From contig JAJEHX010000034.1 of NCBI GenBank assembly GCA_022823465.1, positions 1 through 64,000 of the forward strand: DNA of 64,000 nt. Direction: 5' to 3'. This document shows positions 1-64,000 of the stretch, one piece after another. The notes beneath the pieces were generated by a model. The model was not told the DNA's origin, searched no databases, and saw only the letters and a program-made list of their open reading frames with translations. Source of the DNA: Candidatus Latescibacterota bacterium (GTDB lineage Bacteria > JAAXHH01). Position 1 is the stretch's first letter, and every line of letters begins with the position of its first letter. The position numbers were made by a program, and so were the translations under genes.

Positions 1-140
1 TAATCCTGGAACTCGGCCAGCCCCTGCTCGGCCAGGACCTTGGTAATCGCCGCCGTCAAGGTCGTCTTGCCGTGGTCCACGTGACCGATCGTCCCGATGT
101 TCACGTGGGTCTTGGTACGCTCGAACTTTTCCTTCGACAT
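1..140 (-). CDS. tuf: Elongation factor Tu, N-terminal fragment (cut by window edge)
   Basis: EF-Tu is the GTPase that carries aminoacyl-tRNA to the ribosome. Only the first 46 or so residues lie in the window. They start [20 protein letters not shown] and contain the G1 P-loop GHVDHGKTT, which is diagnostic of EF-Tu. The ATG is at 138-140, preceded (on the minus strand) by a GGAGAAAG-like ribosome binding site. The gene lies 62 bp downstream of tRNA-Thr(GGU) on the same strand, the arrangement known for tufB in Enterobacteria, so it is probably co-transcribed with the tRNA cluster from the promoter at 720-748. Confidence 0.97.
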
Positions 141-202
141 GGAGACTTTCTCCTGAACCAGTTAGGTTAACGAAACGAAGACACCATAAAAGCCGGCGCC
201 AA

Positions 203-275
203 AGCCCTCGGCCGGACTTGAACCGGCGACCTACGCCTTACCATGGCGTTGCTCTACCAACTGAGCTACAAGGGC
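203..275 (-). tRNA. tRNA-Thr (anticodon GGU)
   Basis: On the minus strand the acceptor GCCCTTG (from 275) pairs with CGAGGGC (204-210), the D arm is AGCTCAGTTGGTAGAGC, the anticodon loop is ATGGTAA in a five-pair stem, and the T arm contains GGTTCAAGTCC. The anticodon GGU reads ACC and ACU. No CCA follows the discriminator, so the CCA end must be added after transcription. It is the last tRNA before tuf. Confidence 0.95.
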
Positions 276-361
276 GCTTTCGTTCAAGGTTCAGATAAAC
301 TTTTACCATCCAACGGCCGAAACCTTCAGTTTTTCCGAACCCCGGTCACGGGACTTCATAG

Positions 362-435
362 AGCGGGAAACGGGACTCGAACCCGCGACCCTCAGCTTGG
401 AAGGCTGATGCTCTAGCCAACTGAGCTATTCCCGC
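362..435 (-). tRNA. tRNA-Gly (anticodon UCC)
   Basis: The minus strand gives an acceptor GCGGGAA pairing with TTCCCGC, a D arm AGCTCAGTTGGCTAGAGC, the anticodon loop CTTCCAA and a T arm with GGGTTCGAGTCCC. The anticodon UCC reads GGA and GGG. The 3' CCA is not encoded. It is the third tRNA of the four-gene transcript that runs into tuf. Confidence 0.96.
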
Positions 436-497
436 CGGTCTTCATACTGATACATCTGTCGTTCCAGTCGGTCCATTCGGCCCTCTTCAGAGAAACA

Positions 498-579
498 TGG
501 GGAGGGCAGGATTCGAACCTGCGAAGGCTGAGCCAACGGATTTACAGTCCGTCCCATTTGACCGCTCTGGAACCTCCCC
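498..579 (-). tRNA. tRNA-Tyr (anticodon GUA)
   Basis: This class II tRNA of about 82 nt has acceptor GGGGAGG paired with CCTCCCC, a long variable arm (GTTGGCTCAGCCTTC region) and an anticodon loop CTGTAAA with anticodon GUA. The discriminator is A and no CCA is encoded. The long variable arm is usual for bacterial tRNA-Tyr. Confidence 0.96.
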
Positions 580-591
580 TGGCTGCCAGGA

Positions 592-664
592 AGCCACCAC
601 TCGGATTCGAACCGAGAACCTACTGATTACAAATCAGCCGCTCTGCCATTGGAGCTATGGTGGC
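592..664 (-). tRNA. tRNA-Thr (anticodon UGU)
   Basis: On the minus strand the acceptor GCCACCA pairs with TGGTGGC, the D arm is AGCTCCAATGGCAGAGC, the anticodon loop is TTTGTAA and the T arm has CGGTTCGAATCCG. The anticodon UGU reads ACA and ACG. It is the first gene of the cluster, about 50 nt below the predicted transcription start. Confidence 0.96.
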
Positions 665-719
665 CCATTATAATCAGTACGGATCCACATCTTGAGCAGC
701 TCAAGAACACAGACAGGTA

Positions 720-748
720 AATATAATCAACATCCCTGATTTTGTCAA
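720..748 (-). promoter_or_regulatory. Sigma70-type promoter of the tRNA-tuf operon
   Basis: The minus strand reads TTGACA (743-748), a 17-bp spacer, then TATATT (720-725), close to the sigma70 consensus. Transcription would start near 713 and run through Thr-Tyr-Gly-Thr tRNAs into tuf. An inverted repeat CTTGAG-CAG-CTCAAG lies at 691-705, just below the start site. Its role is unknown. Confidence 0.85.
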
Positions 749-783
749 GGGTGTATGTAAAATAAAATGGAGGCGGGAATGGA

Positions 784-2556
784 TTACCGGCGCAGGCGGA
801 TATGGAGCTCCCGAAGCTGTTTTTCGCTCACCTCGCCCGGCGCGCCCATGAGCAGGTCCTGGGCGTTCTGGTTCAGGGGGAACGCGATGACTTCCCGGAG
901 ATTCGTCTCGTCGGTGAGGAGCATGACGATGCGGTCCACGCCGGGCGCGATGCCGCCGTGGGGCGGCGCGCCGTACTTCAGCGCGCTGATCATGCCGCCG
1001 AATTCCGCGTCGACCTCGGCGGCGGAATAGCCCGCGATTTCGAAGGCCCGGTACATGATGTCCGGACGGTGGTTCCGAATGGCGCCGCTGGACAGTTCCG
1101 TGCCGTTGCAGACGATGTCGTACTGGTAGGCCAGGACTTCGAGGGGCGGCGTGTTCTCGAGGGCTTCCAGGCCCCCCTGGGGCATGGAGAAGGGATTGTG
1201 CGAGAAGATCACCTTGCCCGCTTCCGCGTCGTACTCGTACATGGGGAAATCGACGATCCAGCAGAAACGGTAGGCCTTCGGCTCCCGCAGGGAAAGCAGG
1301 TCGGCGAAGTGCAGCCTGAGCCTGCCCGCCACGTCGCTTGCCCGGTCCTCCGTGTCGGCCACGAAGAACCACGAAGCGTCCGTCTCGGGTTCAATGACGG
1401 ATTTCAGCCGCTCAAGGGTCTGGTCGTCCAGCACGCGGGCGATGGATCCCTTGACGCCATCGTCGGTGAAGGAGACGTACGCCGCGCCGCGCCCCCCGAA
1501 TTCCTCTTTCACGGTCCGGTCCAGGTTGTCGAAGAAACTGCGGGGCCGCGCGGCCACGCCGGCGACGGCGAGAGCCCGAACCACGCCGCCCTTCTCGACG
1601 ATCTGGCGAAAGGCGTTGAATTCCGACGTCCTGAAGGCTTCGGTGACGTCCTCGATCTCCAGGCCGAACCGCAGGTCGGGCTTGTCGGTCCCGTAGCGGA
1701 GCATCGCTTCGCGGTAGGGGATGCGCGGGAAGGGCGCCCCGGTGACCTTCCAGTCGCTGAATTCCGTGAAGAGCCCGTAAAACAGGGACTCCAGCGCGTC
1801 GAATACGTCATCCTGCTCCACGAAGGACATCTCCACGTCCAACTGGTAGAATTCGCCCGGCGACCGGTCGGCCCGGGCATCCTCGTCCCGAAAGCACGGG
1901 GCGATCTGGAAGTACCGGTCGAACCCCGAGATCATCAGAAGCTGCTTGAACTGCTGGGGCGCCTGGGGGAGGGCGTAGAACCTGCCGGGATGCACGCGGC
2001 TCGGGACCAGGTAGTCGCGGGCTCCCTCGGGCGAACTGCTGGTGAGGATGGGCGTGTTGAATTCGTTGAACCCCATTTCCGTCATGCGGCGCCGGATGCT
2101 CGCGATGATGCGCGAACGCATGACGATGTTCTGGTGCAGCCGCTGCCTGCGCAGGTCGAGCATGCGGTACGTCAGCCGGGTGGCTTCGGGATACTCCCGC
2201 TCGTCGGCGACGGACAGGGGCAGGGGATCCGCCGCGCTGAGCACCGTCATCGAGTCGGCCTTCACTTCGATGTGACCGGTGGGCAGGTTGGAGTTGATGG
2301 CATCTTCCGCCCGCAGGATCACCTCGCCGGTAAAGGTGGCGACAGTCTCCGCCCGCAGGTCTCCCGCCTCCTCGTGGAATCCGCTTTCCGGCGTGACGAC
2401 GACCTGGGAGATTCCGTAGTGGTCTCTCAGGTCGATGAAGAGCAGGCCGCCGTGGTCCCGCTTCCGGTGTACCCAGCCGGCAAGCCTCACCGGCGTTCCT
2501 TCGTCGCTCTGCCGCAATTCGCCGCAGGTGTGTGTCCTGTACGGGTGGTCTTTCAT
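784..2556 (-). CDS. aspS: Aspartyl-tRNA synthetase, bacterial type, probably non-discriminating
   Basis: This class II synthetase (590 aa, normal for bacterial AspRS) charges tRNA with aspartate. The N-terminal OB-fold anticodon-binding domain (about 1-110) begins RTHTCGELR and contains [11 protein letters not shown]. Class II motif 2 (FRDED, about residue 220) and motif 3 (GVDRIVMLL, about 540) flank an inserted GAD domain. His35 in RKRDHGG matches the residue that, as I recall, marks the non-discriminating enzyme of Pseudomonas aeruginosa, whereas E. coli has Leu there. This suggests that it also charges tRNA-Asn for GatCAB. The gene lies 116 bp below the isomerase gene, separated by degenerate repeats, and is preceded by GGGAGGAAGG. 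Confidence 0.96.
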
Positions 2557-2581
2557 CTGAGGAGCCTTCCTCCCTGTCCAG

Positions 2582-2684
2582 TTGAACCTCTATCCGGGTC
2601 GAACGCTACCCGGATCGAATCTTTCACGGATCGAACTGCTATACGGTCTGAACCTTTACGCGGGTCGTTTCTCTACGCGGATCG
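2582..2684. repeat. Degenerate tandem repeat, about six units of 16-18 bp
   Basis: Between the isomerase and aspS genes the minus strand carries successive units of the form CGSGTAGxxTTCGAYC with drift. The first unit contains the TAG stop codon of the isomerase gene (2673-2675). The repeat fills almost the whole spacer upstream of the aspS ribosome binding site. Confidence 0.7.
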
Positions 2685-3557
2685 ATCCACGCCCAGTTCG
2701 GCCAGGAGGTCCAGCGTGTTTTGCATGCAAATCCTGGAGGCCGCCTCCCCCGCCTCCGAAAACTGTTTGCCCCCGGGCCGGTCGATCAGCGTCTGCTCGA
2801 TCTGCTCCGGTCCGATACGCCAGTGGGTCTCGAGGGACAGGCAGCCGGAATACCCCTGTTCGATCAGGTCGGCGAACTGTCCCCGGTAGTCGATCTCGCC
2901 TTCGCACATGGGCACGTTGCCGTCTTCCCCGGCCGTCCCCCTGATCCCGTCCTTGAAGTGCATGTGGCACATGTCCGACCGGATATGATCGTATCCGTCC
3001 GGGTAAGGCGTCTGCCCGCCGTCGGCGAACAATTCGTTGCAGGGATCCCAGAGGGGCTTGACGACCGGCGTATCCAGGGCGTCGACCAGGCGCCGCGTCT
3101 CCGCGCCGGTGCCGATCAGGGTGGACGCTTCGTTTTCCAGTCCCAGCACGACGCCCTCGCCTTCGGCGATCCGGACGGGTTCCGCGTATCGTTCGACAAT
3201 CCGGTCCCGGTACCGCTCGAGGGGATCCTGCTTCCAGAATGCGAAGACGCGGACCAGTGGCGTGTCTAACCCGTGGGCGACCCGGATGCACCTTCGGAGG
3301 ATATCGAGGTGTTCCCGGCAGGTGGCGTCGTCTTCTATGTCGCACTTGTAGAACGGCGCGGCCACGCCGACGACCGACAGTCCGGCCTCGCCGGTCCGGT
3401 CCCGGATCCGCGCGATCTCGTCGTCGCTGAGATCCTGGGGCGGCTTGTCCCAGATCGATCTGATCTCGATCCCGTCCAGGTTGAAACTCCGGGCGAATGC
3501 GATGACCGTATCCAGGTCCTGGGATACCTCGTCAGTTATAACGGCGATCGTGAACAT
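2673..3557 (-). CDS. Sugar phosphate isomerase/epimerase family protein (xylose isomerase-like TIM barrel)
   Basis: This 294-aa protein has the AP endonuclease 2/xylose isomerase-like TIM-barrel pattern. It starts MFTIAVITDEVSQDLDTVI, has GLENEAST in the middle, a metal-site-like segment CHMHFKDG (about 195) and LSLETHW near the end. Family members isomerise or epimerise sugars or inositol derivatives using a divalent metal. The substrate cannot be read from the sequence. The gene lies 46 bp after the phosphatase gene and has an AAAGGAGAA ribosome binding site. Its neighbours (phosphatase, tmk, aspS) give no pathway clue. Confidence 0.8.
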   Translation of the reverse strand: MFTIAVITDEVSQDLDTVIAFARSFNLDGIEIRSIWDKPPQDLSDDEIARIRDRTGEAGLSVVGVAAPFYKCDIEDDATCREHLDILRRCIRVAHGLDTPLVRVFAFWKQDPLERYRDRIVERYAEPVRIAEGEGVVLGLENEASTLIGTGAETRRLVDALDTPVVKPLWDPCNELFADGGQTPYPDGYDHIRSDMCHMHFKDGIRGTAGEDGNVPMCEGEIDYRGQFADLIEQGYSGCLSLETHWRIGPEQIEQTLIDRPGGKQFSEAGEAASRICMQNTLDLLAELGVDRSA

Positions 3558-3575
3558 GTAGCCTGCGTTCTCCTT

Positions 3576-3607
3576 TACGCTTTGTATCTAGTACGCTTTG
3601 TATCTAG
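3576..3607. repeat. 16-bp direct repeat spanning a stop codon, two copies
   Basis: On the minus strand CTAGATACAAAGCGTA occurs twice in perfect tandem. The first copy includes the TAG stop codon of the phosphatase gene, and the second lies just before the ribosome binding site of the isomerase gene. Confidence 0.85.
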
Positions 3608-4116
3608 GCTTCGTGTCCGGCCATGGATTCGGCGAAACGAAAGATCGACGATTCCTGCTCTAAAGTCTCAACCGATCCCGGACGGATGTTGCGGATTTCT
3701 TCAATGGCGGCTTCCGGCGAGGCTCCCCGCCAGACGAGATACCCGGCCAATACGGTCCCCGTCCGGCCGATCCCCGCCATGCAGTGCACGACCACGCCGC
3801 CCGCTTCAATATGTTCATCTATATAAAGGACGGCCCGGCGAATCTGCTCCGGCGAGGGCGCGGTCATGTCTTCCACCGGGAGATGCAGGCGCCGGAACCC
3901 GCAGTGGTCGAGCGTCTCCTCGTGCAGCGGATCACGCGTCAGGGAAACCACGGCGTTCACGCCCAGCGCCTTCAGGCTCGTCAGGTCCCGTTCCAGGGCC
4001 TGGTCCGTCTTACTTCCGCCGCGGGGACTCCAGGCGCTCGTGGGCAGGGCCATGCCGGCCAGACGCCGGGGAATGATCCAGGTGAAGTTTCTCAGCATCC
4101 GTTGCTCCGGGTTCAC
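3604..4116 (-). CDS. Dual-specificity / tyrosine phosphatase family protein
   Basis: This 170-aa protein has the cysteine phosphatase signature HCMAGIGRTG, with nucleophile Cys112 and Arg118 of the CX5R loop. A candidate general acid Asp83 lies in VEDMTAP, as in compact dual-specificity phosphatases. It has no signal peptide. Substrates may be phosphoproteins, phosphoinositides or nucleotides and cannot be decided here. Its ATG overlaps the stop codon of the small upstream protein by 4 bp, so the two are translationally coupled. Confidence 0.85.
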   Translation of the reverse strand: MNPEQRMLRNFTWIIPRRLAGMALPTSAWSPRGGSKTDQALERDLTSLKALGVNAVVSLTRDPLHEETLDHCGFRRLHLPVEDMTAPSPEQIRRAVLYIDEHIEAGGVVVHCMAGIGRTGTVLAGYLVWRGASPEAAIEEIRNIRPGSVETLEQESSIFRFAESMAGHEA

Positions 4117-4316
4117 TTTTCCGGTATGTCTTCGAACCGCCCGTCCACGATGTTCTTCGGATCGATGGTCGTTCTGGGCTTCTCGGCTGCCCTGGGTCTC
4201 GGTTCGGGAGCCGGCCGGGGTGGACGGGTGATCGCGGAGGCCAGGAAACGAAGGGCCTGCTGGATCAGGATACCGGCCACGAATCTCATCACGAACCGCA
4301 GGATGTATGTGAGCAT
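4113..4316 (-). CDS. Small membrane-anchored protein of unknown function
   Basis: This 67-aa protein begins with a hydrophobic stretch (about residues 1-28, MLTYILRFVMRFVAGIL) followed by a Pro/Arg-rich linker and an acidic tail ending VDGRFEDIPEK. It looks like a single-pass membrane anchor with a short cytoplasmic tail. I do not recognise a family with confidence, though the layout resembles small DUF4834-like proteins. It starts 4 bp below the tmk stop and its own stop overlaps the phosphatase start, so it sits inside a coupled operon and is probably real. Confidence 0.65.
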   Translation of the reverse strand: MLTYILRFVMRFVAGILIQQALRFLASAITRPPRPAPEPRPRAAEKPRTTIDPKNIVDGRFEDIPEK

Positions 4317-4320
4317 GGTG

Positions 4321-4983
4321 CTATCCGCCGCAGTAAGTCTGCATTACCACTTCGACGTGCGCGCGCACTTCCTGCTGTACCTCGTCAGGCGTGCGTGCGC
4401 CGTCTATGATTTCTATCCGGTCCTTGACTTTCCTTCGCCGCGCCAGTTCCAGGTAATTTTCGCGAATGGCGCGCAGCGTCTCCAGTTCCTCGAACAGCTC
4501 GGTATCCGCACGAGCCTGGCGTATGCGTTCCATGCAGACTTCGGCGGGCGCGTCGATCAGCAGGGTGAGATGGGGGTTTATCGCCCTGGCGTTGATCGAC
4601 TCGATCCAGTTCAGCTCGCCGGGCATCTCCCGCCACTGGTACGCGAAGGATGAGAGAAAGTACCGGTCGCACAGCACGGGGGTTCCCCGTTGAATGTGGG
4701 ATTCGATTTCGGTCTTTACGTGGTCGATCCGGTCGGCTGCGAACAACAGGGCGTGGCAGATGCCGTCGAGTTCGATCCGTCGCTGCAGGGCTTCCTTCAA
4801 CAGCCTGCCTATGGGGCGGTTCGTGGGTTCGCCCGTGGTATGCACGGGGCGGCCGAAGCGCGCTGCCATCCAATGACAAAGTTGTTCCAGCTGGGTCGTC
4901 TTGCCCGCTCCGTCTATCCCTTCGATCACGATGAATGGCGCGGCGGCGTCCACGGCATCGCCACGGACCTCCTTCCCCTTCAT
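4321..4983 (-). CDS. tmk: Thymidylate kinase
   Basis: It phosphorylates dTMP to dTDP. The P-loop EGIDGAGKTTQ is near residue 22, followed by the DR(Y/F)-type motif CDRYFLSSFAYQW and a LID region with the Arg-rich segment RIRQARADTELFE. I chose the ATG at 4983 (220 aa, MKGKEVRGDA) because it overlaps the stop of the upstream DUF624 gene as ATGA. An in-frame ATG at 5016 would add 11 residues and make a 37-bp overlap. The length is normal for Tmk. Confidence 0.95.
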   Translation of the reverse strand: MKGKEVRGDAVDAAAPFIVIEGIDGAGKTTQLEQLCHWMAARFGRPVHTTGEPTNRPIGRLLKEALQRRIELDGICHALLFAADRIDHVKTEIESHIQRGTPVLCDRYFLSSFAYQWREMPGELNWIESINARAINPHLTLLIDAPAEVCMERIRQARADTELFEELETLRAIRENYLELARRRKVKDRIEIIDGARTPDEVQQEVRAHVEVVMQTYCGG

Positions 4984-5660
4984 GAATACCCCCATGGCCG
5001 GAGCAGGTCCCGCCATCCCCGCGCTTCTTCCAGTACGTTCTCGTTCGTCGAATCATACCGTTTCAGCATCTCCCTCAATCCGGTGCTGAACAATACGCCG
5101 ACGGCCCCGATGCCCAGGAAGAGCAGACCGACGCCGCTGGCCAGGCTGAAGGCCATGGCAAGGGAACCGTAGAACAACAGCATGGCGGCGTGCCGCGGGT
5201 TGTCCACTACCAGGAATACGCCCGAGCGGATGACCTGTCTGACGGGGGCCTTGTCCCGCTGCATGAGCGGCAGGACGTAAACGGCCGTCATGCAGACGAA
5301 AACGATCAGCCACATCATCACGCCGCCCAGGACCGCGCCGACCCAGGGCCACGCGTCCATGAGCCGCACGTAGAAAAGCACATTGGCCGCAAGGAGCAAG
5401 AGCACGCCCGCATACAGTCCGCAGATACAATAACTCCGGCCGAGGTCCTTTCGGGTGTGGGCGAAGAAATCCCGTATGCCCGTTTCCTCGTAAGCCGCGA
5501 TCCGTCCGGTTACGCGGAAAAGTCCGGCGAAGGCGAGCGGAAGGGTAACCAGCGGCAGGGCGAACAACAGCCACAGGATGTTGATCACGATCAGCGTTCC
5601 CAGGTAATCATAGGTATTCCAGAACCATTTCCTGAACAGCCCGGGTTCCTTGTCCGACAT
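4980..5660 (-). CDS. DUF624 (YesL-like) integral membrane protein
   Basis: This 226-aa protein has four or five hydrophobic segments (about 18-45, 75-95, 105-130, 155-190). The start, with FRKWFWNTYDYLGTLIVINI, is typical of the DUF624/YesL family. YesL lies near rhamnogalacturonan transport genes in Bacillus, but the biochemical role of the family is unknown. It is the first gene of the run DUF624-tmk-small protein-phosphatase. The 45-bp repeat lies about 55 bp upstream. Confidence 0.8.
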   Translation of the reverse strand: MSDKEPGLFRKWFWNTYDYLGTLIVINILWLLFALPLVTLPLAFAGLFRVTGRIAAYEETGIRDFFAHTRKDLGRSYCICGLYAGVLLLLAANVLFYVRLMDAWPWVGAVLGGVMMWLIVFVCMTAVYVLPLMQRDKAPVRQVIRSGVFLVVDNPRHAAMLLFYGSLAMAFSLASGVGLLFLGIGAVGVLFSTGLREMLKRYDSTNENVLEEARGWRDLLRPWGYS

Positions 5661-5715
5661 ATGCGGGGTACCCTGTCACACGTCTTTCGGCCGGCCGCCG
5701 CGGCTTGCAGAACCG

Positions 5716-5836
5716 GAATCCACAGGCCGGCCCGGCCGAGCGCCGTGGTTCGCGAAGCCCGATTCCAAAGGCCGACCCGGTCGAGTGCTTTAGTTCGCGA
5801 AGCCCGATTCCACAGGCCGGCTCGGTCTGCTCGACA
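5716..5836. repeat. 45-bp tandem repeat, about 2.7 copies
   Basis: Units begin at 5716, 5761 and 5806, each starting GAATCC or GATTCC followed by a CAGGCCGGC-like segment and, in the first two, GTTCGCGAAGCCC. The third is partial. The repeat lies between the divergent DUF624 gene and the trp promoter, in what would be the 5' leader of the DUF624 transcript. The rest of 5661-5897 shows nothing else recognisable. Confidence 0.85.
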
Positions 5837-5897
5837 ACGCCTGCATGGTACAGGCTCACCCCTGAAATCGCAACTGTTTTCTTGGTGAGAAAAAACC

Positions 5898-5926
5898 TTG
5901 ACTTTACCGCCGGCCCGCGCTATAAT
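5898..5926 (+). promoter_or_regulatory. Sigma70-type promoter of the trp-aro-tyr-phe supraoperon
   Basis: TTGACT at 5898-5903, a 17-bp spacer and a perfect TATAAT at 5921-5926. Transcription would start near 5933, about 48 nt before the trp leader peptide. A short palindrome TTGCGCAA at 5926-5933 overlaps the predicted start site and could be part of an operator, but no known repressor site is recognised. Confidence 0.88.
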
Positions 5927-5980
5927 TGCGCAATTCAGATCAGGAAGTCGAACCGGTTTCACAGCAGACAATGGACTGAA

Positions 5981-6100
5981 ATGACAGCCGTCAACTCCTC
6001 CCGGTCATCGCGATTCCACTATTGGCGGAAGCAGAGCGATCTGTTTACCTGGTGGCCTTTTTATGGGACGAGGCGGCATGTCATGCGAAGCGGCGCCTGA
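5981..6100 (+). CDS. trpL: trp operon leader peptide with tandem Trp codons
   Basis: A 39-codon frame runs from ATG 5981 to TGA 6098-6100. It contains Trp codons at 15, 24 and 25, the last two as TGG-TGG in FTWWPF. It lies between the promoter (5898-5926) and an intrinsic terminator (6133-6170) upstream of trpE, the standard layout of ribosome-mediated trp attenuation. The ribosome binding site is weak (GGACTGA just before the ATG). No other in-frame start lies between the predicted transcription start and this ATG. The peptide is longer than the 14 residues of E. coli TrpL. Confidence 0.8.
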   Translation: MTAVNSSRSSRFHYWRKQSDLFTWWPFYGTRRHVMRSGA

Positions 6101-6132
6101 TTGAAGTAGATTCATCCTTCGTTGATCTGACC

Positions 6133-6170
6133 GGCCTCTACCCTTACAAGGTAGCGGCCTTTTTTGTTTT
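6133..6170 (+). terminator. Intrinsic terminator acting as trp attenuator
   Basis: GGCCTCTACC (6133-6142) pairs with GGTAGCGGCC (6150-6159) with one mismatch and a 7-nt loop, followed directly by a T tract. It ends about 78 bp before trpE. The sequence GAGGC at 6070-6074, just after the tandem Trp codons, can pair with GCCTC at 6134-6138. That would break the terminator stem and serve as an antiterminator core. Confidence 0.85.
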
Positions 6171-6248
6171 ATACGGACAGGATCACGGCAGGCCGCTCGA
6201 AGTAGAGGATATCCAAGGGTTCTTGTCACCACGTAAAGGTCTGTAACC

Positions 6249-7736
6249 ATGTACAGGACATCCTACGACACCTTTCTGGAATACAACGGCAAACCCGACT
6301 TCCCCCTGGTGCCCATCTGGCACGAACGCGACCTGACGGATGAAACGCCCGAAGACACCTACCACAGGATCAGCGCGGGATACCGTTACGCCTTCCTGCT
6401 GGAGAGCATGGAGGGCGATCAGAAAACGGCGCGGTATTCATTCGTGGGCGCGGACCCCTTCGAGCGTATCGTCGGAACGAAACAGGGGATCAACCGGATT
6501 AACGACCGGGGCGTGCTGACGCTGGAGGGCAACCCCATCGAGCTGATGCGGGAGATCATGAAGGAATACCGGACCCCGGTGCTCGAACACCTGCCCCGGT
6601 TCACGGGAGGCGCGGTCGGTTATTTCGGGTATGACGTCGTCCGGCACTTCGAGGATATCCCCGACGAGAATCCGGATGACCTGGCGATGCCCGACCTGCA
6701 TTTCATCGTGGCGGGGAAGATCGTGGTATTCGACCACGCGCGAAAACGCATGTACGTGATCGTCAACATGCTGTCCAATACCACCGATCCGGAGTCCGCC
6801 TACGAGCAGGGCATGACCCAGGTGGACGACATGCTGAAGCGGATCGACCAGCCGCCGCCTTCCGACTTCTCATTCGAAGAAGGCCCGTCTTCCGGATGTG
6901 ACCGCGCCGTGTCGTCCAACATGACGCGGGCGGATTTCGAGGACACGGTGCGGACGGCCAAGGAGTACATCGCGGCGGGCGACATCTTCCAGGTGGTGCT
7001 TTCCCAGCGGTTCAGCATGGCAATCGATCGGGACCCCTTCGACGTGTACCGGGCCCTCGCCAGGCTGAATCCATCGCCCTATCTCTTCTACCTGCGGCTG
7101 GACGACGTGCATATCGTGGGTTCCTCGCCCGAGACGATGGTGCTCGCGGAAAACCGGAGAGTGACGGTACGGCCCCTTGCCGGGACGTGCCGGCGGGGTA
7201 CGGACGAAGCGGAAGACCGGCTGTTGATCGAAGAGATGCTAAACGATCCGAAGGAGCGCGCGGAACACGTGATGCTGGTGGACCTGGGCCGGAACGATAT
7301 CGGCCGCATCTGCGAGTACGGCACGGTTCGAACGACGGAACTGATGGGGATAGAGCGGTATTCCCACGTGAGCCACATCGTCTCGAACGTGGAGGGGCGC
7401 CTCAGGGAAGGCGTTGACGGCTTCGACGTGCTGGAGGCGACCTTCCCCGCCGGGACCCTTTCCGGCGCGCCGAAGATACGGGCCATGGAGATCATAGATG
7501 AACAGGAGACCGCGCGGCGGGGCGTGTACGGCGGCGCATTGGGTTATTTCGGCTTCTCTGACAACCTCGATCTGTGCATCACCATACGGACGATGGTCAT
7601 AAAGGACGGCCAGGCCTATATCCAGGCGGGCGCCGGCATCGTCGCGGACTCGGACCCCGGCAAAGAGTACGAAGAATGCCGGAAGAAGGCCGAGGCGCTG
7701 CTCCGGGCCCTGAAGGAAGCCGAGGTGGTATCGTGA
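6249..7736 (+). CDS. trpE: Anthranilate synthase component I
   Basis: This 495-aa enzyme converts chorismate to anthranilate together with TrpG. The N-terminal domain carries LLES (residues 50-53), the motif associated with tryptophan feedback inhibition. The C-terminal chorismate-binding domain shows [27 protein letters not shown] and [12 protein letters not shown]. The ribosome binding site is AAAGG upstream of ATG 6249. It is the first structural gene of the supraoperon, behind the attenuator, and its stop overlaps the GTG start of trpG. Confidence 0.97.
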
Positions 7737-8305
7737 TCCTGGTCATCGACAATTACGACTCCTTTACCTACAACCTGGTCCAGTACCTCGGGGAACTGGG
7801 GCAGGACATCGTCGTGCACCGGAACGACCGGATTTCCCTGGATGAAATCGAGGCGCTCGATCCGGACCACCTGGTCCTCTCACCGGGACCGTGCACGCCC
7901 GATGAGGCTGGGGTTTCCGTCGACGCGGTCCGTAGATTTTCCGGCCGTATCCCCATCCTGGGCGTCTGCCTGGGACACCAGTCCATCGCCCAGGCCTTTG
8001 GCGGTCGGATCGTCCGGGCGCCCGATCCGGTACACGGGAAGACCTCCTCGATCGCTCACGACGGGACGTCCATCTACGATCGGCTGCCGAACCCCTTCAC
8101 GGCGACGCGTTATCATTCGCTGATCGTGGAAAATGAGACGCTGCCAGAATGCCTGGCGGTGACCGCGCACTCGGAGGACGGCCTGATCATGGGACTCAGG
8201 CACGGTTCCCTGCCCGTTTTCGGCGTACAGTTTCACCCGGAGTCCATCCTGACCGAGGTCGGAAAGCAACTGTTGCGGAATTTCGTGGAGACGGAGCACG
8301 CATGA
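7733..8305 (+). CDS. trpG: Anthranilate synthase component II (glutamine amidotransferase)
   Basis: This 190-aa class I amidotransferase supplies ammonia to TrpE. It begins [15 protein letters not shown] and has the nucleophile Cys79 in GVCLGHQ and the His-Glu pair in QFHPES. The start is GTG 7733, overlapping the trpE stop as GTGA. Upstream in-frame starts would read through the trpE end and give unrelated sequence. The stop overlaps the trpD start (ATGA). Such stand-alone TrpG proteins often also serve PabB, which is not seen here. Confidence 0.96.
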
Positions 8306-9312
8306 TTCAGCAAGCCATATCGAAAGCCATCGAGGGGAACTCGCTGACCGAGGCCGAAGCGATGGAGGTCATGGAAGGGATCATGTCCGGCGACGCGACG
8401 CCCGCTCAGATCGGCGCCTTTCTGATCGCATTCCGGCTGAAGGGCGAAACTATCGAAGAAGTCACCGGCTTCGCTAGGGTCATGCGCGCCCGGGCCACGC
8501 GGATCGAATGCCGCGCCTACCCCATCGTGGATACCTGCGGTACGGGGGGCGACGGCAAGCATACCTTCAACATATCGACGGCGGCGGCTTTCGTGGCCGC
8601 GGCCGCAGGCGCCTTCATCGCCAAGCACGGCGGCCGCGCCGCGTCCAGCAAGGCGGGCAGCGCGGATGTGTTGACGGCCCTGGGGGTCGACATCGAGACG
8701 CCGCCGGAGCGGGTCGCGGACTGCATCGACGAAATCGGAATCGGTTTCATGTTCGCCCCCGCCCTGCATTCGGCCATGCGGTTCGCGAGCGGTCCGCGCC
8801 GTGAACTCGGCGTGCGGACAGTGCTCAACCTGCTGGGCCCGCTGACCAATCCGGCCGGTACGACGGCGCAGGTCATGGGCGTATACGACGGAAGCGTCGT
8901 TCAGACCGCGGCCCACGTACTGAACAACCTCGGGGCGGAGCGTGCCTTCGTGGTGCACAGCGCGGACGGACTGGACGAGATCACGACCACGGCGCCGACC
9001 CACGTGGCGGAAGTCAGGGACGGCACCGTCAGGACCTACGATGTCGCGCCGGAAGACTACGGTCTGCCGCGCGCTTCAATAGAAAACCTTAAGGGTGGCG
9101 AGGCGGAGGAGAACGCCGCGATCATCCGATCCCTGCTGGAGGGGGAAAAGGGTCCCCGCAGAGACATCGTGCTGCTGAATGCAGCCGCGGCAATCGTCGC
9201 CGGCGGCAAGGCGGAGGATTTCGACGAGGGGATCGCCAGGGCGGCCCGGGCGATCGACTCCGGGGCGGCAAACGCCAAACTGGACGCGTTGATCAGGATG
9301 ACCAACGAATAA
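8302..9312 (+). CDS. trpD: Anthranilate phosphoribosyltransferase
   Basis: It joins anthranilate to PRPP. The 336-aa protein has the PRPP-binding loop [14 protein letters not shown] (from about residue 76), [17 protein letters not shown] and the GPLTNPA segment typical of TrpD. The ATG at 8302 overlaps the trpG stop by 4 bp and gives the normal family length. A longer in-frame version would begin inside trpG. Confidence 0.97.
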
Positions 9313-9354
9313 GCACTTGGTATCAGCGGGACGCGGACGCAGGAAGGGCGAAGC

Positions 9355-10167
9355 GTGGCAGCCATGAATATTCTGGACCAGATCGTAGCGCACAAGATCG
9401 ACGAGGTCGAAGACCGGAAGCGACGCACGCCGCTGCCGATTGTCGAGCCCGGACCCCGCGTGGACATTCGGCCCTTCGACCGTGCGCTCAAGCAGGACGA
9501 CGGCGTCGGCGTCATCGCCGAATTCAAGAAGGCTTCGCCCTCTAAAGGCCCCATGTGCCCCGATGCGATACCCGATGAGATCGGTCCGGTCTACGCGGCG
9601 CACGGGGCCTCGGCCATTTCGGTGCTGACGGACCGGCGGTTCTTCCAGGGGTGTGACGAGGACCTGGTTGCGTTGCGCCGGAGCGTGCCGGTGCCGGTGC
9701 TGCGCAAGGAATTCATTGTAGACGAATACCAGGTCCACGAGACCGCGGTCCTGGGCGCGGACGCCATGCTGCTGATCGCGGCGGTACTGGACGATGCCCG
9801 CCTGGCGGCACTGCAGCGGACCGCGGCGGCATACGGCCTGCACTGCCTGGTGGAAGTACACGACGAGCGGGAGCTGGACCGGGCCCTGGATGCCGGGAGC
9901 GGTATCATCGGCATCAACAACCGGGACCTGACGGATTTCACCGTTTCGCTGGATACTTCGCTGAGGCTGAGGCCGCGCATTCCCGATGGGATCGTGACCG
10001 TGAGCGAGAGCGGGATACATACCCGGGACGACGTCCTTCTCCTGCAGCAGGCGGGGTTCGACGCCGTACTCGTGGGCGAGTCCCTGATGGCGGCAAACGA
10101 GGTCGGCGGACAACTGGACGCCCTGCTGGGCCGGGCGCCCGTGCGAACAGGACAGGGGGCTGAATGA
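9355..10167 (+). CDS. trpC: Indole-3-glycerol phosphate synthase
   Basis: This (beta/alpha)8 enzyme of 270 aa closes the indole ring. It shows VIAEFKKASPSKG (catalytic Lys), SVLTDRRFFQG, VLRKEFIVDEYQ, LVEVHDERE, GINNRDL and VSESGIHTRDD, all in family order. The GTG at 9355 is chosen because AGGAAG lies 8 nt upstream. The ATG at 9364 (MNILDQIVAHK) would be an equally normal N-terminus. It is separate from trpF, unlike the E. coli fusion. Confidence 0.95.
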   Translation: MAAMNILDQIVAHKIDEVEDRKRRTPLPIVEPGPRVDIRPFDRALKQDDGVGVIAEFKKASPSKGPMCPDAIPDEIGPVYAAHGASAISVLTDRRFFQGCDEDLVALRRSVPVPVLRKEFIVDEYQVHETAVLGADAMLLIAAVLDDARLAALQRTAAAYGLHCLVEVHDERELDRALDAGSGIIGINNRDLTDFTVSLDTSLRLRPRIPDGIVTVSESGIHTRDDVLLLQQAGFDAVLVGESLMAANEVGGQLDALLGRAPVRTGQGAE

Positions 10168-10186
10168 TCTCCCTTCGGATACGATA

Positions 10187-10801
10187 ATGAATACGGTCAA
10201 AATCAAGATATGCGGCATCACGAACGAGGCGGACGCCACCACGGCGGTCCGGGCTGGCGCGGACGCGCTGGGGTTCATTTTTTATAGGGGCAGTCCCCGC
10301 TACGTTGAGCCGGTACGGGTCGCGGAAATGGTTGCCGGCCTGCCGCCCTTCGTCGTCCCCGTGGGCGTATTCGTGAACGCGGCGGCCGATGAGGTCGGCG
10401 AAATCTGCGAGACCACGGGTATCCAGGTCGCCCAGCTCCACGGCGATGAGTCGCCGGGTTATTGCAGTAAGCTGGACCGGCCCGTCATCAAGGCCTTTCG
10501 CGTCAGGGACGATTCCTGGAAATCCGATGCCGCGGCCTATGGCGTCGGCGCGGTGTTGCTCGATACTTTCGCCGAAGACCGCTACGGCGGGACGGGGCTT
10601 ACATTCGACTGGCGGCTCGTGGAAGGCAGTCCCCACCGCGTCATTCTGAGCGGCGGACTGAACCCCCATAACGTGGCCGAAGCCGTGCGGCGCGTGCGAC
10701 CCTACGCCGTGGATACGGGAAGCGGCGTTGAACGGGAACCGGGCCGCAAGGATCATGGCAAGATCCGGGCCTTCGTGGAGGCCGCGAGGGGATCGTCATG
10801 A
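10187..10801 (+). CDS. trpF: Phosphoribosylanthranilate isomerase
   Basis: This 204-aa TIM-barrel enzyme catalyses the Amadori rearrangement before TrpC. The start VKIKICGITN carries the catalytic Cys. LGFIFYRGSPRYV, QLHGDE, VLLDTF and VDTGSGVEREPGRKDH follow as usual. It lies 19 bp after trpC, and its TGA overlaps the aroE ATG. Confidence 0.96.
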   Translation: MNTVKIKICGITNEADATTAVRAGADALGFIFYRGSPRYVEPVRVAEMVAGLPPFVVPVGVFVNAAADEVGEICETTGIQVAQLHGDESPGYCSKLDRPVIKAFRVRDDSWKSDAAAYGVGAVLLDTFAEDRYGGTGLTFDWRLVEGSPHRVILSGGLNPHNVAEAVRRVRPYAVDTGSGVEREPGRKDHGKIRAFVEAARGSS

Positions 10802-11691
10802 GCACTCAAAATGAAAACAGACTCCCGGGACTTGCGATTTCCGGTTCGACCCGCGTGGTGGGGGTATGCGGCCAGGGCATCGGATACACTTTGTCGCCGG
10901 CCATGCATAACGCCGCCTTTCGGCATTGCGGCCTGGATTACGTGTATGTAACCTTTGAAATCGCGGCAACCGCCCTTCGACAGGCGGTAGACGGGATCCG
11001 GGGACTCGGGCTGGCGGGCGTCAACGTGACCAAGCCGCTCAAGACGGACGTGCTGCCCTACCTGGACGAGGTGTCCGACGAGGCCCGAAGGGTCGGTTCG
11101 GTCAATACCATCGTCAACCGGTCGGGCCGGCTCGCCGGCGCTTCGACAGACGGCGCGGGACTCCTGCGGGCACTGGAGGAAAAGGGGATCGACGTCAGGG
11201 ATTCCAGGGTGCTGATCCTGGGCGCGGGCGGAGCGGCCCGGGCAGCCTGCGATATGGCAAGGAACGCGGGGGCGGACTCGATTGCCATAGCCGCCCGCAA
11301 CGCGGCGCGGGCCCGGGACACCGCGCAGTTGGGCGGCGCTTCGATAGTTGCACTGGAGTCGGGTGAACTGAGGCCGGCGCTCGGAAACGCCGACCTGGTC
11401 ATCAACGCAATCCCCACGGACCTGAAGCTGGACAAGGACTGGTTCCGCGCGGATCAGTTCGTCTACGACACGCGCTACGACCAGGAGGAAACCGCGTTGA
11501 TCCGGTGTGCCCGGTCCCGGGATGCGGGCGCGTCGAACGGCATCGATATGCTGCTGTTTCAAGGCGCGGCGTCATTTGAAATCTGGACAGGCCGGACGAC
11601 GCCGGTCGAGGTGATGAGAAGCGCCCTGGAAGATCAGGTGCGGCGCCGGGCGGTTCAGGACGGAACCGGTCATGCGGGACAACCGGTATAG
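10798..11691 (+). CDS. aroE: Shikimate dehydrogenase (NADP)
   Basis: It reduces 3-dehydroshikimate to shikimate. The 297-aa protein has the substrate-binding segments GYTLSPAMHNAAF and GVNVTKPLKTDVL (catalytic Lys), NTIV, and the dinucleotide fold LILGAGGAARAA. The C-terminal GIDMLLFQGAASFEIWTGR is typical. It begins MSTQNENRLPG with GAGGGG just upstream and is coupled to trpF by a 4-bp overlap. Confidence 0.96.
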   Translation: MSTQNENRLPGLAISGSTRVVGVCGQGIGYTLSPAMHNAAFRHCGLDYVYVTFEIAATALRQAVDGIRGLGLAGVNVTKPLKTDVLPYLDEVSDEARRVGSVNTIVNRSGRLAGASTDGAGLLRALEEKGIDVRDSRVLILGAGGAARAACDMARNAGADSIAIAARNAARARDTAQLGGASIVALESGELRPALGNADLVINAIPTDLKLDKDWFRADQFVYDTRYDQEETALIRCARSRDAGASNGIDMLLFQGAASFEIWTGRTTPVEVMRSALEDQVRRRAVQDGTGHAGQPV

Positions 11692-11793
11692 TTATTGAGC
11701 AGAGGCCGTCCGCGCGGGTACACCGGCCGGCGGCATTGAACGCGTGACGGTCCGGAGCTGGTCGGACCGGGAACCTCGAAATCTGGAGAAGGC

Positions 11794-12951
11794 ATGTTAC
11801 GATACCTGACCGCAGGTGAATCACACGGACCGGCGATATCGGCGATCCTCGAAGGATTGCCCGCTGGGGTGCCGGTCCGGGCGGAAGAGATCAACCGGGA
11901 TCTGAAACGGCGCCAGGGCGGATACGGACGGGGCCGGAGAATGCAGATCGAGACCGATACGATCGAGATCCGGGGCGGCGTGCGCCACGGAAAGACCATG
12001 GGAGGGCCGGTTTCCCTTGTGGTCCAGAACCAGGACTGGAAGAACTGGACGGACGTGATGGCGATCGAGGAGGCCGATGGTCCGGTGCGACGCCAGGTGA
12101 CCCGGCCCCGGCCGGGGCATGCCGACCTTGCGGGCGGTTTGAAATACGACCGCCGCGACCTGCGGGACGTCCTGGAACGGGCGAGCGCCCGGGAAACGAC
12201 CATGCGGGTGGCCGTCGGCGCGATCGCCCGGGCGTTCCTGGCGGAATTCGACATCCGCGTGCTCAGCCACGTCGTCCGCATCGGACAGGTGGACGCCGAC
12301 GTGGCCGGCCTTTCGAACGACGAAATCCTGAAAGGGGCCGAGCGTTCACCCGTGCGTTGCGCCGACGAAGACGCGGCGGAGAAGATGATCGGAGAAATCG
12401 ACCGGGCGAAGTCCCTCAAGGACACGATCGGCGGCGTCTTCGAGGTCAAGGTACTGAACGCGCCGCCCGGCCTGGGCAGCCACGTGCAGTGGGACCGCAA
12501 GCTCGACGGACGCCTGGCCCAGGCGGTCATGAGCATCCAGGCCGTAAAGGGCGTCGAGATCGGCCTGGGCTTCGGGGTGACCCAGGTGCTGGGTTCCGAG
12601 GTTCATGACGAGATCTTCTACGGCGATGGCCGGTTTTACAGGGAAACGAACCGGGCCGGCGGCATCGAGGGCGGCATGACCGAAGGCGAGGAAATCATCG
12701 TGCGCGGCGCTCTCAAGCCCATCGCGACCCTGATGCGCACCATCATGTCGGTGGATATCGAGACCAAGGAAGCCTTCGATTCCGCCAAGGAGCGTTCCGA
12801 CGTCTGCACCGTGCCCGCCGCCGGCGTGATCGGCGAAGCGGTGGTGGCCTTCGTCATCGCGGACGCCATGCAGGAGAAGTTCGGCGGCGACAGCCTGGAT
12901 GAAATGAAGCGGAACTACGTGGGATACAAGGCTCAATTGGCGCGTTACTAG
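11794..12951 (+). CDS. aroC: Chorismate synthase
   Basis: It forms chorismate from EPSP using reduced FMN. The 385-aa protein starts MLRYLTAGESHGPAI, with the family motifs RRQGGYGRGRRM, PRPGHADLAGGLKY and RASARETTMRVAVGAIAR, and RSDVCTVPAAGVIGEA near the C-terminus. GAGAAGG precedes the ATG. The 102-bp gap after aroE is the widest within the supraoperon and shows no terminator. Confidence 0.97.
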   Translation: MLRYLTAGESHGPAISAILEGLPAGVPVRAEEINRDLKRRQGGYGRGRRMQIETDTIEIRGGVRHGKTMGGPVSLVVQNQDWKNWTDVMAIEEADGPVRRQVTRPRPGHADLAGGLKYDRRDLRDVLERASARETTMRVAVGAIARAFLAEFDIRVLSHVVRIGQVDADVAGLSNDEILKGAERSPVRCADEDAAEKMIGEIDRAKSLKDTIGGVFEVKVLNAPPGLGSHVQWDRKLDGRLAQAVMSIQAVKGVEIGLGFGVTQVLGSEVHDEIFYGDGRFYRETNRAGGIEGGMTEGEEIIVRGALKPIATLMRTIMSVDIETKEAFDSAKERSDVCTVPAAGVIGEAVVAFVIADAMQEKFGGDSLDEMKRNYVGYKAQLARY

Positions 12952-13013
12952 TACGAGCGCCTGAACCGTCACCGACCGGTCGTGCGGCCTGAGCCGGTAC
13001 CGGACCGTGTCGT

Positions 13014-14639
13014 GTGCGGGGGGCAGTTGGAACGTTGAAGAATACAGGACAAAGGAAAGCCGGCGGCATCGTTCTGATCGGCTTCATGGGCACCGGGAAG
13101 ACGGCGGTGGGAAGACGGCTGGCACACGCCCTCGGCGTGCCCTTCGTGGACACCGACACCCTGATCGAGGAGAAGACCGCGACGAGTATACCGGCGCTCT
13201 TCGAGACACGGGGCGAACAAGGTTTTCGGGCGGTCGAGAAGGAGGTCATCCGCGGTCTGGCTGACGGGGAGCGCAAGGTGATCGCCACGGGCGGCGGCGC
13301 GGTGCTCGATCGGGACAACTTTACCGTGCTGCAGTCTCTCGGTTCGGTCATCCATCTGAACGCGCCGGCGTCGACCATACTGGCCCGGACGAGAGGCGAC
13401 GCCGGGGTCAGACCTCTTCTGGCCGGAGAGGACCCGCTGGAACGGATCCGGTCGCTGCAGCGGGAGCGCGCTCCGGTTTATGGCCAGGCGGATCACGAAG
13501 TCGACACGTCACGGCATACAATTGACGAGACCGTGGAGATGGTCATGGCATGGACACTAGGCAGCGAACAGGTAATCCGGGTGGACCTGGGGGCCGCCAG
13601 CTACGATATCGTGATCGGACCCGAGTGTCTCGGCCGACTGGGCCCCTTGATGAGATCCTTCGACCTGACTGACCGTGCGCTGGTCGTAACCCATCCTGGC
13701 ATTGGCTCGCTATACGGAGAGCGGACGACGGAGTCCCTGCGGTCGGCCGGGTTCGAACCGGCCGTCATCGAGGTGCCGGACGGCGAAGGACAGAAATCGC
13801 TGGAATGGGCCGAGAAGCTCTACGACGCGATGCTGTCCCACCGCATGGACCGCCGTTCCCCCGTCATTGCGCTGGGCGGCGGGGTGATCGGGGACCTCGC
13901 CGGCTTCGCATCGGCCACCTTTCTGCGCGGCGTCCCATTTGTTCAGGCGCCCACTTCTCTCCTGGCACAGGTGGACGCCAGCGTGGGCGGCAAGGTCGCC
14001 GTGGACCACCGGCGCGGGAAGAACCTGATCGGCGCGTTCTATCAGCCCCTGCTCGTGCTGGCCAGCCTGGATACGCTCGACAGCCTGCCCGACCGGGAAC
14101 TGCGCGCGGGCATGGCGGAAGTGATTAAGTATGGGGTCATTGCAGACGCCGGCCTTTTCGCCTATATTGAGGGTCGCCTTGACGAGATACTCGGGCGCGA
14201 CAGCGGCGTGCTGGCCCACCTGGTGGCCCGGTCCTGCGAGATCAAGGCGGACGTGGTCGCCGGGGACGAGCGCGAACAGGGACGGCGGGCCATTCTCAAC
14301 TTCGGTCACACCATGGGTCACGCCATCGAGACGCAGACCGGCATGCTGCACGGGGAGGCGGTTTCGATCGGCATGGTCTACGCGGCCCGCGTGGCGGAAC
14401 GCATGGGCGTGGTGGACGGCGAAGGCGTCGGGCGGCTGATTGATCTCGTGAGGCGTACTGGGCTGCCGCAACGGTGCGACGGACTGGACGTCGCCGGGAC
14501 AATCGAAACCATGAAGCTCGACAAGAAATCGGTCGGGGGCCGCCTGCGGTTCATCCTGCCGAAACGGATTGGCGAAGTGGTCATCCGGGACGATGTGCCC
14601 GATGAGTACGTCCGATCGGTCCTGACGACGGGAAACTGA
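13014..14639 (+). CDS. aroKB: Bifunctional shikimate kinase / 3-dehydroquinate synthase (AroK-AroB fusion)
   Basis: One 541-aa protein joins two shikimate-pathway enzymes. Residues about 18-180 are shikimate kinase (P-loop [31 protein letters not shown], lid Arg in [13 protein letters not shown]). Residues about 190-541 are NAD-dependent dehydroquinate synthase ([25 protein letters not shown], metal ligands in [16 protein letters not shown] and [10 protein letters not shown]). The join has no stop or frame change. The start may be GTG 13014 or TTG 13035. Similar fusions are known, for example in Thermotoga. The two steps it catalyses are not consecutive in the pathway. Confidence 0.94.
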
Positions 14640-14673
14640 ACGGCGGCTGGTCCGCTTGAACCGGGATGGAATC

Positions 14674-15120
14674 TTGAAAATACTCGTGTTGCACGGTCCG
14701 AATCTGAATATGCTGGGGGTCCGGGAACCGGAGGTCTACGGTAGCGATACCCTCGAGGACATCAACCGGTCCCTCGAGTCGGCCGCGGCGGACCGGGGGG
14801 TCGAGTTGCGCATTCGCCAGTCCAATCACGAAGGCGTGCTGGTGGACGAGATTCAGCAGGCCCTCGGACGGGAGGACGGGATCCTGATCAATCCCGGCGC
14901 GTACACCCACACGAGCATCGCCCTGCGCGATGCGATCGTCGCCGTGGGCCTGCCCGTTCTGGAAGTCCACATGTCCGACATACATGCCCGGGAAAAGTTT
15001 CGACATCACTCCTACATCGAAGCTGTGGCGCTCAGGCAGATCTGCGGCCATGGAAGCAAAAGTTATCTGTTGGGCCTGGAGGCCCTGGCCGATCATATCG
15101 GGAAGGGGAGCGAGGGATGA
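14674..15120 (+). CDS. aroQ: 3-Dehydroquinate dehydratase, type II
   Basis: It dehydrates 3-dehydroquinate. The type II signature appears as [20 protein letters not shown], with [33 protein letters not shown]-like sequence and the catalytic Tyr and His in place. I prefer the TTG at 14674 (148 aa, [10 protein letters not shown]), because it matches the usual N-terminus and has GGGATGGA upstream. A TTG at 14656 would add six residues. The stop overlaps the trpB start as ATGA. Confidence 0.93.
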
Positions 15121-16322
15121 CCGCCACCGCACTGCCTGACGAAAGAGGGCATTTCGGAGTCTTCGGCGGCCGTTACGTCCCGGAAACGCTGATGACGGCC
15201 CTGGACGAACTCCTAGAGGTCTATGAAGCGGCGAAGCGGGATCCGGCCTTCGAGGATGAATTCCGCTACTACCTGGGGGATTACGTGGGCCGGCCTTCCC
15301 CGCTGTACTACGCGGAGCGGCTGACGGAGACCCTAGGCGGCGCACGGATCTATCTCAAGCGGGAAGATCTGAACCACACGGGCGCCCACAAAATCAACAA
15401 CACCATCGGTCAGATCCTGCTGACCCGGCGCATGAAGAAACCCCGGGTCATCGCCGAGACCGGGGCCGGGCAGCACGGCGTGGCCACGGCCACCGTGGCC
15501 GCCAGATTCGGCCTGGAATGCGACGTCTACATGGGTACCGAGGACATGGAACGCCAGGCGCTGAACGTCTTCCGCATGCGCCTGATGGGGAGCCGGTGCA
15601 TCGGCGTCGACGCGGGGAGCCGCACGTTGAAGGACGCGCTGAATGAAGCCTTGCGCGACTGGGCGACCAATGTCCGCCATACCCATTACATCATCGGATC
15701 CGTGGCGGGACCCCATCCCTTCCCCATGATGGTACGTGACTTCCAGTCGGTCATCGGCCGCGAGGCGCGCGAACAGATCCTCGAGAAAGAAGGACGGTTG
15801 CCGGATGCGCTCGTCGCCTGCGTGGGGGGAGGCAGCAATGCCATCGGGCTCTTTCATCCCTTTCTCGACGACGACGTTCGGCTGGTCGGCGTGGAAGGGG
15901 CGGGACACGGGCTCGATACCGGCCTGCACGCCGCGACGCTGGGCCTGGGCACGCCGGGTGTATTGCACGGCGCCATGAGCTATACGGGACAGGACGCCAA
16001 CGGCCAGATCCAGGTCGCTCATTCCATCTCCGCCGGACTGGACTATCCCGGGGTGGGACCCGAGCACAGCTACCTGAAGGACTCCGGCCGGGCGGAATAC
16101 GTCAGCGTGACCGACGACGAGGCGCTGGAGGCCTTCGAACTGCTGTCCAGGGTCGAAGGCATCATACCCGCCCTGGAAAGCGCCCACGCAATCGGCCATA
16201 TCGCCCGGATCGCCCCGGAAATGGACCGGGACAGGGTTATTGTCCTGGGGCTGTCGGGCCGCGGGGACAAGGACGTCCAGCAGGTATACGGATTCATGGA
16301 CCAGGAGCGGATGGAGCACTGA
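15117..16322 (+). CDS. trpB: Tryptophan synthase beta chain
   Basis: It condenses indole with serine using PLP. The 401-aa protein starts with [17 protein letters not shown] and has the PLP lysine in [36 protein letters not shown] and the end region [13 protein letters not shown], all of the TrpB1 type that pairs with TrpA. The ATG at 15117 overlaps the aroQ stop. trpA follows immediately. Confidence 0.98.
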
Positions 16323-17159
16323 ATGAACCGTATTGAAGAGACCTTCGCATCGCTTAAATCCGCGGACCGGAAGGCACTGGTCCCGTACATCATGGCGGGA
16401 GATCCGGACCTGGAAACGACCGCAGCGCTGGTCGTGGAACTGGATCGCCGCGGCGCCGACCTGGTCGAACTGGGCGTTCCCTTCTCCGATCCCATCGCGG
16501 ACGGTCCCACGATTCAGCGCGCCGCGCTGCGGGCCCTGGACCAGGGTACGACCCTTCGGGACGTCGTCGATACGGTCGGTTCCATCCGGGAGCGGTCCGA
16601 AATACCAATCGTCCTGATGACCTATTACAACCCGGTGCTCGCGTACGGGATCGGGGACTTCTCCCGGGACGCCGCCGGCGCGGGCGTGGACGGTCTGATC
16701 GTGCCCGACCTTCCGCCGGAAGAAGGGGCCGAACTGTCCGTCGCTTGCCGGCGGCATGGACTCACCGTCGTTTTTCTGGTGGCGCCCACGAGCACTACGG
16801 ACAGGATCGAACTGGTGAACCGTCACACCACAGGATTCGTCTACTGCGTCTCCCTGACCGGCGTTACGGGCGCCCGGGGAAAACTGGCGGACGGTGTGGA
16901 CGAGTTCATGGCGCAGGTGCGGTCCCACACGGACCGGCCCCTTGGCCTGGGATTCGGCATATCGTCGCCGGAACAGGCCAATGAGGCCTCGCGCCTGGCC
17001 GACGGGGTCATCGTGGGCAGCGCTATCATCAACGTGATGGAAGAACACGCCGGTAAGCCGGACCTGCTCCGGCTCGTGGGCGAATACGTGGCTTCGCTGA
17101 GAGCGGCCATAGACAGAACAGGCATAGACGGAAAGACCCCGGCGGCCGCGCCAGGGTAA
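16323..17159 (+). CDS. trpA: Tryptophan synthase alpha chain
   Basis: It cleaves indole-3-glycerol phosphate and channels indole to TrpB. The 278-aa TIM barrel has YIMAGDPDLETT, the catalytic Glu in ELGVPFSDPIADGPTIQ, the catalytic Asp in VDGLIVPDLPPEE, and GFGISSPEQ near the phosphate site. The ATG directly abuts the trpB stop (TGA-ATG). Confidence 0.97.
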   Translation: MNRIEETFASLKSADRKALVPYIMAGDPDLETTAALVVELDRRGADLVELGVPFSDPIADGPTIQRAALRALDQGTTLRDVVDTVGSIRERSEIPIVLMTYYNPVLAYGIGDFSRDAAGAGVDGLIVPDLPPEEGAELSVACRRHGLTVVFLVAPTSTTDRIELVNRHTTGFVYCVSLTGVTGARGKLADGVDEFMAQVRSHTDRPLGLGFGISSPEQANEASRLADGVIVGSAIINVMEEHAGKPDLLRLVGEYVASLRAAIDRTGIDGKTPAAAPG

Positions 17160-17181
17160 AATCCACATTCCAGGAGGGACC

Positions 17182-17547
17182 ATGGTCCGGGGCGTTCGAG
17201 GCGCCATAACCGTTGAATTGAATTCCGCCGATGCCATTGGAGAAGCTTCCCGGCGACTGCTTTCGGCGATCGTCGACGTCAATCGCATCGAATTGGAACA
17301 GATCGTCAGCGTCATCTTTTCGGCGACGACGGATCTAGACGCGGAGACACCTGCTCTTGGGCTGCGCCAGATGGGATGGACGTCGATTCCCCTGTTCTGT
17401 ACGCAGGAGATGGAAGTCCCTGACGGACTGCCCCGGTGCATACGGGTTCTTGTACATGTAAACACGGGCAAATCGCAGAATGAAATGCGGCATGTATACC
17501 TGGACGGCGCCGTCACGCTCCGGCCGGACATCGCCGAGGGAGGCTGA
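17182..17547 (+). CDS. aroH: Chorismate mutase, AroH class
   Basis: This 121-aa protein of the trimeric Bacillus subtilis-type chorismate mutase family converts chorismate to prephenate for Tyr and Phe. It has [11 protein letters not shown] (active-site Arg), [18 protein letters not shown] (Arg of the active site) and [13 protein letters not shown] with the conserved Tyr. It is monofunctional and not fused to TyrA, PheA or DAHP synthase. AGGAGGG precedes the ATG. Confidence 0.94.
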
Positions 17548-17548
17548 A

Positions 17549-18565
17549 ATGGTGGTCGTAATGAAACTTCAGGCTACAGAAGAGCAAAAGGAGCACGTCC
17601 GGGAGACTATCCGGGCCTTCGGCTGTAAACCGCGGGATATACAAGGTGACGAAATGACCATCATCTGCGTCATCGGAGATACCCTGAGTCTCACACCGGA
17701 ACAGTTTGAAATCCTTGACGGAGTGGACCGTGTCCAGCGTATCCAGCGGCCTTACAAGCTGGTGAGCCGGGAGGTGCAGCCGCATAAGACCAGGTTTCAG
17801 GTGGGCAACGTTACCATCGGCGGCGACCGCATCACCATCATCGCCGGCCCCTGTTCCGTGGAATCCTACGAGCAGTTTCTGACCGCGGCGCAGCACGCGC
17901 GGGCGGCGGGGGCCCACATCATTCGGGGCGGAGCGTTCAAGCCGAGGACTTCCCCCTATAGTTTCCAGGGTCTCGGAGAGGAAGGCCTCGAGATCATGGC
18001 CCGGGTCAGCGAGGAAACGGGTCTGCCGACCATCTCGGAGGTGATGGAACCGGAGACGGCACCTATGGTGTCGGAGTACGTGGACATGTTGCAGATCGGC
18101 GCCAGGAACATGCAGAACTACCCGCTGCTGAATGCCGTGGGACAGAGTGCCAGGCCTGTCATGCTCAAGCGGGGAATGTCCGCCACGCTCGAGGAGATGT
18201 TGCTGGCGGCCGAGTACATCCTGGCGGCGGGGAACCACAACGTCGTCCTGTGCGAACGGGGCATACGGACCTTTGAAACGTGGACGCGGAATACGCTCGA
18301 CATCTCTGCCGTCCCCGTGTTGCAGAAATACACCCATCTGCCCGTGTTCATCGACCCGAGCCACGGGACCGGCAACGCGGATTTCGTGGGACCGGCCTCC
18401 CGGGCGGCGGTGGCGGTCGGCGCGGACGGGCTCATGATCGAGATGCATCCCAGTCCCGAGCGTGCGCTATCGGACGGAGACCAGTCCCTGACGCCCGAAG
18501 CGTTTGCCTCGCTGATCCCGGAATTGCAGGCGGTCGCGGCGGCCGTGAATCGTTCCATCGACTGA
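17549..18565 (+). CDS. aroF: 3-Deoxy-7-phosphoheptulonate (DAHP) synthase, type I-beta with N-terminal regulatory-type domain
   Basis: It catalyses the first step of the shikimate pathway. I chose ATG 17549 (338 aa), which has GAGGGAGG upstream and lies just after the aroH stop; an ATG at 17561 is possible. Residues about 1-70 form a ferredoxin-like domain as in Thermotoga maritima DAHP synthase, where it mediates Tyr/Phe feedback. The catalytic barrel has [47 protein letters not shown] and DPSHGTGN. Confidence 0.95.
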
Positions 18566-18573
18566 GTTCGGCT

Positions 18574-19437
18574 ATGCGTATCACCATTATCGGAGTGGGA
18601 CTGCTGGGCGGATCCTTCGGCATGGCGGTCCGGAAGGCGGGCGCGGCGGACCTGGTCGCGGGCGTCGACCTGGATCGGGACACGCTGGACCGGGCCCGCG
18701 AGCGCGGCGCCATTGACGTGGGGTACCTCGAAGTGGCCGAGGGCGTGGCCGGGGCCGACCTGGTCGTCCTCGCCACGCCGGTGCGGTCCATCCTGGAGAT
18801 GCTGCCCGGCCTGGCGCCGATACTGGGCCGGGAGACGATCCTCTTCGACCTGGGCAGCACGAAGGAAGCCATCGTCTCCGCCGTCGCGGCCCTGGCCGGC
18901 ATCAGGCGGTACGTCGGCGGCCATCCCATGGCGGGCACCGAGCACACCGGCATCGAGCACGCCGAGGACGGGCTGTTGCGCGAGGCGACTTTCGCCCTGG
19001 TGCCGCCGCCCGCGGTGGATGAACGGGCCGTCGATCTGCTCGCGGACCTGGTTCGCCGGATCGGCGCCCGTCCCGTCGTCATTTCCGCCGAACGCCATGA
19101 CCGGATCGTCTCCGTCACAAGCCATCTTCCCTATCTGTTGTCCGTCGTGCTGGCGCTTGCCGCGGAAAACATGGCACGCGGGGAAAGCCGGACGGGGGAG
19201 TTTACCGCGTCAGGGTTCCGGGACACCTCCCGCCTGGCCGCGTCCAACGTGCGCGTGATGGCCGACATCTGCCTGACCAACAGGCGGCCCTTGTTACGCG
19301 CCGTCGAGGAAGCCAGGCGGTTGCTGGACGGCCTGGCGGAGCAGATCGAACAGGGGAACGAAACGGAGTTGGTGAGGACGTTGACGGAAGCGAAGGAAAG
19401 CCGGGCGGCGGTGTCCGGTGAAAGGAGAACCGATTGA
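18574..19437 (+). CDS. tyrA: Prephenate dehydrogenase
   Basis: It oxidises prephenate (or arogenate) on the way to tyrosine. The 287-aa protein begins MRITIIGVGLLGGSFGMAV, a Rossmann dinucleotide motif, and has FDLGSTKEAI, GGHPMAGTEHTG and HDRIVSVTSHLPYLL. The Asp in AGVDLDRD after beta-2 suggests NAD rather than NADP. It has no mutase or ACT domain. The start ATG 18574 lies 8 bp after aroF, and the stop overlaps the pheA TTG start. Confidence 0.94.
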   Translation: MRITIIGVGLLGGSFGMAVRKAGAADLVAGVDLDRDTLDRARERGAIDVGYLEVAEGVAGADLVVLATPVRSILEMLPGLAPILGRETILFDLGSTKEAIVSAVAALAGIRRYVGGHPMAGTEHTGIEHAEDGLLREATFALVPPPAVDERAVDLLADLVRRIGARPVVISAERHDRIVSVTSHLPYLLSVVLALAAENMARGESRTGEFTASGFRDTSRLAASNVRVMADICLTNRRPLLRAVEEARRLLDGLAEQIEQGNETELVRTLTEAKESRAAVSGERRTD

Positions 19438-20276
19438 AGCGGTACAGGACCGGCTTCCAGGGCGAACTGGGAGCCTTCAGCGAGATGGCGGTGCTCGAGT
19501 ATTTCGGCGAAGCGGCGGAACCCGTGCCCCACGGGTGGTTCGACGACGTGTTCCGCGCCGTGGAGCAGGGCCGCTGCGACTACGGGATGCTGCCTATCGA
19601 AAATACGCTGGCGGGCAGCATCCACGTCAATTACGACCTGATGCAGGAGCACGATCTGCAGATCGTCGGCGAAATCGTCCTTCGCATCGTCCACAATCTG
19701 ATGGCGAAACCGGGTGTCCGTCGGGAGGAGCTGCGCAGGGTGCAGTCCCATCCCAAGGCGCTGGAACAGTGCGTGCGGTTTTTCCGGGAGAACCCTTCGT
19801 TGAAACCCGAAACCGTGTACGATACCGGTGGCGCGGCCAAGATGCTCTGCGAAGGAGAGGCCCGGGACGTCGGCGTGATCGCGAGCACCCGGGCGGCGGA
19901 GCGCTACGGACTGGAGATCCTGGAGAAGGGGATCGAGGACAACGCCCAGAACTATACCCGTTTCCTGGTCCTGGCCAGGGAAGCGGAACCATCGGAAGGC
20001 GAGCGTTTGAAGACGTCCATCGTTTTCTCGGTTCCCCACGAGCCCGGCATGCTGTTCAAGGCCATGAGCGTGTTTGCGTTACGGGACATCTCCATCAACA
20101 AGATCGAATCGCGGCCCCTGGTCGGATCCCCTTGGGAATACCTGTTCTACCTGGATTTCGAGGGGCACGCGGAAAGCCTGCTCTGCAGCCGGGCGCTCAA
20201 CCATCTCCGGGAGATCGCGGCCGACTTCAGACTGCTGGGATCCTACGCCGAAGGCAGGATCGTGGATCGGATCTGA
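19434..20276 (+). CDS. pheA: Prephenate dehydratase with ACT domain
   Basis: It converts prephenate to phenylpyruvate. The 280-aa protein has FQGELGAFSE, MLPIENTLAGSIHVNYDL, IASTRAAERYGLEIL and the catalytic Thr-Arg-Phe in NYTRFLVL, then a C-terminal ACT domain (about 190-275, with ESRP and LFYLDFEGH) that usually binds phenylalanine. The TTG start at 19434 is supported by AAAGGAG 7 nt upstream and by the TTGA overlap with tyrA. It is the last gene of the supraoperon. Confidence 0.95.
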   Translation: MKRYRTGFQGELGAFSEMAVLEYFGEAAEPVPHGWFDDVFRAVEQGRCDYGMLPIENTLAGSIHVNYDLMQEHDLQIVGEIVLRIVHNLMAKPGVRREELRRVQSHPKALEQCVRFFRENPSLKPETVYDTGGAAKMLCEGEARDVGVIASTRAAERYGLEILEKGIEDNAQNYTRFLVLAREAEPSEGERLKTSIVFSVPHEPGMLFKAMSVFALRDISINKIESRPLVGSPWEYLFYLDFEGHAESLLCSRALNHLREIAADFRLLGSYAEGRIVDRI

Positions 20277-20316
20277 CGGGTGTGAGCCTGACGGGGGTGA
20301 GTCTGACGGGCGTGGA
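20272..20316. repeat. 15-bp tandem repeat, three units, spanning the pheA stop
   Basis: Units TCTGACGGGTGTGAG, CCTGACGGGGGTGAG and TCTGACGGGCGTGGA run from 20272. The first includes the pheA TGA stop (20274-20276). The period preserves frame, so each unit carries a TGA in the pheA frame. The repeat fills the space before the converging rqcH gene. Confidence 0.8.
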
Positions 20317-20325
20317 AGTTTCGGG

Positions 20326-22101
20326 TCATCCGGGACCGGGCGTATCCGGCGAATCGGCCTGCCTGAGTGCCAGTCTGGGCTCGACGAAGAGCGTTTTTTC
20401 CCGGGTGAAGATGACCTGTCCGGGCGCGCCGTTCTTCATCTTCCGGACGTAACGGCGTTCGGTGTAGTCCACCGGCACCGTGGTGGACCCCCGGCCCTTG
20501 CTGAAGTACGCGGTCAGGCTCGCCGCTTCATAAAGGGTCTTCCGGCTCGGCATCTGTGTTTTGTCCACCCGCCGCAGAATCACGTGGGAACCGCCGAGGT
20601 TCCTTGCGTGGAGCCAGATGTCGTCCGGCGCCGCCGATTTGGTGAGCGCTTCGTTTTCCCGGCTGTTCCGGCCCACGAGCAGCAGGTGCCCGCCGGAGGT
20701 CAGGAACCTCCTCGGGTGGATGTCCCCCTTGGCCTTATTGCGCGATCGTTTCGAGACGTCGGGCTTGCGGGGCGCCTTGACCAGGTCCAGCCTGATGCAG
20801 GCCCGGTGGGCTTGCTCCAGCGCATGCTCGCCCGTGTCGCGCGCCAGCGTATCGCGGATGCGCGTAACGTCTTCCAGGCGTTTTCTCGCCCGGGCGATCC
20901 GGTGCGTCACTGCCTTCCGGCCGTCCCTGGCTTTTCGTGCCTGGCGGAAGTACCACCGGGCGTTTTCCGACGGGGACAGGTCTGGCTTCAGCGGTATGGC
21001 GATTTCCTCCCGGCCCCCGCTGAAATAGTCTTCGACCCTGGCTTCCGTCAGGCCCGCTTTCAGACGGCCCATGTGAGACGTGATCAAGTCGCCGTACCTG
21101 CGGTATTCCTCCTCCCGCTCCGTGTGTGCCAGGTCGCGTGCCAGGTTCCCCGTCAATCGTTCCAGGCGCCGTATTTCGTCCCGCAGGGCGCGCTGAACCT
21201 TCGTTTCAAGTTGCTTCTTCTCTTCTTCGGCCATCCGGTCTTCGTAGAACCGTACTACGGCGTCGCTGATGGAGCCGTAGCCTTCGACCTGTTTCTCCGG
21301 CAAGGAGTGGATCGGGACCGCTGAAACGATCCGGGCCCTTCCGTCCGGCAATCGTCCGAGGCAGGGCGTCCAGTCCCTGGACCGGACACGGCGGACAAGG
21401 TCCCGAAGGCTCTGCCATAGCCGGTCGACGCGGGCGTCCGGGTCCGAATCGGCCGGATCCGGCGGTTCCGCCAGGCCCGCGTGGGCCAGGACCTCACGGG
21501 CCGCTTCCCTGGAAAGCCCCGCGAACGTGCCGGCCAAATGCCGCGCCAGTTCATCCGGAGTCGACAGCCTGCCCGTTCCTTCCAGATGTTCGCGCGCAGC
21601 TTCGCTCAGCGGCGTTTTCTTCATTGGCCGTGGAAACGCGTAGGCCGCGCCCGGGACCAGCGATCTTTCGGTCTCGCGGATGCGGCGGAGGGTCTCCAGG
21701 ATAACCCGGTCCGGTTCGGAGAGGAACACCAGGATGCCCCGGTTTCCGATGAGTTCGGCGATCAGGCGGTAGCCGCGGGGCCCGGACGAAGACCGCCCCG
21801 TGCAACGTATGTCCACCACCCGTTCGAAGGGCGTCGCCTCGATCTTCTCCACGTTACCGGGGATGAGGTGGTCACGCAGCGCAGTGAGCAGCGCGGACGA
21901 AGCCACGCTCTTTTTCGCAGTATCCGACAAATGCATCCGGGCGAAACCCGGTTGGACGGAGAGAGACAGCCACCGCCTGCCCGCGCCACTCTTGAGCGCA
22001 AGGCCTATTTCCGTGGGCCCGTACTGGTCAATGGCGGCAATACGCGCGCCCTCCAGGTCCCTGCATTCATCTATCACGGCCTGCAACGTCAGGGCGTCCA
22101 T
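20326..22101 (-). CDS. rqcH: NFACT / RqcH family ribosome-quality-control protein
   Basis: This 591-aa protein has the NFACT-N domain (about 1-200), a helical coiled middle (about 290-440) and the NFACT-R domain near the C-terminus (FLTSGGHLLLVGRNSRENEAL, IWLHARNLGGSHVILRR). RqcH binds obstructed 50S subunits and adds Ala tails to stalled peptides. The Asp-Arg pair important in Bacillus RqcH appears as Glu-Arg in TPFERVVDIRC. It stands alone on the minus strand between two plus-strand operons and converges with pheA. Confidence 0.88.
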   Translation of the reverse strand: MDALTLQAVIDECRDLEGARIAAIDQYGPTEIGLALKSGAGRRWLSLSVQPGFARMHLSDTAKKSVASSALLTALRDHLIPGNVEKIEATPFERVVDIRCTGRSSSGPRGYRLIAELIGNRGILVFLSEPDRVILETLRRIRETERSLVPGAAYAFPRPMKKTPLSEAAREHLEGTGRLSTPDELARHLAGTFAGLSREAAREVLAHAGLAEPPDPADSDPDARVDRLWQSLRDLVRRVRSRDWTPCLGRLPDGRARIVSAVPIHSLPEKQVEGYGSISDAVVRFYEDRMAEEEKKQLETKVQRALRDEIRRLERLTGNLARDLAHTEREEEYRRYGDLITSHMGRLKAGLTEARVEDYFSGGREEIAIPLKPDLSPSENARWYFRQARKARDGRKAVTHRIARARKRLEDVTRIRDTLARDTGEHALEQAHRACIRLDLVKAPRKPDVSKRSRNKAKGDIHPRRFLTSGGHLLLVGRNSRENEALTKSAAPDDIWLHARNLGGSHVILRRVDKTQMPSRKTLYEAASLTAYFSKGRGSTTVPVDYTERRYVRKMKNGAPGQVIFTREKTLFVEPRLALRQADSPDTPGPG

Positions 22102-22281
22102 GACGGCTCGATCCTTTGCCCGGTGTCCGGTTGTTCCGGGATTGAAGGCGTTCTGCGACGCGGGCTATCCTTGTTCCACCTTTTCTTAATATAACCGGAC
22201 CGGTGCGTCAAGCGTCGTGAATCTTCGATTTGGCGGTCCGAAAAGTCGAAAAACCACCTCCGGGCAGTCGCCAATATGTTA

Positions 22282-22310
22282 TTGACAAATCGTTGTTTAG
22301 CGTGTATTTT
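22282..22310 (+). promoter_or_regulatory. Sigma70-type promoter of the yicC-gmk-rpoZ-coaBC operon
   Basis: A perfect TTGACA (22282-22287), a 17-bp spacer and TATTTT (22305-22310) lie 47 bp before the yicC ATG, in an AT-rich patch between the divergent rqcH and yicC genes. The rest of 22102-22356 shows no gene. Confidence 0.82.
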
Positions 22311-22356
22311 CATGTTTCTTGAAAAGTGGGTTGAAACGGGGATTCAGAGGCTTCGA

Positions 22357-23235
22357 ATGATATGCAGCATGACCGGCTACGGCGCCGGGGAATCGGACCT
22401 TGCCGGCGTACGCACTGTCGTCGAACTGCGTTCAGTGAACGGCCGATACTGCGACATAGCAGTCAGGTTGCCCAAGTCTCTGGGGTCGCTTGAGGGTCGT
22501 GTGCGCGCCTATGTGCAGGAACACGTGACGCGGGGCAACGTTTCGGTGTCCGTTCGGTGCGACGATGGCGATCCGGGCGCGCATGGGCTGCGGATAGACG
22601 TGGAGGCCGGGAAGAGGTACTGCGACGCGCTGAGGCAGCTCAAGGAACAACTCGGCGTTTCGGGCGACGTGTCCCTCGACATGGTCGCCGCTTATCCGGG
22701 CCTGGTGACACCGGAAGACGAAAAGGTCGATCCGGCCGAGCGTTGGACGGGGATGGAAGCCGCACTGGTGAAAGCGCTGGCCGCTTTCAAGGACATGAAG
22801 AGAAGCGAAGGGAAGGCCCTCGAGACAGATCTGCGCACCAGGATCGATGCCATACTGGTCCTGCTGCGCGCCATCGAAGACCGTGCGCCGGACCGGGTGG
22901 CCGATTTCCGGGAACGCTTGAATGAACGGCTCGTCGAACTGCTGGACGAACGGCAGGTCGATCCGCAGCGCGTGGCCATGGAGATCACCCTGTTTGCCGA
23001 GCGTACCGACGTGACCGAGGAATGCGTCCGCCTGAAAGCGCACTGCGACGCGTTTCTGCAGGCGCTGATGTCCGAAGGGAGTCCGGGCAGGCGCCTTAAC
23101 TTCCTCATACAGGAAATGAACCGGGAGATCAATACCATCGGGTCGAAGGGGAATGACATGGAAATCAGTCATTCCGTCATCCAGGCCAAGGAAGAACTCG
23201 AGAAGGTTCGAGAACAGGTGCAGAACATTGAGTGA
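22357..23235 (+). CDS. yicC: YicC family endoribonuclease-like protein
   Basis: This 292-aa protein begins ICSMTGYGAGESDL, the YicC N-terminal signature, with VELRSVNGRYCDI and a C-terminal DUF1732 region ending RRLNFLIQEMNREINTIGSK. Members of this family cleave RNA in vitro and help degrade small RNAs in E. coli. I use ATG 22357, because the longer in-frame form runs back into the promoter. It is first in the conserved order yicC-gmk-rpoZ-coaBC. Confidence 0.93.
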   Translation: MICSMTGYGAGESDLAGVRTVVELRSVNGRYCDIAVRLPKSLGSLEGRVRAYVQEHVTRGNVSVSVRCDDGDPGAHGLRIDVEAGKRYCDALRQLKEQLGVSGDVSLDMVAAYPGLVTPEDEKVDPAERWTGMEAALVKALAAFKDMKRSEGKALETDLRTRIDAILVLLRAIEDRAPDRVADFRERLNERLVELLDERQVDPQRVAMEITLFAERTDVTEECVRLKAHCDAFLQALMSEGSPGRRLNFLIQEMNREINTIGSKGNDMEISHSVIQAKEELEKVREQVQNIE

Positions 23236-23851
23236 TCCGGTTCCCGCCTGTCCTTCGGCTTCCAGGGGGTTCTGCCTGGTCCTTTCCGCGCCGTCGGGAA
23301 CAGGGAAGACCACGGTCGGCGAGTTGCTCACCACCGGGGATCCGACCATCGTGAGGTCGATATCCATGACGACCCGGACGAAGCGGCCGAACGAGAAAGA
23401 TGGCGTAGATTACCATTTTGTCAGTCCCGATGAATTCAAGGCGAAGATAAGGCAGGGCGCCTTCCTCGAATGGGCGGAAGTATACGATGGCGTGCTGTAC
23501 GGCACCCCGCGGGAGACCGTCGAGCGGATCATTCGATCCGGGGACGTGGCGCTGCTGGTCATCGATGTTCAGGGCGGACGGGCCGTCAAGGCCATATTCC
23601 CCGAAGCCGTGCTCGTCTTTCTCGTGCCGCCTTCTCTGGACAGCCTGTCGAGGCGGTTGAAGCAACGCGGCCTGGAAACGGATGAACAGATACAGAAAAG
23701 GCTGAGCAAGGCACGTACCGAAATGAAGTACCTGCCCGCATACGACTACGGGGTGGGCAATGACGACGGAAAACAGCAGTCAACCGTCGACGCCATTCGA
23801 GGGATCATAGCCGCCGAACGGCGTCGCATAAGCCGATGGGAGCCGCAATGA
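23228..23851 (+). CDS. gmk: Guanylate kinase
   Basis: It converts GMP to GDP. This 207-aa protein has the P-loop SAPSGTGKTTVG, SMTTRTKRPNEKDGVDYHFV, FLEWAEVYDGVLYGTPRETV and FLVPPSLDSLSRRLKQRG. The likely start is TTG 23228 (MSDPVPACPS), which overlaps the end of yicC and gives the usual length; no ATG lies at the right place. The stop overlaps the rpoZ ATG. Confidence 0.93.
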   Translation: MSDPVPACPSASRGFCLVLSAPSGTGKTTVGELLTTGDPTIVRSISMTTRTKRPNEKDGVDYHFVSPDEFKAKIRQGAFLEWAEVYDGVLYGTPRETVERIIRSGDVALLVIDVQGGRAVKAIFPEAVLVFLVPPSLDSLSRRLKQRGLETDEQIQKRLSKARTEMKYLPAYDYGVGNDDGKQQSTVDAIRGIIAAERRRISRWEPQ

Positions 23852-24090
23852 ATGCCAGAAGAGCAACGCAGTACATATCCCAGGAACGCATGAGGGATGT
23901 CGCAGAGAACATCTACGAAGCCGTCATGATTACCGCCCTGGAAGCCCGGCGGATCAATCTTCACAACAAGATGCTTGGTACGCAGGAAGACCGTGCCGAG
24001 AAGGTGACGACCATCGCGCTGGATCGCTTGCTCGGCGACGAGTTGCGCTATGATTACCAGTCGGCCGGGAACGACGAGACTGAAGAGTAA
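23848..24090 (+). CDS. rpoZ: RNA polymerase omega subunit
   Basis: This small protein (80 aa) has the omega core MRDVAENIYEAVMITALEARRIN followed by DRAEKVTTIALDRLLGDELRY, which stabilises the beta-prime subunit. I prefer ATG 23848, which overlaps the gmk stop as ATGA and has GGGAG upstream; the ATG at 23836 would add four residues. Position between gmk and coaBC is conserved in many bacteria. Confidence 0.9.
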   Translation: MNARRATQYISQERMRDVAENIYEAVMITALEARRINLHNKMLGTQEDRAEKVTTIALDRLLGDELRYDYQSAGNDETEE

Positions 24091-24104
24091 GACAGGGGTT
24101 CACG

Positions 24105-25322
24105 ATGTCCAGGTTGCAGGGTCGCCGGATCGTACTCGGGGTGACAGGCAGCATTTCGGCCTACAAGGCGGCGGAAGTGGTCCGCGGTCTCGTGCTGGAG
24201 AAAGCGGACGTCCGCGTGGTCATGACGCGGGAAGCCGGCGCTTTCGTCGGCGCCGTGACGTTCAGCGCCCTGACCGGGCACCCCGTGGCTGTGGAGCAGT
24301 TCCCCGAAACCGGCATGTCCGGTGAAGAGCACATCGATCTCGCGGTCTGGGCCGATGCGGTGGCCATCGTGCCCGCCACGGCCAATATCATCGGCAAGAT
24401 GGCGAACGGCCTGGGCGACGACCTGCTGTCCACCGTGATGCTCGCCTGCGAAGCGCCCTGCTGCCTGGCGCCGGCCATGAATTTCCGCATGTGGAGAAAC
24501 GAGGCCGTCCAGGCGAATCTCGAAAGACTCAGAGGCCGGGGCGTTCACGTCATCGAACCGGAATTCGGCCTGCTGGCCAACGGAGAAATGGGGGAAGGCA
24601 GGCTCGCGTCCCCGGACCTTATCGTGGAAGCGATCGCCATCCTTGCCGATCCTGAGCCGGACCTGGCCGGGTGCAACGTGCTGGTGAGCGCGGGACCCAC
24701 CGAGGAGGATATCGATCCGGTCCGGTGCATTACGAACCGTTCCAGCGGAAAGATGGGTTACGCCGTCGCGCGGTCCGCGGCGCGTCGCGGCGCGTCGGTT
24801 ACGCTGGTCACGGGACCGACGAGTCTCCAGGACCCCTACGGGATCGCCGTGGAGCACGTTCGGTCCGCCCATGAAATGCACGAAGCCGTCCTGCGGAACC
24901 GCGATGGGCAGGATGCCGTGATCATGGCGGCGGCGGTGGCGGATTACCGGCCCGGCGTTTCGACCGGAAAGAAATTGAAGAAGGCGGAAGAGCGCCTTTC
25001 GCTGGAAATGACACGGACTACGGATATCCTGAAGGAAGTGGCCGCCCACAGGCCGCCCGTGCTGGTCGGCTTTGCGGCCGAAACCCATGACGGCCTCGAT
25101 TACGCTCGCAGAAAGCGGGCGGAGAAGGACCTGGACCTGGTGGTCTACAATGACATCACGATGGAAGGCGCCGGGTTCGGTACGGACACCAACATCGTCA
25201 CCCTGATCCATCGCGACGGCCGCGAGGAGCTGCTGCCCAAGCAGGCCAAGTCCAACGTGGCGGACCGAATCATGGACGAGGTAGCCGCGCTGCTTAGAAA
25301 CCGGGAAGGCGTCCCCGCATGA
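24105..25322 (+). CDS. coaBC: Bifunctional phosphopantothenoylcysteine decarboxylase / phosphopantothenate-cysteine ligase
   Basis: It performs two steps of coenzyme A synthesis. The N-terminal flavin decarboxylase domain (about 1-185) has GVTGSISAYKAAEVVR, His in EEHIDLA, PATAN and PAMNFRMW. The C-terminal ligase (about 190-405) has SAGPTEEDIDPVRCITNRSSGKMG and the lysine motif KKLKKAEE. The substrate clamp, usually LACGxxGxGRM, reads LANGEMGEGRL here (Asn codon at 24579-24581), so the clamp Cys that reduces the enethiol intermediate in E. coli Dfp is missing. It overlaps udg by 4 bp. Confidence 0.94.
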   Translation: MSRLQGRRIVLGVTGSISAYKAAEVVRGLVLEKADVRVVMTREAGAFVGAVTFSALTGHPVAVEQFPETGMSGEEHIDLAVWADAVAIVPATANIIGKMANGLGDDLLSTVMLACEAPCCLAPAMNFRMWRNEAVQANLERLRGRGVHVIEPEFGLLANGEMGEGRLASPDLIVEAIAILADPEPDLAGCNVLVSAGPTEEDIDPVRCITNRSSGKMGYAVARSAARRGASVTLVTGPTSLQDPYGIAVEHVRSAHEMHEAVLRNRDGQDAVIMAAAVADYRPGVSTGKKLKKAEERLSLEMTRTTDILKEVAAHRPPVLVGFAAETHDGLDYARRKRAEKDLDLVVYNDITMEGAGFGTDTNIVTLIHRDGREELLPKQAKSNVADRIMDEVAALLRNREGVPA

Positions 25323-26068
25323 GCCGACAGGCGTTGCTGGCCGACCTGATACGCGAGACCGCCGAGGTCGTGAAACAGGAGGGGGAACAGGGGCTGGAGA
25401 CGCTCTACATGCCGGCCGGCCTGGAAGGGTCGCTGCCTATGCCCGAACGAAATCGCCGGTCTCGTCCGGATACCCGGGCCGATACGCTCGACGCCCTGTA
25501 TGAGAAGTATCATCGGTGTACGGCCTGCACACTCGGATTCAGGCGAAAACATTTCGTATTCGGCTCCGGCAACGAAAACGCCGACGTGATGTTCGTGGGC
25601 GAAGCGCCCGGAGCCAATGAGGACGAACAGGGGCAGCCCTTCGTGGGGGCGGCGGGCAAGCTGCTGACCCGCATACTCAACGCCATCGATTTCACCCGGG
25701 ACGAGGTGTACATCACCAACATCCTGAAATGCCGTCCGCCGAACAACCGGGACCCGCAACCCGATGAGATCGACGCCTGCGACGCCATTCTGAAGGAACA
25801 GATCCGTCTCGTCCAGCCCCGGCTGATCTGCGCCCTCGGACGTGTCGCGGCCCAGGCCCTGCTCAAGGAAAACAGCTCGATCCGGACCCTGCGCGGCCGG
25901 TTTCACGACTATCACGGCGTGAAGCTCCTGGTGACGTACCACCCGTCCGGCCTGCTGCACAATCCGGCCTACAAGCGGCCGACCTGGGAAGATGTACAGA
26001 TGTTGCGGAAGGAATACGACCGCATCGTCCAGTCCGATACGAAGGCACCTGGGAGCACGAGCCCATGA
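25319..26068 (+). CDS. udg: Uracil-DNA glycosylase, family 4 (iron-sulfur type)
   Basis: It removes uracil from DNA. The 249-aa protein has a variable N-terminal tail (about 1-60), then the family 4 core: Cys pair CTACTLG, motif A GEAPGANEDEQGQPFVG, ILKCRPPNNRDPQPDEIDAC with two further Cys for the 4Fe-4S cluster, and motif B TYHPSGLLHNPA. It occupies the place where priA often follows coaBC. Overlaps couple it to both coaBC and dnaB. Confidence 0.92.
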   Translation: MSRQALLADLIRETAEVVKQEGEQGLETLYMPAGLEGSLPMPERNRRSRPDTRADTLDALYEKYHRCTACTLGFRRKHFVFGSGNENADVMFVGEAPGANEDEQGQPFVGAAGKLLTRILNAIDFTRDEVYITNILKCRPPNNRDPQPDEIDACDAILKEQIRLVQPRLICALGRVAAQALLKENSSIRTLRGRFHDYHGVKLLVTYHPSGLLHNPAYKRPTWEDVQMLRKEYDRIVQSDTKAPGSTSP

Positions 26069-27426
26069 ATAGCCAGAGCGACGGGGTGGAACGGCTTCCG
26101 CCGCAGGCCGTGGAAGCGGAAGCGGCTGTTCTGGGGGCCATGCTGCTGGAACAGGACGCCATATCGATCGTCCTCGAGATCCTCGACGATACAGCCTTCT
26201 ACCGTGAAGCGCACCGGAAGATATACAACGCCATCATCGCCCTGTACGACCGGAACGAACCCAACGACCTGATCACGATCAGCGAAGAGCTGGAAAAGCG
26301 GCAGGAACTGGACTCCGTGGGGGGATCCTTCTATGTGGCCGGGTTGGTGGACAGCATTTCGACGGCGGCCAACGTGGAATACCACGCCCGGATCGTGCTC
26401 GAGAAGTCCCTGGGCCGCAAGCTGATCAACGTGGCCACCCAGATCGCTTCCCGTGCGTACGAATCATCGGAAAACACCGCGGACCTGCTGGATGAGGCCG
26501 AGCAGATGGTGTTTGCCCTGTCCCAGCGTAACGCCCGCAGCGGGTTCACCCAGCTCAATCCCATCCTGCACGATACCTTCGAGAACATCGAAAAGCTGCA
26601 CGAGCAGGACAGCACCGTGACCGGGGTTCCCACGGGGTTTACCCGGCTGGACGAAATGACCGCCGGCTTCCAGCGGGGGGACCTGGTCATCATCGCGGCC
26701 CGGCCGGCCATGGGGAAGACGGCCCTCTGCCTGAATATCGTCCGCCACGTCGCGGTGGAGGCCCAGGTGGGCGTCGGCCTGTTCAGCCTCGAGATGACCA
26801 GCCACCAACTGGCCCAGCGGATGTTGTGCAGCGAAGCGCGGGTGGATTCCCACCTGATGCGTACCGGCCGGTTGCCGGGAGACGCCTGGTCGAACCTGAG
26901 CATCGCGGTGGGGGCCCTCGCCACCGCCCCCGTGTATATCGACGAAACGCCGGCGTTGTCGGTTACCGAAATGCGTTCCCGGGCGCGGAGGCTCATGTCC
27001 GAGCACAACGACATCGGCCTGCTGGCCGTCGATTACATGCAGCTGATGCGGGGCCCGAACGACGCGGAGAACAGGCAGCAGGAGATCTCCGCCATCTCCA
27101 GGAACCTGAAGGCCCTGGCAAAGGAACTGAATGTCCCCATCGTCGCCCTTTCCCAGCTTTCCCGGGCGGTGGAAACCCGCGGCGGGGACGGACGGCCGCA
27201 GCTGTCGGACCTCCGGGAATCGGGCGCGATCGAACAGGACGCCGACGTGGTGCTGTTCATCTACCGGCCTGCCCGGTATGGGGAGGGGGAGGAACAGGAG
27301 GAGAACCACGCGGAGATCATCATCGGCAAGCAGCGCAACGGTCCCGTAGGCACGGTGGACCTGGTTTTCGTGGACCGGTTCGCCCGATTTGAAAACCCCG
27401 ATCTGTACCACGAAGATCCGGGTTGA
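26065..27426 (+). CDS. dnaB: Replicative DNA helicase DnaB
   Basis: This hexameric helicase unwinds DNA at the replication fork. The 453-aa protein has the N-terminal primase-interacting domain (PPQAVEAEAAVLGAMLLEQ), a linker, and the RecA-like domain with Walker A RPAMGKTALCLN (about 215), Walker B LLAVDYMQLM, LSQLSRAVE and the arginine-finger segment DLRESGAIEQDADVV. No intein interrupts it. It is coupled to udg by a 4-bp overlap. Confidence 0.97.
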   Translation: MNSQSDGVERLPPQAVEAEAAVLGAMLLEQDAISIVLEILDDTAFYREAHRKIYNAIIALYDRNEPNDLITISEELEKRQELDSVGGSFYVAGLVDSISTAANVEYHARIVLEKSLGRKLINVATQIASRAYESSENTADLLDEAEQMVFALSQRNARSGFTQLNPILHDTFENIEKLHEQDSTVTGVPTGFTRLDEMTAGFQRGDLVIIAARPAMGKTALCLNIVRHVAVEAQVGVGLFSLEMTSHQLAQRMLCSEARVDSHLMRTGRLPGDAWSNLSIAVGALATAPVYIDETPALSVTEMRSRARRLMSEHNDIGLLAVDYMQLMRGPNDAENRQQEISAISRNLKALAKELNVPIVALSQLSRAVETRGGDGRPQLSDLRESGAIEQDADVVLFIYRPARYGEGEEQEENHAEIIIGKQRNGPVGTVDLVFVDRFARFENPDLYHEDPG

Positions 27427-27459
27427 CGTTTCTTTACGCAGTACTTCCTTTACCCACAC

Positions 27460-28206
27460 ATGATCGAAATCATCCACCTGAGAAAGGCCTTCGGCAAATC
27501 GGTGCTGAAGGACGTCAGCCTGACCATCGAGCCAGGCGAAACCATGGTCATCATCGGCCGCAGCGGATGCGGCAAGAGCGTGCTGCTCAAGCACATCACG
27601 GGACTGTTGCGCCCGGATGGCGGCACCCTCCTGGTGGACGGCAGGGACGTGACCCGATTGACCGGGCACGAACTGGACGAGATCAGGAAGCGGTTCGGTT
27701 TCCTGTTCCAGGCCAGCGCCCTGTTCGATTCCATGACCGTGGGGGAGAACGTGGGAATCGGCCTGAAGGTACATACCGACCGGACCGAGACGGAAATCAG
27801 GGAACGGGTACGGACCTGCCTCCAGATGGTCGGCCTGTCGGGCGTGGAGGAACAGAAGCCCGCGGAGCTGTCGGGCGGCATGCGGAAAAGGGTGGGGCTC
27901 GCCCGGGCTATCGCCATGAATCCGGAGTACATCCTGTATGACGAACCCACCACGGGCCTGGATCCGATCATGGCGGACATCATAAACGACCTGATCCTGG
28001 ACATGAATCAGCGGCTGTCTGTGACGGCGATCGCGGTGACCCATGACATGGTCAGCGCGTACAAGATCGCGGACCGGATCGCCATGCTGCATGACGGGGT
28101 GATTCACATGGTGGGGACGCCGGACGAGATCAGAAACTGCGACGACCCGCTGGTTCAGCAGTTCATTCTCGGCCGGGGCGAGGGCCCCATAAAATCACTG
28201 GAATAG
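27460..28206 (+). CDS. ABC transporter ATP-binding protein, MlaF type
   Basis: This 248-aa ATPase has Walker A IGRSGCGKSVLLKHITG, the Q-loop FLFQASALFDSMTVGENV, signature LSGGMRKRVGLARAIA, Walker B YILYDEPTTGLDP and the H-loop VTHDM. The wording KSVLLKHI and SALFDSMTV is typical of MlaF/Ttg2A, which powers phospholipid movement between the two membranes. No MlaE permease or MlaD MCE protein is adjacent; its neighbours are dnaB and tgt. Confidence 0.85.
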   Translation: MIEIIHLRKAFGKSVLKDVSLTIEPGETMVIIGRSGCGKSVLLKHITGLLRPDGGTLLVDGRDVTRLTGHELDEIRKRFGFLFQASALFDSMTVGENVGIGLKVHTDRTETEIRERVRTCLQMVGLSGVEEQKPAELSGGMRKRVGLARAIAMNPEYILYDEPTTGLDPIMADIINDLILDMNQRLSVTAIAVTHDMVSAYKIADRIAMLHDGVIHMVGTPDEIRNCDDPLVQQFILGRGEGPIKSLE

Positions 28207-28260
28207 TCGTGGACAACTCGACCATGAATAACTGGACAGGAGGACCACGGGTCTCCCGGT

Positions 28261-29418
28261 ATGGCGTCGCTGGACTTTAATCTGCTCGCCGCGGACACGG
28301 CTTCCAACGCGCGGGCCGGGCGCATGAAGACCCCCCACGGCGAGATCCGTACCCCGGTTTTCATGCCCGTGGGGACCCAGGCGACGGTAAAGACGCTGAC
28401 GCCGGCGGAACTGGAAGCCGCCGGCGCGCAGGTCATACTCGGCAACACCTACCACCTGTTTCTCCGCCCGGGACACGAACTGATCCGGGAGATGGGCGGG
28501 CTGCACGGCTTCATGAACTGGCGGCGGCCCATACTCACGGACAGCGGCGGGTACCAGGTTTTCAGCCTGTCGGACCTCAAGTCGATCGCCGAAGAGGGGG
28601 TGACCTTTCAGTCGCACATCGACGGCTCGCGTCATTTGTTCACGCCGGAGTCCGTCATGGAGGTGGAGACGGCGCTCGGCGCCGATATCATCGCGCCCCT
28701 CGACGAGTGTCCGCCCTATCCCTGCGATTACCGGTACGCGAAGGATTCCGCCGCCCTGACGCTGCGTTGGGCGGCCCGGTCCCGTCAACGCTTCGAAGAA
28801 CTGGATGGTGAACGGGCGAATCCCCAGGCGCTTTTCGGCATCGTGCAGGGCAGCGTGTATGAAGACCTCCGGGTCCACTGCGCGCGGGCACTGGTCGACC
28901 AGGAATTCGACGCCTACGCCATCGGCGGCATGTCGATCGGCGAACCGAAGTCGACCATGGGGGACCTGATCGACGCCACCGTCGAATGTCTGCCGGCGGA
29001 CCGGCCCCGCTACCTCATGGGCGCGGGGACGCCGGAGGACCTCGTGGACGCGGTGGGACGGGGAATCGATATGTTCGACTGCGTGATTCCCACGCGCGAG
29101 GGCCGTAACGGCGCGCTCTATACCCGTTCCGGCCGCATCAACATCTACAACGCCCGTTTCAGGGCAGACGCGGAGCCGATCGATGCATCCTGTTCCTGTT
29201 ACGCCTGCCGGACCTTCAGCAGAGCGTACATCCGGCATCTGTTTCGGGCGGGAGAGATACTCGGTCCGCGAATGGGGACCCTGCACAACATACACTTCTA
29301 CGTGGGCCTGGCCGCCGAGATGGGTCAAGCCATCCTGGAGGGACGGTTCTCCACGTGGAGCAGATCGTTTCTGACCGCGTATCACAGTGAAACCGAAAGA
29401 AAGGAGCATGCTCAGTGA
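28261..29418 (+). CDS. tgt: Queuine tRNA-ribosyltransferase
   Basis: It exchanges guanine 34 for the queuosine precursor in GUN-anticodon tRNAs. The 385-aa protein has MKTPHGEIRTPVFMPVGTQ, LTDSGGYQVFSL with the catalytic-site Asp, GGMSIGEPKS, the nucleophile Asp in MFDCVIPTREGRNG, and the zinc ligands CSCYAC followed by His. The bifunctional QueD/FolE steps near 59-60 kb may feed the same pathway. Its stop overlaps the yajC GTG. Confidence 0.96.
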   Translation: MASLDFNLLAADTASNARAGRMKTPHGEIRTPVFMPVGTQATVKTLTPAELEAAGAQVILGNTYHLFLRPGHELIREMGGLHGFMNWRRPILTDSGGYQVFSLSDLKSIAEEGVTFQSHIDGSRHLFTPESVMEVETALGADIIAPLDECPPYPCDYRYAKDSAALTLRWAARSRQRFEELDGERANPQALFGIVQGSVYEDLRVHCARALVDQEFDAYAIGGMSIGEPKSTMGDLIDATVECLPADRPRYLMGAGTPEDLVDAVGRGIDMFDCVIPTREGRNGALYTRSGRINIYNARFRADAEPIDASCSCYACRTFSRAYIRHLFRAGEILGPRMGTLHNIHFYVGLAAEMGQAILEGRFSTWSRSFLTAYHSETERKEHAQ

Positions 29419-29753
29419 TTCAAGACGCCTTTGCCATGGGCCCCTCCGGCGGCGGGGGAGATGCCTCCGGACCGGGATTCCTGATCTCCATGATCCCCAT
29501 CCTGTTGATGTTCGCAATCATCTACCTGCTGCTGATCCGGCCGCAGCAGAAGAAACAGCGGGAACACCAGGCTATGCTGGACGCCCTGCAGAACGGGGAC
29601 AAGGTGGTGACGCAGGGCGGGATCATCGGTGTCATTACCGGCCTGAAAGCGGACGTGGTCACGGTGCGCATCGCCGATGACGTCCGGATCGATCTGCAAC
29701 GCAACGCCATTTCCCGCCTGATCAGCAGCAAGAAGGGCAACAAGGAAGAATAG
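29415..29753 (+). CDS. yajC: Preprotein translocase accessory subunit YajC
   Basis: This 112-aa inner-membrane protein associates with SecDF. It has one transmembrane segment (about 15-38, PGFLISMIPILLMFAIIYLL) followed by the signature IRPQQKKQREHQAML and GDKVVTQGGIIGVI. The GTG at 29415 overlaps the tgt stop and has AAAGGAG upstream. The tgt-yajC pair is conserved, but secD and secF do not follow. Confidence 0.95.
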   Translation: MIQDAFAMGPSGGGGDASGPGFLISMIPILLMFAIIYLLLIRPQQKKQREHQAMLDALQNGDKVVTQGGIIGVITGLKADVVTVRIADDVRIDLQRNAISRLISSKKGNKEE

Positions 29754-29762
29754 GAACCGGAC

Positions 29763-30317
29763 ATGGCGGTCAGACCCATACGCATATACGGTGACCCGGT
29801 TCTCCGGGAGAAAGCACGCCCGGTGGAGGAGACGACGGCAGCGCTTCGCCGGCTGGCGGAGGATATGGTCGATACCATGATCGAAGCGGAGGGCATCGGG
29901 CTTGCCGCGCCGCAGGTGGGCGAGACCGTCCGCATGTACGTGGTGAATCTCGCGGCCATGCGTCCCGAACTCTTCCTGGACCGCGGGGGGCCGTCTCTGG
30001 AGGGAGATCCGGACCACCTGGTGCTGGTGAACCCGCGCGTCGTCAAGCAGGAGGGCGAGCAGACGGGCGAAGAGGGTTGCCTGAGTTTTCCGGAGCTTTA
30101 CGACAAGGTGACCCGGCCCGACGTCGTGCGCGTCGAGGCCACGGACCTGGACGGCCGTCCCCTGGAAATCGAGGGCTGCGGATTGCTGGCCCGGGTCCTG
30201 ATCCACGAATTCGACCACCTCGAAGGCGTCCTTTTCATCGATCACCTCAGCAAGTTCCGCTTCCAGTTCCTCCGCAACCGGTTGAAGAAACTCAAGGCGG
30301 ACAGCCAGGCGGACTGA
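29763..30317 (+). CDS. def: Peptide deformylase
   Basis: It removes the formyl group from new proteins. The 184-aa protein has motif 1 EGIGLAAPQVGE, motif 2 EEGCLSFPEL with the metal Cys, and motif 3 VLIHEFDHLEGVLFID with the two metal His and catalytic Glu. It lies directly before fmt, the usual pairing. A short insertion near residues 65-80 (FLDRGGPSLEGDPDH) is longer than in E. coli. Confidence 0.96.
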   Translation: MAVRPIRIYGDPVLREKARPVEETTAALRRLAEDMVDTMIEAEGIGLAAPQVGETVRMYVVNLAAMRPELFLDRGGPSLEGDPDHLVLVNPRVVKQEGEQTGEEGCLSFPELYDKVTRPDVVRVEATDLDGRPLEIEGCGLLARVLIHEFDHLEGVLFIDHLSKFRFQFLRNRLKKLKADSQAD

Positions 30318-30318
30318 A

Positions 30319-31305
30319 ATGCGCGTGGTCTACATGGGAACGCCCGATTTCGCCGTGCCAGGCCTGGAAGCGCTGATCGGGCGGACGGAACATGAAGTGG
30401 CCGCTATCGTCACTGGCCCCGACCGGCCGAAGGGCCGCGGGCTGAAGACCCTTTCGTCGCCGGTGAAGGACGCGGCCCTGCGTCACGGCCTTCCACTCCT
30501 GCAGCCCGACAAGCTGCGCGATCCGGGTTTCCTGGGCGCCCTGCGGGCCCTGGAGGCCGATCTCTTCGTGGTCGTGGCCTTTCGCATCCTGCCGGCCGTA
30601 CTGCTGAACATACCACGGATAGGCACGGTAAACCTGCATCCTTCCCTGCTTCCCCAATACCGCGGCGCGGCGCCCATACAGTGGGCGGTGATGAGCGGAG
30701 ACGAGGAAACGGGCGTCACCACGTTCCTGGTCGAAAGGCAGGTGGACGCGGGCGACATCCTCTGCCAGGAGACCGTCCCGATCGGACCGGAAGAAACAGC
30801 CGGCGAGCTGCACGACCGCCTGTCCCGTATCGGCGCGGATCTGCTCTCGCGCACGGTGGACCTGCTGGCGGCCGGCGGCGTCAGACCGCGGCCCCAGACG
30901 GGCCATGCGACGCCGGCGCCGAGGATCTCCAGGGAGGACGGCCGCATAGACTGGGGGCTGCCGGCCCGTGCCATACACAACAGGGTGCGGGGCCTGAACC
31001 CGGTCCCCATGGCCTTCACCACCTGGCGGGGAAAAAACCTCCGCGTCATAACGAGCCGGCCCGTGGACCTTGAAGAGGACGGCTTCAGTAAACCGGGCGG
31101 GATCGTCTACGCCGACGAACGCCGGGGCATTACCGTTCAGACGGGAGACGGCGGCCTGGAACTGGTCAGGGTACAGCCCGAGGGACGAAGCCGGATCGAT
31201 GGAGGGGAATTCCTGAGGGGATACCGGCCCGCGGTCGGAGACCGGTTCGGCGCCCCGGACGCGGAGCCCGGCAGCGCGGAGCCCGGCAGCGCGGAGCCCG
31301 GCTGA
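30319..31305 (+). CDS. fmt: Methionyl-tRNA formyltransferase
   Basis: It formylates initiator Met-tRNA. The 328-aa protein has VYMGTPDFAVPGLEAL, the catalytic segment GTVNLHPSLLPQYRGAAPIQWA, GVTTFLVERQVDAGDIL, and a C-terminal tRNA-binding domain (about 210-310). The last 15 residues or so are three copies of AEPGS-like sequence coded by a 15-bp repeat, an addition beyond the normal end of the protein. The stop overlaps rsmB by 1 bp. Confidence 0.96.
   Translation: MRVVYMGTPDFAVPGLEALIGRTEHEVAAIVTGPDRPKGRGLKTLSSPVKDAALRHGLPLLQPDKLRDPGFLGALRALEADLFVVVAFRILPAVLLNIPRIGTVNLHPSLLPQYRGAAPIQWAVMSGDEETGVTTFLVERQVDAGDILCQETVPIGPEETAGELHDRLSRIGADLLSRTVDLLAAGGVRPRPQTGHATPAPRISREDGRIDWGLPARAIHNRVRGLNPVPMAFTTWRGKNLRVITSRPVDLEEDGFSKPGGIVYADERRGITVQTGDGGLELVRVQPEGRSRIDGGEFLRGYRPAVGDRFGAPDAEPGSAEPGSAEPG
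31261..31305. repeat. 15-bp tandem repeat, three units, ending at the fmt stop
   Basis: Units GCGGAGCCCGGCAGC (31261-31275 and 31276-31290) and GCGGAGCCCGGCTGA (31291-31305). It is in frame and codes AEPGS twice then AEPG-stop, extending the Fmt C-terminus. The last unit contains the stop and touches the rsmB start. Confidence 0.9.
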
Positions 31306-32651
31306 TGGGCCGCCCGCTCGGGGCGCGTGAGATCGCCCTGAAGGCGCTGCATCGCGCGGAGATGGGGGACGTCCCGCCGCGCGCCGCCCTCGACGCCTTC
31401 TTCCGGCGGTACGCATGCGGCGACCGGGACAGGGCCTTCGCAACCGAAATGGTATACGGCACGATCCGCTGGCGGCGGCGCCTGGACTGGATGCTCGGTC
31501 AGCTGATGCGCGGAAACCCGGAGTCGTTGACGCCGTGGATTCGCCATATCATTCGCATGGGCCTGTACCAGTTGATGATGTTGGACCGGGTTCCCGATGC
31601 GGCCGCCACCCATGAGTCCGTGCAACTGGCAAGGCGGTACGGACACGAGGGCACCGTCCGTCTGGTCAACGCCATCCTCAGAACGGCCGTTCGAAAGCGG
31701 GACCTGCTGGAGCGGCCGGCAAGCGGGGAAGACCCCGTCACAGCACTCGGCGTCACCCATTCCTACCCCCCGTGGCTGACGAAGCGATGGATCGAGCGTT
31801 ACGGCGTGGAGGCCGCTGCCGCCCTCATGGAGGCAGGGAACCGGACACCGCCCCTTTCCATCCGGGTCAACACGTCGCGGTCCACGCCAAGGGACCTCGC
31901 CGAGACGTTGAAACTACAAGAAATCCCCGTGGAACCGGGCCTGTGGCTCGATGATTTTCTGTCGATCCGCCACGCGGGCAACCTCCGCCGCCTGCCCGCT
32001 CACGAAGCGGGTTTGTTCCAGGTACAGGACGAAAGCGCGGGCCTCGCGGTACGTCTGCTCGGCCCTAAACCGGGCGAGACCGTTGTCGATTTATGTTGCG
32101 CTCCGGGGGGAAAAACGACATATATTGCGCAAATCGTTGGCGCGGGCGGCAGGGTGATCGCCTGCGATACGTCACTGCATCGACTCCGCCGGGTGGAGGA
32201 AAACCGGCGGCGAATGGGGTTGGGGCAGGTGCGTCTCGTCGGCATGGATGGCCGGTCGCCCGGCGTGGATTTCGCGGCCGACCGTGTCCTGGTCGACGTC
32301 CCGTGTTCCGGACTCGGCACCATTGCGCGCCGGCCCGATCTGCGATGGCGGCGAAAGGCGGAGGACCTGGACCGGCTCCGGGTCGAACAACAGGCGCTGC
32401 TGGAAAGCGGCGCCGGGCTGGTGAAGCGGGGCGGCGTCCTGGTGTACAGCACGTGCACCATCGAGCCGGAAGAGAATGAAGAGGTCGTGGCCGCGTTTTG
32501 CGGCAGGCATCCCGGGTTCCGGCTGGAAGAACCCGGAGACTGGCCCGGGGACCTGGCCGGGGTACTGGACGGCGCGGGCAGGGTCGCCACGCTGCCTTCC
32601 ACGCACGGCGTCGACGGGAGTTTTGCGGCGAGGTTTAGAAGAGACGGCTGA
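31305..32651 (+). CDS. rsmB: 16S rRNA (cytosine-967 C5) methyltransferase RsmB
   Basis: This 448-aa protein has an N-terminal NusB-like domain (about 5-145, LGAREIALKALHRAE) and a C-terminal SAM-dependent m5C methyltransferase with VDLCCAPGGKTTYIA, DVPCSGLGTIARRPDLRW (catalytic Cys after Pro) and YSTCTIEPEENE (second Cys). It is expected to modify C967 of 16S rRNA. Position after def-fmt is conserved in many bacteria. Confidence 0.94.
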   Translation: MGRPLGAREIALKALHRAEMGDVPPRAALDAFFRRYACGDRDRAFATEMVYGTIRWRRRLDWMLGQLMRGNPESLTPWIRHIIRMGLYQLMMLDRVPDAAATHESVQLARRYGHEGTVRLVNAILRTAVRKRDLLERPASGEDPVTALGVTHSYPPWLTKRWIERYGVEAAAALMEAGNRTPPLSIRVNTSRSTPRDLAETLKLQEIPVEPGLWLDDFLSIRHAGNLRRLPAHEAGLFQVQDESAGLAVRLLGPKPGETVVDLCCAPGGKTTYIAQIVGAGGRVIACDTSLHRLRRVEENRRRMGLGQVRLVGMDGRSPGVDFAADRVLVDVPCSGLGTIARRPDLRWRRKAEDLDRLRVEQQALLESGAGLVKRGGVLVYSTCTIEPEENEEVVAAFCGRHPGFRLEEPGDWPGDLAGVLDGAGRVATLPSTHGVDGSFAARFRRDG

Positions 32652-32668
32652 CCGCATCGGAGGAAATC

Positions 32669-34003
32669 TTGTTTGAAGAACTTTCCGGCCGCATGGAGGG
32701 GATCGTCAGAAAACTCCGCGGCCAGGGCAAACTGACGGAAAAGAACATCGACGACAGCCTCCGGCAGGTGCGCCGCGCCCTGCTGGAAGCCGATGTGAAT
32801 TTCAAGGTCGCCCGCGCCTTCATCGATACGGTCAAGGAAAAGGCGCTGGGGCAGGGCGTGTTGAGGAACCTGTCCCCGGGGCAGCAGATGGTGGGAGTCG
32901 TCCACCAGGAACTGGTTTCCCTGATGGGCGATGAAGCCGTCGGGATCGCCTTCGCGGAAACGCCCCCGACCGTCGTCATGATGGCCGGCCTGCAGGGATC
33001 CGGAAAGACGACGGCCACGGGGAAGCTGGCCCGTCACTTCCTCGCGGAGGGCCGCCGTCCCATGCTGGCCGCGGCGGACGTCTACCGTCCCGCGGCGGTA
33101 AAACAGCTGCAGGTGCTGGGCGAACAACTGGGCGTGCCGGTCGTATCCCTCGGGGACGGGCGGTCTCCCGAGACGATCTGCAAGGTCGCCGTGGACCGGG
33201 CCGGGCGGGAAGACTGCGACGTGGTCATCCTGGATACGGCGGGACGCCTGCACGTCGACGACGAGATGATGGACGAATTACACGGCATTCGCGAGGCGGT
33301 CCATCCCCATGAAATCCTGCTTGTCGTGGACGGCATGACCGGCCAGGACGCGGTCAACGTGGCGGAGGCCTTCGATCGACGCCTCGACATCGACGGCTGC
33401 ATACTGACGAAAATGGACGGGGACGCCCGGGGCGGCGCGGCACTGTCCATACGGCAGATTACCCGCAAGCCCATCAAGTTCGTGGGGGTCGGCGAGAAAC
33501 TGGACGCCCTGGAAGTGTTCCATCCCGAACGGATGACATCCCGGATCCTGGGGATGGGCGACGTGGTGTCCCTGGTCGAACGCGCGCAGGCCGCGATAGA
33601 CGTGGAGGAAGCGCGTAAGCTGGAGGCGAAGCTTCGCAAGCAGACCTTCGACCTCGAGGATTTCCGGTCGCAACTACAGCAACTGGGGAAAATGGGTTCC
33701 ATGCAGGAACTCGTCGAGATGATGCCCGGCGTCAACAAGAAGGCGTTGAAGGGCATGGATATGGATGAGAAAGCGCTCGTTCGCATGGACGCCATTCTGA
33801 GTTCCATGACCAGACACGAAAGGGCGCGCCCCGTGGTGATCAATGGCAGCAGACGACGGCGTATCGCGCGGGGAAGCGGAACGAGCGTGCAGGAGGTGAA
33901 TCAGTTACTGAAACAGTACCAAATGATGCAGAAGATGATGAAACAGTTGAACCGGCCGGGCGCCATGGAGCAGCTCGGCCATAAGATGTTGCCGTTCAGG
34001 TAG
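32669..34003 (+). CDS. ffh: Signal recognition particle protein Ffh
   Basis: It binds signal peptides and SRP RNA for co-translational membrane targeting. The 444-aa protein has N domain FEELSGRMEGIVRKL, the G domain (GLQGSGKTTATGKLA, DVYRPAAVKQL, DTAGRLHVD, TKMDGDARGGAALS) and the Met-rich M domain (from about 300, with MTRHERARP and RIARGSGTSVQEVNQLLKQ). It begins with TTG 32669 behind CGGAGGAAA. It heads the ffh-rpsP-rimM-trmD-rplS-rnhB-yraN run. Confidence 0.96.
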   Translation: MFEELSGRMEGIVRKLRGQGKLTEKNIDDSLRQVRRALLEADVNFKVARAFIDTVKEKALGQGVLRNLSPGQQMVGVVHQELVSLMGDEAVGIAFAETPPTVVMMAGLQGSGKTTATGKLARHFLAEGRRPMLAAADVYRPAAVKQLQVLGEQLGVPVVSLGDGRSPETICKVAVDRAGREDCDVVILDTAGRLHVDDEMMDELHGIREAVHPHEILLVVDGMTGQDAVNVAEAFDRRLDIDGCILTKMDGDARGGAALSIRQITRKPIKFVGVGEKLDALEVFHPERMTSRILGMGDVVSLVERAQAAIDVEEARKLEAKLRKQTFDLEDFRSQLQQLGKMGSMQELVEMMPGVNKKALKGMDMDEKALVRMDAILSSMTRHERARPVVINGSRRRRIARGSGTSVQEVNQLLKQYQMMQKMMKQLNRPGAMEQLGHKMLPFR

Positions 34004-34018
34004 CTAAAGGAGCGAAAC

Positions 34019-34318
34019 ATGGCAGTGGCCATTCGGCTTCGCCGTACGGGAGCCAAGAAGAGACCTTTTTACCGTATCGTGGTTGCGGACGACAGGGGCC
34101 GCCGGGACGGGAAGTATATCGAAAGCCTGGGCTATTACAACCCCATATCGCCGGAACAACTGGAGATGGACGTGGATAAGGCGATCGACTGGCTCAACCG
34201 CGGCGCCCAGCCGAGCGACACGGTGCGTTCGCTCCTTGTGAAGAGCGGCGCGATGGCGAAGTGGCGCGGCGTAGAACAGGCGGCCGAAGCGGCCGAGACG
34301 ACCGAAGCGGCCGAGTGA
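34019..34318 (+). CDS. rpsP: 30S ribosomal protein S16
   Basis: This 99-aa protein begins [22 protein letters not shown], followed by [15 protein letters not shown]-like sequence, the S16 pattern. The C-terminal tail after about residue 85 is Ala/Glu-rich ([12 protein letters not shown]), coded by short imperfect repeats of GAAGCGGCC type. GGAGCG precedes the ATG. Confidence 0.97.
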
Positions 34319-34360
34319 GTTGAAACGGATCGCCTGCCGGCGGGCCGGAGCGGGGCGTAA

Positions 34361-34873
34361 GTGAGCGCAGACTGGATCAATATCGGATTCATCCGCAAGC
34401 CCCACGGCCTCAAGGGCTACGTCCGCGTGGAAGGCTTGTCGGACACCCCGGACCGGTTCGAGAACCTGGACCGGATCGGCGTGGAGCTCAGGGACGGCCG
34501 CCGGGAGACGCTTGAGATCGAACGTTGCAGGCCGGACGGGAACAGCTGGTTGATGAAGTTCCTCGGGGTCGACTCGACGGAGCACGCGGAACGGCTTCGC
34601 AGCGCGTACATCCAGGTACCCGAAGATGCCGTCGCCCCGTTGCCAGAGAATGCGTACTATGTATTTGAACTCGAGGGCTGCGCGGTCGTTTCCGAGGAGG
34701 GAGAGGAGATTGGAGTCGTCCGGGAAGTGATGACCATGCCGGCGAACGACGTGTTCGTCGTGGATACGCCGGAAGGAGAGGCGATGATTCCCGTGGTCCG
34801 GGACGTCGTGGTGGAACTCAGTCCCGAGGAATCGAGAATCGTCATACGGAAGATCCCGGGGTTGATCTCTTAG
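34361..34873 (+). CDS. rimM: Ribosome maturation factor RimM
   Basis: This 170-aa protein assists 30S head assembly and binds S19. It starts with WINIGFIRKPHGLKGYVRV (RimM N-terminal domain), and the PRC-barrel half contains AYYVFELEGCAVVSEEGEEIG and FVVDTPEGEAMIPVVRDVV. The start is GTG 34361. The usual KH-domain gene between rpsP and rimM of Gram-positives is absent. Confidence 0.93.
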   Translation: MSADWINIGFIRKPHGLKGYVRVEGLSDTPDRFENLDRIGVELRDGRRETLEIERCRPDGNSWLMKFLGVDSTEHAERLRSAYIQVPEDAVAPLPENAYYVFELEGCAVVSEEGEEIGVVREVMTMPANDVFVVDTPEGEAMIPVVRDVVVELSPEESRIVIRKIPGLIS

Positions 34874-34896
34874 CGGTACAGACTTAGCGGTGCAGA
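34869..34896. repeat. 14-bp direct repeat spanning the rimM stop, two copies
   Basis: CTTAGCGGTACAGA (34869-34882) is followed by CTTAGCGGTGCAGA (34883-34896), differing at one base. The first copy includes the rimM TAG stop. The second supplies a possible GTG start for trmD. Confidence 0.85.
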
Positions 34897-34898
34897 CG

Positions 34899-35726
34899 AT
34901 GCGTATCGACATTCTGACAGCCTTTCCGGGTGTATTCGCGGGCCCCTTTGCCGAAAGCATCGTGGGCCGGGCGTGCAGGAGGGACATGGTGGATATCTTC
35001 ATTCATGACCTCCGCGCGTTTACGACGGACCGGCACAAGACCATCGACGATTACGCCTATGGCGGGAGCCCGGGCATGGTGCTCAAACCGGAGCCCATAT
35101 TCCGGGGCGTAAAACACATTCGACGGCAGGCGGGCAAAGCGTCCCAGGCGGGCAAAGCGTCCCGGGCAGGCGAAGCATCCCGGACGGGCAATGCGCCCCA
35201 GACGGGCAAAGCGTCTCAGGCGGACCGGTCCCGTACCGTGCTGCTTTCGGCCCGGGGCAGGTCCTTTGTGCAGGAGACTGCCAGGTCCTTCGCGGAACTG
35301 GACCAGCTGGTCCTTGTCTGTGGCCATTACAAAGGCGTCGACGAACGCGTGGCGACGGGGCTTGACGCCGAAGAATACTCCGTGGGCGATTTTGTCGTAA
35401 CCGGCGGCGAGATCCCCGCCATGCTGATCACGGACGCCGTAATTCGTCTCCTGCCCGGGGTCCTGGGTGAAATGGCCTCCGCGGTCACGGATTCCCACTA
35501 TGATGGGCTGCTTGGCAATGCCGTGTACACCCGTCCGGAGCGCTTTCAGGACTGTAGCGTGCCCGAGGTTTTGCTTTCCGGGCATCACGAGCGCATAGCA
35601 AGATGGGAAAGGCGGGATGCCTTGAAGAAGACTTTCCAGTGTCGGCCCGACCTGCTGGAAACCGCGGAATTGACTGGAGAAGACATGACTTTTCTGAAAA
35701 CCCTTCAACGGAACGGGAACGGGTAG
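34899..35726 (+). CDS. trmD: tRNA (guanine-37 N1) methyltransferase TrmD
   Basis: It methylates G37 of tRNAs to prevent frameshifting. The SPOUT protein starts [15 protein letters not shown] and has [41 protein letters not shown] and [11 protein letters not shown] chose ATG 34899 (275 aa); a GTG at 34890 would add three residues. Residues about 77-109 are a low-complexity insert (repeats of QAGKAS type) just before the knot strand TVLLSARG, which lengthens the usual loop. Confidence 0.94.
35128..35226. repeat. 18-bp in-frame tandem repeat inside trmD, about 5.5 units
   Basis: Units start at 35128, 35146, 35164, 35182, 35200 and 35218. The first two are identical (CAGGCGGGCAAAGCGTCC) and the later ones drift. 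Each codes six residues of the pattern Q/R-A/T-G-K/E/N-A-S/P. It makes a polar, basic insert in TrmD. Confidence 0.92.
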
Positions 35727-35767
35727 CACTGACGCCCGCGATCGTTCGAAAGGACGGAAGCAGCATC

Positions 35768-36112
35768 ATGAACGTACTAGACACGATTACCCAGGACCAT
35801 TTGCGAACCGACCTGCCGGAATTCCGTTCCGGAGACACCATTCGGGTGGAGGTCAAGGTTCGCGAAGGCGACAAGGAACGCGTACAGCTATTCCAGGGTG
35901 TGGTCATCCAGCGTTCCGGCCACGGCATCGGCGAAACAGTCACGGTACGCAAGATTTCTCAGGGCATAGGTGTCGAGCGCATCTTCCCTCTGCACTCGCC
36001 GTCGATGGGAAACATCCAGGTATTGCGCCGGGGCAAGGTACGGCAGTCGCGGATCTATTACCTGAGGAAGCTGAAGGGCAAGGCCGCGCGTATCGCCGAG
36101 CGGCGTAATTGA
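35768..36112 (+). CDS. rplS: 50S ribosomal protein L19
   Basis: This 114-aa protein has the L19 core [42 protein letters not shown] and [11 protein letters not shown], ending with [21 protein letters not shown]. The ATG at 35768 is preceded by GGACGGAAG and gives normal length. Its stop overlaps the rnhB TTG start. Confidence 0.96.
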
Positions 36113-36762
36113 ACACGACCGCAGACGATGCGGAGCGGACCAGACTCCGGTCCATGGCCGTCCTGGAACGATCTCTCCGCGACCGCGGCGTTCGGTACGC
36201 CGCAGGTGTCGACGAGGCGGGGAGGGGCGCCCTGGCCGGCCCCGTGATCGCGGCAGCCGTGATTCTGCCGGATGACGTCATGATGATAACCGGCCTGGAC
36301 GATTCGAAACGCCTCATTCCCGCGAGACGGGATATGCTCTACGACAGGATCACGGACCTCGCCACGGCAGTCGGTGTCGGCCGTTCCGACGCCTCCGTGA
36401 TCGATACCGTGAATATCCGCCGCGCGAATCTCCTCGCCATGAAGGAAGCCGTGGAAGCCCTTTCACCGGCTCCCGGCCATCTGCTCATCGACGGAATCGA
36501 CACCATCGACTGGCAGGGCCCCCAGACCACCGTGGTAGGCGGGGACGCGCGCAGCCTCTCCATCGCGGCCGCTTCCATCATCGCGAAAGTGACCCGGGAC
36601 CGGATCATGGTGGCATGCGACCCGGATTTTCCGGAATACGGGTTCGCCCGTCACAAGGGTTACGGCACGGCGGTGCATCTGGCCGCCCTCGACGCCCATG
36701 GCCCTTCAACCGTGCATCGCCGTTCCTTCCTGCGCAAAAGACGCCACCAGGCCACGGCCTGA
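36109..36762 (+). CDS. rnhB: Ribonuclease HII
   Basis: It degrades RNA in RNA-DNA hybrids and cuts at misinserted ribonucleotides. The signature [22 protein letters not shown] carries the catalytic Asp-Glu pair, with [14 protein letters not shown] (third Asp), [17 protein letters not shown] and a fourth acidic residue in [18 protein letters not shown]. The start may be TTG 36109 (217 aa, overlapping rplS) or ATG 36154 (202 aa). It follows rplS as in many genomes. Confidence 0.94.
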
Positions 36763-36819
36763 CGCCGGCCGGGCCCGATTCGTTTTCCGGTTTACCAACC
36801 CGAAATAGCCCGGCGCAAT

Positions 36820-37209
36820 ATGCCTGAAGACATCATGGGAGAATCGACGCATACCCGGGGCGCACGCGGCGAGTCCATCGCGGAAGTCTTCCTGTGCCGG
36901 AAGGGCCATGCCATTCTGGCCAGAAACTACCGGGACTCCGTCACCCGTTGTGAAATCGACCTTATCACCCGGGACGGGGAAGAACTCGTCTTCGTGGAAG
37001 TCAAGGCCGCTACCGGCCGGCGGTTCGGCGATGCGCAGTCCCGGGTCGATGCACGAAAACAGCGCCAAATCACCCGGGCCGCCCATCGTTTCCTGCAGGA
37101 ACGCAACTGGCATGCGTTTCCGTGCCGTTTCGATGTCATCGGAATCGACCTGTCGCTGAACCCACCCCGGATAACACATATCGAGCGTGCCTTCTGGAGT
37201 ACGGTATGA
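36820..37209 (+). CDS. yraN: UPF0102 / YraN family nuclease-fold protein
   Basis: This 129-aa protein has RGARGESIAEVFLCRKGHAILARNYR-type sequence near the N-terminus and the restriction-endonuclease-like core CEIDLITRDGEELVFVEVKA with Asp, Glu and Lys in the PD-(D/E)XK spacing. The family's role is not settled; an endonuclease has been suggested. It follows rnhB, the conserved position, and its stop overlaps the next gene. Confidence 0.92.
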   Translation: MPEDIMGESTHTRGARGESIAEVFLCRKGHAILARNYRDSVTRCEIDLITRDGEELVFVEVKAATGRRFGDAQSRVDARKQRQITRAAHRFLQERNWHAFPCRFDVIGIDLSLNPPRITHIERAFWSTV

Positions 37210-38399
37210 AGCGGACCACGTTGAAAGTCCTCGCCGCGGCCTGCGTCCTGCTCTGGATCGTCGACGGCTGCCTGCTCATGCGGGCTGAATCTCCCCGTCC
37301 CGCGCCGTCCATCGGCGACCAGCAGTCAGCGTCGCCTGACCCGGGCTCCGGCGCGCGCTACACCGGAGTCATCCACGTCCATTCCACCTACTCCGACGGC
37401 GGGGGTACGATCGCGGATATCGTCCGTGCGGGGCAGGATACGGGACTGGACTTCCTCGTCCTGACCGACCACGACACGTTGCAGCCGAGGTTCGACGGTC
37501 ACCAGGGATACCATGACGGCCTGCTTCTGCTGGTGGGCGAAGAAGTCAACACCAGCGCGGGCCACCTGCTCGCTCTCGGTGCGGGCAGGGACGTGGAGCA
37601 GGACGGCCCCCTGGGGCTGCCCGCGCTGATCGAAGAGATCTCCGAGACGGGCGGGATCTCCATCGCGGCGCATCCGACGGGCAGACGGCCCTGGACCGAC
37701 TGGACTGTAGAGGGGATGGACGGACTGGAACTGCTCAACGCGGACTCCGCCTGGCGCGACGACGGCGTGTTGGAACTGGCGAGAGCCCTGGTTTTCCTGC
37801 CCTTCATGCCGGACGGCGTTTTCAACAGTCTGATCGACCGGCCCGACGAGGCGATCAGGCTCTGGATCCATCGGGCGCGACGGCAGCCCGTGACGGTGAT
37901 CGGAAGCGTGGACGCCCATGAGCGCATACCGCTCTGGGGCGAACGCCATCTGTCCTTCCCGTCCTATGAGCGCATGTTCGGATTGATCCGGACTTACGTG
38001 ATTGCGGATACCGAGCTTACCGGCGATGCGGACGTCGACGAGGCGATCCTGGTAAAGGCGATCGGCCGCGGAAGCTGTTACGTGGTGCTGGAAGGCTACG
38101 AGCCGGCGCCGGATTTTTCCTTCGAGCTTACCATGGGGGCGGATACGCTGTCCATGGGTTCCAGCGTCGTCTACCAGCGGGGCAGCCGGTTGCACGTAAC
38201 CGCGCCCTCATCGGGTCCGGTTCGTATCAGACTGTATAGAAACGAAGTGCCGCTGCTGGAAACGGAAGGTCATGAACTGTTTGTGGAGGTTCCCGGCCCA
38301 GGGGTCTATCACACCGAGGTCTACCAGTTGCGGCGCCAGTTTCTACGCGGAGAAAGACCGAGGCCCTGGATCATCTCGAATGCGATCCGGGTGGAGTAG
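37206..38399 (+). CDS. Exported PHP-domain metal-dependent phosphoesterase-like protein
   Basis: This 397-aa protein starts at ATG 37206, overlapping the yraN stop. The N-terminus is a signal sequence (about 1-25, LKVLAAACVLLWIVDGC), possibly with a lipobox Cys. The PHP domain follows with VIHVHSTYSDGGGTI (metal His), VLTDHDTLQ, GEEVNTSAGHLLALG, AHPTGRRPW and GSVDAHERIPLWG. A C-terminal beta-rich segment (about 310-395) may be a carbohydrate- or protein-binding fold. The substrate is unknown. Export of a PHP protein suggests hydrolysis of an extracytoplasmic phosphoester or sugar. Confidence 0.82.
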   Translation: MKRTTLKVLAAACVLLWIVDGCLLMRAESPRPAPSIGDQQSASPDPGSGARYTGVIHVHSTYSDGGGTIADIVRAGQDTGLDFLVLTDHDTLQPRFDGHQGYHDGLLLLVGEEVNTSAGHLLALGAGRDVEQDGPLGLPALIEEISETGGISIAAHPTGRRPWTDWTVEGMDGLELLNADSAWRDDGVLELARALVFLPFMPDGVFNSLIDRPDEAIRLWIHRARRQPVTVIGSVDAHERIPLWGERHLSFPSYERMFGLIRTYVIADTELTGDADVDEAILVKAIGRGSCYVVLEGYEPAPDFSFELTMGADTLSMGSSVVYQRGSRLHVTAPSSGPVRIRLYRNEVPLLETEGHELFVEVPGPGVYHTEVYQLRRQFLRGERPRPWIISNAIRVE

Positions 38400-38401
38400 G
38401 C

Positions 38402-38475
38402 CGCACCCAGGCGGCGAGCGTCTCCGGTCTGACGCACCCAGGCGGCGAGCGTCTCCGGTCTGACGCGCCCAGGCG
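38402..38475. repeat. 31-bp tandem repeat, about 2.4 units
   Basis: Units start at 38402, 38433 and 38464, each CGCACCCAGGCGGCGAGCGT then CTCCGGTCTGA, the third partial. It begins 3 nt after the stop of the PHP gene and fills the space up to the converging pyrC gene. The period is not a multiple of three and it lies outside genes. It has no spacers, so it is not a CRISPR. Confidence 0.88.
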
Positions 38476-38487
38476 GACCGGTCCAGT

Positions 38488-39495
38488 CTACCGCGCCTCC
38501 GCCACTTTCCAGTCCAGTTCCCTCCCTGAATACATGGGGATGACGTCGCCGTATCGCTCGGGGATGACCGCCCCGGTCTTCTCGAACACCACGGTTTTTT
38601 CCGGCGGCGCGACCCCGTAGATCCGCTTCGCGTTGTTCGAGACGAAGGCCTGCAGCCGGTCCAGCGCACCGTGTTCTTCGAAGAGTCCGACGAGCATCTG
38701 CAGGGCGATCGGGGCGGTGAAGACGCCCGCGGCGCAACCGGCGCACTCTTTTTTGTCCACCGGGTGGGGCGCGGAATCGCTGCCGAAGACGAGCTTGGGA
38801 TGGGCTTCGAGGGCCAGCGCGAGGAGGGCGTCGCGGTCTTCCGGACGTTTGGCGATGGGCTTGCAGAAGAGGTGGGGGTTGAGCAGCCCGCCCGCCACGT
38901 CGTCCAGGGTGATCATCAGGTGCTGCAGGGTGACGGTCGCGTACAGATTCTCGTGCCGGTCCAGCAGCGCGGCGGCTTCCCGGGTCGTGATGTGTTCCAT
39001 GACGATGGCCAGCCGGGGAAAGCGCGTGGCCAGGTCTTCGTAGACGGGGAGAAAAGCGCTTTCGCGGTCCATCACGAAATCCGTGGATTCGCCGTGCACC
39101 ATCAACCGGATGTCCATGTCCTGCATCAGGGCCAGGGTGCGCTCCACGTCGCGGAGGTCGCCGACGCCGCCGTCGCTGTGGGTGGTGACGCCCTCCGGGT
39201 ACAGTTTGACGCCGATGATCCGGTCCTTCATCGAAGCCAGTTCGCTTTCGGTGTAAGGCCGCATGAACAGGGTCATGTAAGGTTCGAAGGCGTGGCCGTC
39301 CACGGCCTCCCTGACTTCCCGTTCGTACCGTTCCAGCCGGTCGAGGTTGTCCACGGGGGGCACCAGGTTGGGCATGATCACCCCGCCGGCGAAGGTCTCC
39401 GCGCTCAGTGGCGCCACGCGCCTCAGCATGGCGCCTTCGCGGAAGTGGATGTGCATATCCAGGGGAGAGTGCAGGGAGAAGGAACGCTTCGACAT
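38488..39495 (-). CDS. pyrC: Dihydroorotase, PyrC class II type
   Basis: It cyclises carbamoyl aspartate in pyrimidine synthesis. The 335-aa protein matches E. coli PyrC in layout: [12 protein letters not shown] (metal His pair), [25 protein letters not shown] with the carbamylated Lys, [16 protein letters not shown] and VFGSDSAPH. It lies 33 bp below the ygfZ-like gene on the same strand. Confidence 0.95.
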
Positions 39496-39528
39496 GAGAT
39501 GGGAAGGCCTCGGAATACCGCTTTGTGT

Positions 39529-40608
39529 TTACCGGCCGGGGTCGAAGAAAGGCAGGTCCACGATTTCGGCGCCGGCCGGGCCGCCTTTCACCAGTACAAC
39601 CACCGGTCCGCCCGACTCCCTGTACCTCCGTCGGACGAATCCCAGCGCGATGATGCCAGACACCGCCCGTCCGTGGACTGCCGTGGTGATCCAACCGGCG
39701 TCCTTGCCGTCCTTCTGAATCAGGGCGTTCCGTTCGGGCAGCGTTTCGCCTTCTATGACGAGGCCCGACAGCAACCGGTTGGGGCGTCCCCGGTGTTCCA
39801 TCATCACGACGGGCTCCTGGCCGATGTAGCACCCCTTGGTAAAGCTGACGGCCCGGTCCTTCACTGCCTCGTTTGGAATGATCCGGTCGTCCAGTTCCGC
39901 CGCGCAGCGGGGGATGCCCGCCTCCACGCGAAGCACCTCGAGCGTGTCGAAACCGATGGGGAGGCAGGGGGCGTCTCCCTCGCCGCCGAGCAACGCCTTC
40001 CATAATTCGTCCGCGTTTTCGGCGGGGACGTAGACGTCATAGTCCCTTTCGCCCGTTCGGTGGGACCGCGCCACGGTCACGGGCAGGCCGTTCCATTCGA
40101 TTTCGGCGTGTCCGCAGGGGGGGAGCGTATCCGGCACATCACCCATTGCCTTGAGACAGGCCTCCGCCTTCCTGCCGTACACGCCGATTAATCCGTACCG
40201 GGCGGTGACATCCTCGATTTCGACGTCGTCGATGAGGGCGTACCGGTCGAGCGTCTCCCGCAGGACGCCCGCCATCCCCGGTTCCACGTCGATGAGCAGG
40301 TCCTCTCCGCGGACGTAGACCGTCATGTCCGAGATGATCTTCCCCTGGGGCGTCAGCATGCAGGCATAGACGCCCTCGCCGTCGCCGAGCCGCTCCACGT
40401 CGTTGGTCACCACGCGGTGCAGGAAGTGCTGCCGGTCCGCGCCCGTCATGCGCAATTTGCCGCGTTGGGAAAGATCGCACAGCCCGGCGGCGGTCCGGAC
40501 CGCCTGGTATTCGGCGGCGGCGTCCCCGTAGTGCAGCACGGCCGGCCGGCCCTGGAAGTCGCCGGCGACCGCGCCGAGATCGTCGTGGCTTATGGCCGTT
40601 TCGTGCAT
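39529..40608 (-). CDS. ygfZ: YgfZ / GcvT-like folate-binding protein (iron-sulfur cluster maintenance)
   Basis: This 359-aa protein has the aminomethyltransferase fold (LCDLSQRGKLRMTGADRQHFLHR near the start) and the YgfZ/CAF17 signature KGCYIGQEPV (about 265), which marks it off from true GcvT. YgfZ proteins use folate to help make or repair certain Fe-S enzymes. There is no gcvH or gcvP nearby, which supports YgfZ over glycine cleavage. It is divergent from glyS and probably co-transcribed with pyrC. Confidence 0.88.
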   Translation of the reverse strand: MHETAISHDDLGAVAGDFQGRPAVLHYGDAAAEYQAVRTAAGLCDLSQRGKLRMTGADRQHFLHRVVTNDVERLGDGEGVYACMLTPQGKIISDMTVYVRGEDLLIDVEPGMAGVLRETLDRYALIDDVEIEDVTARYGLIGVYGRKAEACLKAMGDVPDTLPPCGHAEIEWNGLPVTVARSHRTGERDYDVYVPAENADELWKALLGGEGDAPCLPIGFDTLEVLRVEAGIPRCAAELDDRIIPNEAVKDRAVSFTKGCYIGQEPVVMMEHRGRPNRLLSGLVIEGETLPERNALIQKDGKDAGWITTAVHGRAVSGIIALGFVRRRYRESGGPVVVLVKGGPAGAEIVDLPFFDPGR

Positions 40609-40734
40609 ATGTACACCGGGTGTTGATTCAGGTTGCCTGAATGATGGGGATTCACCTCAAAAACGCTATGTATCAATGCGCGGCCCCTCCGCTCCTGTCA
40701 ATCTATATTTTCGCTGTGGCAGGGGTCTTTGGGG

Positions 40735-40763
40735 TTGACACCGCACGGGGTTTTCGTTATGCT
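40735..40763 (+). promoter_or_regulatory. Sigma70-type promoter of glyS
   Basis: A perfect TTGACA (40735-40740), a 17-bp spacer and TATGCT (40758-40763) lie about 75 bp before the glyS GTG. In the same divergent spacer the minus strand has a TTGACA (40696-40701) that could serve ygfZ, but no good -10 lies at 17 bp from it. Confidence 0.8.
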
Positions 40764-40839
40764 GAACCCGTTATGCGCGGCGTGCCGTAAGCGCCGTACT
40801 GCCTGTCGTTTCCCCTTCACTTGATTCGGAAGGACCGCG

Positions 40840-42438
40840 GTGCCCGCTGTCTCGCTGGAACAACTCGTATCGCTCTGCAAACGCCGCGGCATCATCTACC
40901 CGGGCTCCGAAATCTACGGCGGGTTGCAGGGACTGTACGACTACGGCCCGGTGGGTGTCGAGCTGAAGAACAACATCGTGGATTCCTGGTGGCGGAGAAA
41001 CGTCTATGAACGGGACGACATGGAGGGGCTGGACAGCGCGATCCTGATGAACCCGCTGACCTGGAAGTACTCGGGTCACGAGGAGACTTTCGTCGACCCC
41101 CTGGTGGACTGCCGCAAGTGCCAGGGCCGGTGGCGCGCCGACCAGGCCGGAGCTTCCTGCCCCGCGTGCGGGTCCACGGACCTGACCGAACCGCGGCCCT
41201 TCAACCTGATGTTCAAGACCCAGGTGGGGCCGGTCTCGGAAGAAGACGCTTACGCGTACCTGCGTCCTGAAACGGCCCAGGGCATATTCGTCAATTTCAA
41301 CAACGTGCTGACCACCACGGCGCGCAAGCTGCCCTTTGGCATCGCCCAGGTGGGCAAGGGATTCCGAAACGAGATCAACCCCCGCAACTTCCTGTTCCGC
41401 GTACGCGAATTCGACATGCTGGAGATCGAGTTCTTCGTCCATCCCGGCACGGAGGACGAGTGGCAGGACCGGTGGCTGGAAGACCGCCTCGCCTGGTGGG
41501 AGCATATCGGCGTGCCCCGCGGCGCCATCCGGATCCTTGACGTGCCGCGGGAGGATCTCGCCCATTACTCCAAGAAGACCTACGACCTCATGTACGGGTA
41601 TCCCTCCCTCGGCTACGAGGAACTGGAGGGCATCGCCAGCCGGACCGATTTCGACCTGGGCTCCCACACGCGGTACCAGGAACAGTACGAACTCACGGCC
41701 CAGGTGGCGGAAAACCCGTCCAGCACGACGCGCCTTTCCTATTTCGATCCACAGACGAACCGCCACGTGATCCCCTTCGTGGTCGAGCCTTCGGCGGGCG
41801 TCGGCCGCTGCCTGCTGGCCGTCCTCAGCGAGGCCTATGACGAACCCATGGTCAAGGCGCCGCCGGATGATAAGCTTGCCAGAGTCAGGACGGGCCTGGA
41901 CGCGTTCATCGCATCAGTCGCGAAGAACAACAAGCTGCCGGAAGAGTCGCGGGAGTCGATGCACTCCTTCGGAGAGTCCATATCCCGCGAGCTTCCCGAG
42001 AGCATGCCGCGGATCGACGCGCTCCTGGCCATGCCGGGCGCCGATCGGATCAAGGAGGGCAAGACGCTCAGAAACCTTTCGCAGAAGGTCATCGGCGATC
42101 ACTATCGCACGGTATTGCGGCTGAGGCCCCACCTGGCCCCAGTCAAGGTGGCGGTCTTTCCCCTCAAGCGGACCGACGACCGCCTCGCTTCCACGGCCCG
42201 GGATATCCGCAAGTCGCTGCAGTCAGGGGGCAGGATACGCACGGTGTACGACGACACGGGCGCCATCGGAAAGCTCTACCGGCGCCAGGACGAAATCGGC
42301 ACCCCGCTGTGCGTCACGGTCGACTTCCAGTCCATTGACGACCAGACGGTGACGGTCCGCGACCGGGATACCATGGCGCAGGACCGGGTGGCCATAGGCG
42401 AGTTGAAGGATTACGTAGAAGAAAAGCTGGCATCTTGA
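40840..42438 (+). CDS. glyS: Glycyl-tRNA synthetase, single-chain (alpha2) type
   Basis: This 532-aa class II synthetase is of the dimeric type, unlike the alpha2-beta2 enzyme of E. coli. It has RRGIIYPGSEIYGGLQGLYDYGPVG, a zinc-ribbon-like insert with CRKC and CPAC (about 88-107), motif 2 region FRNEINPRNFLFRVREFD, VVEPSAGVGRC (motif 3) and a C-terminal anticodon-binding domain (about 425-530). It starts with GTG 40840 behind GGAAGGACC. Confidence 0.95.
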   Translation: MPAVSLEQLVSLCKRRGIIYPGSEIYGGLQGLYDYGPVGVELKNNIVDSWWRRNVYERDDMEGLDSAILMNPLTWKYSGHEETFVDPLVDCRKCQGRWRADQAGASCPACGSTDLTEPRPFNLMFKTQVGPVSEEDAYAYLRPETAQGIFVNFNNVLTTTARKLPFGIAQVGKGFRNEINPRNFLFRVREFDMLEIEFFVHPGTEDEWQDRWLEDRLAWWEHIGVPRGAIRILDVPREDLAHYSKKTYDLMYGYPSLGYEELEGIASRTDFDLGSHTRYQEQYELTAQVAENPSSTTRLSYFDPQTNRHVIPFVVEPSAGVGRCLLAVLSEAYDEPMVKAPPDDKLARVRTGLDAFIASVAKNNKLPEESRESMHSFGESISRELPESMPRIDALLAMPGADRIKEGKTLRNLSQKVIGDHYRTVLRLRPHLAPVKVAVFPLKRTDDRLASTARDIRKSLQSGGRIRTVYDDTGAIGKLYRRQDEIGTPLCVTVDFQSIDDQTVTVRDRDTMAQDRVAIGELKDYVEEKLAS

Positions 42439-42448
42439 GCATCTTGAG
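42431..42448. repeat. 9-bp direct repeat spanning the glyS stop, two copies
   Basis: CATCTTGAG occurs at 42431-42439 and 42440-42448 in tandem. The first copy contains the glyS TGA stop (42436-42438). A GC hairpin CCGCC-CCTTC-GGCGG follows shortly after but lacks a T tract. Confidence 0.75.
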
Positions 42449-42504
42449 CCGGACCGCCCCTTCGGCGGGCGCAGGCGGGCCGAGAGACGAGAAAGGAGCA
42501 ATGC

Positions 42505-43677
42505 ATGGCACGCAACGTTAACGTGGGCCTGGTGGGTTATTCGTTCATGGGCAAGGCGCACAGCCACGCCTTCAAGGACATGTCCTTCTTCTTTCCGGAT
42601 GCGGCCGGCGTACCGGTCATGAAGGCCATATGCGGCCGCAACGAGGAAAACGTAAAGGGTGCGGCGGCCGAGTTCGGCTGGGAAGGATACGAGACCGACT
42701 GGAAGACGCTGATCGCCCGCGACGACATCGACCTGGTCGACGTTTCGACCCCGGGCGACAGCCACGCTGAGATCGCCATCGCCGCCGCGGAAGCGGGCAA
42801 GCACGTATTCTGCGAGAAACCGCTGGCCAACAACCTCGCGGAAGCCCGGGCCATGGCCGAAGCCGTGAACAGGGCGGGCGTGAAGAGCATGGTGGCCTAC
42901 AACTACCGCCGGGTGCCCGCCGTCGCGCTGGCCAGACGGCTCATCGAGGAAGGCCGCATAGGCCAGGTCTACCACTGGCGCGCCGTCTATCTCCAGGACT
43001 GGATCATGGATCCCGACTTTCCCCTGGTCTGGCGTCTTCAGAAGGAGAAGGCCGGCTCCGGTCCCCATGGTGACCTGAACGCCCATATCATCGACCTGGC
43101 CCGTTATCTGATCGGTGAAATCACCGAAGTGACCGGCATGCAGGAGACCTTCATCAAGGAACGCCCCATCGTCGACGAGATCGACTCGGCGCTCGGCGCC
43201 AGTGCGGGCGGTTCCGCGCGAAAGGGACCGGTTACCGTGGACGACACGACCCTGGCCCTCGCCCGGTTCGAGAACGGCGCCGTGGGTTCCTTCGAAGCCA
43301 CGCGGTTCGCCGGCGGAAGGCGGAACGGCAACCGATTCGAAATCAACGGCAGCAAGGGGTCCATCGCCTTCAACCTGGAGAAGATGAACGAACTGCAGTA
43401 CTACAACCGGGAGGACGAGGACCACGTACAGGGTTTCCGCGAGATCATCGTGACCGAAGGCGGGCACCCCTACATGGACCGGTGGTGGCCGCCCGGACAT
43501 ATCATCGGCTGGGAACACACCTTCATCCACGAGGTGTACGACCTCATGCAGGCCATCGCCGGCGCCGACGACAATCTTCATCCGGATTTCGACGAAGGCG
43601 TCCGGGACCAGGCCGTGCTGGAAGCCATTTCGTTATCGGCGGAGCACGGCGCCTGGGTCAGGGTCGCCGACCTGTAG
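42505..43677 (+). CDS. Gfo/Idh/MocA family NAD(P)-dependent oxidoreductase
   Basis: This 390-aa protein has the Rossmann start VGLVGYSFMGKAHSHAF, VDVSTPGDSHAEIAIAAAEAGK, the EKP motif in CEKPLANN, and the C-terminal alpha/beta domain (from about 135) with AYNYRRVPAVALARRL and GDLNAHIIDLARYL (catalytic-type Asp and His). Members oxidise or reduce cyclic sugars, inositols or sugar acids. AAAGGAGCA precedes the ATG. The next gene, a sugar-phosphate isomerase-like protein, suggests a shared carbohydrate pathway, but the substrate is unknown. Confidence 0.9.
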   Translation: MARNVNVGLVGYSFMGKAHSHAFKDMSFFFPDAAGVPVMKAICGRNEENVKGAAAEFGWEGYETDWKTLIARDDIDLVDVSTPGDSHAEIAIAAAEAGKHVFCEKPLANNLAEARAMAEAVNRAGVKSMVAYNYRRVPAVALARRLIEEGRIGQVYHWRAVYLQDWIMDPDFPLVWRLQKEKAGSGPHGDLNAHIIDLARYLIGEITEVTGMQETFIKERPIVDEIDSALGASAGGSARKGPVTVDDTTLALARFENGAVGSFEATRFAGGRRNGNRFEINGSKGSIAFNLEKMNELQYYNREDEDHVQGFREIIVTEGGHPYMDRWWPPGHIIGWEHTFIHEVYDLMQAIAGADDNLHPDFDEGVRDQAVLEAISLSAEHGAWVRVADL

Positions 43678-43771
43678 GCCGCCCGCCAGTAAACACGAAT
43701 CCGGCGCGGAGAGGACTGCCGTCAACCGGTATGTCCCGCGCCGCAGATGACAAGGAAAGGAGCAAGCAATC

Positions 43772-44773
43772 ATGTCTCGTCCCGTAACGCTCTTTACCGG
43801 CCAGTGGGCGGACCTTACGCTGGACACCCTGGCAGGGAAGGCGGCAAGCTGGGGCTTCGACGGTCTCGAACTGGCCTGCTGGGGAGATCACTTCGACGTG
43901 CGGCAGGGCGCCGAAAGCAAGGCGTACTGCGAGGACCGCCACGCGCTGCTCGAGAAGCACGGCCTGCAGATCTTCTCCATCAGCAACCACCTCGCCGGCC
44001 AGGCGGTCTGCGACCTGATCGATGCCCGGCACGAAGCGATACTCCCCCCGCATGTCTGGGGCGACGGAGATCCCGAAGGCGTGCGCCAGCGCGCGGCCGA
44101 AGAAATGAAACTGACCGCCCGGGCGGCCGCCAACATGGGCCTCGGCGTGGTCAACGGATTCACCGGTTCGTCGATCTGGCACCTGCTCTACTCCTTCCCG
44201 CCCGTGGACCCGTCCTCCATCGACGCCGGTTTCGATGATTTCGCGGCGCGGTGGAACCCCATCCTGGACGTCTTCGACGAGGCGGGCGTGAAGTTTGGGC
44301 TGGAGGTTCATCCCACGGAAATCGCCTTCGACATCTCCTCGGCCCAGCGGGCGCTGGATGCCCTGGGCAACCGCGAGGCCTTCGGCTTCAACTACGATCC
44401 CAGTCACTTCGGCTACCAGGGGGTGGACTACGTGGGATTCATCCGGAACTTCAGAGACCGGATCTACCACGTGCACATGAAGGACGTCTGGTGGTCGGAG
44501 CAGGCGGCCCGGGCCGGCGTATTCGGCGGACACGTCAATTTCGGACATCCCGACCGCTACTGGGATTTCCGGTCGCTCGGCCGCGGCAGCATCGATTTCG
44601 AGGAGATCATCCGCGCGCTCAACGAGATCGGCTACCAGGGCCCCCTCTCCATCGAGTGGGAGGACAGCGGCATGGACCGCGAGCACGGCGCCGAGGAAGC
44701 CTGCGCCTTCACGAAGGGCGTGGACTTTCCGCCCTCCGACGTGGCCTTCGACGCCGCCTTTGCGGAAGAATGA
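43772..44773 (+). CDS. Sugar phosphate isomerase/epimerase family protein
   Basis: This 333-aa TIM-barrel protein has [37 protein letters not shown] (metal Glu), [12 protein letters not shown] (Asp-His metal ligands), HVHMKDVWW and the end [10 protein letters not shown], the metal-site order of the xylose isomerase-like family. It is 94 bp after the Gfo/Idh gene with its own AAAGGAGCAAG. Such pairs often act in inositol or rare-sugar catabolism. It is a different subfamily from the isomerase at 2673-3557. Confidence 0.88.
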
Positions 44774-44791
44774 CCGAATGACCGAATGGCC
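44768..44791. repeat. 8-bp tandem repeat, three units, spanning a stop codon
   Basis: GAATGACC, GAATGACC and GAATGGCC run from 44768 to 44791. The first unit contains the TGA stop (44771-44773) of the isomerase gene. The rest of the spacer up to 44838 holds only the ribosome binding site GAGAGGGA of the next gene. Confidence 0.75.
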
Positions 44792-44838
44792 GGAAGGCAA
44801 CGCTTGGCGTAGTATCGCGCGGTAGCCGAGAGGGATCG

Positions 44839-46548
44839 ATGCGACGATGGACACACGCCCTGATCGGCGCCGTCGCGTTTTTCACGGCGGCCTGCGGATC
44901 ATCGGGTGACGGATCCGGCGCCGGACCGCAGTTTTCGCGCGTGAACTCGCTGGGCCGGGAACTCCCGGCCGACGCCGCCCCTCTGGACGAGCAGTTCATC
45001 CGGCTGAGCATGCTGGAACCGTCCACGCTGGATGTGGGCATATCCCTCTTCGACGCCCAGTTCAACGCCTTCCTCTTCGAGTCTCTGCTGGTCTTCGACG
45101 AAGACATGGAGATCCGGGGCGCGGCGGCCGAGTCCTGGTCCGTGGCGGACGATCACCTGACCTGGACCTTCAGGATCCGCGCGGGCGCGAAGTGGAGCGA
45201 CGGCCGGCCTGTGACCGCCCACGATTTCGAATGGTCGTTCCGCCGGCTGCTGGATCCCGCCAACGCCAACATCTTCGCTTACTTCTACTACCCGATCAAG
45301 GGCGCCCGGGCTTTCAACTCCGGGCAGACGGACGATGCGTCGACGGTCGGCGTCCGGGCGGTGGACGACCGCACGCTCGTGATCGAAACAGAAGAACCCT
45401 GCTCGTATTTCCCCTACATACTCACCTTTTTCACTTCCGTGCCGGCGCCCCGGTGGCAGGTGGAGAAATACGGTATACAGTGGTCCGAACCGGAGTACTG
45501 CGTGTCCAATTCCACCTGGCAACTCGCGTCGTGGGACAAGAGCGTCGGTATGGCCTACACGCTCAATCCCCACTACAACGGACCGTGGAAGGGATACCTG
45601 GAACGTATCGAGTTCACCTTCATCCTGCCGGGCTGGCGGGGACTGCCCGCCTACGAAAACGGCGAATTCGACCGGATCGCCGTCCTGGGTCCCGACTATC
45701 ACCACGCGCGCATGGATCCCGTCCTGAGCCGCGAACTGATCACCTATCCGAACTTTGGCACCTACTACACGATCTTCAAGACCACCGAGCCGCCCTTCAA
45801 CAACATCCGGCTGCGCCAGGCCCTCGCCCACGCGATAGACCGGGAATCCATATGCAACGTGGTGCTCGGCGGCGGCGCCACGCCGGCCTACGGCATGCTG
45901 CCGAAAGGTTTTCCCGGTTACCAGGTAGACCGGATCCGGAAGTACCAGGCCTTCGATCCGGAACTTGCCCGGCAAAGACTGGCTGAAGCCGGGTATCCGG
46001 GAGGCAGGGGCCTGCCTCCACTCGAGCTCTGGGTGCGGGGCCAGCCGCCGACGCCCGACGAATGGAACGTGGTGGTCGCCATGCAGCAGATGTTCGAGGA
46101 TCACCTGGATATCGAGGTGAAACTGCGTCAACAGTCCACCAACGCCTTCAACGCCTTCATGCGGGACCACGAAATCCCGTGGGGGTTCCTCTGGTTCAAC
46201 ATGGATTACCCGGATCCCAGCGACATGATCGCCGTCCCCTGGCGCTCTCAGCCCGCGGGATCGGGGCGGCAGGACTGGAAGCACGACGAATTCGACCGCC
46301 TGGTGGATGCCGCCGCGGGGGAATTCGACAACGAGAAACGGGTGGCCATGTATCAGGACGCCGAGGTGATGCTCGCGGAGGAGGCCGCGGGCGTGTTTCT
46401 GCACAACATGGTCAACGCGACCCTGAGCAAACCGTGGGTCCTGGGTATAGAGGAAAACCGGTACGGCGACCGCAGGTGGAGCGGTTTCGCGCCGGCTTTC
46501 GCCACGCTGTACATCGGGGAGCTCGGGGAAGGCTCCGGCCGCCGGTAA
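44839..46548 (+). CDS. ABC transporter substrate-binding lipoprotein, peptide/OppA-DppA family (SBP_bac_5)
   Basis: This 569-aa protein starts with a lipoprotein signal (MRRWTHALIGAVAFFTAACG, Cys about 19). The family 5 solute-binding fold follows: LSMLEPSTLDVG, TWTFRIRAGAKWSDGRPVTAHDFEWSFR-type sequence, and LRQALAHAIDRESICNVVLGG. It should bind oligopeptides or another ligand of the OppA class in the periplasm. No permease or ATPase gene is adjacent, so the partner transporter must be elsewhere or the protein has another role. It ends 3 bp before the converging PhyH gene. Confidence 0.9.
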   Translation: MRRWTHALIGAVAFFTAACGSSGDGSGAGPQFSRVNSLGRELPADAAPLDEQFIRLSMLEPSTLDVGISLFDAQFNAFLFESLLVFDEDMEIRGAAAESWSVADDHLTWTFRIRAGAKWSDGRPVTAHDFEWSFRRLLDPANANIFAYFYYPIKGARAFNSGQTDDASTVGVRAVDDRTLVIETEEPCSYFPYILTFFTSVPAPRWQVEKYGIQWSEPEYCVSNSTWQLASWDKSVGMAYTLNPHYNGPWKGYLERIEFTFILPGWRGLPAYENGEFDRIAVLGPDYHHARMDPVLSRELITYPNFGTYYTIFKTTEPPFNNIRLRQALAHAIDRESICNVVLGGGATPAYGMLPKGFPGYQVDRIRKYQAFDPELARQRLAEAGYPGGRGLPPLELWVRGQPPTPDEWNVVVAMQQMFEDHLDIEVKLRQQSTNAFNAFMRDHEIPWGFLWFNMDYPDPSDMIAVPWRSQPAGSGRQDWKHDEFDRLVDAAAGEFDNEKRVAMYQDAEVMLAEEAAGVFLHNMVNATLSKPWVLGIEENRYGDRRWSGFAPAFATLYIGELGEGSGRR

Positions 46549-46551
46549 GGA

Positions 46552-47460
46552 TCAGGAAAAGGGGTCCAGGTCGAATCCGGCGTGGGGCCGTATCCGTTCC
46601 GCGCCTTCCGGCCAGTCCACGGGCCACTCCCATCCCGGAATCTCGAGGCTTTCGGCCCGTACCCGGTGCGCGGCGGCCCGGCGGTGGACGCCCGCCGGCG
46701 CCGTGCTGACCTCCGAGCTGTGGAGCATGGTGGGATAGTAGAAAGTGACGCTGCCCTCGCCCGCCGTGCAGTCGATGGCTTCGTGCTCGTGTGATGCGAC
46801 ATAAGCCGCCAGGCCGCCCAGACCGCCCGGGTCGTCCGGACCGCCCGGGTCGTCCGCCAGTTCGAGGGGGCCTTCGAGATAAGACCCGGGGAGGACCTTC
46901 ATGGCACCGTTCTCGATAGTCTGCGGGTCCACGTTGATGCGGACGATGATGGTCTTCCGGAAGTAGTCTTCCTTCCATTCGATATCGGCCGGCCGGACGT
47001 GCACGTGGCCGAACTGGGTCCAGTATCCCCCGAGATCGGCGTCCCCGTCTTCCGGCGGGTCGACGATGAAGAAGGTATCCTGGTGCCAGCCGATTTCGGC
47101 ATCCCCGCCGGCCACCTTGTCGAACATGGTACCGATGCTGGCGTGCCTGACCGGTTCGCCCAGCGCGCGCTCCAGCACGCTTACAATGGCGGGATGCCGC
47201 GAAAACCGGAGTCCGCCTTCGCATACGGCATAGAGTTCCCACAGCAGCCACACCGTATCCTTTGATCTGCCCAGGAGCTTGTCGGTCGGACGCCCCTTGT
47301 ACATTTCGACCTGGCTTGCTTCCTCGATGGTTTTGTCCAGCAGGCGTCGGAACTCCGCCATCTCTTCCGGCGAGAATACGCCTTCGACGGTTACGATGCC
47401 CCGGGCCTTCAGGTCATCCACCGCGTCCTGTAGAGTAAGGTCGGTATTCCTGTGGTTCAC
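46552..47460 (-). CDS. Phytanoyl-CoA dioxygenase (PhyH) family protein
   Basis: This 302-aa Fe(II)/2-oxoglutarate dioxygenase-like protein has the HxD metal motif in GWHQDTFFI (about 118-126), KTIIVRINVDPQTIENGAM, and the distal His in TMLHSSEVS. Members hydroxylate varied small molecules, so the name does not prove phytanate as substrate. Residues about 212-230 are a Gly/Pro/Asp repeat (DDPGGP units) coded by a short tandem repeat at about 46810-46858. It lies upstream of no obvious partner. Numerous PhyH proteins are typical of some FCB-group genomes. Confidence 0.86.
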   Translation of the reverse strand: MNHRNTDLTLQDAVDDLKARGIVTVEGVFSPEEMAEFRRLLDKTIEEASQVEMYKGRPTDKLLGRSKDTVWLLWELYAVCEGGLRFSRHPAIVSVLERALGEPVRHASIGTMFDKVAGGDAEIGWHQDTFFIVDPPEDGDADLGGYWTQFGHVHVRPADIEWKEDYFRKTIIVRINVDPQTIENGAMKVLPGSYLEGPLELADDPGGPDDPGGLGGLAAYVASHEHEAIDCTAGEGSVTFYYPTMLHSSEVSTAPAGVHRRAAAHRVRAESLEIPGWEWPVDWPEGAERIRPHAGFDLDPFS

Positions 47461-47479
47461 GGACAGCTCCTTTAAGCGA

Positions 47480-47512
47480 CGCGCCGGGTACGTGCCGGGT
47501 ACGCGCCGGGTG
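47480..47512. repeat. 11-bp tandem repeat, three units
   Basis: CGCGCCGGGTA, CGTGCCGGGTA and CGCGCCGGGTG run from 47480 to 47512. On the minus strand the repeat starts 9 nt after the TAG stop of the Ig-like lipoprotein gene. It lies in the space between that stop and the PhyH gene start. Confidence 0.75.
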
Positions 47513-47521
47513 CTAACGGTC

Positions 47522-49279
47522 CTATCTGTTCAGCCTGACCGTTACGTCTTCCGTCTCCCATCCCGAACGTATCTCCAGGGTATCCGGATGGACCATGGAC
47601 CGTTCGGCGGGAATGAATGGCATCGCGGAACCGAAATCATATCGTCCGTTTCCGTTCGCGTCGCGATAGGCCTGCAGGATGTACCGGCCGGGCATGACGT
47701 TGTCGAATCGGAATCCGCCGGGACCATCCAGCCTGATTTCCGACGCGGCGTCCGTATCCCGCTCGCGGTAAAGGGAAAGCGCCACCGGTCCCGCCATCGT
47801 CTCGTCTTCGTCCTCGAACTGTCCGGACAGCGAACCGTATTCGGCGGGATCGATGGTAGAGAAGGCGTATGCGAGCGTATCGGGACGGTCGTCCGTGGCC
47901 TGCAGCGATTGGCCGAACCCGTTACTCACCAGGCCGGCCAGTACGAGGATCTCGTACTCGGCGCTTGGTTGCAGCAGGGTATCGGGCCGCATCGCGGCGA
48001 CCGTGGGGGATATCCACCGCAGGTCCCCCCCGACCTCCTGGCCCGTAGAGTCCCGAAGGACCACTGCATGTTCCTCCAGGGAAACAGGTTCGCTGAAGGA
48101 AAACCGGATTTCGGCAGACTGCGCGATATCTCGCGAACGGTCGTCCGGCTGAACTTCCAGCAGCCTGGGCTGCGGCGGGTTCTCAATGGAAGACCCGGTG
48201 AATTCGGCGGAGTTTTCCGTCGAGTCGATAGGCTCCGCCCAGGCGTTTTCGAGCCCGGACACGGTCAGAAGATACGCCTTCCCGCGGACCTGGGGCGCCG
48301 TGTTCAGCACGATGGTCGTCGAATCGGCCGGGTCCCGGTACGCGGACTCGACCGCGAGGCTTTCTTCGTCCTCCACGCCTTCTACGGCATAGGAATCCAC
48401 GTCCTGAACCAGGTCCAGGCGGGGCGCCTCGCTCAAGAAGACACTCAGTTCGCGCATATGGGACGCCCGGGCGGAAACCACGTGCATGGAGGCAGTATCG
48501 TTCACGGCCATCCGAAACCACATGGGGCCGTCGGTCATTTCCGGTTCCGATAGCATGACGTCCCGTGTGGGCACTCCGACAGGGTCCACGTCCGCATCAT
48601 AGAGCCGGTCTCGGCCCTGGTCCACAAAGGCGAAGAAACGGTACCGGTCGGCCGAGAGGTGGGTAAACGTAAAGGTACCGTCTCTGCCGGCCTGGGTCAG
48701 GTAGTCCGGAGGCGTATTGGCCGGGTCGGGGTCGGGCTTTCCAGAGAGGCTGTAGGCCCAGATGTAGGCGCTCCTGGCGGGACTTCCGTCATGGACCGCC
48801 AGGCCGCTGACCTCCCCCTGTTCGATGTTCGGACCGGTCGACAGCGCATATACATAGGTGGAATCCATGCGGTTCCCCCGCATGTCCCGGATACCTGTGC
48901 CCACTGTGATGATATAGGTTCTTTCGCCTGAAATGGGCTCCTCGAACCGGACCGTAATCTCGTTGCCCCGCCAGTTCGCTTCGGCTTCGAATTCAACAAT
49001 GGGCGCAATGAAAATGTTGCCCTCTATGGAACGGGGCTGGATGCGTTCGTTGAAGGTCAGCTTCGGGGATACGTCCGACGGCACATGGGTCGAACCCGCT
49101 GGCGGTTCGGTTTCCACCACGTAGGGCGGAAGACGGTCCCGGGGGCCGCCCGGCGGCATGCCTTCGCGGGCGCAGGATGTGGCAGCCAGCCCGGCCATGC
49201 CAAACATGCCAACCATGCCGGCCATGCCGGCCAGGCCGACCTGGAGCATCAGAGCGAAAAAAACCGGCGTCCGGTTCAT
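47522..49279 (-). CDS. Ig-like domain lipoprotein (SbsA/Big_5 type)
   Basis: This 585-aa exported protein has a signal peptide ending with Cys36 (LAATSC), so it is probably a lipoprotein. The mature start CAREGMPPGGPRDRLPPYVV resembles Ig-like lipoproteins of the FCB group. An SbsA Ig-like domain (about 50-150, PPAGSTHVPSDVSPKLTFNE, ERTYIITVGTGIRD) is followed by beta-rich repeats (a second Ig-like segment near 375-470) and a carboxypeptidase-like end (FRFDNVMPGRYILQAYRDANG). The hydrophobic core of the signal peptide is coded by a 9-bp repeat (GM-A/V/F units). Function unknown; surface or envelope role inferred. Confidence 0.8.
   Translation of the reverse strand: MNRTPVFFALMLQVGLAGMAGMVGMFGMAGLAATSCAREGMPPGGPRDRLPPYVVETEPPAGSTHVPSDVSPKLTFNERIQPRSIEGNIFIAPIVEFEAEANWRGNEITVRFEEPISGERTYIITVGTGIRDMRGNRMDSTYVYALSTGPNIEQGEVSGLAVHDGSPARSAYIWAYSLSGKPDPDPANTPPDYLTQAGRDGTFTFTHLSADRYRFFAFVDQGRDRLYDADVDPVGVPTRDVMLSEPEMTDGPMWFRMAVNDTASMHVVSARASHMRELSVFLSEAPRLDLVQDVDSYAVEGVEDEESLAVESAYRDPADSTTIVLNTAPQVRGKAYLLTVSGLENAWAEPIDSTENSAEFTGSSIENPPQPRLLEVQPDDRSRDIAQSAEIRFSFSEPVSLEEHAVVLRDSTGQEVGGDLRWISPTVAAMRPDTLLQPSAEYEILVLAGLVSNGFGQSLQATDDRPDTLAYAFSTIDPAEYGSLSGQFEDEDETMAGPVALSLYRERDTDAASEIRLDGPGGFRFDNVMPGRYILQAYRDANGNGRYDFGSAMPFIPAERSMVHPDTLEIRSGWETEDVTVRLNR
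49192..49245. repeat. 9-bp repeat inside a signal-peptide coding region
   Basis: On the plus strand CATGCCGGC-like units (with CATGCCAAA and CATGCCAAC variants) recur about five times. On the coding strand they give AGM-AGM-VGM-FGM-AGL, the hydrophobic core of the signal peptide of the Ig-like lipoprotein. Confidence 0.8.
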
Positions 49280-49282
49280 ATA

Positions 49283-50179
49283 TCAGGCGCGAGGATGCGC
49301 TTCGTCGTACGTTTTCTTGAGGCGGTCGAGGGCGACGTGGGTATAGACCTGCGTGGTCGAAAGCCGTTCGTGGCCGAGGAGTTCCTTGACGGCCAGCAGA
49401 TCCGCTCCGGCGTCAAGCAGGTGGGTGGCGGTCGTATGACGCAGCACGTGGGGCGTCAGCCCCTGCTGGCTTATCCTGAGGCCGTATCTTGCCAGGATGT
49501 ACTGGACCCCGCGGCCCGTCAGTCTGCGGCCATGTTGGTTCAGCAGCAGCGCGGTCGTATCTTCCCGTTCCGTTCTGATCAGCAGGGGGCGGGCGTCCAA
49601 ATAGGATGCCAGCGCGGACAGCGCCTGCCCGCCCAGCGGTACGATGCGTTCCTTGTCCCCTTTCCCGATCACCCGGATTCGTTCTTCCGCCAGTTCGATC
49701 GCGCCTATGTCCAGTCCGACGAGTTCCGACAGCCGCATGCCCGCCCCGTAGAGCAGCTCCAGGATGACCGCGTCCCGCAGTCCGAGCACCTGGCTGCGGT
49801 CGGGCTGGCCGAGCAACGCTTCCACCTGGCCGCGGTCCAGAAACCGGGGCAGGTGGCGGTCCCATTTCGGCGTGGTCAGATAGACGCACGGATTCGAAGT
49901 AACGATCCCTTCCCGGCAAAGGTAGTGGAAGAAGGATCGCACCGCCGCGAAACGCCGCGCGATGGTCCGCCTGCTGAGACCTTCCCGGTGCAGGTGGTGG
50001 AGGAACGCCCTCACGTCGGACTTTTCGATGGCGTCAGGTACCGGCGCGCCGGTACCGGTGTAGTCGGAGAGGAAAGACTGGAACCGGGCCAGGTCGCCCG
50101 CATAGGCGGACCTGGTATGCCGGGAGTAATTCCGCTCGATCTCGAGATGCTCGAGGAACTCGCCGATCTCTTTATTCAT
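49283..50179 (-). CDS. xerC: Tyrosine recombinase XerC/XerD type
   Basis: It resolves chromosome dimers at dif. The 298-aa protein has the SAM-like N-terminal domain (FLEHLEIERNYSRHTRSAY) and the catalytic set: Arg in YGAGMRLSELVGL, Lys in VIGKGDKERIVPL, His-x-x-Arg in HVLRHTTATHLL, His in LLGHERLSTTQ and the nucleophile Tyr in VYTHV. It lies just below topA, as xerC does in many genomes (topA-xerC). Confidence 0.93.
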   Translation of the reverse strand: MNKEIGEFLEHLEIERNYSRHTRSAYAGDLARFQSFLSDYTGTGAPVPDAIEKSDVRAFLHHLHREGLSRRTIARRFAAVRSFFHYLCREGIVTSNPCVYLTTPKWDRHLPRFLDRGQVEALLGQPDRSQVLGLRDAVILELLYGAGMRLSELVGLDIGAIELAEERIRVIGKGDKERIVPLGGQALSALASYLDARPLLIRTEREDTTALLLNQHGRRLTGRGVQYILARYGLRISQQGLTPHVLRHTTATHLLDAGADLLAVKELLGHERLSTTQVYTHVALDRLKKTYDEAHPRA

Positions 50180-50185
50180 GATCGG

Positions 50186-52480
50186 TTACGCCTCCTGGAA
50201 CGTCTGGTCCGCCTGGTCCGCCTGGTCCGCCTGGTCCGAACCGGCGGGTACCGGTTCGGCGGGCCTGATTCGGTACTTGCATTTCGGACACTGCAAAGCC
50301 GACCGGCCGGACCGTTCCTGTTTTTCTACCATGAGGGGATAGTCGCAATGGGGACAGCGGCGGTCGACCGGGGTGTCCCATACCACGAACCGGCACTTCG
50401 GGTAGTTGCTGCAACCGTAGAAGTTCCGGCCTTTCTGCGACCGGCGGGCCGTCAGAAATCCTTCGCAACCCTCTTCCGGGCAGTCGACCCCGAGGTTGAC
50501 CGGCCGAGTCTGCCGGCAGCGCGGATATCCGCTGCACGCCAGGAATGGACCGTACCGTCCGGTTTTCACCACCATTTTCTCACCGCATTTGTCGCATTCT
50601 TCGTCGGACTTCAGTCCGGCGGTCTCGTCGTCGCCAATCGGACGGGTGTTCCTGCACGCGGGAAACCCCCCGCAGGCCATGAAACGGCCGTTGCGGCCCC
50701 ACCGGATGATCATGGGCTTGCCGCACTTCTCGCAGGCCTCGTCCGTTTCCTCCGTCAGCGTGCTTTTCAACTCCGCCCGCTGGGCGTTAACGGACTGAAG
50801 CCGTTCATTGAAAGGCTGGTAGAAATCCACCAGGGTCCCGGTCCAGTCCAGCTCGCCCGTTTCAATGCGGTCCAGCGCGTCTTCCATCCTGGCCGTAAAC
50901 GCCACGTCGAACAGGTCCGGGAACGCCAGCACCAGGATACGGTTCACGGCCATGCCCAGGTCCGAGGGCGAGAACCGGCCCTGCTTCATGGCCGCGTACT
51001 TCCGCATGCGCAGCGTGCTGATGATCTGGGCATACGTGCTGGGCCGGCCGATCTGCCTGACCTCGAGTTCCTTTACGAGGCTGGCCTCCGTGTACCTTGG
51101 CGGCGGCTGGGTGAAATGCTGTCTGGGCTCGAGTTTCTCCAGGGCGAGCTTTTCGTCCTTCCGCAACGCCGGAAGAGACTTTTCGTCCTCTTTCTGTTCG
51201 GCGTCTTCGTCGACGGGTTCTTCGTACGCCTTCAGGAATCCCGCGAAGGTCGGTACGGTACCCGTGGCGCGAAACTGGTACTTCCCGGCCCGGATATCCA
51301 CGGTGGTCACGTCAAAACGGGCCGGCCGCATCTGGGAGGCCACGAAGCGCAGCCAGATCAGTTCGTACAGCTTGTACTGGTCCGGCGTCAGGAAGGACTT
51401 CATTTTTTCCGGGCTGCGGTCCGCCGCCGTGGGCCGGATCGCTTCGTGAGCGTCCTGGGCGCCCGCCTTGGTCTTGAATCTCCGGGGCTTGGCGGGTACG
51501 TACTCGGCGCCGTAGACCTCGGCGATCAGGCCTCGGACGGCCTCGACCGCCTCATCCACGATACGGGTCGAGTCCGTCCTCATGTAGGTGATGAGCCCTA
51601 TGGCCCCCTCGTCCCCAAGTTCGATGCCTTCGTAGAGTTGCTGGGCGATCATCATGGTCTTCTGGGTGGTGAACCGTAGGCGCCTGGCCGCGTCCTGCTG
51701 CAGGGTACTGGTGATGAAGGGCGGGTATGGATTGCGCTGCGTGTGCTTTTTGGTGATGTCCTCGATCTCGAAGGCCTGCCCGCGCAGGTCCTCGATCATG
51801 CCCTGTGCCGACTTCTCATCGGGTATTTGGAACTTCTCCCCGTCCACGCGGACCAGTTTCACCGGGAATACGTCGTCCCGCTCCGACCGGAGATGGGCCG
51901 TGATGGACCAGTACTCTTCGACCTCGAACTTCTCGATCTCCGTTTCCCGTTCGCAGATCAGCCGCAGCGCCACCGACTGTACCCGGCCCGCGCTCAATCC
52001 CCCGGTGATCGTCTTCCAGAGGAAGGGGCTGACCTGGTATCCGACGAGACGGTCCATGACACGGCGCGCCTGCTGGGCATTGACTTTCTGCATGTCGATG
52101 GAGACGGGCCTGTCGATCGCCGACCGCACGGCCTGGGGGGTTATCTCGTGGAAGAGGACCCTCCCGACGTCTTTCTTGCCGTTGCCCAACTGGCTGGCCA
52201 CGTGCCAGGCTATGGCTTCGCCTTCCCGGTCGGGGTCCGTCGCGAGGAAGATATGATCGGCCGTCCGCGCCGCGCTGCGCAGGTCCTTTACGACTTTTTC
52301 CTTCCCCGGAATCGTGACGTATTCGGGCTTGAAATCGTTGTCGACGTCGACCCCCAGGCTCTTTGGCGGCAGGTCTCGGACATGGCCCACGGAGGCCATG
52401 ATCTCGAAATCCTTGCCCAGGTACTTTTTGATCGTACGGGCCTTGGCCGGGGATTCCACGATTACGAGTGATTTGGACAT
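50186..52480 (-). CDS. topA: DNA topoisomerase I
   Basis: This type IA enzyme relaxes negative supercoils. The 764-aa protein has the Toprim domain (LVIVESPAKARTIKKYLG, ATDPDREGEAIAWH), GRVQSVALRLICERE, the nucleophile Tyr in GLITYMRTDSTRI and GRPSTYAQIISTL. Four C-terminal zinc fingers follow (CEKC, CDKC, CPEEGC and CPHC, each with a second Cys pair). The end is a DQA-DQA-DQA repeat coded by a 9-bp unit at about 50198-50238. It sits between the Smg gene and xerC. Confidence 0.97.
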   Translation of the reverse strand: MSKSLVIVESPAKARTIKKYLGKDFEIMASVGHVRDLPPKSLGVDVDNDFKPEYVTIPGKEKVVKDLRSAARTADHIFLATDPDREGEAIAWHVASQLGNGKKDVGRVLFHEITPQAVRSAIDRPVSIDMQKVNAQQARRVMDRLVGYQVSPFLWKTITGGLSAGRVQSVALRLICERETEIEKFEVEEYWSITAHLRSERDDVFPVKLVRVDGEKFQIPDEKSAQGMIEDLRGQAFEIEDITKKHTQRNPYPPFITSTLQQDAARRLRFTTQKTMMIAQQLYEGIELGDEGAIGLITYMRTDSTRIVDEAVEAVRGLIAEVYGAEYVPAKPRRFKTKAGAQDAHEAIRPTAADRSPEKMKSFLTPDQYKLYELIWLRFVASQMRPARFDVTTVDIRAGKYQFRATGTVPTFAGFLKAYEEPVDEDAEQKEDEKSLPALRKDEKLALEKLEPRQHFTQPPPRYTEASLVKELEVRQIGRPSTYAQIISTLRMRKYAAMKQGRFSPSDLGMAVNRILVLAFPDLFDVAFTARMEDALDRIETGELDWTGTLVDFYQPFNERLQSVNAQRAELKSTLTEETDEACEKCGKPMIIRWGRNGRFMACGGFPACRNTRPIGDDETAGLKSDEECDKCGEKMVVKTGRYGPFLACSGYPRCRQTRPVNLGVDCPEEGCEGFLTARRSQKGRNFYGCSNYPKCRFVVWDTPVDRRCPHCDYPLMVEKQERSGRSALQCPKCKYRIRPAEPVPAGSDQADQADQADQTFQEA

Positions 52481-52520
52481 GGCTGTGCTTGGATGCGCTG
52501 GGGATGAAGGAGGGACGGCG

Positions 52521-52991
52521 TCAGTTTCCGATTATGCCGTCTTCGAGGTCGTCGGGCAACCAGATCATGACCTGGCCGGATTCCGATTCGAGCAGGATCG
52601 GGGCGGCGATGGTCTTGATGTCTTCCCGGGTGACGGAACGGGCGCCCGTCAGCATCGCCCGTTCGATGATCAGTTCGGTCTGCGTATCGTTGATCAGGCC
52701 CAGTTCGCGGAGTTCCAGAAGGTAGCCGTACGCGTCCGGCTGGATCATCAGTTGTTCCACGGCGTGCAGAATCCGGTTGGGCTTGGGCTGGAGCGGCTTG
52801 GTCGGATCGACCATGACCTCCGCCTGCGCCTGGAGGCGGTCGAACAGCCAGGAAAAGGCCGCATTGACCTCCTGCTGGGTATAGCCGTGACCGACCAGTG
52901 TCTGGGAAACATCGGCGATGTCGTTGAAGCGGCCTTTTTCATCCTGCATGTGCTTCATGAGGAAAACGATGATTTCCATCACTTTTTCCAT
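52521..52991 (-). CDS. smg: Smg / DUF494 family protein
   Basis: This 156-aa protein begins EKVMEIIVFLMKHMQDEKGRF and has GYTQQEVNAAFSWLFDRLQ and YGYLLELRELGLINDTQTELIIERAM, the DUF494 pattern. Smg genes usually lie next to dprA and topA, as this one does (dprA is absent here). The molecular function is unknown. The 148-bp space upstream (52992-53139) shows no clear promoter. Confidence 0.88.
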   Translation of the reverse strand: MEKVMEIIVFLMKHMQDEKGRFNDIADVSQTLVGHGYTQQEVNAAFSWLFDRLQAQAEVMVDPTKPLQPKPNRILHAVEQLMIQPDAYGYLLELRELGLINDTQTELIIERAMLTGARSVTREDIKTIAAPILLESESGQVMIWLPDDLEDGIIGN

Positions 52992-53139
52992 GATGCCCTC
53001 CTGAAGGAATGCGAAGACGGTAACAGGACCGGGGCGCGCAACCGCCCCTTGCAGCTTGCCGTGTTTCCAGCTTTACGATTTGCAAATCTAATCTTCAAGG
53101 GGGTTGCATGCAAGTGCTTTTTCCCTGATCGGGACGCTG

Positions 53140-54162
53140 TCACGACGCTTCGAATACCTTGCCGATTTCATCCCGGTCGAAGGCCGGGAGATCGACCAGC
53201 GACCCGTTTCTCCTGATTCGAATTCCGTAATCGGAAGGCCGTACGGACCCGATCGCGGCGACCGGGATACCCGCTTCCGAGAGGCGGGCGGCGACAGGTT
53301 TCGCGTGGTCCGGATCCACCACGATGAGCAGGGCGCCCGATGCGATGGTTCCGAGGGGGTCCAGGCCATAGCAGGCGCACAGGGCCTCCGATTCGGGCAG
53401 CAGGGGCACCCGGTCTTCCTCGATGAGCATGCCGACCCCGGAAGCAACGGCGATTTCCCGCAATCCGGAAGCGAGTCCGCCCTCCGTCGGATCGTGCATG
53501 GCGTGGATGCCGCCGGTCTCCATCGCGATGCGGGCCTCCCTGACGACGCTGAGCCCGGGTTCCCTGAGGTACCGGCGGCACGTCTCGAGGAATTCGTCGG
53601 AGAAGCGGGCCCTGACCTCGTCCGGTTTTTCCATGGCGATGAGCGCCGCCGCCTCGATGGCGATTCCCTTGGTCAGCAGGATCTCGTCGCCGGTCCTGGC
53701 GCCGGAACCGGAGACGTAGCCGTCGGGTGTCGTTTCCCCCAGCATCTGCCCGACCAGTAGCGGCCGGTCCAGTCCATGGGTTATCTCGGTATGTCCGCCG
53801 CAGAGGGTAACGCCGAGTTCCGCGCAGGCGCTGGACAGTCCGGCGAATATGCGCTCCACCAGTTCGGGGCTCGTTTTTGCTTCCGGGAGCAGTATGGTCG
53901 TGAGGAACCACCTGGGGACCGCGCCCATGGCGGCGACGTCGTTGGCGTTTATGTTGACGGCGTACCAGCCGATCTCTTCGGTGGCGAAGGTGATGGGATC
54001 GGTTTTCGTTACGAGTACGCTGGACCCGAATGAGATGACCGCCGCGTCCCGGCCGACGCCCGGGCCCACGAGCAGCCTCGGGTCGCTTCCGGAAGCGTGG
54101 CGGCGGAGTATGCGGTCCAGGTCTTCCGCGGGCAGCTTGCCCACCGGATAGTAGGGAGGCAT
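53140..54162 (-). CDS. AIR synthase-related protein (HypE-like)
   Basis: This 340-aa ATP-dependent protein has the PurM/HypE/SelD fold: GPGVGRDAAVISFGSSVLVTKTDP (ATP-binding Asp), YAVNINANDVAAMGAVPRWF, LCGGHTEITHGLDRP, and a C-terminal half with IHAMHDPTEGGLASGLREIA. HypE makes the thiocyanate-like ligand of NiFe hydrogenase, but no hyp genes or hydrogenase lie here and the usual HypE C-terminal Cys is not seen. SelD is excluded because the N-terminal Cys/Sec-Lys motif is missing. True substrate unknown. Confidence 0.78.
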   Translation of the reverse strand: MPPYYPVGKLPAEDLDRILRRHASGSDPRLLVGPGVGRDAAVISFGSSVLVTKTDPITFATEEIGWYAVNINANDVAAMGAVPRWFLTTILLPEAKTSPELVERIFAGLSSACAELGVTLCGGHTEITHGLDRPLLVGQMLGETTPDGYVSGSGARTGDEILLTKGIAIEAAALIAMEKPDEVRARFSDEFLETCRRYLREPGLSVVREARIAMETGGIHAMHDPTEGGLASGLREIAVASGVGMLIEEDRVPLLPESEALCACYGLDPLGTIASGALLIVVDPDHAKPVAARLSEAGIPVAAIGSVRPSDYGIRIRRNGSLVDLPAFDRDEIGKVFEAS

Positions 54163-54187
54163 GTTTGGCTGTCAGGAGTGCAGGCTT

Positions 54188-54490
54188 CTAGTCTCGCCGC
54201 TTCCGCTGGGCGCGTAAAGCCTCTTTCAATATCTTCCCCGGCTTGAACCGGGCTTTTCGCCGGGCCGGAACCTCGATGGTATAGCCGGTCCGCGGATTGC
54301 GGGCCGCCGGCTTCGGTCGGGTGTTCTTGATTTCCAGGGCGCCGAATCCCCTGATCTCGATCCGGTTGCCTTCGACCAGGTTTTCCCGCATGATCTCGAA
54401 GAGCGCGTCGATCACGGGATAGATCTGTGTCTTCTTCAGTCCCAGCGTCTCGCTGATTTCATTGACCAGTTCTCTGCGCGTCGTCGTCAT
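54188..54490 (-). CDS. HU/IHF family DNA-binding protein
   Basis: This 100-aa histone-like protein bends and packages DNA. It starts MTTTRRELVNEISETLGLKK with ATG 54490 behind AGAGGA, and has the conserved RGFGALEIKNTRPKPAARNPRTG loop and VPARRKARFKPGKILKEAL. The GALEIK and RNPRTG pattern does not clearly separate HU from IHF. It lies below the class II aldolase gene, which ends 41 bp upstream. Confidence 0.93.
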   Translation of the reverse strand: MTTTRRELVNEISETLGLKKTQIYPVIDALFEIMRENLVEGNRIEIRGFGALEIKNTRPKPAARNPRTGYTIEVPARRKARFKPGKILKEALRAQRKRRD

Positions 54491-54530
54491 GTATATCCTC
54501 TGTCCGGAATCCTTCGTTACTGGCGGACGA

Positions 54531-55163
54531 TTACGACAGGCCATATAGCTGGCGCAACTTGTTCACGCGCTCTTCGTCTATGGTGTTGACCCGGCCGAGC
54601 ATGCGCGCTACGAGGGCGATCCGCGCGCAGTGTTCCATGGTTTCCATCTTGTGATATGCCGCGACGATGTCCGGTCCCAGGGTCAGCGCGCCATGGTTTT
54701 CCAGCAGGACCGCGTCATATTCCCGCACATACTGTCTGAGCGATTCTACCAGTTCCATCGTTCCCGGCGTCCCGTACGGCGCTATGGGGACGAATCCCAG
54801 GGAGACGATCACTTCGGGCAACAGGGTATCGGGCAGGTTTTCGCCGGCCACGGCAAACCCCGTCGCCGTCGGCGGATGGGCGTGGGCCACGGCGTGTACG
54901 TCCGGACGCTCGCGGTAAACCATCAGGTGCATTTTCATCTCGGACGACGGCGCGTGTTCGCCAGAGATCACCCGGCCGTCATAGTCGACGACGACCAGCT
55001 TTTCGGGGGTCAGGAACCCTTTGCTGACTCCGGTCATCGTGATCAGCAGGCGGTCTTCGGACAGTCGAACGCTGAGGTTCCCGTCGTTCGAGGCTACGTA
55101 TCCCCGCTCATACATCCGCTTGCCAACGTGAATCACGTCGGAGATGACTTGCTCAGGAGGCAA
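54531..55163 (-). CDS. Class II aldolase/adducin family protein (FucA/AraD-like)
   Basis: This 210-aa zinc-dependent protein has YVASNDGNLSVRLSEDRLLIT, SSEMKMHLMVYRERPDVHAVAHAHPP with the catalytic Glu and two zinc His, and the third His in LLENHGALTLG. It fits L-fuculose-phosphate aldolase or L-ribulose-5-phosphate epimerase relatives. Substrate unknown. It has its own promoter at 55214-55242. Confidence 0.9.
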   Translation of the reverse strand: MPPEQVISDVIHVGKRMYERGYVASNDGNLSVRLSEDRLLITMTGVSKGFLTPEKLVVVDYDGRVISGEHAPSSEMKMHLMVYRERPDVHAVAHAHPPTATGFAVAGENLPDTLLPEVIVSLGFVPIAPYGTPGTMELVESLRQYVREYDAVLLENHGALTLGPDIVAAYHKMETMEHCARIALVARMLGRVNTIDEERVNKLRQLYGLS

Positions 55164-55213
55164 GATAGCTCAATTCCAGGTAAGTGATTACAGACTTCAG
55201 TGGTACGGTTTCG

Positions 55214-55242
55214 AATATATCCGGCCCGCCGTTCCCGTACAA
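55214..55242 (-). promoter_or_regulatory. Sigma70-type promoter of the aldolase gene
   Basis: The minus strand shows TTGTAC (55237-55242), a 17-bp spacer and TATATT (55214-55219). Transcription would start about 44 nt before the aldolase ATG. The HU gene could be transcribed from the same promoter. Confidence 0.7.
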
Positions 55243-55261
55243 GTATTATTATTTCCACAAG

Positions 55262-56668
55262 TTATAAGTCGGACATCAGGACGCGCGCAACGTCCGGGAC
55301 CCGGCATTTTTCCACGCCGCGCATGTCGATCCGGATCCGGTCCCGGCAGCAGTCGACAAGCAGGGCAGGGGACCCATTCAACCAGCGGTCCGCCAGGTCC
55401 CCGGCCCGCATCCCCGACGGCCGGACCGATACCACGGAGCTGGGCATGCCCTCGCCCGGGAGGCGGTAGGTCGTAAGATGCGCTTGTCGCCCGGCCATGG
55501 AATACGCCGCGCGGCGCCGGCCGTTTTCCGACAGCAGTTCAAGAAGCTGCCGGGCCCGGTCGCCTACCTCCTCACGCGACGCGGCCAGCATGTGGACCGC
55601 CGGATGGCGCTCGAGGTCGCAAGAGCTGTCGGCCAGTTCCGCCAGCCTCGCGTCGAGTCCCGCCCGTACGTGCCCGGCGGCCTGTGCCGCGGGCCACTGG
55701 CCGTCCCTTCGTATGCGCGCTATGACGGGGTGGGTTCCGATCAGCAGGCCGCAGGGCGGTCCGCCGATCAGGCCGCCGCCGGCCGCGACGATCAACGGCG
55801 TGCCGCACCGCAGGGCTTCCGTGACGGAGCACGAGGACGGATAAGCGGCGGAAGGGGCCGGGCGCAACGTCGTATCGCCGGCCAGGTGCAGTACGGTGGC
55901 GCCGGATTCCGCTCCGGCCCGGACGATTTCCTTCTGTCCGGCTTCTTCGGTGAAACCTCGAAGGGCGTATGTAGACGGACGGATCGTGATGATCAGCGCG
56001 GTCCGGTCGCCCACGACGGCCTGGTAGTCGGACAACCGGGTCTTGTTGGTGGCCCCCGTCTCGACCACCCTGGCCCCCGCGAGCGTGCAGATCGATACGG
56101 GATTCACGGGCCGTTCCTCGTAGGGCGCGTCGATCAGTCCCGACCGGCCGCGGTCGATGACGACTTCCTCTCCTTGCGCGAGGGATCGAACCGCCAGGAG
56201 GAAGGCGTCGGAGACGGAACGGGTGACCAGCGCGTCTTCGGCGCCGGTCAGTTCGCGCAGCAGCCTGGCGGTGCGCCCGTCATCTTCGTAGGCAGCGAGC
56301 GTGAGCGCCAGCTTCGAAGCCCTCCGCGCCGCCGTCCCGGCGTACCGGCCCCGCGTCCGCGGATGGAAGAGGACGCCCGAAGCATTGATCAGGTCCCCGT
56401 CCGTCGAACGGGCTTCATCCTCCAGGAGCGCGGCGACCCGCTCGGCGAGGTGCCGTGGCGCCAGCCGGTCCGACCGGGCCGCTTCCGCCTCCTGCGGACG
56501 GAGCCTGATCCTGTCCCGCGTGTCGCGCAGCACCTTGCGGACGGCGGCGGCGATCTGCCCGTCCTCGAACCGGCCCCGCAGCGCCCTGATGTCGGACTGG
56601 CGCTGCAACGCGTGCACGGAGGGCAGGCGGGCGAGCGGAAGCCTCAGGTCTTCCCGTCCGGGGTTCAT
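55262..56668 (-). CDS. SelA-like protein lacking the PLP lysine (pseudo-selenocysteine synthase)
   Basis: This 468-aa protein aligns along its length with L-seryl-tRNA(Sec) selenium transferase: LPSVHALQ, DLINASGVLFHPRTRG, LTGAEDALVTRSVSDAFLLAV, ETGATNKTRLSDYQAVVGD, YALRGFTEE and GGGLIGGPPCG. In E. coli SelA the last motif is SGDKLLGGPQAG and its Lys295 binds PLP; here the Asp-Lys is Gly-Gly (Gly298-Gly299). The Asn-rich phosphate-binding segment and the Arg pair after the lysine are also changed. It probably lacks PLP chemistry. The ATG at 56668 overlaps the stop of the DUF2064 gene. No selB, selD or tRNA-Sec is seen in the window. Confidence 0.82.
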   Translation of the reverse strand: MNPGREDLRLPLARLPSVHALQRQSDIRALRGRFEDGQIAAAVRKVLRDTRDRIRLRPQEAEAARSDRLAPRHLAERVAALLEDEARSTDGDLINASGVLFHPRTRGRYAGTAARRASKLALTLAAYEDDGRTARLLRELTGAEDALVTRSVSDAFLLAVRSLAQGEEVVIDRGRSGLIDAPYEERPVNPVSICTLAGARVVETGATNKTRLSDYQAVVGDRTALIITIRPSTYALRGFTEEAGQKEIVRAGAESGATVLHLAGDTTLRPAPSAAYPSSCSVTEALRCGTPLIVAAGGGLIGGPPCGLLIGTHPVIARIRRDGQWPAAQAAGHVRAGLDARLAELADSSCDLERHPAVHMLAASREEVGDRARQLLELLSENGRRRAAYSMAGRQAHLTTYRLPGEGMPSSVVSVRPSGMRAGDLADRWLNGSPALLVDCCRDRIRIDMRGVEKCRVPDVARVLMSDL

Positions 56669-57465
56669 GCAGGGTTCCTTCCCCGGGCTACGGCATCCAG
56701 CGCGGATTCCGTGTGGCTTCCCGTCACCTGGTCGCCACTGGCGCGAAGCGACCGTATTTCGCGGGCGATCCGGTCCAGGTCGCCGGGACGGTCCACGTCG
56801 TGCCAGACCGGGAGTTCGTGGCATGACAGCCCACCGGCACGGATGGCCGTTCGGGTCTGCCGCAACACGCGGTCCGTGCCCCAGTCGATGGACTCGAAGA
56901 GACCGGCGTAACGGCCGGCGGTCTTCTCCCCGCTTCCCCTTCCGCCCGTTCTACCCTTTCCGCTCAGTCCGATCAGGTAGTAGCCCCCGTCGGCGGCGGG
57001 TCCCAGGACGACGTCATGGCGATCCAGCGCGTCAAAGGCCTCTTCGACAAATGCGTGGGGGAGGAGGGGGCTGTCTCCGCCCAGCACAACCGTTTTGTCC
57101 CGCTTCTTTTGCAGCAATAGCTCGAAGGCGTTAGACAAACGTTCCCCCAGATGGCCGCCTCGCTGGACGAACCAGTTCACGTCTGGACCGCCCGGACTAA
57201 CCGGACCGCCCGGACTGCCCGGACTGCCCTGACCGCCCGGACTGCCTGGACCGTCCAGGGCGGACCGGAGTTCCTCCAGCCCGTCATCGGGGGTCCAGGC
57301 CACGAAGAGGGTAGCGCCGGAGACCCTTTGCGCGAGATGAAGCGTGTCCAGGATGAAGGCGCGATAGAGCTCCGCCGCCTCGCCGATCGTAACCCGCGGG
57401 GTCAGCCGGGTTTTCACCGTACCGGGCCTCGGGGCTTTCATAAACAGGACGAGTGCGTTCGACAT
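56665..57465 (-). CDS. DUF2064 / TIGR04282 family glycosyltransferase-like protein
   Basis: This 266-aa GT-A-like protein starts MSNALVLFMKAPRPGTVKTRL (ATG 57465) and has VVLGGDSPLLPHAFVEEAF and the family motif VLGPAADGGYYLIGL, with TLFVAWTPDDG before them. Family members occur beside arsenosugar genes and elsewhere; the acceptor is unknown. Residues about 90-115 form a Gly/Pro/Ser repeat coded by a 9-bp unit (57181-57262). It is coupled to the SelA-like gene, so the two may work together. Confidence 0.84.
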   Translation of the reverse strand: MSNALVLFMKAPRPGTVKTRLTPRVTIGEAAELYRAFILDTLHLAQRVSGATLFVAWTPDDGLEELRSALDGPGSPGGQGSPGSPGGPVSPGGPDVNWFVQRGGHLGERLSNAFELLLQKKRDKTVVLGGDSPLLPHAFVEEAFDALDRHDVVLGPAADGGYYLIGLSGKGRTGGRGSGEKTAGRYAGLFESIDWGTDRVLRQTRTAIRAGGLSCHELPVWHDVDRPGDLDRIAREIRSLRASGDQVTGSHTESALDAVARGRNPA

Positions 57466-57817
57466 GGGCGCGTTTCGGACAGGAGGCGAAAGAGCAGGCC
57501 GGATCCGCCGGTAGGCGTCAAGGCGTTGAGATGACGCGTTTTCGTAGATTCCACGCATACTACCCGGTGGACCGCGGCGTGTCAATTAAAACACTTATTT
57601 ATCAACTATTTAACCTGTTCGCGATCTGCGTCAGATCAACATTAAACCTTGACATGCGGGGCGGTCGAGCGTTATTTTCGGCGTCTCTTACCGACTGCCG
57701 GGTCTCCCGTTTCATCGGACCGGAGCCCGGCAAAGACGCGTCGCGCGGCGCCGCCGGCCAGCTTGGTCAGTCTGGTCCGTCAGCTCCGCCGACCCGCCCG
57801 GGTCCGACCCATGGGAT
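57466..57817. other. 352-bp intergenic region between divergent operons
   Basis: It holds an AT-rich patch at about 57585-57650 (unusual for this window) and a promoter-like TTGACA (57649-57654) with TATTTT (57673-57678) at 18 bp spacing, directed toward the DHH gene 140 bp away. No RNA gene or terminator is seen. The minus-strand promoter of the DUF2064 gene cannot be fixed. Confidence 0.55.
57649..57678 (+). promoter_or_regulatory. Candidate sigma70 promoter for the nrnA-ptps-folE run
   Basis: A perfect TTGACA is followed after 18 bp by TATTTT. The predicted leader is about 130 nt, longer than at the other promoters in the window, so this is less certain. Confidence 0.6.
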
Positions 57818-58795
57818 ATGGCCATGTGGGATGAAGTCAAGGCAGTCATCGAATCGAATCAGTCCTTCGTAATCTCCAGTCACGTTAATCCCGACGGAGA
57901 TTCGGTCGGCTCGGCCCTGGGAGTCTACGAGTGCCTGAAGGCCCTGGGGAAGGACGCCGTCGTCGCCATGAACGACGCCATCCCCGATGCCTATACCTGG
58001 CTGGACCCCGATGGGGACATCCTCGCGCCCGCCACGGAGGCGGATATCGAGCGCCTGGGTTCCATGGACGTGGTCGTCATCGTGGACGCCAACGGGTGGG
58101 ACCGGCTGGGTCGCCTGCACAAGCCGCTGGAGGAATCGGCGGCGGTCAAGGTCGTGATCGACCACCACCCCTACAGCGAGCTGATCGCGCCGACCTCGGT
58201 GATCGAGACGAAGGCCTCTTCCACGGCCGAACTCGTTTGCGATCTGATCGACTCGATGGGCGCGCCGCTCACGGCACGGGCGGCGGACGCGCTGTACACG
58301 GGCATCCTGACCGACACCGTGTCCTTCCGATTCGCCCGGAGCGCGCCGTGCGCCCATGTCACCGCGGCCCGGCTCCTCTCCACCGGCGTCGATCCGTCCC
58401 GGGTCTATGACAAGATATACAATAACAACACGGGCGCCCGTACCCGTCTCATGGGCCGCGCGCTTTCAAACATACAGTTCACCGGATGCGGCCGCGTCGC
58501 CTGGCTGTGCGTGACGCGGGCCATGATCGGGGAAACCGGCGCGCTGTCATCAGATACCAGCGGTTTCGTGGACGTGACCATGACCATCGCCGGAGTTGAA
58601 ATCGGGATCATTTTCGTGGAGGCCGAAGACGGGTCGGTCCAGATCAGCTTGCGGTCCCGCCCGGAAATCGACGTCAACCAGGTGGCCGTCGGCCTGGGCG
58701 GCGGCGGCCACAAGAACGCCGCGGGCGCCGTGTTCGACGGTACGCTCGCGCAAGCCGTCGAGACCGTCACGGCGGCGGCGGTCACCGCACTCTAG
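57818..58795 (+). CDS. nrnA: DHH-DHHA1 phosphoesterase, NrnA type (oligoribonuclease / pAp phosphatase)
   Basis: This 325-aa protein has the DHH-family motifs SSHVNPDGDSVGSALG, DVVVIVDANGWDRLG and VVIDHHPYSE, and a C-terminal DHHA1 domain ending GLGGGGHKNAAGAVFDG (RNA-binding GGGH). NrnA degrades short RNAs and 3'-phosphoadenosine-5'-phosphate, but c-di-AMP or pGpG hydrolysis by relatives is also known. The start is ATG 57818; a clear Shine-Dalgarno is lacking. Confidence 0.9.
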   Translation: MAMWDEVKAVIESNQSFVISSHVNPDGDSVGSALGVYECLKALGKDAVVAMNDAIPDAYTWLDPDGDILAPATEADIERLGSMDVVVIVDANGWDRLGRLHKPLEESAAVKVVIDHHPYSELIAPTSVIETKASSTAELVCDLIDSMGAPLTARAADALYTGILTDTVSFRFARSAPCAHVTAARLLSTGVDPSRVYDKIYNNNTGARTRLMGRALSNIQFTGCGRVAWLCVTRAMIGETGALSSDTSGFVDVTMTIAGVEIGIIFVEAEDGSVQISLRSRPEIDVNQVAVGLGGGGHKNAAGAVFDGTLAQAVETVTAAAVTAL

Positions 58796-58844
58796 CGTAG
58801 AAATCCTTTCCTTCCGCTCCACCGTCCGTCCGAACCCTCGAAAT

Positions 58845-59669
58845 ATGATGCTCCTCACCCGAAAAGCCCGGTTCTCGGCGGCGTACCTGTGCCGCAACCC
58901 GGATTGGCCGGAAGCCAGGAACAGGCGGGTTTACGGTACCTGCGCCGTCGGCAGCGGCCATGGCCACGACTACGTGGCCGAATTCACCTTCGGGGGCCCG
59001 GTCGACCCCCGGACCGGCGTCGTCCTGAACCTGACCGAAGTCAAGCGCCGGCTAGGCGACGTAATCGAACCGCTGGACCTGAGCCACCTGAACCATGACC
59101 ACGGGGCCCTGGAAGGTCCGGCGCCTACCAGTGAAAGACTGGTCCGGTATCTCTGGCATGCGCTGGGAAGCGGGACCGGGCCCTGCAGACTGGCAAGCAT
59201 CCGGCTTCATGAGAGCCGGACGAGAAACATAGATTACACCGGAGACGACAGCATGGTCTATGTCACCAGAATCGTCGAGTTCAACGCCGCCCACCGCCTG
59301 CACAGTATAAGGTTGAGCGACGAAGAGAATGTGCGTATATTCGGCAAGTGCAACAATCCCCACGGTCACGGCCATAACTACGAACTGGCCGTGACGGTCC
59401 GCGGTCCGGTGGACGAGGAGACGGGGACGGTCATCGACGCGGGGCGTTTCGACGACATCCTCCGGGAGGAAGTCGTGGACCGCTACGATCACAGGCACCT
59501 GAACCACGACCTGGAGGAATTCCAGACGGTCAATCCGACCTCGGAGGAACTGCTCAGAGCGATCTGGAAGCGGCTGCTGCCGTTTTTCGAGCACCCTTCG
59601 CTCCACCGGATTCGCCTGGTGGAGACCTCCAAGAACGCTTTCGAGTACTTTGGCGAAGAGGAGCGGTAA
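58845..59669 (+). CDS. Tandem fused 6-pyruvoyl/6-carboxytetrahydropterin synthase (two PTPS domains)
   Basis: One 274-aa protein carries two PTPS/QueD domains. Domain 2 (about 137-274) is canonical: FNAAHRLHS with zinc His150, [14 protein letters not shown] with Cys169 and zinc His175/His177, [10 protein letters not shown]. Domain 1 (about 1-130) has the same order ([35 protein letters not shown]) but Tyr14 stands where the first zinc His belongs. The enzyme acts on dihydroneopterin triphosphate in queuosine, tetrahydrobiopterin or folate routes. folE follows 5 bp downstream, and tgt at 28 kb makes queuosine plausible. An internal start at Met137 could yield domain 2 alone. Confidence 0.9.
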
Positions 59670-59674
59670 CCACG

Positions 59675-60238
59675 ATGGACCCGATCGAGGGATTGACGAG
59701 ATCGCTGCTCGCGGAAATCGGCGAGAATCCGGACCGGGACGGCCTCAGGCGGACCCCCCACCGCGTGGCCCAGTCCCTGCGGTTTCTGACCCAGGGTTAT
59801 GAAAAAAGCATTGAAACCGTCATTAATAACGCTATCTATGAAGAAGACTACGATGAGATGGTGCTGGTAAAGGACATCGAGTTCTTTTCGCTCTGCGAGC
59901 ACCATCTTCTGCCGTTTTTCGGCCAGTGCCATATCGCGTACATTCCCAACGGCAAGATCATCGGGCTGGGCAAGATCCCCCGTATCGTGGACGTATTCTC
60001 GCGGCGTCTCCAGTTGCAGGAACGCCTGACCTCCCAGATCGCCCAGACCCTGCAGACCTGTCTCGATCCCCTGGGGGTGGCCGTCGTCATGGAAGCGGGC
60101 CATCTCTGCATGATGATGCGGGGCGTGGAGAAACAGCACTCCAAGGCGACGACGAGCGCCATGCTCGGCGTGTTCAGGGACGATCGCAGCACCCGGATGG
60201 AATTCCTCGACCTGACCAGGTCGAAGCACGGCGGATAG
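59675..60238 (+). CDS. folE: GTP cyclohydrolase I
   Basis: It makes 7,8-dihydroneopterin triphosphate for folate, queuosine or biopterin. The 187-aa protein has [40 protein letters not shown] with zinc Cys and His residues, [36 protein letters not shown] with the second zinc Cys, and TTSAMLGVF. It directly follows the double PTPS gene, consistent with consecutive steps. Confidence 0.97.
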
Positions 60239-60261
60239 CGCCTGGCACGGCGGTGCGCGTC
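60226..60261. repeat. Imperfect 18-bp direct repeat spanning the folE stop
   Basis: GCACGGCGGATAGCGCCT (60226-60243) and GCACGGCGGTGCGCGTCT (60244-60261) share the first nine bases exactly and 14 of 18 overall. The first contains the folE TAG stop. Confidence 0.55.
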
Positions 60262-60324
60262 TGCCGGACAGCCGGATCACCAGATTACAAGACCGCCAGA
60301 CCGCCAGACTCACAGGACGCCCTG

Positions 60325-61770
60325 ATGGACAAAGAACAACTCGTGGATCGACTCGTGGCCGCGCTGGGCCGGGAGAACGTCATCGACGCCCCGGACCAGT
60401 TGATCGTCTACGAATGCGACGGGCTGACCATCGACCGGAACGCCCCTCACGCCGTGGTCTATCCGACCACGGCGGAGGAGGTGGCGGCCGTGGTCCGGAT
60501 ACTCCACGAAGCGGGGATCCCCTTCGTGGCGCGCGGAGCGGGTACCGGGCTGAGCGGCGGGAGCCTGCCGCCAGACGGCGGTGTCATGATCGCGCTGACC
60601 AAGATGAACCGCATCGTGGAAGTCGATTTCCGGAACCAGCGGGCGCTCGTGGAAGCCGGGGTGGTCAACCTGCACCTGTCGAAGGAAGTCGGACGGCAGG
60701 GATATCATTTCGTACCCGATCCCTCGAGTCAGTACGCCTGTACCATCGGCGGGAACATCGCCGAGAACTCGGGCGGCCCCCATACGTTGAAATACGGCGT
60801 GACGACCAACCACACCCTGGGCGTGGAAGTGGTCCTGCCCGACGGACAGGTCACCTGGTTCGGCGGCAAGGCGGACGACGCCGTGGGCTACGACCTGCGC
60901 GGTCTGCTGATCGGCTCCGAGGGCATGCTGGGCATCGTTACGCGGGCCTGGGTCAAACTCACCCGTCTTCCGCAGGCCTGGCGGACTTTTCTCGTGGTTT
61001 TCGACAGGGTGGAGGACGCGTCCCGGGCGGTCGCCGGCGTCGTAGCCCGCGGGATCGTCCCATCGGCCCTCGAAATGATCGACAAGGTCGCCATCGGCGC
61101 CATCGAGGCGGCCTACCACTTCGGTTTTCCTCTGGACGCGGAAGCCGTGCTGATCATCGAGCTAGAGGGGCATGAAGCCGGTCTGGACACCCAGGCCGAA
61201 GCGGTCGCCGCGGTCTGCGGCGAGAACCAGGCCCGCGATATCCGTACGGCGGAAGACAAGAAAGAACGGGCCTTGCTGTGGACGAGCCGGAAGCGGGCTT
61301 TCGGCGCCATGGGGCGCCTGAGCCCCAGCTATTACGTGCAGGACGGCGTGGTCCCCCGAACGAAGATTCCGGACATCATGGGGGTTATCCAGACGACGGC
61401 GGAGAAATACGGACTGCTGATCGGCAACGTATTCCACGCCGGCGACGGCAACATCCATCCCTGTATCGCCTATGACGACCGGGACGCGGAACAGGCGCGG
61501 AAGACCGTGGAAGCCAGTAACGAGATCCTTCGGGCCTGCGTCGACCTCGGGGGTTCCATCACCGGGGAACACGGGATCGGGTACGAAAAGGTCGACCTGA
61601 TGCCCCTGATTTTCGACGAACCGGATATCCAGGCCATGGAAACGGTCAAAGAGGTGTTCGACGAGCGCAACCTGAGCAATCCCGGCAAGATGTTTCCCAC
61701 GAACCGCTCCTGTATCGGATGCGGCACGGCGGAGCTCAAATACACCAATCGACAGGCGGCGCTGCTTTAG
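60325..61770 (+). CDS. glcD: Glycolate oxidase / D-2-hydroxyacid dehydrogenase FAD subunit (GlcD type)
   Basis: This 481-aa flavoprotein oxidises glycolate or D-lactate. The FAD_binding_4 domain (about 40-215) has VVYPTTAEEVAAVVRIL, FVARGAGTGLSGGSLP, DPSSQYACTIGGNIAENSGGP and GSEGMLGIVTRAWVKL. The FAD-oxidase C domain follows, with VFHAGDGNIHPCIAYDD and SITGEHGIGYEKVDLMPL, ending NPGKMFPT. ATG 60325 is chosen because upstream in-frame sequence overlaps folE. glcE follows, but glcF is not present in the window. Confidence 0.93.
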   Translation: MDKEQLVDRLVAALGRENVIDAPDQLIVYECDGLTIDRNAPHAVVYPTTAEEVAAVVRILHEAGIPFVARGAGTGLSGGSLPPDGGVMIALTKMNRIVEVDFRNQRALVEAGVVNLHLSKEVGRQGYHFVPDPSSQYACTIGGNIAENSGGPHTLKYGVTTNHTLGVEVVLPDGQVTWFGGKADDAVGYDLRGLLIGSEGMLGIVTRAWVKLTRLPQAWRTFLVVFDRVEDASRAVAGVVARGIVPSALEMIDKVAIGAIEAAYHFGFPLDAEAVLIIELEGHEAGLDTQAEAVAAVCGENQARDIRTAEDKKERALLWTSRKRAFGAMGRLSPSYYVQDGVVPRTKIPDIMGVIQTTAEKYGLLIGNVFHAGDGNIHPCIAYDDRDAEQARKTVEASNEILRACVDLGGSITGEHGIGYEKVDLMPLIFDEPDIQAMETVKEVFDERNLSNPGKMFPTNRSCIGCGTAELKYTNRQAALL

Positions 61771-61811
61771 CCAAAGGCGCTGCTTTAGCCAGAGGCGCTG
61801 CTTCGCCTCGA
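61758..61811. repeat. 18-bp tandem repeat, three units, spanning the glcD stop
   Basis: GGCGCTGCTTTAGCCAAA (61758-61775), GGCGCTGCTTTAGCCAGA (61776-61793) and GGCGCTGCTTCGCCTCGA (61794-61811). The first unit contains the glcD TAG stop, and the second repeats it in frame. Confidence 0.9.
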
Positions 61812-61829
61812 TGGAATACAGGTTCACCC

Positions 61830-63287
61830 ATGCCCGATGAGGCGCTGCACAGCAGGCTTGGTTCCCTCGTGGAAGGCTATGCGCCAGCGAGCAGAGAAAC
61901 GCTGGCCGCCCATGCCGTGGACGGGGTCGTTCCCGCTGCCGTCGTAGCCCCGGACAGCGTGGAGTCTCTCTCGGCCACCGTGAAAATGGCCTCGGAACAG
62001 GGTTATACCGTGATTCCCCGGGGCGGCGGCACCAAGATGGACTTCGGCCATCCCCCTTCCCGGGCGGATATCGTGGTGTCCCTGGCGCGCATGAACCGGA
62101 TCGTCTCCCACGAACCCGCGGACCAGACGGCCACCGCGGAGGCGGGCATCACCATGGCCGGGCTGCAGGCCGGCCTGGGCGAAAGGGGCCAGTATCTTCC
62201 CCTGGACCCGCCCCACGGCGACGCGGGCACCCTGGGAGGGGTACTTGCCACCAACGCCTCCGGCGTGCTGCGGACCTCCTTCGGCACGGCACGGGACATG
62301 GTCATCGGGGTCCGGGTGGTACAGGCCGACGGCACGATCGTCAAATCAGGCGGCCGGGTCGTCAAGAACGTGGCGGGCTATGACCTGAACAAGCTGTACA
62401 TCGGTTCGCTCGGCACGCTCGGCATCCTGGCGGAGGTGAACCTCAAGCTCCAGCCTCTTCCGGCGGCGGGACGGATGATCATCGGAAGCATGCCGGGCAT
62501 ATCGGCCGCGGCCGAATGCGCCTTCCGGGTCTTGGATTCGGAGATCATGCCCTCCTTTCTGGAACTGGCCGATCCCGTAACCCATTCCTTGTTGGCAGGA
62601 GAGCATGGCGCAGACCGGGGCAACGGCGCCGGGAGTGGCGATGCCCAGGATGGCGATGCACAGGGCGGCGGCGCACAGCGCGGCGATGGCCGCCGCGGCA
62701 ATGATCGGACCGCCCCGGGTTTTCCGCTCATTGCGGGCATGTTCGGACCGGAAGAGACGGTTGACTGGCAGATCGGGGAATGCGAACGGCTCCTCCGTGA
62801 GACGGGAGCGACCGGCGTCACCCGCCTGGAAGGAGACGCATACCGGCAGGCCCTTGAATCGATGCGGGCGTTTCCCGCGGGCCGGCTCGTGCCCCGGGGC
62901 ATGCAGTCCGGCGTGACCTGCCGGGCCAGTGTTACCCCGGACGAAGTGGAAGCGCTTTACCGGCTGGCGGAAGAACGCTGCGGCCGCCTGTCCGTGGGCT
63001 GCGGCATGCTCTCCCATTTCGCCAGCGGCCACGTCGCCTTCGTCTTCTACGGGGAACGGCCCTTCCAGGAGGCGGATTACGACGGACTGGCGGGCCTGGT
63101 CGAGGCATTGCGAACCGCTTCGGAGCAACATGGCGCCTTCGTCGTGGAACACGCTCCGGCCGCCTTGAAGGAACGAGTCGGCGCGTGGGGATCGTCCCGT
63201 GGAAACCGGCACCTCATGGAGATGCTGAAATATCGTTTCGATCCGAAAGGCACGTTGAATCCAGGTCGGTTCGTCGACGGCATCTGA
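61830..63287 (+). CDS. glcE: FAD-binding oxidase, GlcE-like subunit
   Basis: This 485-aa protein has an FAD_binding_4 domain (TVIPRGGGTKMDFGHPP, DAGTLGGVLATNASG, GTARDMVIGVRVVQADG, VKNVAGYDLNKLYIGSLGTLGIL) and a C-terminus typical of GlcE (YRFDPKGTLNPGRF). It is longer than E. coli GlcE, partly through a Gly/Asp/Gln-rich insert (about 258-293) coded by imperfect 15-bp repeats at 62606-62708. ATG 61830 is the first start clear of the repeat. It should pair with GlcD. Confidence 0.88.
   Translation: MPDEALHSRLGSLVEGYAPASRETLAAHAVDGVVPAAVVAPDSVESLSATVKMASEQGYTVIPRGGGTKMDFGHPPSRADIVVSLARMNRIVSHEPADQTATAEAGITMAGLQAGLGERGQYLPLDPPHGDAGTLGGVLATNASGVLRTSFGTARDMVIGVRVVQADGTIVKSGGRVVKNVAGYDLNKLYIGSLGTLGILAEVNLKLQPLPAAGRMIIGSMPGISAAAECAFRVLDSEIMPSFLELADPVTHSLLAGEHGADRGNGAGSGDAQDGDAQGGGAQRGDGRRGNDRTAPGFPLIAGMFGPEETVDWQIGECERLLRETGATGVTRLEGDAYRQALESMRAFPAGRLVPRGMQSGVTCRASVTPDEVEALYRLAEERCGRLSVGCGMLSHFASGHVAFVFYGERPFQEADYDGLAGLVEALRTASEQHGAFVVEHAPAALKERVGAWGSSRGNRHLMEMLKYRFDPKGTLNPGRFVDGI
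62606..62708. repeat. Imperfect in-frame repeat inside glcE
   Basis: Units of the type GGCGATGCNCAGG recur with drift across about 100 bp and code the low-complexity stretch DAQDGDAQGGGAQRGDG. It interrupts the FAD-oxidase C region of GlcE. Confidence 0.7.
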
Positions 63288-63352
63288 AGGGATCCGGCCT
63301 GGCGCCGCGCCGGGACAGGACACATATCGGCTGATAAAACGGGGGAACCCAC

Positions 63353-64000
63353 ATGAAACTGCCTGAATTCAGGGAGATACGTCAACGGTTCGATGCGCCC
63401 GTCGTCGAGGACCTGGCCGGAACGGCCGGGGAGGAAGTCTCCCGCATGATCGAGGAGACGGGCATGCGCGCCGGATCCACGGTGGCCGTGGCAACCGGAA
63501 GCCGGGGGATCGGCAACATCGCAACCATCGTCGGAAGTGTCGTTTCCACGCTCGGCAAGGCCGGTCTGAAACCTTTTGTCGTCCCGGCCATGGGCAGCCA
63601 CGGCGGTGCGACTTCCGAAGGCCAGCGGCGGGTACTGGAAAACTACGGCATCAGCGAAGCGGCGACCGGGTGTCCCATACGCTCCGACATCGAGCCGGCG
63701 AGTCTCGGCGAGACCGCGGACGGGCTGCCCGTCTACCTGGACCGGAACGCCCTTGGCGCCGATCATATCGTGGTGGTCAACCGCGTGAAGCCCCATACGG
63801 ACTTCAGGGGGTCGGTCGGAAGCGGCCTGATGAAGATGCTGGCCATCGGGCTGGGCAAGCAGAAGGGCGCCAGCTACTACCACGGCGCGGTCTTCGAGTA
63901 CGGATTCGAGCACATGATCACGACCGTGTCGCAGCACGTGCTGGAGCACGCGCCCGTGGCCTTCGGACTGGCCATCATCGAGAACGCCTACGACCAGACC
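63353..64000 (+). CDS. LarA-like (DUF2088) nickel-pincer-type isomerase family protein, N-terminal part
   Basis: This frame starts at ATG 63353 behind GGGGGAA and is open to the window end (216 residues seen). It has VAVATGSRGIGNIATIV, FVVPAMGSHGGATSEGQRRVL, GLPVYLDRNALGADHIVVVNRVKPHTDF and LMKMLAIGLGKQKGA, the pattern of lactate racemase-domain proteins. LarA-type enzymes epimerise 2-hydroxyacids with a nickel-pincer cofactor. Placement right after glcD-glcE suggests a shared 2-hydroxyacid pathway. The lar cofactor genes are not seen. Confidence 0.85.
   Translation, partial: MKLPEFREIRQRFDAPVVEDLAGTAGEEVSRMIEETGMRAGSTVAVATGSRGIGNIATIVGSVVSTLGKAGLKPFVVPAMGSHGGATSEGQRRVLENYGISEAATGCPIRSDIEPASLGETADGLPVYLDRNALGADHIVVVNRVKPHTDFRGSVGSGLMKMLAIGLGKQKGASYYHGAVFEYGFEHMITTVSQHVLEHAPVAFGLAIIENAYDQT

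Follow-up and report, generated by a model that had tools for sequence, protein, structure and literature searches.

A probable ribosome-mediated attenuator with Trp, Phe and Tyr leader codons ahead of a 15-gene aromatic operon in a Candidatus Latescibacterota bacterium

That trp and pheA can be attenuated by a translating ribosome is textbook knowledge, and E. coli ilvGMEDA and thr are known examples of multivalent leaders, for the branched-chain amino acids and threonine. The ilvGMEDA operon is listed among attenuated operons (PMC1183508). A Phe-Tyr-Phe leader is located before aroF of Corynebacterium glutamicum, and it is reported to have responded to Phe but failed to respond to Tyr (PMC11802643). 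Attenuators before large aromatic supraoperons, including that of Desulfovibrio vulgaris, were predicted from Merino's database (PMC1173090). No description of a mixed Trp/Phe/Tyr leader or of a trivalent design was found in the full-text literature outside most subscription journals.

The window analysed was a stretch of 64,000 nucleotides from contig JAJEHX010000034.1 of a Candidatus Latescibacterota bacterium, and all features given below lie on the plus strand unless otherwise stated. An earlier note on this DNA had claimed a near-consensus promoter, a 39-codon leader with TGG-TGG and one more Trp codon, a terminator hairpin with a T tract ahead of trpE, and a 15-gene aromatic supraoperon, and all of these parts were recovered. 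The promoter is sigma-70-like (TTGACT-17-TATAAT, 5898-5926) and matches the consensus at 11 of 12 positions, whereas promoter-like sites occurred at 0.2 per kb in shuffled sequence. TTGACT/A with a TATAAT-like -10 was found by pattern in 15 of the 16 genomes of the order, and the 16th can be read as TTGACTT...TATAT. The leader ORF MTAVNSSRSSRFHYWRKQSDLFTWWPFYGTRRHVMRSGA extends from 5981 to 6100 (ATG at 5981, TGA at 6100, 39 codons), and its stretch RFHYWRKQSDLFTWWPFYG contains three Trp, three Phe and two Tyr. The TGG codons are at positions 15, 24 and 25, the Phe codons at 12, 22 and 27, and the Tyr codons at 14 and 28; the Phe and Tyr codons had been overlooked in the earlier note, which recorded the Trp codons only. 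The intrinsic terminator, GGCCTCTACC-7-GGTAGCGGCC-TTTTTT, is a GC-rich hairpin located at 6133-6165 with a folding energy of -15.3 kcal/mol (z -3.1).

A deeply conserved element upstream of the promoter, GCAACTGTTTTCT (5870-5882), occurs at the same place in 15 of the 16 genomes, with one extra copy in one genome only. It was considered as an operator of the aromatic operon and rejected because its distance from the promoter is variable. The best reading of its minus strand, which contains a likely -35 (TTGC), is the -35 region of the divergent promoter of a musI-like membrane protein gene, and the operator reading was therefore set aside; the conservation of the element exceeds what a -35 box requires. 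The genes lying upstream (membrane protein, tmk, phosphatase, sugar isomerase and aspS) were also conserved where the sequence permitted checking.

The gene content from 6249 to 20276 was supported by NCBIfam in the order trpEGDCF-aroE-aroC-aroKB-aroQ-trpBA-aroH-aroF-tyrA-pheA. The operon begins with trpE (6249-7736, TIGR00564), trpG (7733-8305, TIGR00566), trpD (8290-9312, TIGR01245), trpC (9355-10167, NF001377) and trpF (10187-10801, NF002298), which are followed by aroE (10798-11691, TIGR00507) and aroC (11794-12951, TIGR00033). An aroK-aroB fusion (13014-14639) exceeded the cutoff of the aroB model TIGR01357 and matched shikimate kinase models in its N-terminal part. The type II dehydroquinase gene aroQ (14656-15120, TIGR01088), trpB (15117-16322, TIGR00263) and trpA (16323-17159, TIGR00262) come next, then the chorismate mutase gene aroH (17182-17547, TIGR01796) and the DAHP synthase gene aroF (17552-18565, TIGR01361). 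The product of tyrA (18580-19437, with a predicted start) best matched prephenate dehydrogenase models, none of which reached its own cutoff, and the last gene is the prephenate dehydratase gene pheA (19434-20276, NF008865), beyond which lies a convergent rqcH-like gene. A scan from 6249 to 20400 gave no internal promoter-like site, where shuffled sequence would contain 2.4, and two weak sites resembling terminators against an expected 8.2; the 15 genes would presumably be carried on a single transcript. Judged by sequence, aroF is the sole DAHP synthase gene of the genome: a second PF00793 gene, beside a KdsB-like gene, looks by eye like KdsA, and the search of the genome for a class II DAHP synthase was negative. 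The aroA gene is located elsewhere. Hence, the operon amounts to the pathway without aroA and an aminotransferase. The corresponding operons of two relatives, G013 and G012 (L144 and L145), carry in the gap between trpA and aroH an extra gene of ~410 aa, LOR/SDH-type-like by eye, which is absent from the genome of the window. No combined supraoperon was seen among 79 other trpE loci within the sequence examined around each.

The conservation of the element was evaluated in 16 genomes of the order, namely, the 12 of the genus of the window (lineage G000) and G012, G013, G014 and G015, and these count as only five independent lineages because regions 2-4 of the element are nearly identical within the genus. 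The pattern of the terminator arms had exactly one match in each of the 16 genomes, always at this locus, and a covariance model of regions 2-4 agreed, with a single copy at the same syntenic place; the same model returned nothing convincing in 368 other genomes. The conservation of terminator and leader once per genome in all 16 argues that the attenuator did not arise by chance. The leaders outside the genus are MTTVTYFPISFMGYWRQSFLFTWRPFYGKRRDVKRSHEHE (G013), MSFMLPVFFSYSFRPFWQAFRFVWRPFYPAIARRDTTRS (G012, Phe-rich with 8 Phe and 2 Trp), MCDAHRSPQSFRPYLFQAWPWRPFPFTPWYFYGFPVGREVRRSIEPGL (G014) and MTFIVSPISVYRIQAWLWRVFPFTRWFFTGLR (G015). In all five lineages, the leader frame and the terminator arms are retained along with a mixed W/F/Y cluster, which remains in frame despite differences in upstream length. 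Relatives that keep the terminator and lose the Trp codons or the frame, which had been named beforehand as evidence against an attenuator, did not occur. A leader ORF with end-product codons (Trp, Phe and, less so, Tyr) was present in 16 of 16 genomes. The tandem TGG-TGG is peculiar to the genus and absent from the other four of the five lineages. The peptide core WWPFY/WRPFY occurs in three lineages; G014 and G015 lack it but have the aromatic codons. Codons 13 and 14 vary within the genus (HY, YA, DY, YY, NY), yet one of them is always Tyr in 12 of 12 genomes. Summed over the five lineages, the 193 leader codons include 13 Trp against 0.6 expected, 27 Phe against 5.7 and 11 Tyr against 4.6, where the expectation was the composition of the operon's own proteins, the Tyr excess is modest (P 0.007), and the P values of the codon excess are indicative because the lineages share ancestry. 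This aromatic excess was seen in the genus leaders in frame 0 only and not in the other two frames.

Two alternative helices accompany the terminator (3:4). Region 1, at the leader start (5981-6002), pairs according to the folds and pair counts with region 2 (6065-6093) if the leader is untranslated, thereby hiding the start codon. Region 2 also forms the 5' arm of the predicted antiterminator, and region 3 (6114-6143, with an approximate 5' limit) forms its 3' arm and includes the 5' arm of the terminator (6133-6142). GAGGC at 6070-6074 is able to pair with GCCTC at 6134-6138, as had been suggested. In the 2:3 helix, 91.5% of the alignment cells were paired, versus 34-54% when the arms were slid, and 6 pairs had changed on both sides, versus 1.6 in shuffles. 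For the 1:2 helix, 90.6% were paired, versus 24-56% when slid. The MFE z-scores were modest (-1.6 for the 2:3 fold and -1.5 for the 1:2 fold). The pair counts, an alignment-based measure, support both alternative helices.

The predicted response of the leader to a stalled ribosome was explored by folding the RNA free downstream of the ribosome with each codon in turn in the A site, at a footprint of 13 bases; with footprints of 10 and 16, the pattern moved by one codon but was otherwise unchanged. This treatment supposes folding at equilibrium and a given footprint, and it leaves region 1 behind the ribosome out of account. In all five lineages, untranslated and fully translated leaders were predicted to form the terminator, and an internal range of stalls was predicted to give antitermination. 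The range covers codons ~5-24 in the leader of the window, codon 21 giving an intermediate value. A stall in the first aromatic block (F12 H13 Y14 W15, 6014-6025) was predicted to cause antitermination. In the second block (F22 T W24 W25 P F27 Y28, 6044-6064), F22 and W24 lie inside the range, W25 lies at its edge, and F27 and Y28 lie beyond it. A stall at W25 was predicted to be mostly terminating in this leader and intermediate in most sister genomes. F27 and Y28 were rejected as sensors because stalls there were predicted to terminate at footprints of 10, 13 and 16 in the leader of the window. The ribosome would meet F12, Y14 and W15 before the later aromatic codons, so that each aromatic amino acid has its earliest codon inside the predicted range, here and in G013.

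The predicted ranges of G012, G014 and G015 were shorter or broken. Phe, Tyr and Trp codons fall inside the range in the genus and G013, Phe and Trp codons in G012 and G015 (some marginally), and Phe codons only in G014; many aromatic codons of G012, G014 and G015, including all Tyr codons, fall outside it. When each leader was shuffled 60 times, the real size of the range was reached by 2% of the shuffles for G000, 3% for G012, 2% for G013, 25% for G014 and 5% for G015, and the switch of G014 is therefore unsupported by this test. According to the stall scan and the pair counts, the antiterminator excludes the terminator and the control codons are suitably placed, weakly so in G014.

What signal the leader senses was weighed against the same evidence. 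The main rival is an attenuator in the style of E. coli trpL, in which the Phe and Tyr codons are incidental and only Trp shortage raises the operon. The Trp codons do show the greatest excess over expectation, W24 and W25 lie at the edge of the predicted range in the genus, and several other phyla have leader-like ORFs rich in Trp ahead of trpE. However, the Phe excess is nearly as significant, the tandem Trp is retained in a single lineage of five, the leader of G012 is dominated by Phe, and the operon also contains tyrA and pheA; a Trp-only attenuator was judged unlikely. The earlier note had read the element as a Trp attenuator, and the attenuator is well supported, whereas its restriction to Trp is not, because the tandem TGG-TGG is missing from most lineages and a mixed Trp/Phe/Tyr cluster is kept. 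Given this loss of the tandem, the retained mixed cluster and one Phe-rich lineage, the leader probably senses the aromatic amino acids together.

Control by a signal other than charged tRNA read by codons, such as a protein of the TRAP or TrpR type, a T-box, or a free amino acid that arrests the ribosome as in TnaC, was given little credence. Such control of these genes is established in other bacteria, and the WWPFY/WRPFY core conserved in three lineages could hint at an effect of the nascent chain. Against this, neither TrpR nor a T-box was found in the genome of the window, TRAP was not found in the order, and the Rfam search of the window returned four tRNAs only, with no attenuator or riboswitch match and no Trp_leader (RF00513) at the gathering score; moreover, the loss of the core in G014 and G015 leaves the aromatic codons in place. 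A plain terminator with a constant fraction of readthrough and a leader ORF of no regulatory role was considered even more improbable. The terminator is indeed the most conserved part of the element, but the leader frame and aromatic codons are conserved as well, and the two mutually exclusive conserved helices are positioned as an attenuator needs.

A ribosome-mediated transcription attenuator whose leader is multivalent for aromatic amino acids is therefore considered likely. The conserved leader frame, codons and alternative stems lend good support, at the level of comparative genomics, to ribosome-mediated attenuation before the whole-pathway operon. When charged tRNAs are plentiful, a translating ribosome would pass codon 26 and cover region 2, the 3:4 hairpin would form, and transcription would stop before trpE. 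When Trp, Phe or probably Tyr is short, the ribosome would stall at F12, Y14, W15, F22 or W24, region 2 would pair with region 3, the terminator arm would be sequestered, and the 15-gene transcript would proceed. If the leader is untranslated, region 2 would pair with the leader start and termination would follow. Sensing of Trp and Phe is the best supported, and that of Tyr is less so and the least certain; the Phe-not-Tyr response in C. glutamicum counts against Tyr sensing here. The fully trivalent form, in which a shortage of Trp, Phe or Tyr acts through one terminator on nearly the whole pathway (from DAHP synthase to the three branches, minus aroA and the aminotransferase), is favoured by a slight balance of the evidence.

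The first gene behind the attenuator differs within the genus. In 10 of the 12 genomes, the place of trpE and trpG is taken by a fused TrpE-TrpG of ~740 aa, of TIGR01815 type by a match tested for G001 (L149:793-4199) and by the same arrangement in the other nine. The fused gene sits between the same attenuator and trpD, and the element thus persists independently of the first gene, which makes the replacement a natural experiment within the genus. A trpS gene follows the fused gene in the genomes inspected, except G011, and the Trp-tRNA synthetase would itself be controlled by the attenuator there. Trp auxotrophy of most genus members, suggested by the apparent absence of trpE, was dropped because the divergent fused TrpE-TrpG stands in its place.

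If true, the proposed design would parallel, for aromatic amino acids, the multivalent ilv leaders, as a codon-only OR gate for three amino acids, and would place under a single switch a pathway that other bacteria divide into separately controlled units. Detailed evidence for ribosome-mediated attenuation now also covers an uncultured order, and the analysis offers predictions on which codons of a mixed leader serve as sensors. Separately, unrelated genomes (L030 and L047) have, ahead of trpE, leader-like ORFs that contain WWW or WW and lie close to terminators, and Trp-type attenuators therefore look widespread outside Proteobacteria.

The locus shares with E. coli trpL a promoter, a leader ORF with Trp codons, exclusive 1:2, 2:3 and 3:4 stems and a terminator before trpE. 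It differs in its 39 codons (14 in trpL), in the Phe and Tyr codons of the cluster, in that its region 1 coincides with the start of the leader and not with the control codons, and in the predicted control of aro genes, tyrA and pheA. E. coli pheL is likewise a ribosome-mediated attenuator of an aromatic branch, coded by Phe, but it responds to Phe alone and controls pheA alone (PMC11802643). The aroR-aroF leader of C. glutamicum also precedes a DAHP synthase operon (PMC11802643, PMC4046766), whereas its Phe-Tyr-Phe motif is without Trp and the trp operon there has a separate leader. The E. coli ilvGMEDA and thr leaders likewise combine codons for several end products in a single leader, although these are branched-chain amino acids and threonine and not aromatics. 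A likeness in breadth is offered by the D. vulgaris supraoperon aroA'-aroB'-pheA-aroF-tyrA-[trp], in which one putative attenuator precedes linked Phe, Tyr and Trp genes (PMC1173090). That supraoperon has another gene order and begins with the alternative dehydroquinate route, and the likeness drawn here concerns its gene content. The breadth of control that the earlier note had thought undescribed in this kind of lineage is, given the D. vulgaris prediction, not wholly without precedent.
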